Part shown: positions 1-43,172 of the stretch, one piece after another
Numbering within the stretch: the stretch's first letter is position 1
Layout: the number at the start of each line of letters is the position of its first letter
Source: a virus
Strand: one strand, 5' to 3'
IMG/VR virus record: IMGVR_UViG_3300021223_000019
Span: 1 to 43,172 of that record
DNA length: 43,172 bases
The notes under the pieces: model-generated
Database searches by the model: none
Seen by the model: the letters and a program-made list of their open reading frames with translations, nothing else
What the model was told of the DNA's origin: nothing
Program-made: the position numbers and the translations under genes

Positions 1-1098
1 TTACGAAAGGCTGGACAGGTAGTCGTCGTAACCAAATTCACGAACAACTTCGACTGTACCGTCGAGTTGTTTCACTACGATGGACGGCATTTTCAGGCCG
101 TTGAACCAGTTTTTCTTGACCATGGTGTAGCCTGCCGTGTCGATGAACGACAGTCGATCGCCGATGGTCAGCGGCTGATCAAATTGGTATTCGCCGAAGA
201 TGTCCCCGGCCAGGCACGACTTGCCGCACACCATGTAGGTGTGTTCACCGTCGCTTGGCGCCAGCTTGGCGTTGAGGCGATAGATCAGCAGGTCCAGCAG
301 GTGCGCTTCGATGGAGCTGTCTACTACGGCGAGGTTCTTGCCGTTGTAGAGGGTGTCGAGCACGGTGACTTCCAGGGATGCGCTATTGGTGATCGCCGCT
401 TCGCCGGGTTCCAAATACACCTGCACGTCGTACTTCTGCGAGAACGCCTTGAGGCGCTGGCAGAAGGCGTCGATGGCATAACCTTCACCGGTAAAGTGGA
501 TGCCGCCGCCGAGGCTGACCCAATTGACCTTGTGCAGCAGCGCGCCGAAGCGTTCTTCAATAGTGTTCAGCATCTGGTCGAACAGGTTGAAGTCGCCGTT
601 CTCACAGTTGTTATGGAACATGAAGCCGGAGATTTGATCGATCACGCCTTCTATCTTCACCGGGTCCCATTCGCCCAGGCGGCTGAACGGGCGCGCCGGG
701 TCGGCCAGCAGGTAATCGGAACTGCTCACTTGCGGGTTGACCCGCAGGCCGCGCGTCTTGCCTTCGGAGCGCTCGGCAAAGCGTTGCAGTTGGCTGATGG
801 AGTTGAAGATGATCTTGTCGCAATTGTCGAGCATCTCCTCGATCTCATCGTCGGCCCAGGCCACGCTGTAGGCATGCGCTTCACCTTCAAACTTCTGGCG
901 ACCCAGCTTGAGCTCGTACAGCGACGACGAGGTGGTGCCGTCCATATATTCCTGCATCAGGTCGAACACTGACCAGGTGGCGAAGCACTTGAGTGCCAGC
1001 AGGGCCTTGGCGCCGGACTGTTCGCGCACGTAGGCGATCTTCTGCATGTTCACCAGAAGCTTCTGTTTATCAATGAGGTAGTACGGTGTTTTGATCAT
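1..1098 (-). CDS. nspC: Carboxynorspermidine/carboxyspermidine decarboxylase
   Basis: This is a PLP-dependent fold-III decarboxylase that releases CO2 from carboxynorspermidine or carboxyspermidine to form a triamine in the cytoplasm. The PLP lysine is Lys37 in ALLALKCFATW. The EPGEA motif near residue 230 binds the cofactor phosphate. The CGKSCLAGD motif carries the C-terminal active-site cysteine. At 365 residues it has normal family length and is complete, with the stop codon at the window edge. I chose the ATG at 1098 because a GAGG lies 9 bases upstream and the family starts with IKTPYYLID; an ATG at 1140 would add 14 atypical residues. It is a host chromosomal gene outside the prophage. 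Confidence 0.93.
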   Translation of the reverse strand: MIKTPYYLIDKQKLLVNMQKIAYVREQSGAKALLALKCFATWSVFDLMQEYMDGTTSSSLYELKLGRQKFEGEAHAYSVAWADDEIEEMLDNCDKIIFNSISQLQRFAERSEGKTRGLRVNPQVSSSDYLLADPARPFSRLGEWDPVKIEGVIDQISGFMFHNNCENGDFNLFDQMLNTIEERFGALLHKVNWVSLGGGIHFTGEGYAIDAFCQRLKAFSQKYDVQVYLEPGEAAITNSASLEVTVLDTLYNGKNLAVVDSSIEAHLLDLLIYRLNAKLAPSDGEHTYMVCGKSCLAGDIFGEYQFDQPLTIGDRLSFIDTAGYTMVKKNWFNGLKMPSIVVKQLDGTVEVVREFGYDDYLSSLS

Positions 1099-1198
1099 TT
1101 TCAGAGCCTCGGGCAGGGCCAGCCAAAAAAGGACACGCATTGTGCCCGCACTTGATTCAGATCGAAAGGTTAGTGAGCGGATTTTGCTGGCGCGGTGA

Positions 1199-1212
1199 CC
1201 AGGCTAGCCTGG
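1199..1212. promoter_or_regulatory. 14-bp perfect palindrome upstream of nspC
   Basis: CCAGGCTAGCCTGG is a perfect 14-bp palindrome about 100 bp upstream of the nspC start, between the divergent nspC and tRNA-Cys transcription units. It could be an operator, but no regulator is identified. The rest of 1140-1326 shows no gene. Confidence 0.25.
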
Positions 1213-1326
1213 CAATGTGACTGTCGATGGGGCACGAGAGAAGTCGATAAGAATCCACTTCGCAACGCCACAAGCGCCTATACTGCCCGCCGCACCCCGC
1301 ACAGAATATTTTTTGAAATCAAGGGG

Positions 1327-1355
1327 TTGCCAGCTTCGGCAAATGAGTACATAAT
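1327..1355 (+). promoter_or_regulatory. Candidate sigma70 promoter for tRNA-Cys
   Basis: TTGCCA (1327-1332) and CATAAT (1350-1355) are separated by 17 bp, each five of six matches to consensus. Transcription would begin near 1362 and give a leader of about 124 nt before tRNA-Cys. Nothing coding is supported in that leader. Confidence 0.45.
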
Positions 1356-1485
1356 TGCGCCCATCGAACGCACTGAAGCAATAAAAACTTCAATGTTTTC
1401 AATGAGTTAGAGTAGAGGCAAGCTTCATATAGCCCACTCAAGTTTGTATGCGGTGAATGTCGGCTGTAAGGCATTGATCGTTTGA

Positions 1486-1559
1486 GGCCGAGTAGCAAAA
1501 TGGTTATGCAGCGGATTGCAAATCCGCCTACGCCGGTTCGATTCCGACCTCGGCCTCCA
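1486..1559 (+). tRNA. tRNA-Cys (GCA anticodon), phage integration target
   Basis: This is a 74-nt cloverleaf. The acceptor arms GGCCGAG and CTCGGCC are followed by T and an encoded CCA. The anticodon loop TTGCAAA is flanked by GGA and TCC and reads cysteine codons. The T arm GCCGGTTCGATTCCGAC is intact. The 3' half from 1513 is the phage-derived copy after integration, so the host keeps a functional tRNA. Confidence 0.97.
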
Positions 1560-1567
1560 CTCTTAAA
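1513..1567. repeat. attL core (direct repeat with attR)
   Basis: These 55 bases, from the anticodon stem of tRNA-Cys through the CCA plus CTCTTAAA, recur exactly at 42734-42788. To the left, homology stops at once (CGG here, TGG there). To the right, there is a one-base length difference, then the terminator is again identical for 39 bp. Crossover therefore took place within the tRNA 3' half, the usual site for tyrosine integrases. Confidence 0.95.
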
Positions 1568-1568
1568 G

Positions 1569-1599
1569 CCCCGTAGATCAATGATCTACGGGGTTTTTT
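1569..1599 (+). terminator. Rho-independent terminator behind tRNA-Cys
   Basis: A perfect 11-bp stem CCCCGTAGATC/GATCTACGGGG with an AAT loop is followed by six T residues. An identical hairpin lies behind attR at 42791-42821. The copy here came with the phage. Confidence 0.95.
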
Positions 1600-1616
1600 A
1601 TTGCCTGCGATTTGAG

Positions 1617-1651
1617 ATCGTTTCCGCAACTTTTACAATCGTTTCCGCAAC
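1617..1651. repeat. Tandem ATCGTTTCCGCAAC repeats, candidate integrase arm sites
   Basis: Two copies of ATCGTTTCCGCAAC start at 1617 and 1638, two helical turns apart, directly inside attL. A related ATTCCGCAAC sits at 42621-42630 just inside attR. This arrangement suits arm-type integrase or accessory-factor sites, but that role is inferred. Confidence 0.45.
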
Positions 1652-1700
1652 CCGCCCTGATTTGATATCTCTATAACGGTTTTTCAGGTTTGGAATCGCC

Positions 1701-2189
1701 TTATGGAATTAGAGTTTTTACATCATCCAGCGTTATCGGCGTGGCTATTTCGCCTGACTCCAGTTGTCGCGGATTGTAGGGATATTCGTGTGAGTTTTTA
1801 TAGGCAATCCAGCAAAGGTCATCCTGATGATTGGCTATCAAGGTCTGTACAGTTGCCTCGGGGAGCGAGGGTGTCATTAGCAGGATGTCGAATTCCGCTC
1901 CCTCACCATGCGCCTTTAGCAAGTAACCTTCGGAAACCTTTTCCTGAAACTCAATTGACTGCGGTTCTTTGGGGGAGATGTGTTTCAGAATTTCCTCAGT
2001 GCCTACATTGCCGAGATAGTAATCCACCTGAATTGCAGCGGACTCCGGAGTAGATTTCATGAGTTTTTGCCAGGCGACGACGATTTCATCCCTGCTGCGT
2101 CCAGAGTCACGCATTGTATGAACGGTCTGTGCCTCAGTTGAGTTGAGGTCGAATTGCCCGCGCAATATAAGTGGTCTTCTACGGTTCAT
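1701..2189 (-). CDS. Hypothetical protein, cargo gene between attL and integrase
   Basis: This 162-residue soluble protein has no signal peptide or membrane segment, and I do not recognise its family. It starts MNRRRPLILRGQF and has an acidic C-terminal half. An AGGAG lies 6 bases before the ATG. It is transcribed away from the integrase towards attL and sits at the extreme prophage end. Genes in that position are commonly lysogeny-expressed cargo (superinfection exclusion, host fitness). No function can be assigned from its sequence. Confidence 0.7.
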   Translation of the reverse strand: MNRRRPLILRGQFDLNSTEAQTVHTMRDSGRSRDEIVVAWQKLMKSTPESAAIQVDYYLGNVGTEEILKHISPKEPQSIEFQEKVSEGYLLKAHGEGAEFDILLMTPSLPEATVQTLIANHQDDLCWIAYKNSHEYPYNPRQLESGEIATPITLDDVKTLIP

Positions 2190-2283
2190 TTGCAGCTCCT
2201 TGTTTTTTGAAGGTAGCCATTCTTAGCACAATTACCGCGCGGGCTCGGCACGTGCGTAGATTGTTTCAAATGTTAGGCTCGGT

Positions 2284-3348
2284 TTACTTCGTGGGTTTTA
2301 CAATCTCGCCCACGCGCCGATAGACCTTCTTGGTCATCTCTTCGGTGGAATGACCCAGCAAGCGGCTGGCATGCGTCAGATCTATTTCGCTGGCTGCTTT
2401 CGGTCGGATGTCTTTGAACTGAAACTGGCGAATCAGCACGGCCAAGGCTGAGTCTCCATCGGTGCCGGCTTTTATTGCTGCCTTCTCCCGCGCTTCGTCC
2501 CAGCGGTTACGCAGCATCTGCTGACTCATCCGCAGGCCTGAGGCATTGGTGATCAGCCTTGATGTTTTAATGCCATTGAGCGCTCTGCGTTCCAGGAGAT
2601 CATCGATAAAAGCGCTGAGCCCGGATTGCACCCCATCGTCCTCCAATCGGAGTCGAAGCTTCTTATCTGTTTTGCCTTGTGTAACTCCCAAGAACCCACT
2701 GTTCAAATCGGTGGTGGCTACCTTGAGCACGTCGGCGGGGCGTTGACCACTCAGGTAGGCCAGGTCCATGGCGTCCTTTAGTTCTTGGGCGGCCTCGGTA
2801 TACACCGCATTCCATACGGTATCGCCGGCATAATAGTCCCGGGGCTTTTCCTTATTACGTCGTACGCCGAAGCAAGGGTTGGCGTTGCTGGTTAGACCCC
2901 ACTCGCGCGCGATTGTGAACATGTGCGACAGCAGTGCGATTTCCCGATTGGCCCGAACCTTCGCGGTCCTGGCATCCCGGTACTGCGCGATTACCTGGGG
3001 TGTGATTGAGTCAATGGGGGCTTGCTCAAACGCTTTTCTAAGCTGTTTCAGTTCCTTCATATTGTCTGACTGGGTGCGTAGCCCCTTCTTCGGGATGATC
3101 TCTTTGACATACCTGTCGAATAGCGCACCCAGCAGGTGGCTGGGTTTTGGTGGTGCTTTGCGTTCTAGCCTTGCCCATTCGACTTTTGCCTGATCGAGAT
3201 CGCCGCCCAAGGGAGTCTCCTTGCGTTTGCCGTCGGCGTCCCTGCCGTTGTAGTAGTACCCCGTCCAGATTTTACCGCTCTTAAGCGTGGCGGTGCGACG
3301 GAGCATCCGCGGGGGTAGATCCAGGTTGGCTGAATTTTTCCGGCGCAT
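2284..3348 (-). CDS. int: Tyrosine-family phage integrase
   Basis: This site-specific recombinase integrates and excises the phage at tRNA-Cys. Residues 1-60 resemble an arm-DNA-binding domain (basic, WTGYYYNGRDADGK), 70-150 the core-binding SAM-like domain, and 175-350 the catalytic domain. Visible catalytic residues are Arg203 (SGQRP), Lys226 (QGKTDKK), Arg315 (KDIRPKAA), His333 (LLGHS) and nucleophile Tyr343 (KKVYRR). The first His of the usual HxxR box is Lys312, a variant seen in phage enzymes. The length of 354 residues is normal. It is the last large gene of the leftward operon and lies 0.7 kb from attL. Confidence 0.95.
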   Translation of the reverse strand: MRRKNSANLDLPPRMLRRTATLKSGKIWTGYYYNGRDADGKRKETPLGGDLDQAKVEWARLERKAPPKPSHLLGALFDRYVKEIIPKKGLRTQSDNMKELKQLRKAFEQAPIDSITPQVIAQYRDARTAKVRANREIALLSHMFTIAREWGLTSNANPCFGVRRNKEKPRDYYAGDTVWNAVYTEAAQELKDAMDLAYLSGQRPADVLKVATTDLNSGFLGVTQGKTDKKLRLRLEDDGVQSGLSAFIDDLLERRALNGIKTSRLITNASGLRMSQQMLRNRWDEAREKAAIKAGTDGDSALAVLIRQFQFKDIRPKAASEIDLTHASRLLGHSTEEMTKKVYRRVGEIVKPTK

Positions 3349-3351
3349 CGA

Positions 3352-3591
3352 TCAACTCACGTTCGCAAGGTTGAGTGACCACGTTTCAGCAACTGCATTG
3401 ACTGCGGAAGGTTTAACGCCGGCCAGTTTCATCCGGGCATACACCCGGCCTACGACCGGGCGGCGGGCACCAGTCAGAACAAACTCCCAGTGGTTCTCGG
3501 TCAACCACTGGATTTGCTTTGACGGGATCTGATAGCCGGTGATGGTAGCCAGCTCTTCGTCGGCCAGAGTTTCGCTTTGGAATTCCATCAT
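3352..3591 (-). CDS. DUF4224 protein, possible excisionase-like factor
   Basis: This 79-residue protein has the DUF4224 pattern: an LADEELATITGYQ start, then QIQWLTENHWEFVLTGARRPVV, where a winged-helix-like DNA-binding element is expected. It sits 3 bp upstream of int and overlaps the methyltransferase stop in an ATGA. Position and size match recombination-directionality factors, but that role is inferred. GGAGG precedes the start; the second ATG (3588) is equally possible. Confidence 0.75.
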   Translation of the reverse strand: MMEFQSETLADEELATITGYQIPSKQIQWLTENHWEFVLTGARRPVVGRVYARMKLAGVKPSAVNAVAETWSLNLANVS

Positions 3592-5744
3592 GCTGCCTCC
3601 AGCTGTTCAGTGATGGTCTCGCTCATGTTTGCCCGAATCAGCGCGGCCATGGGTTGAGGGGAGACGGAGTTACCCACCATCCGCACCTGGGCGCGCTTGG
3701 TGAACTTTCGGCCATCGTGCCCCACGTCGATGACGTAGTTGTCTGGGAAACCTTGGGCGCGATACAGCTCGCGCGGGGTGAGCATGCGCATGCCGATATC
3801 GACGATCACATAAGGGGTGCCCTTGATCGTGACGGTTACAAGCGCCAGGCGATCCCGGGTTGTGATGGTTGCTGTTGGGTCGCGCAGGTCGTAGATGTTA
3901 TCGGTGCCGTAATAACCCATCAGGAACGCTGCGACGCGCATTGCACCCTCCTGGTATTCCGGCGCTAGGGTGTACTCGACCAGGGCGTGGTGCTCGGCGC
4001 CGGCGGTGATGGTCGGCACCAGGCCATCCATAGGTTGGCCAATGCAGTTTTTGCGGAGCGTGCATAGGTGGGCGGTGACCACGTTCTGCTGGCTGCCGCT
4101 TGTGGTGATCGCTGTCAGGGGCTCGCTCGGGTGGTGCCCGGGCGTGATGTTGTAGCCGCCGTTGTGTTGAGCAAGGTAGGCGACGGTCAACGCGAAGTGG
4201 CCACCTTTGACATTTGCGCAGATGGCGCGCAGCGGCGAGTTGCCGGGCATGTTGCGCTGGCTACTGCCGTTGGCATGCTCGGTGATGAAGGGGGCAAGCG
4301 TTGGGGTCACCAGCGCGAACCCATGGGAGCCGGTGATGGTTTTCGTAGGGAGGTCGACTGAGTGAACGCGTGAGTCGTCGCTGCCCGAGTGATTTACGCT
4401 GACGATGAACGGGTCTGCGTGATCGATCACATAGCGCTTGGCGCCCTTGCGCAGACGCTCCATGGTCTTGTTGACCAGCGGGCGGCGCACACCTGCGGCG
4501 CGGCCTTCTTCCTTGTCGAGAAAGATGCTGGGGCAGGGGATAGACCAATCAATGCTACTGGCTGCGATGAGCTGCGGCTTTAGTCCCTTTGTCGGAGCTT
4601 TGGTGTGGGTAGGCTCTGGCCATTGAAGTGGCTTGCCGTCGCAGCGGGCCACCAGGTAAAGACGTTCGCGCAATGTGCCGGCACCGAAGTCACTGGCTTT
4701 AAGCTTGCCGTGACGCAGGTCATAGCCCATGCCACGCAGAATCGATTCGAACCGGCGCCAGGTTTGGCCTTTGCGTTTCGGATCGGGTACCAGGTACTGG
4801 TCTTGCACCGGCACCCGTTCTCCGACATCTGCAACACGCAGGTCGCGGCATATGACCCGGCCTGTTGTCGGGCAGCGCTTGGCGATTAGCGGTCCCCACT
4901 GGAGCACCTGCATCACGTTCTCCATGGTGATCATCTGCGGGCGTACCTGGCCAGCCCATTTGATGACCACCCAGGACAGCGAGCGGCTGGTGGTACTGCG
5001 CGGCTGGCCGCCGGCTGCGAGGCTGTGGTGGGTGCATTCGGGGCTGGCATGCAAGTGCAGCACCGGCCGGCCCCGGGTGGCCTTGTGTGGGGAAACCTCA
5101 TAGACATCGGTGATGTAGTGTTCGGCGCTCGGGTGATTGCGCTTGTGCATGCTGATGGCATCGGGATCGTGGTTGATCGCGACATCTACCGGCATGCCGG
5201 TTGCCATCTCCTGGCCCATGGTTGCGCCACCGCCTCCGGCGAAAAGATCAACGCGAATGCCGCCTACCAGGTTGAGTCCGAACTGGGTATGGACTGCGCT
5301 AGTGATCGGGGTGGGTTTGAAAACTTCGCTTTCGGTCTTGCTGGTGCGCTTGGATCTACTCAAGCGCAGGTGGGTAGTGCCTGCGCAATCTGGCGATGGT
5401 TGCGTCTGGATGGCCTTGATGGCGGCGTCATTTTCATGCGGCAGGTCAGGGGACCAGTATCGTCGGCCAGGTTCTGCTTGTGGTGGGGAATCCACACACT
5501 TCGAAACGTGCGTATACCCGACGACAAGCTGCGCGAGCGGGCGTTCCTGAGCGTTCAGCGTTGCATCAACGAGCACTGCCCCGCGCAGCTTTTCGTGGGG
5601 TATAGAAGCATCGGCAGTGACGCTGGAAGAGGCAATAATGCTTGCTGCTACGCAGCAGAGACTGTTTGTTTCTGGCGTGTCGACACCATCGACAGTGCGA
5701 AGCAAAGCGGGCAGGGGGCTGGTGTTATTCTGGTCGTTCTTCAT
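3588..5744 (-). CDS. DNA C5-cytosine methyltransferase
   Basis: It transfers a methyl group from S-adenosylmethionine to cytosine C5 in DNA. Motif I VDLFAGGGGATMG lies at residues 165-177. Catalytic Cys237 is in SPECTHHS (motif IV, PEC instead of PPC). The ENV box has Glu275. GAGTLRERLYLVA fits motif VIII, and the C-terminal LTPRELYRAQGFP and VGNSVSP are motifs IX-X. The first 160 residues are an unusual low-complexity extension. Between VIII and IX lie about five degenerate repeats ending in ALV, probably the target-recognition region. I chose ATG 5744 (GGAGG 8 bases upstream, ATGA overlap with the HD gene). No partner endonuclease is visible, so it is probably a solitary anti-restriction or regulatory methylase. 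Confidence 0.92.
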   Translation of the reverse strand: MKNDQNNTSPLPALLRTVDGVDTPETNSLCCVAASIIASSSVTADASIPHEKLRGAVLVDATLNAQERPLAQLVVGYTHVSKCVDSPPQAEPGRRYWSPDLPHENDAAIKAIQTQPSPDCAGTTHLRLSRSKRTSKTESEVFKPTPITSAVHTQFGLNLVGGIRVDLFAGGGGATMGQEMATGMPVDVAINHDPDAISMHKRNHPSAEHYITDVYEVSPHKATRGRPVLHLHASPECTHHSLAAGGQPRSTTSRSLSWVVIKWAGQVRPQMITMENVMQVLQWGPLIAKRCPTTGRVICRDLRVADVGERVPVQDQYLVPDPKRKGQTWRRFESILRGMGYDLRHGKLKASDFGAGTLRERLYLVARCDGKPLQWPEPTHTKAPTKGLKPQLIAASSIDWSIPCPSIFLDKEEGRAAGVRRPLVNKTMERLRKGAKRYVIDHADPFIVSVNHSGSDDSRVHSVDLPTKTITGSHGFALVTPTLAPFITEHANGSSQRNMPGNSPLRAICANVKGGHFALTVAYLAQHNGGYNITPGHHPSEPLTAITTSGSQQNVVTAHLCTLRKNCIGQPMDGLVPTITAGAEHHALVEYTLAPEYQEGAMRVAAFLMGYYGTDNIYDLRDPTATITTRDRLALVTVTIKGTPYVIVDIGMRMLTPRELYRAQGFPDNYVIDVGHDGRKFTKRAQVRMVGNSVSPQPMAALIRANMSETITEQLEAA

Positions 5745-6283
5745 GCCGCTTTCCTCCGGTGTTCGACACCGAGTTGGTCCATCAGGCGCTGATGGTAGGT
5801 GAGTCGGGCTTCTGCGGCAGGCCATGGTCGAATGGTTTCAGCCATGGGCTCAATGCCGACCAAGCAATCCCAGATAGCCGGATCGGATGGCATGAGGTCC
5901 CGGCGCTCGGTAGCCAGCGCAATCAAGTCGGCCTGGTTTACGCACGGTGGGAGGTCTGTCGCGATGTCGAACCGCTCGCAAACGCGCTGCCAGATCCAGT
6001 CCTCGAAGTCCTGATAGGCATGTATCCACTGCTTCAGTGGCTTGGTCATGTCGCCCAGGTACGCCTCGGTCGCGTCATGGAGCAAGGCGGCGAGCTTGTG
6101 TTCTTCCGGCACCAGCTCGGCGACGATGCAGCTGTGTTGAGCCACGCTGTAGAACTCGCGGGTGTGGCCATTGAAGCGGCAGAGATGGGCCAGTGAGTGT
6201 GAGATGTCCCGTGGATCGATCATGTCGGCGTCGGGCTCGAACAGGTCAAAGCGCTTTCCGGTGTGTGTGAGGATGTAGTTCAT
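5741..6283 (-). CDS. HD-domain phosphohydrolase (YfbR-like)
   Basis: This 180-residue metal-dependent phosphohydrolase of the HD superfamily has His50 in SVAQHS, His69-Asp70 in ALLHDATEAYLGD and a distal Asp in NQADLIALATERR. These are the metal ligands expected for YfbR-type nucleotidases. Phage members are thought to act on nucleotides during replication, though the substrate here is unknown. It overlaps the methyltransferase by ATGA and the 73-residue gene upstream in the same way, so it belongs to the leftward early operon. Confidence 0.85.
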   Translation of the reverse strand: MNYILTHTGKRFDLFEPDADMIDPRDISHSLAHLCRFNGHTREFYSVAQHSCIVAELVPEEHKLAALLHDATEAYLGDMTKPLKQWIHAYQDFEDWIWQRVCERFDIATDLPPCVNQADLIALATERRDLMPSDPAIWDCLVGIEPMAETIRPWPAAEARLTYHQRLMDQLGVEHRRKAA

Positions 6284-6501
6284 GCGGCCTCCTTCACGAG
6301 ATCGGCCAGCAACAGAGCGTTTTCGGTTTTCTTGTGCAGTTGGCGCACGGCGTCGTTGCCGATGAGTGCTTTTAACTGTCGGTCGAATTCCTTGGTGTGG
6401 CGGGTCAGTGCTCGCAGATCATGGGTCGCTTTGGTGTGCTGTTGCTGGAGCGTTCCTGCAGCTTGGGGTGTAAGGCGCAACATTGGGATCGCGCGGCTCA
6501 T
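6280..6501 (-). CDS. Small hypothetical early protein
   Basis: This 73-residue basic, helical protein (MSRAIPMLRLTPQ) is rich in Gln, Lys and Leu, with a probable coiled coil in residues 15-60. The start at 6501 makes an ATGA overlap with the upstream gene, the pattern used throughout this operon. Longer in-frame starts run antisense-like and overlap the upstream gene. I do not recognise the family. Confidence 0.6.
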   Translation of the reverse strand: MSRAIPMLRLTPQAAGTLQQQHTKATHDLRALTRHTKEFDRQLKALIGNDAVRQLHKKTENALLLADLVKEAA

Positions 6502-6896
6502 GCTGCGTCCTCCCGAGATAGAGAGTCCCGCTCCGCAGCCATGCGCAATGCGTGGTCTCGCAGGACAAGCGCTTGAGTTGCGTGGCCTTCGGATTTCAAT
6601 GAGTGGAAAGTATCGGCGGCGAGTTTGAGCTTTCCGGCGATATCCAGAAGAATTTGGCGGTCTTGAGGTTCCCGGATCAAAATTAGTTCCAGGCGCTCGC
6701 ATCGTCGTGTGGTCTTTTCGAGAGCAGTAGCTCCCAGCGATTCACCCTCCTCAATACCCTCGATGTAGCCCTTGGCATGGCCGTCGTCGTAGCCTTTGCT
6801 CCAGCTATTAATCAGTCCGGGCCGGTAACCGACCAAATAGATAATGGCGAGTGTGATTACGATGCTGATCAGTGCGCCGATTTCAGTTGCAGTCAT
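6498..6896 (-). CDS. Hypothetical membrane-anchored early protein
   Basis: This 132-residue protein has one N-terminal transmembrane helix (GALISIVITLAIIYLVGY, about residues 6-23). A glycine-rich stretch follows (KGYDDGHAKGYIEGIEEG), then a soluble coiled-coil-like domain. The ATG at 6896 is preceded by AGGAG at 8 bases; an ATG at 6920 lacks a ribosome site. The topology suggests a cytoplasmic domain tethered to the inner membrane. Function unknown. Confidence 0.65.
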   Translation of the reverse strand: MTATEIGALISIVITLAIIYLVGYRPGLINSWSKGYDDGHAKGYIEGIEEGESLGATALEKTTRRCERLELILIREPQDRQILLDIAGKLKLAADTFHSLKSEGHATQALVLRDHALRMAAERDSLSREDAA

Positions 6897-6949
6897 GTGG
6901 TGTGCTCCTAGTCGATTCAATGCTGGTGGTGGCAGCGGGGTTTGGGTGT

Positions 6950-7147
6950 TTATTCGTCATCTGGATCTTGTGGGTCAGCCAAGCCACACATCAGCTTGGC
7001 CTGGTACGGCATGTAGCCTTCCTCGCGGAGTTGGTCATAGCGGTAGTAATCGGCGGCGAAGTAACAACACTCATCGCACAGCCGGCTAGGTGTTTCTTCG
7101 GTTGAAAGTTGTGTACGGCAGTGCCTGCAATGGGTGGCTGATGACAT
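6950..7147 (-). CDS. Small zinc-ribbon-like early protein
   Basis: This 65-residue protein has two Cys pairs (CRHC near the start and CDEC about 22 residues later), as in a zinc ribbon. An acidic tail ends DPQDPDDE. GGAGG precedes the ATG at 7147, one base after the stop of the PrtN-like gene. Small C4 proteins of this kind are frequent in early phage operons. Role unknown. Confidence 0.65.
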   Translation of the reverse strand: MSSATHCRHCRTQLSTEETPSRLCDECCYFAADYYRYDQLREEGYMPYQAKLMCGLADPQDPDDE

Positions 7148-7148
7148 G

Positions 7149-7469
7149 TCAGCCCTCCATTTCATCGGCGTCTGGCCGGAGCATTTCTTCGTCCGCCTTG
7201 TAGGCGCGGATATCGATCAATGCTGCGACGTGCTTTACGTGGGCGTATTTCGGGGCCTTCCGGCTGCTGTCCAGTGTTGTGACGGGAAGTTGTATGCGTC
7301 CGGTGGCTATCTCAGCGGCAAACGACTCTTTGTTGAGGTTGCGAAAGTAGCGCTCGCGCACCTTTTCCAGAGGGATCATCACATCGCCGAAGATACGGTA
7401 GAGCAGTTCGACGGTTGCCGGGTCTGGTGCAGGCACCAGGCGCAGATGGCTTTGGCTAACGTCCTTCAT
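7149..7469 (-). CDS. prtN-like: PrtN-family pyocin activator protein
   Basis: This 106-residue protein matches the pyocin activator family. The hallmark stretch runs [21 protein letters not shown], followed by [16 protein letters not shown] and [15 protein letters not shown]. In Pseudomonas, PrtN activates R/F/S-pyocin genes through P-box sites after RecA-driven loss of PrtR. Here the gene is inside the early left operon under the phage repressor, with ATGA coupling to its upstream neighbour. It may activate phage genes or cross-talk with resident pyocins; that is inference. Its short size relative to the DNA-binding need is normal for the family. Confidence 0.85.
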
Positions 7470-7831
7470 GCGGCGTCCTTGTTCGCTTTTACTGGGTGAA
7501 GATCCTTAAGTGCATCTTCTGCGGTCTTGCCAAATCCCATCAAGTACAGGCCGTCAGAATTGCCATTCATAATTACGCTAAGCGAGTACGCCTGACCTTC
7601 GCGGATGTCGAGCACGGTGTTGTGTCTCTCAATATCTAGCTCCACAGCCAGGAACTCGACAATGGCCGCCAGCTTGCTGTGCTCCTGGTGAGCCAGAATC
7701 AGCGGCGCCGCCTCGATTTGGGCGGCGGTGCTGAGCTGGTTGATGACTTCGGCAATTTTTGTCTGGGTCCGTTGTTCTGCAGGTATGCGCAGCAGATCGA
7801 TGAGGTGTTGATCAGTCAGTTTTTGGTCCAT
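7466..7831 (-). CDS. Hypothetical early protein
   Basis: This 121-residue soluble acidic protein begins [17 protein letters not shown]. It has an alpha-helical N-terminal half and a beta-rich segment ([18 protein letters not shown]). AAGGA precedes the start. It overlaps both neighbours by a few bases, so it is translationally coupled. I do not recognise the family. Confidence 0.65.
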
Positions 7832-7985
7832 CGTTTATCTTCCTTTTGGGATGATTCCAGGCATTCAGGCAATGACGCTTGGTCAGCTCCCGCAGATGTT
7901 CCGGCACTTCGAGGAGCGCGGCGTTGCGTTCCTCGCGTGTGCGCATTGCGACGATCTGGCGGGCGTACTCCCTAGGCCACGTCAC
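7812..7985 (-). CDS. Small hypothetical early protein (GTG start)
   Basis: This 57-residue protein (VTWPREYARQIVAMRT..., ending NDGPKTD) is basic and helical. The GTG at 7985 lies inside the end of the KilAC-like gene, giving a 14-bp overlap as elsewhere in the operon. The ribosome site is weak, so ATG 7949 is an alternative. Further upstream the frame is an antisense-type extension through the KilAC-like gene and is unlikely to be coding. Confidence 0.5.
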   Translation of the reverse strand: MTWPREYARQIVAMRTREERNAALLEVPEHLRELTKRHCLNAWNHPKRKINDGPKTD

Positions 7986-8256
7986 GCTTGTCTGCCGGAA
8001 TAGCTGGCATTTCGAGGCCCAATTGTTCGGCAAGCCAGCGCATACCGGCCTGCCGGACCTTGGTTGATTGGCTGTATTGCATACCGAAAGTCTCGTGATA
8101 CCAGTTACTTTCCTTGACGCGGAGGTATTCACGATCACGGACAGGGAATGCCGGCAGACGTTGGTCGTTAAGCAGGCCTTTCTCACGCATGAGCGCGATC
8201 AGCTGAGTTCGCGTGAGGCCGAAATACTTGGCGGTTTTTTCCAGGTTCCGTTCCAT
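7972..8256 (-). CDS. KilAC-like phage antirepressor-type protein
   Basis: This 94-residue protein resembles the KilAC domain found at the C-terminus of phage antirepressors: YFGLTRTQLIALMREKGLL, then RDREYLRVKESNW and a helical tail. It lacks the BRO/Ant N-terminal domain, so it is a stand-alone KilAC module. AGGAGG lies 5 bases before the ATG. A DNA-binding role in the lytic switch is plausible but inferred. Confidence 0.65.
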   Translation of the reverse strand: MERNLEKTAKYFGLTRTQLIALMREKGLLNDQRLPAFPVRDREYLRVKESNWYHETFGMQYSQSTKVRQAGMRWLAEQLGLEMPAIPADKRDVA

Positions 8257-8265
8257 CTGGGCCTC

Positions 8266-8850
8266 CTAGGCTGCATGCGCGGCGGGAGTCGCCAGCGCAG
8301 CCAGGTGAGTGATGGATTCGCGTACGTTTTCGTACATCTGTTCGTTGCTGCCGGACACGGAAAAGCACTTGGTGCGAGGGCTTTTCACGCCAATGCTCAT
8401 CACTACGGTGATGCCTGCGCGTGTCCGCGTGCGATGCACGGCTAGACGGATAGGTAATTCAAAGCCGAGATCCAGATCGAGGGAGCCACCAGTGCGGACC
8501 AGGTCGAAAACCTGTTCCCGCTGGTAGGAGCTGAAAACACCGTATTGGCGTTCGGCGTGCAGTTGATGGAGAGGGTCGGCCGATGGGTCGATTGGCCCAT
8601 TGGCGATCTCCTGAATGAAATCAGCCAGCTTCAGGTGGGTTTTCTTGTCGTTGGCTAGGGTCAGTGTGTGGTGCTCATTGCCCAAGTCAATGGTGAAGGT
8701 GCTATCTACCTCATTGCGCTCAACTTTCAGCTGGAAAGGCAGTGCTATGCGTTGTGGCGCCGACCTGAGTGTATGGTTGAAGGTATCGCTCAGATTGACC
8801 TGGGCGCTGAGCAGAGACAGGGTGCGGTTGTCGATCTTGAACTTGCTCAT
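8266..8850 (-). CDS. Hypothetical early protein
   Basis: This 194-residue soluble protein begins MSKFKIDNRTLSLLSAQ and contains a beta-rich middle (FTIDLGNEHHTLTLANDKK). No signal peptide or known motif is seen. GGAGG lies 9 bases upstream and its ATG overlaps the TGA of the 59-residue gene. It is the second gene of the leftward early operon. Family not recognised. Confidence 0.65.
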   Translation of the reverse strand: MSKFKIDNRTLSLLSAQVNLSDTFNHTLRSAPQRIALPFQLKVERNEVDSTFTIDLGNEHHTLTLANDKKTHLKLADFIQEIANGPIDPSADPLHQLHAERQYGVFSSYQREQVFDLVRTGGSLDLDLGFELPIRLAVHRTRTRAGITVVMSIGVKSPRTKCFSVSGSNEQMYENVRESITHLAALATPAAHAA

Positions 8851-9026
8851 GCTGCCCGGCCTCCGTCGTTCGGATCGAAGGGGGCAGGGGCAGCGCGCTG
8901 CGGTACTAGGCGGGGTTTGCCGTGATGGATGATCACGAGACAGCCGGAGGTAGCCTCCAGTTGCTCGATGCGCTTGCGGTTAGTTGCACATGCCGGATGG
9001 ACGTGCACGGTTGCTGTGGTGTGCAT
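8847..9026 (-). CDS. 59-residue first gene of the left early operon
   Basis: The translation begins MHTTATVHVHPACATNRKR and continues with QLEATSGCLVIIHHGKPRLV. GAGG stands 7 bases before the ATG and the TGA overlaps the next gene's ATG. It is the first gene after the leftward promoter at 9062-9090. Small proteins with this arrangement recur in Pseudomonas phages, but no function is known to me. Confidence 0.6.
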   Translation of the reverse strand: MHTTATVHVHPACATNRKRIEQLEATSGCLVIIHHGKPRLVPQRAAPAPFDPNDGGRAA

Positions 9027-9061
9027 GGTGTTGCCTCGCTCTGTGGTGGGAGAGTGAGGCG

Positions 9062-9108
9062 AAAATAACTTAGGTTTTAATCTTTGGCAATAACCTTGCG
9101 ATTAATTT
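9062..9108 (-). promoter_or_regulatory. Leftward early promoter with repressor operator (PL-like)
   Basis: On the minus strand, TTGCCA (9090-9085) and TATTTT (9067-9062) are 17 bp apart. Immediately upstream, the 19-bp site ATAACCTTGCGATTAATTT (9090-9108, plus strand) matches 18 of 19 bases with a site between the -35 and -10 of the rightward promoter, in opposite orientation. The stretch holds the repressor stop codon and drives the operon starting at 9026. Confidence 0.65.
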
Positions 9109-9887
9109 TAGCTAATAAGTAATGTGTTTATCGGGTTAAGGGTGGACCACCAAAAAACGCGGCCGATGATTTGGATGCGATCCTCCATCACCTGCTCGAA
9201 GGAATAGTCTTCGTCCGCATATTCATCTCGGTTGAAGCTCCGGAGGCGAAGTCCTCCGGGGATACGGTATAGAAACTTAATCCGCAAGAGCCCGTCGTGA
9301 TCAAGTGCGTAGACTTGCCCATCAATTATTTTCGTCATCCCTTTATCAATGCCTAGCGTGGCTCGATCGAGAATCAGGGGGTGGTTAGAGTTTCCAATAT
9401 TGGTCGCGCAAGCTGCGTTTGAAGGGTCTATTCCCGCTTTCCTAAGCGTATAGCTAGAGAACCGAACTTTGCGACCATCGTCGATCTGAACTGAGGATCT
9501 TCCCAGGCCTGAAGCTATCTCAACTTCCTTATAGAGCGGCAATGCGACCTCGTCTTCATCCATAGGAGTCAAGTCGTCCCAAGGCGAGAGTTCTCCCAGT
9601 ACAAAGGGGGTGCCGTCTTTTGGGCGTAGCTTATAGATAGTGTCGCTTTCGAGTTGGGTGCCAGGTACCTCGCCCGTGTCGAGCCAGTCGATATCAACCT
9701 GAAGGGCTCGCGCAATAGCCGGTAGGAAGCGGCTTTTCATGGACTTCCCTGAGCTGAGCTTCTGAATGCTTGCCTGTGTGCACCCTGCGGCCACAGCAAG
9801 GGGCTCCTGCTTAATATCGCGTTCTGACATTGCGTAATTCAGGCGATCAGCAAGGGTGGGGAGCTGTGATTTGTCTAAATAATTCAT
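9108..9887 (-). CDS. CI/LexA-type phage repressor (XRE HTH plus S24 domain)
   Basis: This 259-residue repressor maintains lysogeny. Residues 11-60 form an XRE helix-turn-helix (AVAAGCTQASIQKLSSGKS). Residues 115-240 match the S24 autoproteolysis domain, with candidate Ser167 in GNSNHP (usually GDSMxP) and Lys204 in LRIKFLY. The cleavage region is probably ASGLG near residue 125, though the classic AG pair is replaced by SG. It is transcribed leftward and divergently from cro. Operator-like sites lie on both sides of the gene. It probably responds to RecA-mediated cleavage after DNA damage. Confidence 0.9.
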   Translation of the reverse strand: MNYLDKSQLPTLADRLNYAMSERDIKQEPLAVAAGCTQASIQKLSSGKSMKSRFLPAIARALQVDIDWLDTGEVPGTQLESDTIYKLRPKDGTPFVLGELSPWDDLTPMDEDEVALPLYKEVEIASGLGRSSVQIDDGRKVRFSSYTLRKAGIDPSNAACATNIGNSNHPLILDRATLGIDKGMTKIIDGQVYALDHDGLLRIKFLYRIPGGLRLRSFNRDEYADEDYSFEQVMEDRIQIIGRVFWWSTLNPINTLLIS

Positions 9888-9890
9888 GGG

Positions 9891-9963
9891 TTAAAGGTTA
9901 TTACCATGGTTATAGAAAGTCCAACAGCTAAGGTTGTTGACAAATTAATCGTAAGGTTATAAT
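9891..9963 (+). promoter_or_regulatory. Rightward promoter and operator region (PR/PRM-like)
   Basis: Exact hexamers TTGACA (9937-9942) and TATAAT (9958-9963) face cro, with a short 15-bp spacer. The spacer is filled by the 19-bp operator-like site (9942-9960). Further AAGGTT half-sites occur at 9894 and 9929. The repressor promoter must lie in the same 109-bp gap on the other strand, but I see no convincing hexamers for it. Confidence 0.6.
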
Positions 9964-9996
9964 TTGCGCCTCAGTTATTCATGTTGAGACCTGACC

Positions 9997-10287
9997 ATGA
10001 CATTGAATCACCCTGATCCAAGCAGCTCGTCTGCCGAGGTCACACTTGCCGCCTCTGCTGCATTGTTGCGGGCTCTTGAAGCCTGCGATGGTAACCAGTC
10101 TGAACTCGCTCGTCGTTGTGGAGTGAAGCAGCCTCATGTTTGGAAGTGGCTCAAGTCGGGACGCGTTCCTACAGAGCGAGTACATGCTGTTGCTCGTGCT
10201 TCGGGTGGCAAAGTGATGCCGCATGAGTTGCGCCCGGATCTGCCTGATCTTTTCCCTGTGCCTCTGTTTCAAGCCGTCGCTGCATAA
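9997..10287 (+). CDS. Cro/YdaS-like transcriptional regulator
   Basis: This 96-residue protein has a YdaS-type helix-turn-helix: ALEACDGNQSELARRCGVKQ, then PHVWKWLKSGRVPTERV and the typical ending MPHELRPDLPDLFP. It is divergent from the repressor and first under the rightward promoter, as Cro is in lambda, so it likely represses the repressor gene during lytic growth. It starts at ATG 9997 with weak ribosome-site features. Confidence 0.85.
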   Translation: MTLNHPDPSSSSAEVTLAASAALLRALEACDGNQSELARRCGVKQPHVWKWLKSGRVPTERVHAVARASGGKVMPHELRPDLPDLFPVPLFQAVAA

Positions 10288-10602
10288 GACGTAGAAAAAA
10301 GGCGACCCAAGGGCCGCCCAGTTTCCCCCGACACGCGCCACCACAGCGGAGCCGGGCCGCGATTAAGGTTGACGGGCACACCACATGCAACCGTCGGTCT
10401 TCATCGCGTATCAAGGCACGGATGCCTTGGGTTGCTGCCTCTTCCACCACAGATTAGGCAGCTGTAGCGCCAGAGGTGAACAACGGATTGTTCGCCTCGG
10501 CACGGTGCCGGTTTTATCCGGCGTGTGACCTTCGCAAGCCACGCGGCAAATGTAACACCACTGCAAGCCGCGCGGCACTGGCAACATATAAGGATTAATG
10601 CC
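10288..10602 (+). promoter_or_regulatory. Gene-free leader between cro and cII-like gene
   Basis: No coding region is supported in these 315 bases. An imperfect hairpin GGCGACCC/GGGCCGCC follows cro (10301-10318) and may be a weak terminator. Just upstream of the CII-like gene, two imperfect direct repeats (10534-10557 and 10563-10586), each with GCAAGCC and CGCGGCA, are spaced 29 bp apart. They may be regulator sites or part of the leader RNA. Confidence 0.35.
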
Positions 10603-11121
10603 ATGAGCCGAATCGCTCTGAGTTGCGTTGATCGAGCACAACGGGAAGTCCTGACGCTCGAATTGGCGCTGTATCATGCCGCACGGGATTATCCCGGCGG
10701 TGCCGCTGCAATCGCCGCCACCACCGGCCGCAATGCCACCACGCTGCAACACAAGTTATCTCCCACCCATCCCTCGCACACCGTCAACGTTCAGGAGTTC
10801 GGCGAGATCCTGGAACTGACCAAGGATCGGCGCATTCTTGATGCGGTGCATGCGCTTGTTGGCGACACTACCTGGCAGGAGCTGGCCGAGACGTACACCA
10901 GCGATATGCCTGAGACGTTGACCACCGGCATTGCCGCATATTTCCGACAGGTAGCTGACTTGGCTGATATCTGGGCCAAGAGTATTGGCGACGGTGTAGT
11001 CAATGACCAGGAATTGGCCGAAATACGCCTGCAGGTGTTTCGCGGCATTCAGGGGCTGCTGGGGATGTTCAACCGCGCGAAATACGTCAACCAGACTACG
11101 CGGGGTACTGACCGTGGCTGA
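10603..11121 (+). CDS. CII-like phage regulatory protein (CP76 family)
   Basis: This 172-residue protein resembles the phage regulatory CII/CP76 family. It contains LALYHAARDYPGGAAAIAA, LQHKLSPTHPSHTVNVQEF and a long helical C-terminus. Such proteins influence the lysis-lysogeny decision or replication start. AAGGA lies 8 bases before the ATG at 10603. A longer in-frame start at 10525 would read through the leader repeats and is less likely. It overlaps the next gene by 8 bp. Confidence 0.75.
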   Translation: MSRIALSCVDRAQREVLTLELALYHAARDYPGGAAAIAATTGRNATTLQHKLSPTHPSHTVNVQEFGEILELTKDRRILDAVHALVGDTTWQELAETYTSDMPETLTTGIAAYFRQVADLADIWAKSIGDGVVNDQELAEIRLQVFRGIQGLLGMFNRAKYVNQTTRGTDRG

Positions 11122-11341
11122 CGTTATCGATTTTGCCAACGACCTGGTGCAAGAGCGTATGGATCAGGCCCTTGCTGCACGCAATGCGAACAAATCTGCC
11201 ATGCCTGCGCATTCCTTTATGTTCTGTGAGGGCTGCGATACGCCGATCCCATCGGCGCGCCGCGTTGCGATTCCTGGTTGCACGCAGTGCGTGACCTGCC
11301 AATCCATCGACGAAGCCAGGAATGCCCGCCATGCTCGATGA
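11114..11341 (+). CDS. TraR/DksA-type C4 zinc-finger protein
   Basis: This 75-residue protein has the four-cysteine finger FCEGCDTPIP and CTQCVTC, the hallmark of small TraR/DksA proteins. Family members bind the RNA polymerase secondary channel and mimic ppGpp/DksA effects. The GTG start at 11114 lies inside the CII-like gene's end. The ATG at 11003 would overlap that gene by 119 bp in another frame and is rejected. It overlaps the primase start. Confidence 0.8.
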   Translation: MADVIDFANDLVQERMDQALAARNANKSAMPAHSFMFCEGCDTPIPSARRVAIPGCTQCVTCQSIDEARNARHAR

Positions 11342-13547
11342 GGTACTCAATCAGTTTTCGGATTATGGCCTGGAGCCGGATCAACCGCTGGTGTTTGGCA
11401 AGCTGACTCGTTGCAAAACTGCCCAGGACAAGGGCAAAGAGAAAAACGGCTGGTACGTGGTGCATGAGCACCGTACCGAGAAAAACGAAATCCTGATATT
11501 CGGCAGCTTCGGTGACTGGCGTTCAGGCGAGTCGCAGAAGATCAAGGTCAAGGCTGGGCGCATGAGCCCCGAAGAGCGTGAAGTCATGCGCGCTCGGCAG
11601 GAGGACGCCAAGCGCAAGGCCGCAGAGGTCGCGGCCAACGCCTCAAGGCGAGCGGCAAACCGTGCGACAGGGCTGTTCAAGCGCATGCCCGAAAAGGGTA
11701 AAAGCGCCTACTTGGATCGAAAGCAAATCGTCGGCTTCAAGGTTCGCTATGCGCCACGTACGGGCGCATTTTTGGTGCCTATGTGCAACGTGCGGGATCA
11801 GATCGTTGGCCTGCAGGTGATTTTCCCAGCGAAGCAAGAAGACACTGGCCGCGACAAAGCCTACTGGCCCTACGGCATGTCCAAAGAGGGCGCCTTCCAT
11901 TTGATCGGGCCGCACCCTGAGCCGGGCGAGCCGGTGCTGGTGTGTGAGGGATATGCCACCGGCGCAAGCCTGCACATGGCAACTTCACTCACCGTCGCGA
12001 TTGCGTTTGACGCGGGCAATCTACTGCCGGTCTCCAAGGCCATGCGTGAGCGCTTTCCCGGTTGCCCGCTGATCATCTGCCGCGACGATGACTGGAAAAC
12101 CAAACGCCCCAACGGCGACCCCTGGAACCCAGGCGAAGAAAAAGCCAGCAACGCCGCGCTCATCGTCGGCGGCCAGGTGGTCGCGCCCGTTTTCTCCGGC
12201 GAGCGTGAGATCAAGTGGACCGACTTCAATGACCTGCATGTGGCCGAGGGATTGGAGGCCGTCCGCCGCCAGGTGCTGGCGGTGGTCAAGCCTCCTGCAG
12301 CTGGTGGCTGGAAAGACCAACTGGCCCGAACTGAAAACGGCTCGTTGATCGCCCACATGCAAAACGTTGAGCTGATCCTGGGCAATGACGAGCGCTGGGC
12401 CGGCGTCATCGGCTACAGCGTGTTTAGCTCCAAGATCGTCAAACTACGGTCCGCGCCGTTCGGTGGCGGCGCCGGCGACTGGGCCGACATCGATGACATG
12501 CGGGTGATGAAATGGCTTGCCCAGCAGTACAACCTGCGGGTCAAGGCATCCCATGTGATCGAAGCGGTCAGTGTGGTTGCCCACGACCATTCCTTTCACC
12601 CAGTACGCGAGTACCTGGAGAAGTTGGAATGGGACCGCGTCCCTCGGCTAGAAACCTGGCTGACCGATGTGCTGGGCGTTCAGGCCACGGACTACTCGGC
12701 CAAGGTCGGTAAGCGCTGGCCGATCTCGGCGGTGGCTCGAGTGATGCGTCCAGGCTGCAAAGCCGACTCGGTGATGATCCTCGAAGGCGGGCAAGGTGAA
12801 GGTAAGTCCACCGCTATGGGCATTCTCGGCGGCGATTGGTTTATGGACACGCCCTTTGCCCTCGGCGACAAGGACAGCTTCCAGTCGATTCGCGGCAAGT
12901 GGATCATCGAACTGGGTGAGCTGGACAGCTTCAACAAGGCCGAAAGCACCAAGGCCAAGCAGTTTTTCTCGGCGTCCACCGACACCTACCGCGAGAGCTA
13001 CGGCCGCAGAACAAATGACGTGCCACGCCAGTGTGTTTTCGTGGGCACCACCAACCAAGAGGAATACCTCAAGGACGCCACGGGCAACCGTCGTTATTGG
13101 CCGGTGTTCTGCAATAAGGTCGACTTGGACACGCTGCGCGAGATCCGCGATCAACTGTGGGCCGAGGCGCTGTTCTGTTTTGAGGCTGGCGACATCTGGT
13201 GGGTGACCAAAGACGAAGCCTGGATGTTCGCTGAGGCCCAGGACGAACGCTTTGTGGTCGACGAATGGGAAGGGCCAATCCTGAATTGGTTGGAGGAATC
13301 GCAGATCGGCGAAACCGCCACCGGTAACGAGATATTGACCAGCGCCCTTAAGCTGGACTATGGCCACTGGGGCAAGCCCGAGCAGATGCGGGTCGGGGCG
13401 ATCATGCACCGCCTTGGGTGGCGCAAGAAGCGTATGCCGGCTCTGGTAAAGAGCGGTGTGCGGCAGTGGGCCTATCAGAAACCAGCGGCCTGGGGGCGGG
13501 CATCTGCGCTTCAGGTCTCGCCGGTAGAGGAGCCTTGCTTTGATTAA
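11331..13547 (+). CDS. Primase-helicase (Toprim plus VapE/D5-like ATPase)
   Basis: This 738-residue replication protein has two parts. The N-terminal half contains a Toprim core (VCEGYATGASLH near residue 203, then IICRDDD), needed for primer synthesis. The C-terminal half is a virulence-associated-E type helicase with Walker A GGQGEGKST near residue 485 and acidic IIELGELDSF as the B motif. FVGTTNQEEYLKDATGNRRYWPV is the family's signature region. ATG 11331 has AGGA at 9 bases; ATG 11322 lies on the ribosome site. It probably primes and unwinds DNA at the phage origin. Confidence 0.92.
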   Translation: MLDEVLNQFSDYGLEPDQPLVFGKLTRCKTAQDKGKEKNGWYVVHEHRTEKNEILIFGSFGDWRSGESQKIKVKAGRMSPEEREVMRARQEDAKRKAAEVAANASRRAANRATGLFKRMPEKGKSAYLDRKQIVGFKVRYAPRTGAFLVPMCNVRDQIVGLQVIFPAKQEDTGRDKAYWPYGMSKEGAFHLIGPHPEPGEPVLVCEGYATGASLHMATSLTVAIAFDAGNLLPVSKAMRERFPGCPLIICRDDDWKTKRPNGDPWNPGEEKASNAALIVGGQVVAPVFSGEREIKWTDFNDLHVAEGLEAVRRQVLAVVKPPAAGGWKDQLARTENGSLIAHMQNVELILGNDERWAGVIGYSVFSSKIVKLRSAPFGGGAGDWADIDDMRVMKWLAQQYNLRVKASHVIEAVSVVAHDHSFHPVREYLEKLEWDRVPRLETWLTDVLGVQATDYSAKVGKRWPISAVARVMRPGCKADSVMILEGGQGEGKSTAMGILGGDWFMDTPFALGDKDSFQSIRGKWIIELGELDSFNKAESTKAKQFFSASTDTYRESYGRRTNDVPRQCVFVGTTNQEEYLKDATGNRRYWPVFCNKVDLDTLREIRDQLWAEALFCFEAGDIWWVTKDEAWMFAEAQDERFVVDEWEGPILNWLEESQIGETATGNEILTSALKLDYGHWGKPEQMRVGAIMHRLGWRKKRMPALVKSGVRQWAYQKPAAWGRASALQVSPVEEPCFD

Positions 13548-13905
13548 ACGGATCGATGAAATGCTCAAGCTCTGGGCGCAGGACCTGCATGAGTCAACGA
13601 CGATCAATTGCGGAGGATCGACTGGCGGCAACATGATCGCCATGTTGATGGAGTGCAAGGGCGAACTGATCCGTGGGACACGCGGTAGTCGGGTGCTGCT
13701 GGATGAGTCGGCGGATATCCAACTGATCGTTCACAAGCACTTGCCGCCTCGGCTCTCTCTGGTCGTGCTCGAGCACTACTGCAACCATGACAGCTTCCTT
13801 TCGCAGAAGATGGTGCACTGCGCGTGCAGCTCGCGGACTTATTACATGCGGCTGCACGAAGCCCATGAATTCATTCAGGGCATGTTGATGGGGAAAGCTG
13901 CATGA
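13540..13905 (+). CDS. Q-like late antitermination protein (tentative)
   Basis: This 121-residue protein contains a helical C-terminal element (SSRTYYMRLHEAHEFIQGML) and two Cys in VHCACS. This resembles Q-type antiterminators that help RNA polymerase read into lysis and head genes. Its place between replication and lysis/packaging genes fits. It starts at TTG 13540, with GAGGAG 7 bases before and an 8-bp overlap with the primase gene. Family assignment rests on pattern and position only. Confidence 0.5.
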   Translation: MIKRIDEMLKLWAQDLHESTTINCGGSTGGNMIAMLMECKGELIRGTRGSRVLLDESADIQLIVHKHLPPRLSLVVLEHYCNHDSFLSQKMVHCACSSRTYYMRLHEAHEFIQGMLMGKAA

Positions 13906-13930
13906 CCCTCGGCATCACTCCGTGCACCAC

Positions 13931-14209
13931 TGTCCTACTGTCCGGCCTTGTCCGACTTCCGTTTAACGTAGTCGGACAGGCGCAGGCCGCGCCGTTGTTG
14001 GGCTGTCCTACAGTCCAACCTCTGACCGCCCAACGCACACATGAGCATAGCGGGCACGTATTCGCGCCCATGGCGCGCACGCGTGCTTTTAACTTTCTCT
14101 CTATACACAAGAGAAAAGTAAATAAGGCAGGACAGTAGGTCAGCGCCCCGAATTTAGGCGCCTGTAGCTGTCCTACTTCGATTCTGAATAGTGGGACAGG
14201 TAGGACAGC
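13931..14209. repeat. GTCCTAC/GTCCGAC repeat cluster, gene-free
   Basis: TGTCCTAC occurs at 13931, 14004 and 14169, and its complement GTAGGACA at 14200. TGTCCGAC (13949-13956) and GTCGGACA (13971-13978) form an inverted pair. GCTGTCCTAC (14167-14176) and GTAGGACAGC (14200-14209) form a 10-bp inverted repeat. A further AGGACAGTAGG is at 14129. The density and mixed orientation suggest a protein-binding array, such as an origin next to the primase gene or Q-related sites. Confidence 0.6.
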
Positions 14210-14379
14210 GCCGGGGGCGCCGGAATCCGAAATAAAGATATTCGCCGACATTGCCTAGGCATTCACCAGACATTCACCGGGTGGCATTAAAACAGGCTTG
14301 CTGCCAGTAAAATCCACCTGTAAAAAGTACTCATCTTCGATAGGTGCGACCGCATAGAGCGGCACGCACCACCACACTA

Positions 14380-14404
14380 AACCCGGCCATCGCGCCGGGT
14401 TTTT
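14380..14404 (+). terminator. Terminator before the holin gene
   Basis: AACCCGG/CCGGGTT stem with an 8-base loop, ending in a T run (14400-14405). It lies between the Q-like gene and the late operon, where a Q-dependent readthrough terminator would be expected. Confidence 0.6.
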
Positions 14405-14423
14405 GCGTTTATGGGGTAGGGCA

Positions 14424-14771
14424 ATGACGAACGAACAGCAAGCACTGGCAGAGATGCCTATCTGGTTATTGATTGTTCTGGCCCTGGTTGGTGGCGTGTC
14501 CGGCGAGATGTGGCGGGCAGACAAGGAGGGCGCGCGGGGCTGGTCGTTGATCCGGCGGTTGGCCCTCCGGTCGGGCGCCTGCGTGGCGTGCGGGGTGACG
14601 GCGATCATGTTGCTGTACGCGGCGGGCATGTCGATCTGGACGTCGGGCGCCCTGGGATGCCTGACAGCGATGGCGGGGGCAGACGTTGCCATCGGGCTGT
14701 ACGAACGCTGGACGGCCAAGCGGCTGGGGCTGAGCGAGTCAGCAGCGGGCAAGGGCGAAGCAGGCCCGTAG
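14424..14771 (+). CDS. Phage holin
   Basis: This 115-residue membrane protein has hydrophobic segments at about residues 12-28 (IWLLIVLALVGGVSG), 50-70 (ACVACGVTAIMLLYAAGMSIW) and a weaker third (ALGCLTAMAGADVAIGL). A basic/charged tail follows, as in the phage holin LydA-like family. It would form membrane lesions letting the endolysin reach the wall. It heads the late operon, far from the endolysin at 36.7 kb. The start at 14424 was chosen over 14403 because the earlier ATG sits on the terminator tail. Confidence 0.75.
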   Translation: MTNEQQALAEMPIWLLIVLALVGGVSGEMWRADKEGARGWSLIRRLALRSGACVACGVTAIMLLYAAGMSIWTSGALGCLTAMAGADVAIGLYERWTAKRLGLSESAAGKGEAGP

Positions 14772-14790
14772 TCAACCAGGGGAAACGCTC

Positions 14791-15522
14791 ATGATGCGGC
14801 TTGAGATGCGCGACAACATTGATCAGATCGTCAAAGAGATGCGCAGCCTCACCCGGTCGAAGGTGCCCACGGCAGCCGCCAAGGCACTGACCTTCACCGC
14901 TGAGCGTGTCCAGGCCGCCGAGAAAGCGGAAATGGCACGGGTGTTTGATCGCCCCACGCGTTGGACACTCAACTCGATCTTCAAGCGCAGTGCCACGGCC
15001 AACCGGCTGTTCGCTCGGGTGTGGGTCAAGGATGAGGCCAGCTCGGGTGTGCCTGCCTCCAAGTACTTGCCGGTGCACATCGACGGCGGCAACCGCCCGC
15101 ACAAGCGATTCGAGAAGGCCTTGATCCACTACGGCCTGATGCCAGCTGACATGTATGCGGTACCAGGTCGGCGCGCCCGAATGGATGGCAACGGCAACAT
15201 CAGTCGCGGCCAGATCGTGCAGATCCTGTCCGCCCTCGGTGCAGCAGAGCGGGTGTCGGGCTTCATGGCTAACCGCACGAAGCGCAGTCGACGCCGCAAT
15301 CGTAACGCGCCGGACTACTTCGTGGGTCGACCGGGCAACGGCACCGGCCCGCTGGGCATCTGGCAACGGATCGGCAGCGGCGCACGGCCCATCCTGATCT
15401 TCGTCAAGCGCCCGACGTATCGGCGACGCTTTGACTTCTACGGCATCGCCAATCGGGTGGCACAGGCCGAGTTCGAGCCGCTGTTCCGGCGTGCCCTGGC
15501 ACGAGAGATGGAAAGGGGCTGA
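14791..15522 (+). CDS. Phage morphogenesis protein, possibly gpZ-like
   Basis: This 243-residue basic protein contains VPTAAAKALTFTAERV, then FDRPTRWTLNSIF and a Lys/Arg-rich middle (KRSRRRNRN). The pattern recalls minor tail protein Z-like proteins, which join tail to head, but the position before terminase is unusual for them. ATG at 14791 or 14794 follows GGGGAAACGCTC. Annotation beyond phage structural protein is uncertain. Confidence 0.6.
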   Translation: MMRLEMRDNIDQIVKEMRSLTRSKVPTAAAKALTFTAERVQAAEKAEMARVFDRPTRWTLNSIFKRSATANRLFARVWVKDEASSGVPASKYLPVHIDGGNRPHKRFEKALIHYGLMPADMYAVPGRRARMDGNGNISRGQIVQILSALGAAERVSGFMANRTKRSRRRNRNAPDYFVGRPGNGTGPLGIWQRIGSGARPILIFVKRPTYRRRFDFYGIANRVAQAEFEPLFRRALAREMERG

Positions 15523-15730
15523 CCTTTCGTCATTTTCTGTGGTTTTTCATCAAAAACTGGATGTTTTTCAATGATTTGTCGGGTTTTTTGCTTGACAGGG
15601 CGACAGGTGCCCCGAAATCAATGGGTCCTTCCAGCGACCGGGGCCATCGGGGTAATTCGAACCCCGACTTTTTCACAGATTCAACCCGACATAGGGGGTT
15701 CCGCTTCCATGTCAGCCACCGGACCAGACC
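15523..15730. other. Gene-free region upstream of terminase, candidate cos site
   Basis: No gene is supported. An AT-rich stretch with T tracts (15536-15595), including TTTCAATGATTTG that fits the IHF consensus with one mismatch, is followed by a GC-rich segment with repeated CCCCG and CGGGG (15608-15665). In lambda-type phages cos lies directly before the small terminase gene, so this is the best candidate. Confidence 0.35.
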
Positions 15731-16225
15731 ATGCCAACCCAACGTGAAATCGCCGAACACCTGGACATGAGCGAGCGAAATGCCCGCGACGTGCTCAAGG
15801 GATTAGACCTGGACTGGCAGGCGGCGGGCCTGGACGAAATCCGCACCGCCTACATTCGCGACCTGCGCGGAAAAGCCGCTGGGCGCGGGGGCAGTCAGCT
15901 TGAACAGCTCAACAGAGCGCGGATCGATGACCTGCAGCAGAAGTCGGCGAACGGGCGGTTGGCGTATCACGAAAAACTGCGTTCATTGATCCCCGTCAGC
16001 GATGCTGAGCGGGTGTTGTCGGACTGGGCCAGCTTCGCAAACCGGGAATACCTGGGCGGCCTTGAGCGAATTCTTCAGGAAATCGAGAACGTGCAGAAAC
16101 TCACGGTAGATCGAACAGTGGTGGCCAAAGTTGCTGGACCTACAACCGAGCGAATTGCAGGCTACGCGCGAAAACTTGGCGCGGAGCTTGTCGGCAGCAG
16201 CAGGGAAGTTCAACCCGCCCCGTGA
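15731..16225 (+). CDS. Terminase small subunit (Nu1-like, DUF1441 type)
   Basis: This 164-residue protein has an N-terminal winged-helix-type DNA-binding motif (PTQREIAEHLDMSERNARDVL), then LDEIRTAYIRDLRGKAAGRGG and a helical assembly domain. It binds the cos region and delivers DNA to the large subunit. It directly precedes and overlaps the large subunit gene by 95 bp. The ribosome site is weak (CCGGACCAGACC before ATG). Confidence 0.85.
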   Translation: MPTQREIAEHLDMSERNARDVLKGLDLDWQAAGLDEIRTAYIRDLRGKAAGRGGSQLEQLNRARIDDLQQKSANGRLAYHEKLRSLIPVSDAERVLSDWASFANREYLGGLERILQEIENVQKLTVDRTVVAKVAGPTTERIAGYARKLGAELVGSSREVQPAP

Positions 16226-18260
16226 CATCCCAACGGCGCATTACCTGAGCACCGAGTTTTACCTGCCCGCCGAGAGCGGTGTGTTGCACGGGCTCTACGA
16301 CTTCCAGTACACGCCTTACTTTCTCGGCGTTGCCGCTGCCCTGGATGATCCACGGGTCAGCGAAGTCGACCTGATGAAGGCGGCACAGATCGGCTGGACC
16401 TGGTTCCTGATCGGCTACCTGTTCAAGTTCATCCATAACCTGCCGCGCCCGATCATGATCCTGTTTGCCAAGGAAAAGGACGGCAAGAACTTCCACGACG
16501 AAAAGCTCAAGTTCGGCGTCACGGCGAACACCGAGGTGGCGAAGCTGATGCCGGTCGATGTCAGCCGCACCTCTGGCAATCGCTGGGACCATAAGACCTT
16601 TCCAGGCGGGTTTCTCAAGCTGGTGGCGTCCAACTCTCCCGGCAACGTCAAGTCCACCTCTTCGGTGGGGTTATCGGTGGTGGAAGAGCCGGACGACACC
16701 AGCGACGACGTGAAAGGGCAGGGTGATGCCATCGCCCTGTTGGAGGAGCGCGGCAAACGGTATCCCGGCTCCAAGATGTTGGTGGGCGGTACGCCGGCCA
16801 TCAAGGGCGCGAGTAAGACCGAGGCGCGCCTGGCCCAGACCGACTGCCGGGTGCTGCCAGTCATCTGCCACACCTGCGGCCAATCCCATGTGTTGGATTT
16901 TGCCCACATCAAGTGGCTCGACATTCACGAAGAGGGCCAGCCGCACGAGATCTACGGCCGGGCAGATCCAGAGACAGCCGGCTACGCCTGTCCGCACTGC
17001 GGGGATATCTGGGACGACTACCAGCGCAAAGAGAACATCCGCAACACGGTGTTCAACGCGGTAGAAGCCGGTGACCCCTATTGCGGTTGGGTGCCGACCA
17101 AGCCTTTTGCCGGGCGAGCTGGATTCATTGAGCTGAACGAACTTTACGCCTGCCTGCCCGGTACCAGCCTGGCCGACATCGTGCGGGAGAAGCTCAACGC
17201 CGAGCACCAGGCATCCATGGGCAACCTGTCGTTGCTGATCAAGTTCGTTAATCAGAAACAGGGCCGCGCCTACGAGTACAAATCTGATCTGCCCGAAGCC
17301 GACAAGCTGTCTGAGCGGGCAGAGGACTACCCGGAGATGTTTGTGCCCATGGGCGGGGTGGTGGTCACTGCCGGCGTCGACGTGCAGCACGACCGGTTGG
17401 CGGTGGTGATGCGCGCTTGGGGCCGGGGTGAGGAATCCTGGCTGGTTTACTGGGGTGAGATCTTCGGCGAAGTCGTGCTACCCGACCAGGGTGTCTGGCT
17501 CGACCTGGAAAAGCTGCTGTTTGCGGCGATTCCTCACGCCTGCGGCGCCAAGCTGAAGGTGTTGGCGACGTCGCTGGATACCTCGGACGGCACCATCACC
17601 CAGGACGCGGCGTACGCGTTTTGCCGCAAGCATCAGCGCAGTGGCGTGATGGCGATCAAGGGTGCGAGCGAGCGCGGCAATACCCGCGACGACGAACGCC
17701 GCGAGATCTTCAGCGCGCCTCGCCAGGGCGTGGACACCGACAAAGAGCAAAAGGCCTCCAAGTACGGCCTGCGCCCTTACATCGTCGGCACCTCGCGGGC
17801 CAAGGATCTGTGGATTGAGGGGCGTCTGCCATTGACCGGTGACGGTCCTGGGCGCATGCATTTTTACAAGACGGTGCGCCCGGATTACTTCCGGCAGATC
17901 ACCGCCGAAGTGAAGGCGCCCAGTCGACGACACCATTACCGCAAGGTCTGGCAGAAAAAGGCCGGCGAAGCGAACGAAGGCACGGACTGCGAAACCTACG
18001 CGCTGCATGCGGCCCGCTCGCTGAAAACTCACTTGCTGCAGGAACAGGATTGGGCGGCGCTCGATGCGCAGATCCGACAGGGCGCGTTGTTTGATCCACC
18101 CGATCCGGTTGTGCCCGAAACGGAGCCCGATCCTGAAAGGGAGATGGCCGGCCCGGTACCGACATCTCCAGTTGAACCACCCGAACTCCCGCCAACTGGC
18201 GGGAGAGTTGTTTCTGGGCGCCGCAGTGCAATGCGCGTGCTCTCCCAACGCAGGAATTAA
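16131..18260 (+). CDS. Terminase large subunit (lambda gpA family)
   Basis: This is the packaging ATPase and nuclease, 709 residues from a TTG start. The Walker-A-like motif is LMKAAQIGWT (about residue 83) and the acidic LSVVEEPDD (about 180) serves as the B motif. A CHTCG...CPHCG pair near 245 and 286 can bind zinc. TAGVDVQHDRLAV (about 412) is the first nuclease aspartate box. The C-terminus is proline-rich. The long overlap with the small subunit leaves the exact start uncertain. Confidence 0.93.
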   Translation: MLDLQPSELQATRENLARSLSAAAGKFNPPRDIPTAHYLSTEFYLPAESGVLHGLYDFQYTPYFLGVAAALDDPRVSEVDLMKAAQIGWTWFLIGYLFKFIHNLPRPIMILFAKEKDGKNFHDEKLKFGVTANTEVAKLMPVDVSRTSGNRWDHKTFPGGFLKLVASNSPGNVKSTSSVGLSVVEEPDDTSDDVKGQGDAIALLEERGKRYPGSKMLVGGTPAIKGASKTEARLAQTDCRVLPVICHTCGQSHVLDFAHIKWLDIHEEGQPHEIYGRADPETAGYACPHCGDIWDDYQRKENIRNTVFNAVEAGDPYCGWVPTKPFAGRAGFIELNELYACLPGTSLADIVREKLNAEHQASMGNLSLLIKFVNQKQGRAYEYKSDLPEADKLSERAEDYPEMFVPMGGVVVTAGVDVQHDRLAVVMRAWGRGEESWLVYWGEIFGEVVLPDQGVWLDLEKLLFAAIPHACGAKLKVLATSLDTSDGTITQDAAYAFCRKHQRSGVMAIKGASERGNTRDDERREIFSAPRQGVDTDKEQKASKYGLRPYIVGTSRAKDLWIEGRLPLTGDGPGRMHFYKTVRPDYFRQITAEVKAPSRRHHYRKVWQKKAGEANEGTDCETYALHAARSLKTHLLQEQDWAALDAQIRQGALFDPPDPVVPETEPDPEREMAGPVPTSPVEPPELPPTGGRVVSGRRSAMRVLSQRRN

Positions 18261-18263
18261 TTA

Positions 18264-18485
18264 ATGGCCATCACCCTGGAACAAGCGCAGGGCCAGCTTC
18301 AGGCCTGGCTCGATGCGAGCATGAAGGTCAGCCAGAAGCAGAGCTACCGTATCGGCACTCGGCAACTGGAATACGCTGATCTTGCGGAAATCACCAAGAC
18401 CATCGACTACTGGCAAAAGCAAGTGGATCGCCTTGAAAGCGGCCGCCCTCGGGGGATTGTCCTGCGCGGGATCACGCCGCGATGA
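18264..18485 (+). CDS. Small head-tail joining protein (gpW/DUF6148-like)
   Basis: This 73-residue helical protein (LEQAQGQLQAWLDASMKV, YADLAEITKTIDYWQKQVDRL) sits between terminase and portal, where lambda-type phages place gpW. It is similar to DUF6148 in its ITKTIDYWQ pattern. Its TGA overlaps the portal ATG. Confidence 0.75.
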   Translation: MAITLEQAQGQLQAWLDASMKVSQKQSYRIGTRQLEYADLAEITKTIDYWQKQVDRLESGRPRGIVLRGITPR

Positions 18486-20092
18486 GCCGCGCGCCGAAAG
18501 CGCCAGAATCAACCCTGCTGGACAAGGCCATCACCTGGTTGAGCCCCGAACGCGGCGCCAAGCGCATGCACGCCCGGTTGACCATGACCGCGCTGGGCGG
18601 TTATGGCGGCGCGTCCAAGTCCAAGCGTTCCTTGAGCGCCTGGAACCCAACGGCGGGCAGTGCAGCGGCTGACCTGCTGCCCGATTTGCCCACGCTTCGC
18701 GAACGCTGTCGGGACCTTGAGCGTAACAACCCCATCGGCGGCGGTGCGATCAACACGGTGACGACCAAAACCGTCGGTACCGGCTTAGCACTCAAGTCGG
18801 TGGTCAATCGGCAGATTCTGGGCTGGGACGAAGAGCAGGCCAGGGAGTGGCAGCGCAAAACGGAATCGCTGTTCAAGTCCTGGGCGGAAACCACCTCCTG
18901 TGACATCACCCGCGAGCAGAACTTTTACGGCCTGCAGGATCTGACCTGGCGCTCGGTGCTCAGCAGCGGCGATGTGTTCCCGCTACTGACCCACAAGCAA
19001 CGTCCAGGCCATCACTACTCGGCGTGCATCCAGTTAATTGAAGCCGACCGGGTGTGCAATCCCTCCGGCAAATCGGACACGGAAGCCCTCACCGCTGGCA
19101 TTGAGCGTGACGCCGATGGCGCGCCGATCAAGGCCCACATCCTGCGCAGCCACCCAGGCGCGCTGGGTGTGAAAGAGCGCGTCTGGGATGAACGCCCGTT
19201 CTTCAACGAACGCGGCGGCCGGGTGCTGTTGCATGTGTACCGTCGTCGCCGTGTCGGCCAGCCTCGGGGTGTGCCGTACCTGGCGCCAGTGATCGAAAAG
19301 CTTAAGCAGCTGGATCGCTACACCGATGCTGAGCTGGAAGCAGCGGTGGTGTCTGCCTTCTTTGCCGTGTTTATCAAACCGGGGACGGGCGGCAGTCTGA
19401 GTCCACTGGCCTCTGCAGCAACAGGCAATACACCCACCGGTGGGGATAAGCCGGCGGGTCGGGAGCAGGGCGGTTGGGACGGCTCGCTCAGCGGGGGCAT
19501 CGTCGCCGAGCTGGACGACGGCGCGTCCATCGATACCGCGTCACCGGGGCGCCCGAACATGGCGTTCGATCCGTTCGTGTTGGCGATGCTGCGCCAGATC
19601 GGCATGGCCCTGGAACTGCCGTACGAGGTGCTGATCAAGCACTTTACCGCCAGTTACACCGCCGCCCGTGCGGCGGTGATGGAGGCGTGGCAGTTCGTGC
19701 GCGGTTGCCGCGACTTCCTCGGCCAGCACTTCTGCCAGCCGGTGTACGAGCATTGGCTTGAAGAGGCAGTAGCCCAGGGCGACATCGAGGCTCCCGGCTT
19801 CTTCGACCACCCACTGCTGCGCTATGCGTATTGCGGGTCGCTCTGGGTGGGTGATGGCCCGGGCACGGTTGACCCGCTCAAGGACATCAACGCCGCCGAG
19901 AAGCGTATCGATATCGGCGTCAGCACCCTGGCGAAGGAATCCATGCTCTACGACGGCAGCGACTGGGAAGAAAACCACGAGCAACGCGCGCTTGAAGTGA
20001 AGCGGCGGCGCGACGACGGCCTGTCAGCGTCACCGACGGCGCGCCCGGACAACGAACCGCCGGCAAATCCCGACTTACCTGAACGGACCTAA
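18482..20092 (+). CDS. Phage portal protein (lambda gpB family)
   Basis: This 536-residue portal protein forms the dodecameric vertex through which DNA enters. Family features are LRERCRDLERNNPIGGGAIN, VVGTGLALKS-like beta elements, and VPYLAPVIEKLKQLDRYTDAELEAAVVSAFFAVFI as the stem and core. LPYEVLIKHFTASYTAARAAVMEAW is the clip/stem signature. Length is usual. It is ATGA-coupled to the gpW-like gene. Confidence 0.95.
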   Translation: MSRAPKAPESTLLDKAITWLSPERGAKRMHARLTMTALGGYGGASKSKRSLSAWNPTAGSAAADLLPDLPTLRERCRDLERNNPIGGGAINTVTTKTVGTGLALKSVVNRQILGWDEEQAREWQRKTESLFKSWAETTSCDITREQNFYGLQDLTWRSVLSSGDVFPLLTHKQRPGHHYSACIQLIEADRVCNPSGKSDTEALTAGIERDADGAPIKAHILRSHPGALGVKERVWDERPFFNERGGRVLLHVYRRRRVGQPRGVPYLAPVIEKLKQLDRYTDAELEAAVVSAFFAVFIKPGTGGSLSPLASAATGNTPTGGDKPAGREQGGWDGSLSGGIVAELDDGASIDTASPGRPNMAFDPFVLAMLRQIGMALELPYEVLIKHFTASYTAARAAVMEAWQFVRGCRDFLGQHFCQPVYEHWLEEAVAQGDIEAPGFFDHPLLRYAYCGSLWVGDGPGTVDPLKDINAAEKRIDIGVSTLAKESMLYDGSDWEENHEQRALEVKRRRDDGLSASPTARPDNEPPANPDLPERT

Positions 20093-20094
20093 CT

Positions 20095-21444
20095 ATGAGC
20101 GACAACCCAACCGATGCACCCGTGCAGCGGGTGACGGCGTTCGACCTGGTATCGCGCGAGCCGTGGGCCATTACCCCCGACATGCTGCAGACCATCACCG
20201 CCATTGCCCGCCGGGAGCATGAAGGCCCGGAAGCGCTGGAGGCCAGGCAGGGCAAGCCCCTGCAGAACAGCCGGGCGGTGACCCAGCGCGGCAATGTCGC
20301 CTTGCTGCCGGTCACCGGCCCGGTGTTCCGCTACGCCAACTTGTTTACCGCGCTGTCCGGTGCGACCTCGCTGGACGTGCTGGCGAAGGAGTTCACCACC
20401 GCCGTCGACGATCCGCGCACCGACACCATCATTCTGGTGATGGACACGCCCGGTGGGATTGCCAGCGGCATTGCCGAGTTCGGCCAGATGATCCGTGCCT
20501 CACCCAAGCGGGTCGTGGCCTACGTCTCCGGCAACGCGGCCAGCGCCGGCTATTGGATGGCAGCGGCGGCGCATGAAATCGTCATGAGCCGCACCGGCGC
20601 CGTCGGTTCCATCGGCACGGTGCTGACGGTACGCAAAAACGGCGACGACGACAGTTTCGAGATCGTCAGCAGCCAGAGTCCCAAAAAGCGCCCGGACTTC
20701 GGCACCGAATCTGGGCGCGCCGTGGCTCAGGCACACGTGGACCGCCTCACTGACATCTTTGTCGAGGACGTCGCTAACTATCGCGGCCTCAGTGTTGAAA
20801 CCGTTCTGGCCGACTTCGGCCAGGGCGACATGCGGATTGGCTCCGATGCCGTGGCATTGGGCATGGCCGACCGTGAATCCACCCTTGAAAACCTCATCGC
20901 CGAATTCAACGGCAGTCCTTCTGGAGATCGATCCATGTCTGTTCCGAACAGCAGCACCGCCCCAACCCCGACCCCGGACAAGCCGGCCATCACCCGCGAA
21001 TACCTGGCCGCTAACCACGCTGAGCTGCTTGCCAGCCTGGAGCATGACGCGCATGCCGCCGGCGCTCGCGCCGAGTGTGACCGCATCAAGGCGGTGGAAG
21101 CCGCTGCATTACCCGGGCATGAGGAGCTGATTGCCAGCCTCAAGTTCGACGGCAAAACCAGCGGCCCGGAAGCCGCCGCGCAAGTCATCGGCGCCGAGAA
21201 ATCCAAACGTGCCGGTGCTCTTGCCGATATCCGCAGCACGGCCCCTGCGCCCGTTCCCAATGCGTTGACGCCACCAGCTACACCGGCCGCAGTGACAGAA
21301 GATCCAGAGGCACCGCTGGAAGAGCGGGCCAAGGCAACCTGGGACGGCGACAAGGATCTGCGCGCCGAGTTTGGCACCTTCGAGGCCTACCACGGTTACC
21401 GCAAGGCCACGGAAAAAGGCCTGGTCAAGGTCCTGAAAAAGTAA
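20095..21444 (+). CDS. S49-family head maturation protease (gpC-like)
   Basis: This 449-residue protein has two parts. The N-terminal 280 residues are an SppA/S49 serine protease with MDTPGG (oxyanion) and nucleophile Ser150 in GNAASAGYW. The general-base lysine is probably Lys197 or Lys198 in SSQSPKKRP. The C-terminal 165 residues are a proline-linked, helical scaffold-like domain. A separate start inside the gene (20935) could make the scaffold alone, as with lambda C and Nu3. It processes the procapsid. Confidence 0.92.
   Translation: MSDNPTDAPVQRVTAFDLVSREPWAITPDMLQTITAIARREHEGPEALEARQGKPLQNSRAVTQRGNVALLPVTGPVFRYANLFTALSGATSLDVLAKEFTTAVDDPRTDTIILVMDTPGGIASGIAEFGQMIRASPKRVVAYVSGNAASAGYWMAAAAHEIVMSRTGAVGSIGTVLTVRKNGDDDSFEIVSSQSPKKRPDFGTESGRAVAQAHVDRLTDIFVEDVANYRGLSVETVLADFGQGDMRIGSDAVALGMADRESTLENLIAEFNGSPSGDRSMSVPNSSTAPTPTPDKPAITREYLAANHAELLASLEHDAHAAGARAECDRIKAVEAAALPGHEELIASLKFDGKTSGPEAAAQVIGAEKSKRAGALADIRSTAPAPVPNALTPPATPAAVTEDPEAPLEERAKATWDGDKDLRAEFGTFEAYHGYRKATEKGLVKVLKK
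20935..21444 (+). CDS. Nested scaffold protein from internal start (Nu3-like)
   Basis: An in-frame ATG at 20935 has GGAG 8 bases upstream (20923-20926), a better ribosome site than that of the full gene. The product, 169 residues, would begin MSVPNSSTAPTPTPDK. It contains only the Ala/Glu-rich helical domain after the protease. Lambda uses the same trick for Nu3. The expression itself is inferred. Confidence 0.6.
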   Translation: MSVPNSSTAPTPTPDKPAITREYLAANHAELLASLEHDAHAAGARAECDRIKAVEAAALPGHEELIASLKFDGKTSGPEAAAQVIGAEKSKRAGALADIRSTAPAPVPNALTPPATPAAVTEDPEAPLEERAKATWDGDKDLRAEFGTFEAYHGYRKATEKGLVKVLKK

Positions 21445-21486
21445 ACACCGGGTACGCCCTTCAATCCCTCGGTTCTGGAGAATCCT

Positions 21487-21903
21487 ATGCCTCTTACACT
21501 CGACACCCCCCGCGCTTACGAGATCGGGGGCATCAATGAATTGTCCGTCGCGGCAGGCGCGCAGATTTTCGAAGGTTCGGCGGTCGGCATTGTTGCGGCC
21601 ACTGGCCTTGCCCGTTCGCTGGCCGCAGGGGATCTGTTTGTGGGCTTTGCAGATCGCGGCGTCGACAACCGCACGGGTGCCGCCGCCGGTGCTCGGGTTC
21701 GCCTTCGCGAAGCCGGCAAGATCGAAGTGCCTGTCACGGCTTTGGCGATCACTGATATCGGCAAGCCGGTGTATGCCAGCGACAGCGGCACATTCCTGCT
21801 GACAGCCGCCGGCAACAGCCTGGTTGGCCATGTCCACCGCTTTGTCCGGACCGGCGTTGGCATCGTCAAGTTCAGTGCCCAGGCCGCCCCCGTAGCGGCT
21901 TAA
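21487..21903 (+). CDS. Head decoration/cement-type protein
   Basis: This 138-residue beta-rich protein (VAAGAQIFEGSAVGIVA, LFVGFADRGVDNRTGAAAG, GKIEVPVTALAITDIGKPVYA) resembles DUF2190-type or gpD-position capsid decoration proteins. GGAG precedes the ATG. It lies between the protease/scaffold and capsid genes, the usual place. No catalytic motif. Confidence 0.75.
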   Translation: MPLTLDTPRAYEIGGINELSVAAGAQIFEGSAVGIVAATGLARSLAAGDLFVGFADRGVDNRTGAAAGARVRLREAGKIEVPVTALAITDIGKPVYASDSGTFLLTAAGNSLVGHVHRFVRTGVGIVKFSAQAAPVAA

Positions 21904-21960
21904 AGCACCACCCAAATCTTTCTGTTTTTCGAACCGTATCCTTCTTCAGGAGAATCACCC

Positions 21961-22908
21961 ATGGGTGCTGAAGTACTTTCCAGCCGTGCCATCATCGGCA
22001 TGTTTTACGAACTGCTCGAACAGAACGTGGGGTCGACGTGGATTGACGCCGTGTCCAACCTGTTCGATTCCGACCAGGCCAAAGAAACCTATCCGTGGAT
22101 CGGCATGGTGCCGACACTGCGTGAATGGATCGGCGGGCGTCACGCCAAGGGCTTTATCGGTGCTGAACTCGAAATCGAGAACCTGCACTTCGAGGCCACC
22201 ATTGAAGTGCTGGTGACCGAGCTGCGCCGCGACAAGACCGGCCAACTGCGCATCCGCCTAGGTGAGCTGGCTGACCGCACCAACGCGCACTGGGCGCGGC
22301 TGCTGTCGGTGTTGCTGCTCAACGGTGAAAGCCAGACCTGCTACGACGGGCAGTACTTTTTCGATATCGATCATGAAGAAGGCCAGAGCGGGAAGCAGTC
22401 GAACAAGATCACCACCAAGCTTTCCGAGCTGGGTGTGACGAATCCCGGAACGCCGGCTCGGCCGAGTGTCGAGGTGTTCCAGCAGGCGGTCGCCAAGTCG
22501 ATCACCCAGTTGACCAGCCTGAAGGATGACCAGGGCGAACCGATCAACGAACTGGCCCGCGAGTTCCTGGTGATGGTGCCGTTCAACCTGTTGAGCGTTG
22601 CTCAATCGGCACTGAGCGTGCCGCGCGGCACCAACATCAACGAGATTGTAATGCCGGATAACGTGGTGGTTCGCGTGGTCGGCAACGTGCGTCTGAACGC
22701 CTGGCAGGACAAGTTCGTGACCCTGCGCACGGATGGTCGCCTGAAGGCGTTCATCCGTCAGCAGGAAACCGATGTGGCGATGAAAGCCAAGGCCGAGGGC
22801 TCTGAATTCGAGTTCGACAACGATGCGCACCAATACGGCGTCGACACCTGGCGCAACGTGGGTTTTGGTCGCTGGCAGTACGCCGTCCTTAACCAGCTGG
22901 TGGCGTAA
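21961..22908 (+). CDS. Major capsid protein, Mu gpT-like
   Basis: This 315-residue protein has features of Mu-type major head subunits: an early LSSRAIIGMFYELLEQ, then YPWIGMVPTLREWIGGRHAKGF and LFDSDQ. FVTLRTDGRLKAFIRQQE and the C-terminal WRNVGFGRWQYAVLNQLVA also fit. It forms the icosahedral shell. AGGAG precedes the start. A Mu-like capsid beside lambda-like terminase and portal shows mosaicism. Confidence 0.92.
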   Translation: MGAEVLSSRAIIGMFYELLEQNVGSTWIDAVSNLFDSDQAKETYPWIGMVPTLREWIGGRHAKGFIGAELEIENLHFEATIEVLVTELRRDKTGQLRIRLGELADRTNAHWARLLSVLLLNGESQTCYDGQYFFDIDHEEGQSGKQSNKITTKLSELGVTNPGTPARPSVEVFQQAVAKSITQLTSLKDDQGEPINELAREFLVMVPFNLLSVAQSALSVPRGTNINEIVMPDNVVVRVVGNVRLNAWQDKFVTLRTDGRLKAFIRQQETDVAMKAKAEGSEFEFDNDAHQYGVDTWRNVGFGRWQYAVLNQLVA

Positions 22909-22943
22909 CCCGTTCGGGTCGCCACCTCACCGAGGACATTGAT

Positions 22944-23192
22944 ATGCCGAAATATCGCGTGGATCAGACGATCACCCTGTACGGCGGTGAACTGATCCTG
23001 ACCGACGCCCAGGCCAGTGCGCGAGCGCACTGCCTGGAGCCGGTCGAAAAAAAGAAGGGTCGCTACACCATTCTGGAGCCTGTTCAGTTCAAAGCCGGGG
23101 AGGTGATTGTGATCCCCGGTGAGCCGGATAAGGCGCTGGGTCAGCGGCTGTCGAAAGTGGACAAGACAGCAGGGGATAAAGATGGCGAATAA
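22944..23192 (+). CDS. Small head-associated hypothetical protein
   Basis: This 82-residue protein (MPKYRVDQTITLYGGELI) has basic and acidic patches and a KKKGRYTI beta element. GAGGAC precedes the start. It sits between capsid and connector genes, so a structural role is likely. Overlaps the next gene by 11 bp. Confidence 0.65.
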   Translation: MPKYRVDQTITLYGGELILTDAQASARAHCLEPVEKKKGRYTILEPVQFKAGEVIVIPGEPDKALGQRLSKVDKTAGDKDGE

Positions 23193-23382
23193 ATCCTACA
23201 TCGTGTTGTTCGGCTCCTTTCGCGGGGCCGATGACACGCTGATCGGCCAGGGCGGCGTGATCGAACTGCCGGACGACGTCGCCGAACGTTTCAGCCATCA
23301 ACTGGAACTGGTGCCTGCTGCCGCTTCAGCGGGTGAGGGCAGCGGTCGAAAGCCCACTGCCAAGGCTGATCCGGATGCTTGA
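23182..23382 (+). CDS. Small head-associated hypothetical protein
   Basis: This 66-residue protein (MANKSYIVLFGSFRGADDTL) has a charged tail. The start at 23182 has GGGGA upstream and overlaps the previous gene. It overlaps the next gene by 8 bp. Function unknown; connector region. Confidence 0.6.
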   Translation: MANKSYIVLFGSFRGADDTLIGQGGVIELPDDVAERFSHQLELVPAAASAGEGSGRKPTAKADPDA

Positions 23383-23662
23383 CGAAGACCTCAGGGCGTT
23401 TCTTGAGGACTTCGACGTTGGTGGGCTGATTGGCGGCCAGCCGTTTCTGGCGGCACGGGACATGCCGGATGAGATCCACGGCATGGGCGGTACCAATAGT
23501 CAGTCCACCAGTTACGAGATCCTGATCATCACTGCCGAGGCCGAGCGCCTGGGCATCGACAACCCCAAGCTGATCAGCGTCGGTGGCGTGACCTTCCGGG
23601 TCCGTGATCGCCGGATGATCGATGACGGTGCTTTTAGCCTGGCCTCTCTCACCAAGGTTTAA
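23375..23662 (+). CDS. Head-tail connector protein (gpFII-like)
   Basis: This 95-residue protein begins MLDEDLRAFLEDFDVGG and contains SYEILIITAEAERLGI and VGGVTFRVRDRRMIDDG, the layout of gpFII/head-tail joining proteins with an N-terminal helix and beta barrel. Overlap with the upstream gene supports the ATG at 23375. Confidence 0.65.
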   Translation: MLDEDLRAFLEDFDVGGLIGGQPFLAARDMPDEIHGMGGTNSQSTSYEILIITAEAERLGIDNPKLISVGGVTFRVRDRRMIDDGAFSLASLTKV

Positions 23663-23665
23663 CCC

Positions 23666-24118
23666 ATGCCCTCGATCCAAGAACGCATCGTCGCAACGGC
23701 GCAGGCGCTGATCCTGGCTGCCGGTACGTCGGTGGCTGACCGTGTGTACCGCAGCCGTACCGAGGCGATCACACGGGACATGACCCCGGCCATCGTTTTA
23801 CGTCCGAGCCTTGAAACCACAGAGCGCGAAAGCATTTCTGTGGATCGCAGTCAGTTCGAACTGACGGTGGAGATCATCGCTCGGGAGGACACCACGACGG
23901 GTGCCACCTGGGACCAGGTGGCTGACCTGGTCAAGGTCGCCGTGCACGCGGTGCTCATGGCCGAGGACGCCTTTACCGAGGCGGATCGAGTGCAGCGGTT
24001 TTACATCGACTGGATCGAGGACGAAGGGGACAACACCGCCGGCAACTGCATGGTGCGTTACCGCTTTACCTACCTGTGCAACACCGCCGATCTGACGTCC
24101 GGCCCCACCTTTTACTGA
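23666..24118 (+). CDS. Tail terminator/completion protein (gpU-like)
   Basis: This 150-residue protein (IQERIVATAQALILAAGTSVADRVYRS, TPAIVLRPSLETTERES, ELTVEIIARED, YRFTYLCNTAD) has the alternating helix-beta pattern of tail terminators in the gpU position, just before the tail tube gene. No similarity beyond this was judged. Confidence 0.7.
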   Translation: MPSIQERIVATAQALILAAGTSVADRVYRSRTEAITRDMTPAIVLRPSLETTERESISVDRSQFELTVEIIAREDTTTGATWDQVADLVKVAVHAVLMAEDAFTEADRVQRFYIDWIEDEGDNTAGNCMVRYRFTYLCNTADLTSGPTFY

Positions 24119-24128
24119 GGAATAAATT

Positions 24129-24884
24129 ATGCAAATTGCATTCGGCAGCGGGCTGTTTTATGCCACCCCGCTGATGGACGCCTATGGCAACGCGTTGGCA
24201 GCTCCCACCCCGATCCTGCTGGGCATCATGCAGGAAGCGTCGGTTGACCTGTCCTACGACTCCAAAGAGTTGTTTGGCAGTGAGCAATTCGCGGTGGATG
24301 CCGCGCGGGGTCAGGGCAAGTTGTCTGGCAAAGCCAAGGCCGCGCAGATCAGTCTGGCGCAGTGGAATTCCCTGGTGTTCGGCCAAACTCTGAAGGCGGG
24401 CCAGGTGCTGGTGCACCACGCCACGGCGCCGCAGGCGATCCCCGCCGGTGGCAAGATCGTTGTGACCCCGCCCGGTGCGGGTGTGCTATCCGGTGACTTG
24501 GGGGTTCGTGGTGGCGGTGCCGCGCCTTTCACACGCGTGCTTACTGCCCCGGCAAAAGGTGAGTACACCTATGACCGGGGCACGGGTGAGTACGCGTTTG
24601 CGGTGGCCGACGTGGGCGTTTCGGTGTTCATCGACTACCGCTATTCGGTCGAGACGGGCAAAAGCCTGTCGGTGCGCAACTTGCCGATGGGGGACATGCC
24701 GGTGTTTCAGGGCGAGCTGTACCTGAAATACAAAGGCAAGTCCATCTACGTGCGGGTTCCCAACTTCGTCAGCAACAAGCTGAGCATGTCGACCAAGCAG
24801 GACGACTACACCATCCCCGACTTTGAATTCACCGGTTATGCGGATGAGTTTGGTGAAGTCGCTTACTGGAGTTCCAGCGAATGA
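24129..24884 (+). CDS. Major tail tube protein
   Basis: This 251-residue beta-rich protein (FGSGLFYATPLMDAYGNALA, VDLSYDSKELFGSEQFAVD, LKYKGKSIYVRVPNF, EFTGYADEFGEVAYW) fits siphophage tail tube proteins. It precedes the G/T chaperones as in lambda V. GAGGAATAAATT precedes the ATG. Confidence 0.82.
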   Translation: MQIAFGSGLFYATPLMDAYGNALAAPTPILLGIMQEASVDLSYDSKELFGSEQFAVDAARGQGKLSGKAKAAQISLAQWNSLVFGQTLKAGQVLVHHATAPQAIPAGGKIVVTPPGAGVLSGDLGVRGGGAAPFTRVLTAPAKGEYTYDRGTGEYAFAVADVGVSVFIDYRYSVETGKSLSVRNLPMGDMPVFQGELYLKYKGKSIYVRVPNFVSNKLSMSTKQDDYTIPDFEFTGYADEFGEVAYWSSSE

Positions 24885-25228
24885 CGGTCGTCCGAATCCC
24901 CGGCGTCGAATTTCCATTTCCCGGTAAACCATTGGTCATCCCTCCGCTGGCGTTGGGTGACCTTGAGCAACTGCTGGATCGCATCAACTTGGTCATGGCG
25001 GGCAACATGGACAAGGACAGCATTGCCACGGTGATCGATGCGACGCACGCCGCGTTGCTTCGCAATTACCCCGACATGGAACGCAAGGCAGTGGCTGATC
25101 TGCTGGACTTGCGCAACATGCGTGACGCGCTGGATGCGGTCATGGGGGCTTCCGGCCTGGAAGTCTCGGAGCCGGCACCGGGGGAAGGCCCGGCCCCATC
25201 GACTGGGGCCAGCTCTACGCACACCTGA
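24881..25228 (+). CDS. Tail assembly chaperone G-like protein
   Basis: This 115-residue helical protein (IPPLALGDLEQLLDRINLVMAG) is ATGA-coupled to the tail tube gene. Its size, position and the following open frame in -1 register identify it as the G component of a G/GT pair. Its proline-rich end (APGEGPAP) overlaps the -1 frame. The GT fusion is usually needed in a small ratio to coat the tape measure. Confidence 0.78.
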   Translation: MTVVRIPGVEFPFPGKPLVIPPLALGDLEQLLDRINLVMAGNMDKDSIATVIDATHAALLRNYPDMERKAVADLLDLRNMRDALDAVMGASGLEVSEPAPGEGPAPSTGASSTHT

Positions 25229-25491
25229 TCGCCAGTACGGGGCAAAGCCCGGTCACCCTGCGCCGTGATTGGGACATGGTGATGGTGGGCCATATGACGG
25301 ACTACTGGCACCACCACCCTCCGGTGCACGTCCTTGTCGCCGGCTACATGGGCTACAAGCCAACCAATGACGTCACGGACGCACCTGATTTGGCGAGCAA
25401 CCTGGCCGCGATGGCGGCGGAAATACGTGGTGATCTGCCTGAGCATTTACGTGAGGCATTAGATGTGTTCTCCAACAACCATCGTCGTTAA
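25184..25491 (+). CDS. T-like extension reached by probable -1 frameshift
   Basis: The -1 frame is open from 25099 to 25491 and reads PIDWGQLYAHLIASTGQSP, then RRDWDMVMVGHMTDYW to the stop at 25491. It has no good start codon near the G stop. The run CCGGGGGAAGG (25178-25188) in G codons CCG GGG GAA is the best slip site, though not a canonical heptamer. The last 40 residues are a diverged duplicate of the fragment at 25888-26022, so this T end has been replaced. Confidence 0.6.
25331..25465 (+). repeat. Duplicated T-gene end, upstream copy
   Basis: 25331-25465 aligns without gaps to 25888-26022 (offset 557). In 25345-25465 I count about 18 mismatches in 121 bp. The first 31 bases are identical, and most changes preserve the protein (GYKPTNDVTDAPDLASNLAA in both). 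The insertion lies between the copies. Confidence 0.85.
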
Positions 25492-25697
25492 CCCACAGTA
25501 GTTGTACCTGTAATGAAACCTACAGTGCTTATATGCTTGTGCAAAAGTACAGTTTTGTCATTGGACTCTATTTCGATTAATACATAGTCGCCAGAGATGG
25601 CGGCTATTCTCCCCGGATATAATTTGCCACCAAACTCAAACAAGGCTTGAATGTCTTGGTTATGCATGTGCTCTAGCTTATCAGTGAATATTGACAT
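25488..25697 (-). CDS. Sm/Hfq-like small protein, reverse-strand cargo gene
   Basis: This 69-residue protein starts MSIFTDKLEHMHNQDIQ. Residues 20-45 (FEFGGKLYPGRIAAISGDYV) resemble the Sm1 motif of Hfq (G-K-L-x-G-x-I...D). Residues 49-62 (TVLLHKHISTVGFI) resemble Sm2 (YKHAISTV), including a KH pair. That suggests an RNA-binding, ring-forming protein, but one-residue length differences keep this tentative. It is antisense to the tail operon, its stop overlaps the T stop, and the DNA is AT-rich. AGAAG precedes the ATG. Confidence 0.7.
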   Translation of the reverse strand: MSIFTDKLEHMHNQDIQALFEFGGKLYPGRIAAISGDYVLIEIESNDKTVLLHKHISTVGFITGTTTVG

Positions 25698-25887
25698 GAG
25701 TTTCTACTTCTCGATGCAATTGCTGTTTAAGCTTTTTGTTTGAGAGATGTTGCAGTTTTGTCAATCTTCTAAAAGTTTATAGCTGATCATAGTTCGCCTT
25801 TGCGATACTGCTATCAAAGGTTAGCTTTTGTCAGCGTTGTTCTGAATATGCCTCGATTTTTTAAGAGGTGATCTATTGCGAACTTTT
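25698..25887. other. AT-rich intergenic part of the tail-operon insertion
   Basis: The unique 190 bp upstream of the Sm/Hfq-like gene hold no supported gene. They probably carry the gene's own promoter on the minus strand; TTGATA (25816-25811) and AACTAT (25793-25788) are 17 bp apart, a weak match. Base composition is unlike the GC-rich tail genes. Confidence 0.3.
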
Positions 25888-26165
25888 TCCTTGGTGCTGG
25901 GTACATGGGCTACAAGCCAACCAATGACGTCACTGACGCGCCTGATCTGGCGAGCAACCTGGCTGCGATAGCCGCGGACATGCGTGGTGATTTGCCAGAG
26001 CACTTGCGGGGCGCTCTGGATGCTTTTATCGCACCGGAGTTGCGGCTGGACGCCGTTAGCCTGACCGCGCTAGCCTCTCGGCCCTACACAGGGAGGCTAG
26101 TCGATGCGTTACATGGTTGCTTTAGTTATTGGGTTGGTTGCTTTCAGCGCCCATGCGGATGCTGA
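25888..26165 (+). pseudogene. Displaced 3' fragment of the T-like tail chaperone gene
   Basis: The frame reads YMGYKPTNDVTDAPDLASNL and continues AAIAADMRGDLPEHLRGALDAFIAPEL, homologous to the T end at 25345-25465, then about 45 extra residues to a stop at 26165. It has no upstream T portion or credible start. It is best read as the original T end, stranded when the cargo insertion supplied a replacement end. It overlaps the next gene's start. Confidence 0.7.
26071..26099 (+). promoter_or_regulatory. Hairpin covering the ribosome site of the 26104 gene
   Basis: TAGCCTC (26071-26077) pairs with GAGGCTA (26093-26099), and CCCT/AGGG can form an alternative inner stem. The GGGAGG ribosome site at 26091-26096 lies in the stem, only 7 bases before ATG 26104, so translation may be controlled by folding. 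Confidence 0.4.
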
Positions 26166-26427
26166 TAAGGCGTTCAAACAAACCGCCATTGCAAAGGATT
26201 TGGTTAAGGCGCGGCTTAAAGATCCGGATGCTGCGAAGTTTCAGGGGCTTTATGCAAACACCTTACCGAATGGCGGCATCGTTATTTGTGGAGAAGTTAA
26301 CTCAAAAAACAAGTATGGCGGTTATGCGGGGTATCAAAAGTTTTTTAGTGTGGGCGAATCAGTGAGGTTTAAAGAGGATGCCCCGGAAACTTTCGACCGT
26401 CTGTATAGGATGGTTTGTCCTAAATAA
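26104..26427 (+). CDS. Small secreted protein, cargo gene in the tail operon
   Basis: This 107-residue protein has a signal peptide (MRYMVALVIGLVAFSAHADA, probable cut after AHA) and a mature domain with LKDPDAAKFQGLYA, NGGIVICGEVNSKNKYGGYAGYQ and two cysteines (CGEV, MVCPK). It would act in the periplasm or cell envelope. With its own terminator at 26445 it forms an independent unit between T and tape measure. A role in superinfection exclusion is plausible for such envelope cargo but unproven. Confidence 0.8.
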   Translation: MRYMVALVIGLVAFSAHADADKAFKQTAIAKDLVKARLKDPDAAKFQGLYANTLPNGGIVICGEVNSKNKYGGYAGYQKFFSVGESVRFKEDAPETFDRLYRMVCPK

Positions 26428-26444
26428 GTTCCGTGTGAACACGA

Positions 26445-26468
26445 AACTCCGCCCCGGCGGAGTTTTTT
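26445..26468 (+). terminator. Terminator after the secreted cargo gene
   Basis: A 9-bp perfect stem AACTCCGCC/GGCGGAGTT with a CC loop is followed by T6. It lies inside the late operon, so downstream tail genes need antitermination or another promoter. Confidence 0.88.
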
Positions 26469-26493
26469 ATTGTCTGCAATATGAGGTTCCGGC

Positions 26494-29262
26494 ATGGATA
26501 GAAATATCGCGTACCAGTTCACTGCCGGCACCCAGGGCTTTGACCGTGCAGTAGAAAGTATTGAACGCAATATGCGCGAAGCCCGGACGACATTCAGTCG
26601 TGAAATCAGGGCGATCAACACTGAGATGGTGGGCAGTCAAACGCAGCTGAGTCGTTTTGGCCCAGCGGTGAATGATGCCTTTTCCGGCGTCAGCACGATT
26701 ATGCGCACGGGCCTCTCCGGTGTGATGGCGGGGATCGTAGGTGTGATGGGGCTGGGAGCGTTCAAACTCGGCCAAATTGTCAGCGATAGCAAGGACGCTG
26801 CGGTTCAGCAACAGGCGGCCTATCGCGGCTTGGAGGCGGTGGCCAACCACGCAGGTATTGGTATTGGTCGGGCCATGGATGAGGCCAACAAGCTGGCCGC
26901 CGACGGCCTGCTTAGCGTGGCGGATGCGTCCAAGTCCCTGCAAAACCTGTTGAGCCGTGGTTACAGTGTTGAGCAGGCAGTCAATGTCATCACACGCTTG
27001 AAGGACTCCGCAGCCTTCAACCGCCAAGCCAACCTGAGCATGTCTGAGGCTGTGGTGACGGCCACCGAGGGTCTGAAAAATGAAAACTCGGTGCTCGTTG
27101 ATAACGCCGGTGTCACCAAGAACGTTGCAAAAATGTGGGAGGAATACGCCAAGAGTATTGGCACCACACGTGACAAGTTGAGTGATGCACAGAAGGTCAC
27201 CGCCGAACACAACGGCGTAATGAAAGCGACGGAGGCGCAGGTTGGTAACGCTGCAAAAGCAGCCGATGGGTTGACGGGTAGCCAGGCTGAATTAAATACC
27301 GAGAGTAATAAGCTTCAAGTCACCATCGGGACCATTCTTGAGCCTGTATTTGTCAGTTTGAACAAGCGCCTGTCTGAAACTGCGGGCTGGTTCAACAGCT
27401 TGCTCAAGGGCATGACCGGTGTCGGTGCGACGGTCGATGAAGTTGCCGCGAACGTTGCTCGCTACGAAGCGATCTTGAAAGATTTCAAGCCTGGACCACG
27501 GGCCGGTGGCAGCAAGGCCCCGCTTGAAGCGGCGCTGGTGGAGGAACGTCTGCTGCTGGAAAACATGCAGCTGGTTTCCAACAAGATTGACGAAGTGGAT
27601 TCAGGCATGCGCTCGCGAACAGCGCGCATTGAGGAACAACGGCGCAAGGTGGCCGACATGGCCGCCACGGGCAACACGGCGCTGACCAAGCCGGCACAGC
27701 AAGGCCGGGTAAGCCCAACGGCCTATGGGCTGGAAATCGCTCAGTTGACCAAGCTTGAAGCCGGCTATGCCGAGGCCATTGAACATCGGAAAAAGGTGCA
27801 GGCGGCGACGACGCCTCCCAAGGAAACCAAAGACCCCATCACGCCGGCTAAAACGACCTCGCGGGTCAGTGAGTGGTCCGAGGCGCTGGACGCGCAAAAA
27901 GTTGCCCATGCTCAGCAGCAGGCCGAGCAAGGCACCTTTCTCCAGTTCTCCCAGCAGCAGGAAGCGGACTACTGGCAAGGCATTCTCAAGCGTACGGACC
28001 TGACAGCCAAGGAGCGGTTAGGCGTGCAACGCAATTACCTGTCGGCGTTGAATGGGTTGCGTCGACAAGACGAAGGCCAGGCGTTTGCGGATCTGCAAGC
28101 CCAGGCCCAGCAGTACCGCAACAACATGGACGCGCGCCTGCAGATCGCTCAGCAGACCTTGGAGCGCAGTCGCCAGCTGTATGGGCAGGACAGTCAGGAA
28201 TATCGCAAGGCCGCTGCTGAAGTGGTCGCCGTCGAACGCGAAAAGCAGCAGCAAATCACCAACATGAAACAGCAGGAATTTGCTGCTGACAAACAGGCAC
28301 GGCTGGCGGATGTTTCCCATACCGAACAGATGGCCCAACTGGACCTGCAGGCCAACCTGATCACTCAGGGCCAACTGCTGCAATCCCAGGCCGAGTTTGA
28401 AAAACAACGGTATGCAATTGAGGCCGAGGCGCTGGCCCAGCGCAAGGCGCTGCTGGAGCAGGATCCCGACCGTAACCCGGTCGCCCTGCAGCAGGTCCAT
28501 CAGCAAATCCTCGCGTTGGAGCAAACCCACCGCAACAGCATGGCGGTCATCGGACGGCAGCAAACCATGGAATCCCAGAGCAACTGGACGGGCATGGTGG
28601 ATGGCGTGCGCTCTAGCTGGACCAGCGGGTTGAACGGCATCCTCTCCGGCACCATGAGCACGCAGGGCCTGCTCAAAGGGATCTTCGGCAGCATCGGTAC
28701 CGCGTTCATTGAAAACATGGTCACGAAGCCATTGATGGCCTGGATCTTCGGCGAGACCGCGAAAACCGGCGCCACGGTTGTGGGTGTAGGCGTGCGAACA
28801 GCCGCTGAAGCCGGTGGCGCTGCACTGTCGGTGGCGATATGGGGGGCGGCCACCATCACCAACATCATTGCCAGTGCCTGGCAGGCCATGGCCGGTGCGT
28901 TCGCGGCCATGTCGGCCATCCCAATCATCGGCCCGGTGCTGGGCGTTGCGGCGGCTGTAGCGGCCGGCGCGTTTGTGTTTGGCCTGGTCAAGAACGTGGC
29001 CTCGGCCGAAGGCGGCTATGACATCCCGGCCGGGGTTAACCCGATGACCCAGCTTCACGAACAGGAAATGGTGCTGCCCAAGCAGTACGCCAATGTCATC
29101 CGCCAGGCTGCCAGCGGCGAAGGCCAATTGGGTGGCGGCGGGGGAGGCTTTCATTACCACGACAACAGCGGTCGCCTGACGCCGGCAGACATCCGGCGCA
29201 ACGCGCGGGTGTTTGCCGAGGAAATGCAGAAGCTACGTCGCAATGGCGCCATCAAGGCGTAA
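26494..29262 (+). CDS. Tail tape measure protein
   Basis: This 922-residue protein sets tail length. The N-terminal 100 residues are helical (FDRAVESIERNMREARTTF), then hydrophobic segments (VMAGIVGVMGLGAF) and a long coiled-coil centre rich in Gln and Ala (VAHAQQQAEQGTFLQFSQQQ). A second hydrophobic cluster (AAMSAIPIIGPVLGVAAAVA) lies near the end, and the tail is GGGGGGFHYHDNSG. This is the expected architecture. GAGG precedes the start. Confidence 0.94.
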   Translation: MDRNIAYQFTAGTQGFDRAVESIERNMREARTTFSREIRAINTEMVGSQTQLSRFGPAVNDAFSGVSTIMRTGLSGVMAGIVGVMGLGAFKLGQIVSDSKDAAVQQQAAYRGLEAVANHAGIGIGRAMDEANKLAADGLLSVADASKSLQNLLSRGYSVEQAVNVITRLKDSAAFNRQANLSMSEAVVTATEGLKNENSVLVDNAGVTKNVAKMWEEYAKSIGTTRDKLSDAQKVTAEHNGVMKATEAQVGNAAKAADGLTGSQAELNTESNKLQVTIGTILEPVFVSLNKRLSETAGWFNSLLKGMTGVGATVDEVAANVARYEAILKDFKPGPRAGGSKAPLEAALVEERLLLENMQLVSNKIDEVDSGMRSRTARIEEQRRKVADMAATGNTALTKPAQQGRVSPTAYGLEIAQLTKLEAGYAEAIEHRKKVQAATTPPKETKDPITPAKTTSRVSEWSEALDAQKVAHAQQQAEQGTFLQFSQQQEADYWQGILKRTDLTAKERLGVQRNYLSALNGLRRQDEGQAFADLQAQAQQYRNNMDARLQIAQQTLERSRQLYGQDSQEYRKAAAEVVAVEREKQQQITNMKQQEFAADKQARLADVSHTEQMAQLDLQANLITQGQLLQSQAEFEKQRYAIEAEALAQRKALLEQDPDRNPVALQQVHQQILALEQTHRNSMAVIGRQQTMESQSNWTGMVDGVRSSWTSGLNGILSGTMSTQGLLKGIFGSIGTAFIENMVTKPLMAWIFGETAKTGATVVGVGVRTAAEAGGAALSVAIWGAATITNIIASAWQAMAGAFAAMSAIPIIGPVLGVAAAVAAGAFVFGLVKNVASAEGGYDIPAGVNPMTQLHEQEMVLPKQYANVIRQAASGEGQLGGGGGGFHYHDNSGRLTPADIRRNARVFAEEMQKLRRNGAIKA

Positions 29263-29272
29263 GGGGGAGATC

Positions 29273-29923
29273 ATGTTGTTAGGGCCTATCTGGCCGCCAC
29301 GCTGGATCGCCGGTTATCCGGATCGCGGTGTGATGGCCGATAACGTTCTGCCCCATATGCCGGGGCAGACGTTGCTCGCCAAGAAGTCCCCAGAGTGGAG
29401 CACCGGGGTGCAAAAGTCGGTCAGTGGCCGGCGCCGGACAACGGCCTATTACCCGGCGCCGTTTTGGACGTTTCAGATCAATTACAACGCGGTGCGCAAG
29501 CGTCCTGGTCTGGATGAATGGACGCGACTGGTGGCGTTCTTCAACCAGCGTAAAGGGCAGTTCGGCGACTTTCTGTATTTCGACCGTACCGATCACCTGG
29601 TGACCAAACACCGCTTTGGTTTTGGTGATGGCAGCACCCGGACGTTCCAGCTTTCCCGTGCCATCGGCAACTGGGTGGAGCCCATTTACGGCGTGGTCAA
29701 CATCGATCTGCTGACGGTCGCCGGAATGCCGGTGACGGCCTACAGCGTTGATACCCTCGGCCAGGTCACCTTTGCCCAGGCCCCGGCCGGTGGTCAGGCC
29801 CTGGAATGGACGGGAGCGTTCTTTTTCCGGTGTGCCTACGACTCAGACTCTATGGATGGCGCGCAGCCATTCGGGCAGATCTGGGAGATGAAAAACATCT
29901 CTTTCACGAGCATCAAACCATGA
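29273..29923 (+). CDS. Baseplate/tail protein (DUF2460)
   Basis: This 216-residue protein contains WTFQINYNAVRKRPGLDEW, FFNQRKGQFGDFLYFDRTD and TRTFQLSRAIGNW, the DUF2460 pattern seen in gene-transfer agents and siphophages. It begins the baseplate module downstream of the tape measure. GGGGGAG lies before ATG 29273. It overlaps the next gene by ATGA. Confidence 0.87.
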   Translation: MLLGPIWPPRWIAGYPDRGVMADNVLPHMPGQTLLAKKSPEWSTGVQKSVSGRRRTTAYYPAPFWTFQINYNAVRKRPGLDEWTRLVAFFNQRKGQFGDFLYFDRTDHLVTKHRFGFGDGSTRTFQLSRAIGNWVEPIYGVVNIDLLTVAGMPVTAYSVDTLGQVTFAQAPAGGQALEWTGAFFFRCAYDSDSMDGAQPFGQIWEMKNISFTSIKP

Positions 29924-30780
29924 TCGCGGTCAGTCCTGAGTTGAAACAGTTTTTGGCTACGGCCCGTAGCTTTGTGATGGCCGACCTGTACACCATCACC
30001 CTGGCCAGCGGCCAAGTGTTGCATTACACCGACGCGGGTTTGCAGATCTACGCCGACGGGGTGAATTACTCGGCGTCAGGTCCGCTGATCAAACGTTCCG
30101 GGGTACGGATTGTGCGAGGGGTTGAGGTCGACACGTTGAGCGTCACGTTTTACGCCGGGGTCGAGGACACGCTGCTGGGTGAACCGGTGCTGGCATTCAT
30201 TGCCGGCGGCGGCTTTGACGGCGCGACGTTGACCCTGGCCCGAGCGTTCATGCCGGACTGGGGATCACCCGTCGTGGGTACCGTGATGCGTTTCATCGGG
30301 CGTGTTGCGGAGGTCGATCCGGCGGACCGCGAACAGGCGACGGTGGCGGTCAAGTCGCCGATGGAACTGCTCGATACCAAGGTGCCCAAGGGCGTCTATC
30401 AGCCAGGTTGTCTGCGCACGGTGTACAGCGCCGATTGTGGGGTGAATCGCTCCCTGTTTGAAACGGCGGGGCTGGTCCAGGCCGGCACGACGGCGTTGCG
30501 CATTCGCTCCAATATCGCTGCCGAAAACGGATGGTTCGACCAGGGCGTGATTCGTTTTGTGAACGGCGGTAATGCCGGGGTCGCTCGCACTGTTCGCCGG
30601 CATTCAGCGGACGGGGCGGTCACCCTGATTCTCGGCCTGCCAGCGGTACCGCAACCGGGTGACCAGTTCCTGATTTACCCAGGCTGTCCGCGCACCTTGG
30701 ACGCGTGCACCAACAAGTTCGGCAATCGCGGTCGCTATCGCGGTATGCCCTTTATCCCTGTCGCGGAGACCTCCGTATGA
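29920..30780 (+). CDS. Baseplate hub protein (DUF2163)
   Basis: This 286-residue protein begins MIAVSPELKQFLATARSF and contains MADLYTITLASGQVLHYTDA and the C-terminal zinc-like cluster CPRTLDACTNKFGN-RYRGMPFIP, typical of the DUF2163/BR0599 family. Three or more cysteines in the C-terminal region (PGCLRTVYSADCGVN) match. ATGA links it to both neighbours. Confidence 0.88.
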   Translation: MIAVSPELKQFLATARSFVMADLYTITLASGQVLHYTDAGLQIYADGVNYSASGPLIKRSGVRIVRGVEVDTLSVTFYAGVEDTLLGEPVLAFIAGGGFDGATLTLARAFMPDWGSPVVGTVMRFIGRVAEVDPADREQATVAVKSPMELLDTKVPKGVYQPGCLRTVYSADCGVNRSLFETAGLVQAGTTALRIRSNIAAENGWFDQGVIRFVNGGNAGVARTVRRHSADGAVTLILGLPAVPQPGDQFLIYPGCPRTLDACTNKFGNRGRYRGMPFIPVAETSV

Positions 30781-31238
30781 ACGCGCTCGAGCTGCAGCAG
30801 CGCGAAGCGGTGGTGGCCGAGGCCAGGCGCTGGCTTGCAACGCCTTATCAGCACCGACAACACCTGCTGGGCGTCGGGGTGGATTGCGCGTGGCTGCTGA
30901 TTGAGGTGTTTCATTCGGTGGGCCTGTTGCCCTGGATCGACCCCGGCGCCTATGCCCAGGACTGGCACCTGCACCGGAGCAAGGAGCTGTATCTGGGCTG
31001 GCTGGAGGAATACGGACAGCGAGTCGAGACCCCGAAGCCGGGCGATATTGCCATCTGGAAGTTCGGTCGGACCTACAGCCACGGCGCTGTAGTGATTGAT
31101 CAGCATCGGGTCATTCATGCCTTTCTCGACATCGGCGTGGAAGTGGCTGACATGCGTGAAGAGCGCCTGGCCTGTCGGCCGGTGCGTTATTACACACTCA
31201 ACGGTTATGGAGGCAATGATGGCGGGGGGCGGCGGTAG
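30777..31238 (+). CDS. NlpC/P60-family tail peptidase
   Basis: This 153-residue cysteine peptidase of the NlpC/P60 fold has nucleophile Cys37 in GVGVDCAWLL and His102 in TYSHGAVVI. GDIAIWKFG is the usual strand. It cuts peptidoglycan peptide crosslinks during infection from the tail tip. It follows DUF2163 directly, as in the gene-transfer-agent baseplate order. Confidence 0.92.
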   Translation: MNALELQQREAVVAEARRWLATPYQHRQHLLGVGVDCAWLLIEVFHSVGLLPWIDPGAYAQDWHLHRSKELYLGWLEEYGQRVETPKPGDIAIWKFGRTYSHGAVVIDQHRVIHAFLDIGVEVADMREERLACRPVRYYTLNGYGGNDGGGRR

Positions 31239-33759
31239 TTCTATATCCAACAGCGCAACGCGCATCAACGCGTTGCAGATCCAAAGTAGCGCGAGTGGCA
31301 AACCTATCGCCTGGATCGCCGGGCGTAATCGAATCAGTCCCAACCTGGTCTATTACACCGACTTTGATGCCGTCGCCAAAACGACCAAAACCAAAACCGG
31401 CGGCAAGGGTGGTGGCGGGGCGACCCAAAAAGACACCACCTACACCTACTACGCCGCGATCATTCTGGGCATTGGCCGGGGCACCCTCAGCGCGGTACGG
31501 CGGATCTTTCGGGACAAGGAAGTCTTTGCTGACAAGGTCGTGGAGGGTGTCACGCAGTCGGCGTTGTCCCAGATCGGTTTGAGTTTTATGCAGGGCGCCT
31601 CAGATCAGCCGGTCTGGGGGTACCTGGAAACCAAGCACCCGGCCGAGGCGATCGCCTATTCCGATACGTCGTATGTGTACGCGGCCCGCTACCTGCTCAA
31701 TGACAGTGCAGGGGTGCAGAACCATACCTTTGAGGTGGACGGTCCCTACCAGGTGCCTGGCCTGGCAGATGCCAATCCGGGGCTGTTTTTGCCGGGGCTG
31801 CTGCTGGATCCCTTGGACGGCGTGGGGTTTGATCCGCGCTGGATTGAAGACATGAGCAGCTACCGGGATTACTGCCTGGCAGAAAACCTGCTTCTCAGCC
31901 CGGTGCTGGATGAACAGGCACCGGCCAGCGAAGCCATCACCCGGTGGTTGCAACTGACCAACAGTGAAATGGTCTGGTCCGCCGGCAAGATGAAAGTCAT
32001 CCCCTATGGCGATCAGGTGGTCACCGGTAACGGCGTGACCTGGTACCCAAACGTCACACCGGTTGCCCACCTCACTGACGATGATTTTTTGGCCGAGCCG
32101 GGCGAGCCGCCGGTGCAGCTCAAGATCAAGAGCCAGGCTGACAGCTACAACGAGGTGTCGCTGGAGATCCTGGACCGGGATCACGAGTACAACACCGACG
32201 TGGTGCGCGGCGTCGATCAGGCTGCCATCGAGCAGTTCGGGTCCAGGCCGATGGATACCATCAAGGCCTATGAGATTTGCGACACGGCCATTGCATCGCA
32301 CTCGGCGCAGTTGCTGGTGCAACGCAAGCTGTACATCCGTAACGAATACCAGTTTGCCCTCGGCTGGCAGCATGTGCTGCTGGAACCGATGGACCTGGTG
32401 ACCGTCACAGAGCCCGCGTTGAAGCTTGACCGGCGTCTGGTGCGCCTGATCTCGGTAGAGGAAGACGAAGACGGCAAGCTGTCGATTGTGGCCGAGGATG
32501 CACTGCTGGGTGTTGGCAGCGCGCCGAATTACCCGGTACAGAACAAGACGGGCTACCAGGGCAACCAGAACGCGGCGCCCGGTCCGGTGCAGTCACCGAT
32601 CATCTTCAATCCGCCGGAAAGCTTGCTGCTGCCTGGTGAAACGCAGATATGGGGCGCTGTTGCCGGCGCCGGCGAAGCTTGGGGCGGTTGTGACATTTGG
32701 ATCAGTGCCGACGGTGACAGTTATCGAATGGTTGAGACGATCTACGGTCGCTCCCGCATGGGACGCCTGACGTCGTCATTGCCTGCCGGAACGGACCCGG
32801 ACACCACCAACACGCTTAAGGTAAAGCTCTCGGTCGCTGATCAACTGGTGGCCGCCACAACGGCAGAGGCCGACAGCGGCGCCACGTTGTGCTGGATCGA
32901 TGGCGAGCTGATCAGCTATCGAGACGCGATACTTACCGGGCCAGGCGCTTACAACCTGCAGTACCTGCGCCGGGGCCGACTGGGTTCGGCCATGACCAGT
33001 CATCCAGTGGATGCGCAGTTTGTTCGGCTCGATGATGCAATCTGGAAATACAGCTATACCGCCGACCAAATCGGCAAAACCGTTTGGGTGAAGTTCCGGT
33101 CGTTCAACGTGTTCGGTCGCGCCTCTGAGGATTTAGCCGACGTGAAGGCCTACAGCGTCACGCTGTCGCCGGTGCGGGTGGTTCCGGGACCTGCGCAAGG
33201 GCTGCAGTTGGTCGGAGCCTTCGAAGCGCCTTACTTCACCGTCACTTGGATAGCCGGTGCGCATGCTGCAGATCGGCTGGTCAGGATTCGCAACGCCGGC
33301 ACCAATACGCTGTTGCGGGAGGTGGCCACCACCAGCACGACCTTCACTTACCAGCTGGCTGATGCACTGGTCGACGGAGCGTTGGTTCGCAGCTACCGCG
33401 TTGAAGTCATTGAGCGGAACGCCGCTGGTAGCGCTTCAGTGGCCGAACTGCTGGTGATGAACACCGCGCCGCCAGTGGTCACCGGCACCGTCGCGACGGT
33501 CAGTGGCACGACCGCCAGTGTCAAATGCGACGCCAGTCCTGCCCCTGACGCGGCTGGTTACCTGTTCGTGTACTCGATCACACCAGACTTTGATCCGACG
33601 ATTACCGGCGCCCTCGGCTATCAGGGCGCCTCGGCGACCGGCCAGATGACTGGGTTGGCCGCTGGATCAACCTACTACTTGCGGGCTGCGGCATTTGATA
33701 CCTGGAGCAGTGTTCGCTCACAACTGAACTTCGCCCCTGCAGTCACCTTTAACACCTGA
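31219..33759 (+). CDS. Tail hub/host-specificity protein (gpJ-like)
   Basis: This 846-residue central tail protein has an N-terminal glycine-rich segment (MAGGGGSSISNSATRINALQ) and the hub region with YYAAIILGIGRG. A beta-rich centre and two C-terminal fibronectin-III-like repeats (PAQGLQLVGAFEAPYFTVTW; AGYLFVYSI) follow. It anchors the fibre or spike. The start was set at ATG 31219 because GGAGG is 5 bases upstream; the longer TTG frame (31096) overlaps the NlpC gene. Confidence 0.88.
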   Translation: MAGGGGSSISNSATRINALQIQSSASGKPIAWIAGRNRISPNLVYYTDFDAVAKTTKTKTGGKGGGGATQKDTTYTYYAAIILGIGRGTLSAVRRIFRDKEVFADKVVEGVTQSALSQIGLSFMQGASDQPVWGYLETKHPAEAIAYSDTSYVYAARYLLNDSAGVQNHTFEVDGPYQVPGLADANPGLFLPGLLLDPLDGVGFDPRWIEDMSSYRDYCLAENLLLSPVLDEQAPASEAITRWLQLTNSEMVWSAGKMKVIPYGDQVVTGNGVTWYPNVTPVAHLTDDDFLAEPGEPPVQLKIKSQADSYNEVSLEILDRDHEYNTDVVRGVDQAAIEQFGSRPMDTIKAYEICDTAIASHSAQLLVQRKLYIRNEYQFALGWQHVLLEPMDLVTVTEPALKLDRRLVRLISVEEDEDGKLSIVAEDALLGVGSAPNYPVQNKTGYQGNQNAAPGPVQSPIIFNPPESLLLPGETQIWGAVAGAGEAWGGCDIWISADGDSYRMVETIYGRSRMGRLTSSLPAGTDPDTTNTLKVKLSVADQLVAATTAEADSGATLCWIDGELISYRDAILTGPGAYNLQYLRRGRLGSAMTSHPVDAQFVRLDDAIWKYSYTADQIGKTVWVKFRSFNVFGRASEDLADVKAYSVTLSPVRVVPGPAQGLQLVGAFEAPYFTVTWIAGAHAADRLVRIRNAGTNTLLREVATTSTTFTYQLADALVDGALVRSYRVEVIERNAAGSASVAELLVMNTAPPVVTGTVATVSGTTASVKCDASPAPDAAGYLFVYSITPDFDPTITGALGYQGASATGQMTGLAAGSTYYLRAAAFDTWSSVRSQLNFAPAVTFNT

Positions 33760-33771
33760 CAGAGAACCACT

Positions 33772-36222
33772 ATGCAACCCATTCAATTCTTCGCCGCAAG
33801 GGCCGAGGACGGTGCCCTGGTGCCCGGCGCAACGGTCGATGTATTCGTTGCCGGTACTCAGACACGGGCCACATTGTTCGCCGATTCTTTGGGCAACGTA
33901 CCGCTCATGAATCCAGTGCTGGCCGATAAGAACGCTCAGGTCTTTTTCTACAGTGCGGTTACTCGGATTGATATCCTGATTCATCGCGGTGGTTATGTCG
34001 GACCATTAATGCGTGATGTAGTGGTCACTGATCCGGATGACGTCCTGGCGCTAACCAATGGACTGTTTCGCACCATCGCTCAAGGTTTAGCTAAAACGGT
34101 AAGCGGCCAGATTTTCCAGGTGATTTCGCCGGATGACGAGGCGGCATATGCGGTCTATGAAAACGTCGGCGGCGTTGCTGTCGATACCGGCAAGCGCATT
34201 CCCGCACGTTATCTGCTGGACAAGGTAGCGGCAGAAGCTCAGCGCAGCGCTGATGCTGCGCGTGTTTACGCTGATGGTGCTCAAGCCTACGCGGGGCGGA
34301 ATTTCGGTCCGCTCCCTGCGAATCCCAGCACCAACCCACTCGGTGATCCGCTTGTTGCGGGGGACCGCTACTTCAACACCAATTACGGTATTGAACGGGT
34401 CTACAACGGCAGCACTTGGTACACCCCGAATGCAGATGGCCAGGCCATCCAGGTGGCACTTGCTAATCCACGCGACTCCGACCAAGGCGTCGGGATGGTA
34501 GCCCACAAACGGTCGGCTATCAGTAATTCTCCGTCCTCTCTGTCTCGCTGGCTGGACGGCAATTCTGTCAACCTTTGGGAGCTTGTGGATCACGTTGTGC
34601 ATCGACCGACCCAAGACCCCTCGACATGGGATTGGCTCCCTGCGCTGAACAAATGGGTCGAGAATGTAAAGACCATACCGAACTACTCGCGAAGCCTGCG
34701 GATCCCGAAAATAGTGGGTGGTTACCAAGTTTCCTCCACTTTTTTGGTTCCGCTGAGCAATTGTGAGGTCCGGCAGGAAGCGCCCTTGAAGCTAACCTCA
34801 ACCGTTCGGCAATGCACCATCCTGTTCGCCGCAGATCTTCAGCAAGCCCCAGCCTCGACACTTTTTGGAGTCGACTACATCGTCAGCCGGGGGGTGAAAA
34901 TTGATGGTAACGCGTCGGCCATGACCTTTGATTATGCCCACGGCGATGGTTCTGACAACCACTCCACTGTTCGATTCAATCGGGTTGATACCTTCACCGC
35001 CCGAGGTGGTCACGCCACCAATGGTCCCATCGACTCGTTCAGTGTTCGCCAGTGCCGTAACTGGCTGGTTGAGGATTTCGAGTTCTCTTATTCCAAGGAG
35101 GATAACGGTTTTTCCGCTACCACCGACTGGGGCGCGTACTCGCGAGGTGATTGGGATACTTATGGCTTTGGTACGGTAGCAAACTGCCGTGCACACCACT
35201 GCAAAGACGTTGGAATGACGGCGTTTAATTGTTCTGGCGTGCGGTTCGTTAACGGCACCATGTGGAAGTGCGATGTGGGTGGGAGTTATGAAGACTCTTA
35301 CACCGCACCCCGTATCAAATATTTCGACGGTGGGTTCTTCAATACCCACGTATATCAATGCCAGCGTGCCGGATTCTACCTTCAGGCTAACGGCACCAAA
35401 GTAGACGATGACTGCTCGACCTATCAGATTAAGGGGCTCACGGAGGCAGACCCTGACGGCCTATACCAAGTCGGCGTGCTTGTATCTGGCGCGACAGACT
35501 TTTATGTCGGTGGTAAACACCGAGAGTGCGGTCGCTCTGGTTTGGCGATCTTCAACGGCTACGGTGCTCCTATGGCTGGCGTTGTCGCCGGGGAGTACTC
35601 CGGAAATGGCTTCCATGGCATTCGGGCGCGCGGTATCAATCGACTACTGATCAAGCCTGGGACATTGATCAAAGGAAATGGATTTACCCTTAACGGCGAT
35701 CAGTACAGCGATGGGATATATGTCAGTAACAGCGGTGGGGCGATCTACCTAGAAGGTAGTGGTGCGCTGATTGCCAGTGGACTGAACATCGAAAACAACG
35801 GCGCGAACGCCATGACGGTTGACGGCGTTTACTCCGTCACAGCTGACGACAATTCAGGAATTAACAACTGCGTCTCCCAGCTTGGCGACGGCATCAAGGT
35901 GACCAATGCGGGCTTACTTTACGCCCGGAACAATGTCATGCGAGCCAGCAATGGGCGTCAGCGTTCTGCGTTAGTGGTGGGTGCGACGGTCGCCACCACT
36001 TGGGTGTGGGGTAATCGCGGACCTGGTTCAACAGGGGCGGAAGTCTCCAACGGTTCACCGTCGCGCAAGGGCATGGACATAGATCCCGCAATCTCTCTCG
36101 GTACCTGGACGCCACCGGGCGCATACCCAAGTGAAGGCAATTGGAATAGCACATCGCTTGGCAACGCACTGACTGCCCTTGTGGACAAGCTGCAGCGTAA
36201 CGGCACGCTCAACAAAAACTGA
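33772..36222 (+). CDS. Tail spike with pectate-lyase-like beta-helix
   Basis: This 816-residue receptor-binding protein has an N-terminal tail-attachment domain (FFAARAEDGALVPGATVDVFV), a helical linker (KVAAEAQRSADAARVYADGA) and a middle carbohydrate-binding-like part. From about residue 370 a right-handed beta-helix follows, with repeated short beta strands and Asn/Gly turns (KIDGNASAMTF, FVNGTMWKCDVGG, RARGINRLLIKPG). It probably binds or cleaves O-antigen or capsule. The body appears AT-richer than the hub gene, as usual for exchanged tail tips. Confidence 0.9.
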   Translation: MQPIQFFAARAEDGALVPGATVDVFVAGTQTRATLFADSLGNVPLMNPVLADKNAQVFFYSAVTRIDILIHRGGYVGPLMRDVVVTDPDDVLALTNGLFRTIAQGLAKTVSGQIFQVISPDDEAAYAVYENVGGVAVDTGKRIPARYLLDKVAAEAQRSADAARVYADGAQAYAGRNFGPLPANPSTNPLGDPLVAGDRYFNTNYGIERVYNGSTWYTPNADGQAIQVALANPRDSDQGVGMVAHKRSAISNSPSSLSRWLDGNSVNLWELVDHVVHRPTQDPSTWDWLPALNKWVENVKTIPNYSRSLRIPKIVGGYQVSSTFLVPLSNCEVRQEAPLKLTSTVRQCTILFAADLQQAPASTLFGVDYIVSRGVKIDGNASAMTFDYAHGDGSDNHSTVRFNRVDTFTARGGHATNGPIDSFSVRQCRNWLVEDFEFSYSKEDNGFSATTDWGAYSRGDWDTYGFGTVANCRAHHCKDVGMTAFNCSGVRFVNGTMWKCDVGGSYEDSYTAPRIKYFDGGFFNTHVYQCQRAGFYLQANGTKVDDDCSTYQIKGLTEADPDGLYQVGVLVSGATDFYVGGKHRECGRSGLAIFNGYGAPMAGVVAGEYSGNGFHGIRARGINRLLIKPGTLIKGNGFTLNGDQYSDGIYVSNSGGAIYLEGSGALIASGLNIENNGANAMTVDGVYSVTADDNSGINNCVSQLGDGIKVTNAGLLYARNNVMRASNGRQRSALVVGATVATTWVWGNRGPGSTGAEVSNGSPSRKGMDIDPAISLGTWTPPGAYPSEGNWNSTSLGNALTALVDKLQRNGTLNKN

Positions 36223-36253
36223 TAGCGCGCGATTTGCGCAACGGAGAACAACC

Positions 36254-36580
36254 ATGCCATCCAACGATTACCAGTACACCGAGGTCGCCGGTTCATCCTT
36301 CACACGCTGCAGTCGGGTTGTGGTCGAGAATCCTAAAGAAGGCGGCCGTTCCATCTCGTTTAGCGAAGAGCAGCTAATCAATCTGCCGGGTCAGGTGATC
36401 GCCACCCCGCTTGGAAACCTGGCGTATCCGATTGCCGCAGATATGGACGAGGAGTTCGACCTGCTCGATCCGGACACCGGTGAGGTCACCGGGACGACCA
36501 CCTTTGCGCAGGCCTACGCAGTAGTTCACAGCGCCTACATGCACGTGGCCAAAAAACGAGATAGCAAAGCGGCGGAATAA
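36254..36580 (+). CDS. Small protein downstream of the tail spike
   Basis: This 108-residue protein begins MPSNDYQYTEVAGSSFTRCS and contains AADMDEEFDLLDPDTGEVTG and FAQAYAVVHSAYMHVAKKR. GGAG lies 7 bases before ATG. Position after the spike suggests a tail or assembly accessory protein. No known family recognised. Confidence 0.65.
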   Translation: MPSNDYQYTEVAGSSFTRCSRVVVENPKEGGRSISFSEEQLINLPGQVIATPLGNLAYPIAADMDEEFDLLDPDTGEVTGTTTFAQAYAVVHSAYMHVAKKRDSKAAE

Positions 36581-36624
36581 CGCTGGTCGCAGTCAACGTC
36601 CGTCGATACAAGACCTAATTAATG

Positions 36625-36645
36625 CCCGCCTCGAGCGGGTTTTTT
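36625..36645 (+). terminator. Terminator between tail and lysis genes
   Basis: CCCGC/GCGGG stem with a CTCGA loop and T run to 36645. The following TATTGCCTGG repeats the sequence behind the tRNA-Cys terminator. Confidence 0.75.
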
Positions 36646-36665
36646 ATTGCCTGGAGAAAAGTGAT

Positions 36666-37175
36666 ATGCCGCGTATTTCTGAAACTGCCGCTGGCGGTCG
36701 TAACGTCCTGGCAACGCTCGATGCTATCGCCTGGGCCGAACTTGGGACCGATTACCTGAAGCGCTCCGACGATGGTTACAACGTCATCGTAACGGGCATT
36801 GATGCCCGGCTTGAGCTGTTCAGCGACTATGCCGACCATCCCTTCGTTGGTGGGAGAACGTCGAAAACGATCAACAGCAGAGGCCTGACCTCAAACGCAT
36901 CGGGCCGCTACCAGCAGATGCTGAAGGACTGGCCGCACTATCGTGCCCAGTTGAAGCTGCCGGACTTTGGGCCGATCAGCCAGGACAAGCTGGCTATTCA
37001 GCACATCCGCGAGTGCCGCGCGTTGGATGACGTGAAGGCGGGACGTATCGAGCTGGCGTTGACCAAGTGCCGGAACATTTGGGCCAGCCTGCCAGGTGCC
37101 GGCTACGGCCAGCGTGAGCATCGCATGGACGATCTGCTGGCTTGCTATGTGGCAGCAGGCGGGGTGCTGGCATGA
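36666..37175 (+). CDS. Endolysin (lambda R-like lytic transglycosylase, GH104)
   Basis: This 169-residue soluble enzyme cleaves peptidoglycan. The catalytic Glu25 is in IAWAELGTDYL, matching the lambda R Glu in its N-terminal helix. YNVIVTGIDARLELFSDYADHPF and TSNASGRYQQM are further signature regions. No signal peptide, so it depends on holin. GGAGAAAAGTGAT precedes the start. It overlaps the Rz-like gene. Confidence 0.92.
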   Translation: MPRISETAAGGRNVLATLDAIAWAELGTDYLKRSDDGYNVIVTGIDARLELFSDYADHPFVGGRTSKTINSRGLTSNASGRYQQMLKDWPHYRAQLKLPDFGPISQDKLAIQHIRECRALDDVKAGRIELALTKCRNIWASLPGAGYGQREHRMDDLLACYVAAGGVLA

Positions 37176-37690
37176 CGACGGTACAAAAGCTGGTCGGCCT
37201 GGCGGTGCTGATCCTCATGGGCATGGCCGGTGGCTTTGCCGGGGCCTGGCAGATTCAGGAATGGCGCTTGGGCAAACAGCTGTCGGACAACGATGCGCTG
37301 TATCAGGCGGATCTGTCCGTGATCAGCAATGCAGCGACGAAGCAGGCCCGCGATGCCCAGGACAAACACCTAGCGCAGGAGCAGCTTCTGCAGACCCAAG
37401 ATCAAACACACTTCAAGGAATTAACCGATGAGCAAACGAAGCAGGCTCGCCTGCGTGATCGCCTTGCTACTGCTGATGTGCGGCTGTCAGTCCTACTCGC
37501 CGCCGCGGATCCAGCCACTGGCTGCAACGTGCCTGCCACCGCCGGCGCCGTCGGCGTGGTTCATGCAGAGCGTAGAGCCCAACTTGACCCAGCGCATGCT
37601 CAACGAATTGTCGCCATCACCGGAGATGGCGACCGAGGACTGATCGCGCTGGCGGCGTGCCAGGCGTATGTCAGGGGTGTTGCGCACTGA
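37172..37690 (+). CDS. Rz-like: Inner-membrane spanin (Rz-like)
   Basis: This 172-residue protein has an N-terminal membrane anchor (KLVGLAVLILMGMAGGFAGAW) and a periplasmic coiled coil (AATKQARDAQDKHLAQEQ). The C-terminal region includes a conserved AVGVVHAERRAQLDPAHAQR. Together with Rz1 it fuses inner and outer membranes in the last step of lysis. ATG at 37172 overlaps the endolysin stop. The Rz1 gene lies fully inside it in another frame. Confidence 0.88.
   Translation: MTTVQKLVGLAVLILMGMAGGFAGAWQIQEWRLGKQLSDNDALYQADLSVISNAATKQARDAQDKHLAQEQLLQTQDQTHFKELTDEQTKQARLRDRLATADVRLSVLLAAADPATGCNVPATAGAVGVVHAERRAQLDPAHAQRIVAITGDGDRGLIALAACQAYVRGVAH
37428..37643 (+). CDS. Rz1-like: Outer-membrane spanin lipoprotein (Rz1-like), nested in Rz
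   Basis: This 71-residue protein has a lipoprotein signal (MSKRSRLACVIALLLLMCGC) whose lipobox ends MCGC, so the mature chain would begin at that Cys. A proline-rich body follows (PPRIQPLAATCLPPPAPS). The nested frame inside Rz is the classic arrangement. Confidence 0.88.
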   Translation: MSKRSRLACVIALLLLMCGCQSYSPPRIQPLAATCLPPPAPSAWFMQSVEPNLTQRMLNELSPSPEMATED

Positions 37691-37709
37691 CATACGCCTA
37701 TATTCTCGG

Positions 37710-38000
37710 TCAGAATTCTGGCAAGTTGCCCAGGTTATCCCGCTTGGTGCTGTTTCGGTCAGTTGACAGGTAAACTTCTTCCACCACATGCACGTCTGCG
37801 CCGCGAGAAAAGTCTCCCTCGTTGTTTTTGACCCATGTTGCAAATGTAGCTTTGCCCATCCGAATCAAATCTGCCACGAATGCCCTCGGCACTGCGCGTT
37901 TTGTACCGAAGGCCTTCGGAAGATCCTCGCTCACCTGGACATAGTTGATATGTTTACGCTCGGTGTCGTATCGAACGGCTGTGATGCAAAAGTCAGTCAT
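37710..38000 (-). CDS. DUF3892-type protein
   Basis: This 96-residue protein begins MTDFCITAVRYDTERKHINY and contains SRGADVHVVEEVYLSTDRNS, the DUF3892 pattern. It is a single gene on the minus strand, convergent with the spanins. AAGGAATGACC before ATG 38000 sets the start; the ATG at 38006 has no spacer. It begins the right cargo zone. Role unknown. Confidence 0.72.
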   Translation of the reverse strand: MTDFCITAVRYDTERKHINYVQVSEDLPKAFGTKRAVPRAFVADLIRMGKATFATWVKNNEGDFSRGADVHVVEEVYLSTDRNSTKRDNLGNLPEF

Positions 38001-38153
38001 GGTCATTCCTTGATGTCGTGGCGAAGCGCCTCCGTTGAGGTGGGGAGCCGACTGAGGTTTTACAAGTGACTGCTCAGCAAATAGCGGTAAGCGAGGCGTG
38101 CTCGGAGGATGAAAGGAAAGTGGCGAATTGCTGTGCGGAAAATTCCGTGGCGC

Positions 38154-38186
38154 AAAAATGGGGCAATCCGCACGCCAATCAATGCC
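38154..38186 (+). repeat. 33-nt cargo-zone repeat, copy A
   Basis: AAAAATGGGGCAA...ACGCCAATCAATGCC. Related copies are at 39884-39916 (B) and 41118-41150 (C), all in the same orientation and of equal length. Copies A and B are each followed by a terminator with GTAGGGCTTTTTT. Confidence 0.65.
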
Positions 38187-38210
38187 AAGTGAACAAAAAG
38201 ATGTCAAATA

Positions 38211-38251
38211 AGCCCTACAGCTCTCAATTTATGGTGCTGTAGGGCTTTTTT
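38211..38251 (+). terminator. Terminator after repeat copy A
   Basis: Perfect 11-bp stem AGCCCTACAGC (38211-38221) with GCTGTAGGGCT (38236-38246) and a T run. No plus-strand gene ends here, so it may be a remnant of a lost gene or end the spanin transcript. Confidence 0.85.
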
Positions 38252-38353
38252 ACGTTAGTACTCCCGAACTCCTATCCAAGAGCGGTGTGCTCGGATTAGC
38301 CTGCGAGGCAGCTTTTCATGTCGTAAATGGGCTGCTGCAATTCTTTTAAGATT

Positions 38354-39259
38354 TCAATTTAAATCCCTTTCTACGAGATATACATAACGATAGGGGGATG
38401 TGCTTTTCTTGATCGGCTGGAGACTAATGTCTGGCTTCATGGTGAACTGACTTTGAATTCCCGCGACAACAGCGCTTACCGTTGAAGTGGTTTCACTTAG
38501 TCCGAGTTCTTTTGTTCCTTTCCAAGCGGCAGCTGCTCGGGAAATGCCCTTTCCTATGTCGAAGTTAAAGGAGGCATTTAAAGTGGTTAGTTTTACTGGG
38601 AGCTGCCACTCTCGAGTAACTTTTAAGAGGTTGGAACAAGCTCCGTCAACTTCAATCAGTTTCTTGGTCAGCGCGTCTACGCTATCTCCGCTGCCTTGAA
38701 TTTCTTCGGCCAGAGCTTCAAAGTGAGACCTGAATACAAGTAGTTCTTCGGTTCGTTTTTGCTTGAACTCTAATATTTCGGCCAACGGTACATCCAATGA
38801 AGGGACGGGCAGCGCGTTGTATAGCTGAAACAGGGCTCCGTTTAGTACTGGGCTTGCACCCTCTTGGATGAGAGATGCGTTGTTGCTATTGCCTAAACTC
38901 CACGTTCCCGGTTCAGTGTTCTCGTAATGGGCGAGTGCCATTATGTAGCACTGCCTGTGCATGTCCATAACTCGACCACCTTTAGGGTCGGTGAAGTCAG
39001 GGCGCTGAAGTTTTTTAATGTCTATCAAATACTGTTCGTCAATTCCTGGGGGGAAATAGATGTGCCGGTTTGATGGCCATGCGAGTTGGTCCCAATATAA
39101 TAACGATGATCTTAAGTCTTGAGGGTCTAAGCGAGGATTTTGGATCTTCAGGCCTGAGCTGCTCGTCCTTGTCTGATTACTTAGGATTATTCCTCGAGGT
39201 TTTTTTGAGGCTTTTCCGTAAAGTGGATCTGTTTCTTTTCTTAACTTGGCTTGTCCCAA
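38354..39259 (-). CDS. Cargo protein of 301 residues (MGQAKLRK start, DUF6236-like)
   Basis: This soluble protein starts MGQAKLRKETDPLYGK, an N-terminal motif shared by several bacterial families. The start is TTG at 39259, fixed by that motif and a GGAGAGAAG upstream. The middle (SSLLYWDQLAWPSNRHIYF; AEILEFKQKRTEELLVFR) recalls DUF6236, which I assign only weakly. The long helical part ends in VDALTKKLIEVDGACSNLLK, and the C-terminus in YRYVYLVERDLN. It is AT-richer than phage core genes and stands alone. A defence or exclusion role is possible but unproven. Confidence 0.75.
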   Translation of the reverse strand: MGQAKLRKETDPLYGKASKKPRGIILSNQTRTSSSGLKIQNPRLDPQDLRSSLLYWDQLAWPSNRHIYFPPGIDEQYLIDIKKLQRPDFTDPKGGRVMDMHRQCYIMALAHYENTEPGTWSLGNSNNASLIQEGASPVLNGALFQLYNALPVPSLDVPLAEILEFKQKRTEELLVFRSHFEALAEEIQGSGDSVDALTKKLIEVDGACSNLLKVTREWQLPVKLTTLNASFNFDIGKGISRAAAAWKGTKELGLSETTSTVSAVVAGIQSQFTMKPDISLQPIKKSTSPYRYVYLVERDLN

Positions 39260-40092
39260 TTCTTCTCTCCGGTATTTTTCTGGGCGTAGGTTCTGGCTGG
39301 TTTGTTATTTTTTGTCAGCATATGTTGTGTAGTGCGCGCGCTTTATGGTGCCTTAGTGCAGTGCGCCACGAAATCATAGTTGGTTAAATTTAAGTGCAGA
39401 AGACTATTTTTGTGTCAGCATCGCTGCAAGACCTTGGCCAAGCAGGCCAACCACGCCGCCAAGAGTATTTAGTCTCAGACTAGCGGGGTGGCGAATACAC
39501 CGAAGATTTGTTCGCCGAGTCGTAGTCGGGCGGCTCAACAAAGGTTATGAGGGGGCTGGACGAGATCAGTCAACGACGGGGAAGGGGACGCTTCGCTCGT
39601 CCAGTGTACAGACCAGTCCAGATTGTGGGATGCGGTGCCAAATGATGAGTTAGGCCTGTACAGCCAAGCTTGTTGAGTTGTGGGAGGTGGCTTGAAAATT
39701 GTGGTTTGGTGATCGGAAGACTGGACGTGGCGAGAGGGTTGGAGCCAAGGCGCTGGTATCTGTTTCTACTCCTTCGGAGTTTCAGGAAGACAGAAACAGA
39801 CATCTTAACAGATACCTAGTTGAAGCGCGTAGGCTGGAGGCCTTGAAAACAGTGTATGGTGTTTTAGTCGGCGGAAAGTCGGAAAAAATGGAGCAAGCCA
39901 TATGTCAATCTATGCCATTTTTATCTCAATTGAACAGTATTCGTGATTTGTCAGAGGAGCCCTGTAGTCCTGTTATTTTGGGCTGTAGGGCTTTTTTTGC
40001 GTTAATATTCGAGCGCATGGAAAATGATGCTTTGGCGAGGCTAAAAAGCAGCGATTTTAGAACCGGCAATTCCGGACGGTAAGGAGTATCAG
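39260..40092. other. Cargo-zone stretch without a supported gene
   Basis: These 833 bp hold no convincing gene. The plus-strand open frame at 39699-40082 has atypical composition and runs through the repeat and terminator. Repeat copy B is at 39884-39916. A degraded terminator AGCCCT...AGGGCT plus T7 is at 39959-40000, nearly the same as the one after copy A. It looks like decayed ends of former insertions. Confidence 0.6.
39884..39916 (+). repeat. 33-nt cargo-zone repeat, copy B
   Basis: AAAAATGGAGCAA...TGTCAATCTATGCC. It aligns without gaps to copies A and C. A related terminator begins 43 nt downstream. Confidence 0.6.
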
Positions 40093-40815
40093 ATGGTAGG
40101 TGGCGTAAGGGTTGTATCTCATGATCGGGACGAAATAATCATTGGAGAATTTAGAGTTTTAGAGTTGGCTCTGTTGGTTGATGCAGTCGCCTCGCATTGT
40201 ATAGGTAATGTGCTCGGCTGGAGCGTTGCACCTGATAGTACTTATTTGACAAGTGATATGGTTTCAAATTTTCCTCATGATCATTCCTACGGTCTTATCT
40301 CCTGCCGAAAGTCCGCTGATAATAAAGTAGTGCGTGAGTGGGAAGTCATGGTTGAATATGAGTTGGACGATAAAAACCCCGAGAGAATTTTCAGCGTTCG
40401 GTATAAAACAACTAGGACGGGGTTTGCTGAAGAGAAGCGTGGCTTTAGAGTTTCGGGTGTTCGAATAATTTCCGAAGTTTCATCGCGGCAAATGTTAGAT
40501 GTTTTGAATTATTTCAGAGAGAGATTTCAGGCACTTGGCTCTGAGACTGGATTTTTCTCAAGCTGGTCAAATGCAGGGCTAGCAGTAATAGTGAGATGCG
40601 CTAACTGTTCTCATCATGTGTTAATACCTTCTAAAAAAATCCTGTCTGTATTTAAGTCCTACAGTCAGCCATCAGACGCAAATGAAAAACTAAAGTGCTC
40701 TAAATGTGGAGAGAGAGGGAAGGCACGGATTTGGCCGGTGATTCCAGGAGAGGTTTATCAGAGCTATCCGAGGATCCCCGATCCAAACGCAAGCAGCATT
40801 TTTGGTAAATGGTGA
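40093..40815 (+). CDS. Cargo protein of 240 residues with C-terminal zinc ribbon
   Basis: This protein is in AT-rich DNA. Its N-terminal 160 residues mix beta and helical elements (DEIIIGEFRVLELALLVDAV; KVVREWEVMVEYELDD). Residues from about 178 onwards have CANCSHH and CSKCGERG, a C4 zinc ribbon, and a proline-rich end (RIPDPNASSIFGKW). AAGGAG lies 6 bases before ATG. I do not recognise the family. The ribbon could bind nucleic acid. It stands alone between repeat copies B and C. Confidence 0.7.
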   Translation: MVGGVRVVSHDRDEIIIGEFRVLELALLVDAVASHCIGNVLGWSVAPDSTYLTSDMVSNFPHDHSYGLISCRKSADNKVVREWEVMVEYELDDKNPERIFSVRYKTTRTGFAEEKRGFRVSGVRIISEVSSRQMLDVLNYFRERFQALGSETGFFSSWSNAGLAVIVRCANCSHHVLIPSKKILSVFKSYSQPSDANEKLKCSKCGERGKARIWPVIPGEVYQSYPRIPDPNASSIFGKW

Positions 40816-41381
40816 TAGCGGATTACCGTTCAAGAATCGCGTTGTAATTCTTTGGCATGGTTGTATAGCGCGCCAGGTGCTCAGTAGAATCTGGGCTCGA
40901 ACTCACTACTATATGCCTTTGGTAGTGACTGGATTAAAGCGACAGAAACTGTCTCTGTATGAGGTGATTCGCGACATCCAGCGAAATTTGGTAGTACGAA
41001 AGTGGTACGAGCCATTTTAATGGTGGCTGGAGGCCGCGCTGTATAAGCCGCTCAGGGCAAGTTATTCCAATCATCGGACGGTAAAAGACGATCGGATAGC
41101 TGAAGCGCGAATGGGGCAAAAATGGGGGCAAACCATACGCCAACCTATGCTACTCATTGCCAATTATGCATCTATGCACTTAGCTGACGACCGGCGCCAC
41201 AGCCAGCAAACGCGGGCGTATACCTGAGACGCTGCCACATACGCCTGCACAATCGGGGTATGACGGGGATTGTCTGAAGGCGTCATGTGAATTGGTATCA
41301 ATACCTATAGGCATCGGTATGGATGATGGTGGATCCCTGAATTACGAATCGCGCTATAAGATAGCCATTCCGATCTACTCA
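40816..41381. other. Cargo-zone stretch without a supported gene
   Basis: No gene is supported. The open frame at 40802-41020 has no ribosome site and an atypical composition. Repeat copy C is at 41118-41150, directly after a second ATGGGGC (41111-41117), giving a short tandem. The remainder to 41381 shows nothing recognisable. Confidence 0.6.
41118..41150 (+). repeat. 33-nt cargo-zone repeat, copy C
   Basis: AAAAATGGGGGCAAA...ACGCCAACCTATGC. It aligns with copies A and B without gaps; unlike them no terminator follows it. Confidence 0.6.
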
Positions 41382-41534
41382 CTACGGATTCTTAGGGGGA
41401 GGGGAAACAGGTTTACTTTGGCTTTGAGCCATAGGTTTAGGCTGATATCCATCCTGTGCGATCCCAGGTCTAGGGCCTGTTGGTTGGTAGCCATTGGTCT
41501 GCAGCTTCGGATCTTGCTTGTCAGTGGTGGCCAT
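41382..41534 (-). CDS. 50-residue proline-rich GYQP/PPPKNP protein (second paralogue)
   Basis: The product begins MATTDKQDPKLQTNGYQPTG and contains a second GYQP at about residues 29-32 and ends SPPPKNP. It is rich in Pro, Gln and Lys and has no hydrophobic segment, so it is probably disordered. GAGGA lies 8 bases before ATG 41534. It is the last gene of the three-gene operon, 15 bp after its 45-residue paralogue, with which it shares GYQP spacing and the identical six-residue end. Confidence 0.7.
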   Translation of the reverse strand: MATTDKQDPKLQTNGYQPTGPRPGIAQDGYQPKPMAQSQSKPVSPPPKNP

Positions 41535-41549
41535 TTCGCTTTTCCTCAA

Positions 41550-41687
41550 CTATGGGTTTTTTGGTGGAGGGGCTGGAGCCCTTTCGCTAGTGGGCGTTGG
41601 GGCGTACCCATTTTTGACACGGCTGGAGTCACCTTTGCCAGGTTGGTAGCCGAATTTCTCAGAACCATCATTTTTTTTGTTCGTCAT
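41550..41687 (-). CDS. 45-residue proline-rich GYQP/PPPKNP protein (first paralogue)
   Basis: The product begins MTNKKNDGSEKFGYQPGKGD, has GYAP at residues 27-30 and ends APPPKNP. AGGAG lies 7 bases before the ATG at 41687. The gene overlaps the end of the DUF6338 gene by 20 bp, which implies translational coupling. A paralogue follows directly. The two frames are short enough to be missed by standard gene callers, but both have strong ribosome sites and the same C-terminus. Confidence 0.72.
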   Translation of the reverse strand: MTNKKNDGSEKFGYQPGKGDSSRVKNGYAPTPTSERAPAPPPKNP

Positions 41688-42294
41688 TTTCACTCTCCTG
41701 TGGATCTTCCACATGAAACAGCTCAAGCGAAATTATCTCTTTTGCGAGGATGAGTATGCCAGCAGAATTCTCCCTCTGCCTCTCAAACCCGCAACCTTCG
41801 TTTAGCACCCAAGTCTGCTGTAGATAAATTTGCTCTGGCTCGGGGTTACTGGATGCAAAGGATTCCGGTCCATAATATCCACCGATTTTGCGGCCGTCAC
41901 TTAGCGTTGCCACGACCCAATAGCGAATTCGTTTGTTGAATACAAAATCCCAGGGCTTACCGGTTGGGTGTACGATTGAGCGCTGGAGAAGCTGAGTCTT
42001 CCTAAGCCATAAGAAAGCCCATGCCCATCCTATTGGAGCAACCAGCAGTACAGCAACATAGAAAAGTACGTACCAAACCGGGTGACTGGTCTTCAGGTCA
42101 AGTTGCTCCATCGCGTAAATAGGACCTATTAGCAGCGCATAATTAATGGAGCTATAGGCAACCGCATCGATTAGCTGCTGGGATGTGTCTTTGACTTGAG
42201 TCGGTTGTAGCAATGCATAGGTTTTCAGGCTTATGAAACCAGGCACCACAAATGCGATGAACAATACCAGCTTGTCTACTTCCCATATGTCCAT
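41668..42294 (-). CDS. DUF6338 membrane protein
   Basis: This 208-residue protein has three predicted membrane segments, at about residues 8-28 (LVLFIAFVVPGFISLKTYAL), 45-62 (AYSSINYALLIGPIYAM) and 73-97 (YVLFYVAVLLVAPIGWAWAF). A soluble domain follows, with HPTGKPWDFVFNKRIRYWVV, DGRKIGGYYGPESFASS and EQIYLQQTWVL, the DUF6338 signature. The tail is acidic/charged. I chose ATG 42294 (AGGA 8 bases upstream, typical MDIWEVDKL start) over 42333. It leads an operon with two small proline-rich genes. Function of the family is not known to me; a membrane-linked defence or exclusion role is speculation. Confidence 0.82.
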   Translation of the reverse strand: MDIWEVDKLVLFIAFVVPGFISLKTYALLQPTQVKDTSQQLIDAVAYSSINYALLIGPIYAMEQLDLKTSHPVWYVLFYVAVLLVAPIGWAWAFLWLRKTQLLQRSIVHPTGKPWDFVFNKRIRYWVVATLSDGRKIGGYYGPESFASSNPEPEQIYLQQTWVLNEGCGFERQRENSAGILILAKEIISLELFHVEDPQESENDEQKK

Positions 42295-42305
42295 GTTTGT
42301 TCCTA

Positions 42306-42344
42306 ATCCGATTTGCGCTAATGTTGCCTGCATTTAAATCGGAT
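42306..42344. promoter_or_regulatory. 9-bp inverted repeat upstream of DUF6338
   Basis: ATCCGATTT (42306-42314) and AAATCGGAT (42336-42344) are a perfect inverted repeat with a 21-bp spacer. The near arm abuts the ribosome site of the DUF6338 gene. It may be an operator or an mRNA hairpin controlling the cargo operon. Confidence 0.45.
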
Positions 42345-42733
42345 AGCTATTGACTAGCGCACCCTGACTTGCCGTAAGGCACTGGAAAACCCTGCTCATT
42401 TAAACGTTCTGGGTCGCACTGAAGATTTAGGGCAAATTAGGGCAAACTCAGGTCTGTAGCAGGCCTCATCAGGCCATACGCAGCAGGCCACACACGCGTA
42501 AATATTGGCCTAAGGCGGCCTCGTCAGAGATCGGAAGAGGTTCGAATCCCTATCCACGACCTATGCACGGAGGTATGACGACGAGCCGGAGCGTCTAGGG
42601 GGACGAAGTGTAGGAAATCCATTCCGCAACCTCTACAGTGCCTCCCGATTTCAGAGGGTTCCAGTGCAGCATAAATATTGGCGATGCGGAATTGATGCGG
42701 TTTTAACCATATGATAAATATAAAGATATTCGT
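42345..42733. other. Gene-free right attachment arm
   Basis: No gene is supported. Tandem TTAGGGCAAA (42427-42446, two copies 10 bp apart) resembles arm-type integrase site spacing. TAAATATTGGC occurs at 42499-42509 and 42672-42682. ATTCCGCAAC at 42621-42630 matches the repeats inside attL. Several AGGCC elements cluster in 42460-42522. Together these look like the binding array for integrase and accessory factors. Confidence 0.5.
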
Positions 42734-42788
42734 GGATTGCAAATCCGCCTACGCCGGTTCGATTCCGACCTCGGCCTCCACTCTTAAA
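42734..42788. repeat. attR core (direct repeat with attL)
   Basis: Exact copy of 1513-1567: the 3' half of tRNA-Cys from the anticodon stem to CCA plus CTCTTAAA. It is the displaced original host 3' end and is not a complete tRNA, since the upstream bases do not continue the tRNA. Confidence 0.95.
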
Positions 42789-42790
42789 AA

Positions 42791-42821
42791 CCCCGTAGAT
42801 CAATGATCTACGGGGTTTTTT
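42791..42821 (+). terminator. Host copy of the tRNA-Cys terminator
   Basis: Identical hairpin and T run to 1569-1599. This is the original host terminator, displaced to the right end of the prophage by integration. Confidence 0.92.
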
Positions 42822-42845
42822 ATTGCCTGGAAAAACTCGGCCAGT

Positions 42846-43172
42846 TCAGTACGCCGCCGCGATCGCTCGGGCCAGTTGCGCGTCAGTCATCAGCGGCGAG
42901 CGATGGCTGGCGCGGTAATAGCGAGACGCCTGCTCAAATTGCGCGCCGCGGATCTCGCCATTTGAGCCAATGAAGGCGAGTGCATCACTCTTGGCTGATT
43001 TGAACGCTGAGGGGCCGTCCGAAGTGAGCATTGTGGTCCCACCGGTGATAAACGTCGGAAGCACTGTCGTCATCACACCTGCTCTGTCCCATGGGTTTTT
43101 GATTTCACCTGCCCCGACTTGAGTGCCGATCGATGCCAGAAGGGCGATTGCCAGCGTTTTCCATGAACCCAT
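42846..43172 (-). CDS. DUF2388 secreted protein
   Basis: This 108-residue host protein has a signal peptide (MGSWKTLAIALLASIGTQVGAG) and a DUF2388 domain with SDALAFIGSNGEIRGAQFE and SRYYRASHRSPLMTDAQLA. It is expected in the periplasm. Its ATG lies exactly at the window edge, so an upstream start cannot be excluded. It is the original right neighbour of tRNA-Cys. Confidence 0.85.
   Translation of the reverse strand: MGSWKTLAIALLASIGTQVGAGEIKNPWDRAGVMTTVLPTFITGGTTMLTSDGPSAFKSAKSDALAFIGSNGEIRGAQFEQASRYYRASHRSPLMTDAQLARAIAAAY

Follow-up and report, generated by a model that had tools for sequence, protein, structure and literature searches.

An Sm-like beta domain preceded by three membrane helices is the arrangement found in the mechanosensitive channels of the MscS type. 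DUF6338 proteins are likewise predicted to place three helices before an Sm-like barrel, but they have no alpha-beta domain and no Pfam or PDB sequence match to these channels. The C-terminal domain of the models, a short helix followed by five bent strands, also resembles the Sm/LSm proteins (archaeal SmAP, spliceosomal Sm and Hfq), from which DUF6338 differs in being membrane-anchored and in lacking a significant LSM sequence match.

The only paper that we found naming DUF6338 describes an operon of P. stutzeri ATCC 14405 (Pstu14405_RS12030) that contains a DUF6338 gene together with SEP1, SEP2, and SEP5, proline-rich proteins of <50 aa that were seen by digest-free mass spectrometry in 44-114 spectra (PMC10433244). 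DUF6338 itself went undetected in that study, which did not extend to membrane fractions. Its authors considered the three small proteins to be unconserved outside the species and possibly the products of de novo genes, and also raised an antimicrobial role (PMC10433244). With one DUF6338 gene and three proline-rich proteins of <50 aa in a single operon, this arrangement resembles the loci analyzed here, and its frame pattern (one peptide in the DUF6338 frame, the others in another) is compatible with that of one relative, L021. We provisionally assign SEP1, SEP2, and SEP5 to the same family as the peptides described below by position, size, and composition, not by sequence.

The prophage locus

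The window, meaning the whole 43,172-nt stretch of viral DNA that was analyzed, contains a prophage integrated at a tRNA-Cys gene (1486-1559). Repeat comparison identified a 55-bp direct repeat with one copy inside the tRNA gene (attL side, from 1513) and the other at 42734..42788 (attR side). The final cargo before attR consists of a DUF6338 gene and two small ORFs, all on the minus strand and about 440 bp from the repeat, in keeping with the initial annotation, which had placed them next to attR. The DUF6338 gene (41668..42294) encodes a 208-aa membrane protein that matches PF19865 with E=5.4e-43 and scores 147.4 bits against a curated cut-off of 26.5, making it a member of the family. The start of peptide 1 (45 aa, MTNKKNDGSEKFGYQPGKGDSSRVKNGYAPTPTSERAPAPPPKNP; 41550..41687) overlaps the end of this gene by 20 bp; peptide 2 (50 aa; 41382..41534) follows after a 15-bp gap, and a Shine-Dalgarno-like GGAG/GAGG precedes both small ORFs.

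Each peptide contains two GYxP motifs (GY[QA]P; both GYQP in peptide 2) and ends in PPPKNP. Thus, the coordinates, spacing, ribosome sites, repeated elements, and identical ends initially reported for these 45- and 50-codon frames all stand. When the window peptides were shuffled 200,000 times, neither the GYxP pair nor the common PPPKNP end reappeared. Both ORF products are disordered, with 18% proline and a net charge of +4 for peptide 1, and 22% proline and +3 for peptide 2. The same end of the prophage carries two further cargo genes without assigned function: one for a DUF6236 protein (38354-39259, minus strand; Pfam E=3e-24) and one for a possible zinc-ribbon protein (40093-40815, plus strand).

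For the 208-aa protein, Pfam searches up to E=10 returned DUF6338 as the sole match, with no LSM or Hfq and no MS_channel, and left the peptides unmatched. A search of PDB sequences recovered no relative of DUF6338, and a text search for the motifs GYQP and PPPKKP yielded nothing useful. Membership of a known defence family was rejected: the PADLOC (2023) models gave zero matches for all three window proteins, and neither PHROGs nor NCBIfam identified any of them.

Linkage, conservation, and selection of the peptides

To place the locus among its relatives, we collected DUF6338 genes found on plasmids and E. coli chromosomes, in a Klebsiella phage record, in IMG/VR, and in whole-genome sequences. 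Nearly all intact DUF6338 genes were followed directly by one to four short ORFs, the first of which begins between about 60 nt upstream and about 25 nt downstream of the DUF6338 stop. The initial reading of the peptides as twins therefore describes the window locus, which has two, but not the relatives, which carry 1 to 4. Under a strict criterion (a short GYxP...PPxK ORF immediately downstream), 53 of 98 non-redundant DUF6338 genes were positive compared to none of 1030 other ORFs, and the idea of a linked system thus survived the search proposed to refute it. A loose criterion (a short, proline-rich, disordered ORF downstream) was satisfied by 86/98 DUF6338 genes versus 67/1030 other ORFs. 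Eleven DUF6338 genes failed both; several of these (L134, L137, L138, L057, L052, L129, and L074 among them) have peptides that lie farther downstream or are of a variant type, or carry broken genes. At L129 (6000-6790), an intact DUF6338 gene is followed by a peptide frame that ends early after GWQPVNKGH, a natural peptide-less case.

A peptide profile built from an 18-sequence alignment (one residue in one sequence was entered as Q for K, with negligible effect) was searched against 299 Pseudomonas genomes. At E<=1e-3 it matched in exactly six, always directly downstream of DUF6338, and these six are the only genomes of the 299 with a close DUF6338. Three more matches fell at 0.0018-0.007.

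For the clade of the window, we collected 91 unique peptides of 41-85 aa (median 52). Since the collection filter demanded both GYxP and a PP.K element, the following motif and tail counts are descriptive and do not constitute discovery: 190 GYxP or GWxP motifs compared to 3.4 expected by shuffling, and a PPK-x-x C-terminus in 82/91 peptides compared to 0.4. The common C-terminal tail is the best-conserved region, with proline occupying position -5 in 90/91 peptides and position -4 in 89/91, and lysine position -3 in 83/91.

Four peptide flavours track DUF6338 subclades. The first combines GYxP with PPPK[KNQ]P or SPPKER tails and occurs in Pseudomonas, Enterobacterales, Acinetobacter, and Fluviibacter, as well as in one Bacteroidota genome, there with PIPPGDE. 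The second pairs GYQP with NPxxPPKGGSGVP; the third, from a chromosomal clade of Pseudomonas, has no GYxP and ends in SAPPPPKR or SAPPPLKS; and the fourth belongs to a clade with two or three APPPAPPK peptides. On Actinomycetota plasmids, cognate peptides with GY[TR]P or PPKP elements (RGYTPKR, FGYRPKP, VYVPPKP) were present in three of four examined, the fourth, from Gordonia, having no clear peptide. The exact window-type tail is absent from alphaproteobacterial-type and actinobacterial peptides, and the widest common element across flavours is a poly-proline stretch near the C-terminus followed by lysine or arginine.

Selection was assessed from Nei-Gojobori counts pooled over sequence pairs without a tree, the first few codons of the peptides overlapping DUF6338. 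Omega was 0.09, 0.04, 0.07, and 0.10 in four peptide groups, indicating purifying selection, the absence of which would have spoken against the initial proposal. In two further groups, synonymous sites were saturated and pN was 0.21-0.28. The peptide 1 group, comprising ten related peptides, had a pooled pN of 0.207 versus a pS of 0.763.

Together, these comparisons establish, with near certainty, that DUF6338 and its downstream peptides constitute a module, bearing out the view of a modular unit made of a membrane protein and short disordered paralogues through near-universal linkage, conservation, and purifying selection. By sequence comparison, the module is spread over several bacterial phyla (Pseudomonadota, Bacteroidota, and Actinomycetota), pointing to a widespread two-part system that was not previously described. 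This cross-phylum conservation contradicts the published view of the P. stutzeri peptides as species-restricted and possibly de novo, which it would correct. DUF6338, a widespread Pfam family of no known function, thereby gains an apparently obligate partner, and a conserved family of small proteins is revealed whose genes annotation often omits. Above the Pfam cut-off, a DUF6338 protein is also encoded by Haloferax volcanii, an archaeal control genome.

Predicted fold and proposed mode of action

Structures were predicted with AlphaFold from an alignment of 43 relatives. In eight rows with peptide and DUF6338 in one frame, translation was continued past the DUF6338 stop to tether the peptide, a modelling device that carries no claim of read-through. 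The DUF6338 portions of two models (relatives L088 and L017) were confident and agreed on the three helices proposed at the outset (residues 6-29, 37-64, and 72-97), followed by a short helix at 114-120 that corresponds to the conserved HPT..WDxxF and by strands at 125-194. In the window protein, the second helix is weakly hydrophobic, and an HPT..PWDFVF short helix and a five-strand Sm/LSm-like barrel are predicted at about residues 114-195. Foldseek searches of the PDB with both models returned top matches that were almost all Sm/LSm proteins, with one Hfq (probabilities near 1.0, E of 0.006-0.02, and a TM of about 0.67 by target), and the fold was recovered from two modelled proteins that are 40% identical to each other. 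The modelled architecture of DUF6338 is thus three N-terminal helices plus an Sm/LSm-type barrel. In the tethered L088 model, the PPPKKP tail block had a mean pLDDT of 64, compared to 42-47 for the GYxP stretch at the same row coverage; this modest rise was not repeated in L017 (47 versus 37-41).

On balance, we lean towards an obligate two-component module made of a membrane protein and disordered peptides that attach to it, most plausibly by their tails. DUF6338 would sit in the inner membrane through its three helices and present a small Sm/LSm-type barrel to the cytosol. The peptides of about 40-85 aa, which would be soluble, disordered, and made from the same operon, probably bind it. Their conserved C-terminal PP(P)K tail would be the likeliest part to dock on the barrel, a contact that we put forward tentatively, and the GYxP repeats could add a second linear motif, multivalent in nature, that contacts additional DUF6338 protomers or another protein. 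The complex may be poised at the membrane, with the peptides gating DUF6338 by restraining or arming it. In its boldest form, which we consider fairly improbable, this would be a membrane-anchored Sm-type ring that resembles the core of a mechanosensitive channel in its general outline and is plugged or cross-linked by the peptides, with the PPPK tails and the GYxP repeats making the contacts. Such peptide-gated membrane complexes would form a new class, occur in at least three phyla, and be put to anti-phage use in mobile elements.

A tight overlapping operon, small disordered partners, and frequent residence in mobile elements would also suit a toxin-antitoxin variant, with DUF6338 as a triggered, depolarising membrane toxin and the peptides as unstable antitoxins that mask the barrel. 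However, it would be unusual for the toxin gene to come first and for as many as four peptides to be conserved along with it, and one DUF6338 clade lies at a fixed chromosomal site; we regard this explanation as unlikely. It is quite improbable that the barrel binds RNA in the manner of Hfq/Sm proteins and that the peptides regulate such a membrane ribonucleoprotein. The Foldseek matches to Sm/LSm proteins and one Hfq fit this idea, but a Pfam LSM/Hfq sequence match is absent, and Sm-type barrels can be purely protein-binding modules.

The positive charge and proline content (18-22%) of the window peptides recall proline-rich, bacteriocin-like antimicrobials, the role raised by the P. stutzeri authors (PMC10433244), for which DUF6338 would serve as immunity or export protein. 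We find this very improbable, given that the loci read showed no leader, signal peptide, or conserved exporter gene and that the P. stutzeri peptides came from cell extracts. Proline stands directly before the stop in 67/91 peptides, and in E. coli a C-terminal proline can stall termination, according to the account of Hayes 2002 given in PMC7246954. The polyproline and Pro-stop end could accordingly act as a programmed ribosome stall instead of a binding tail, but other clades end in KR, KER, KS, or GS-rich sequences and the peptides lie downstream, not upstream, of the membrane gene, leaving a stall highly improbable. Lastly, chance, non-coding, or newly born ORFs, an idea encouraged by short length, low complexity, and the de novo suggestion in PMC10433244, are rejected for the family because of purifying selection, co-occurrence, linkage, and motif statistics. 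Under the favoured two-component module, the function of DUF6338 becomes directly testable through its peptides and their tails.

Genomic neighbourhood and a possible role in defence

The module is carried as cargo near the ends of prophages and in their cargo slots. In E. coli, such a slot has a helicase gene on one side of the module and a VRR-NUC gene on the other. Thoeris-type TIR and caspase-like genes adjoin DUF6338 and peptide in a Tn7 element on a Proteus plasmid and on a Curtobacterium plasmid, and in Streptomyces DUF6338 is directly upstream of a CHAT gene (L002 3001-5221; L184 1005-3148; L185 2162-5309); most DUF6338 loci, in contrast to the Thoeris type, are without TIR or caspase neighbours. 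Matches to Thoeris ThsA/ThsB also appeared in the neighbour scan, not tied to a particular locus. Other neighbours include MzaA, HerA, and Tn7-like genes, and one locus is near a DUF4062 gene, a family to which a 2026 preprint ascribes antiphage NADase activity (PMC13174449). Across the prophage and chromosomal loci scanned there were several defence genes and no fixed partner, and a constant third gene of the module was rejected since no neighbour recurs throughout.

Placement in mobile elements next to defence genes suggests defence, and defence or exclusion against competing phages would be the likeliest use in such elements. The same downstream DNA was found in 14 of the 24 chromosomal Pseudomonas DUF6338 loci read; therefore, at least one clade represents a settled chromosomal locus. 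Phage exclusion is weakened because this clade sits at a chromosomal site that is conserved across many Pseudomonas species, and we view defence or exclusion by the mobile forms, proposed from position and neighbours, as plausible but less likely than not.

In Acinetobacter ursingii (L004 1-4096), genes for a metallohydrolase, a Mov34/MPN/PAD-1 protein, DUF6338, and peptides follow one another in an operon-like order. A second Pseudomonas DUF6338 clade (clade II; L026-L049) was present in roughly one seventh of the sampled genomes; the flanking DNA of its loci is often common across species, and its peptides have SAPPPxK tails without GYxP.
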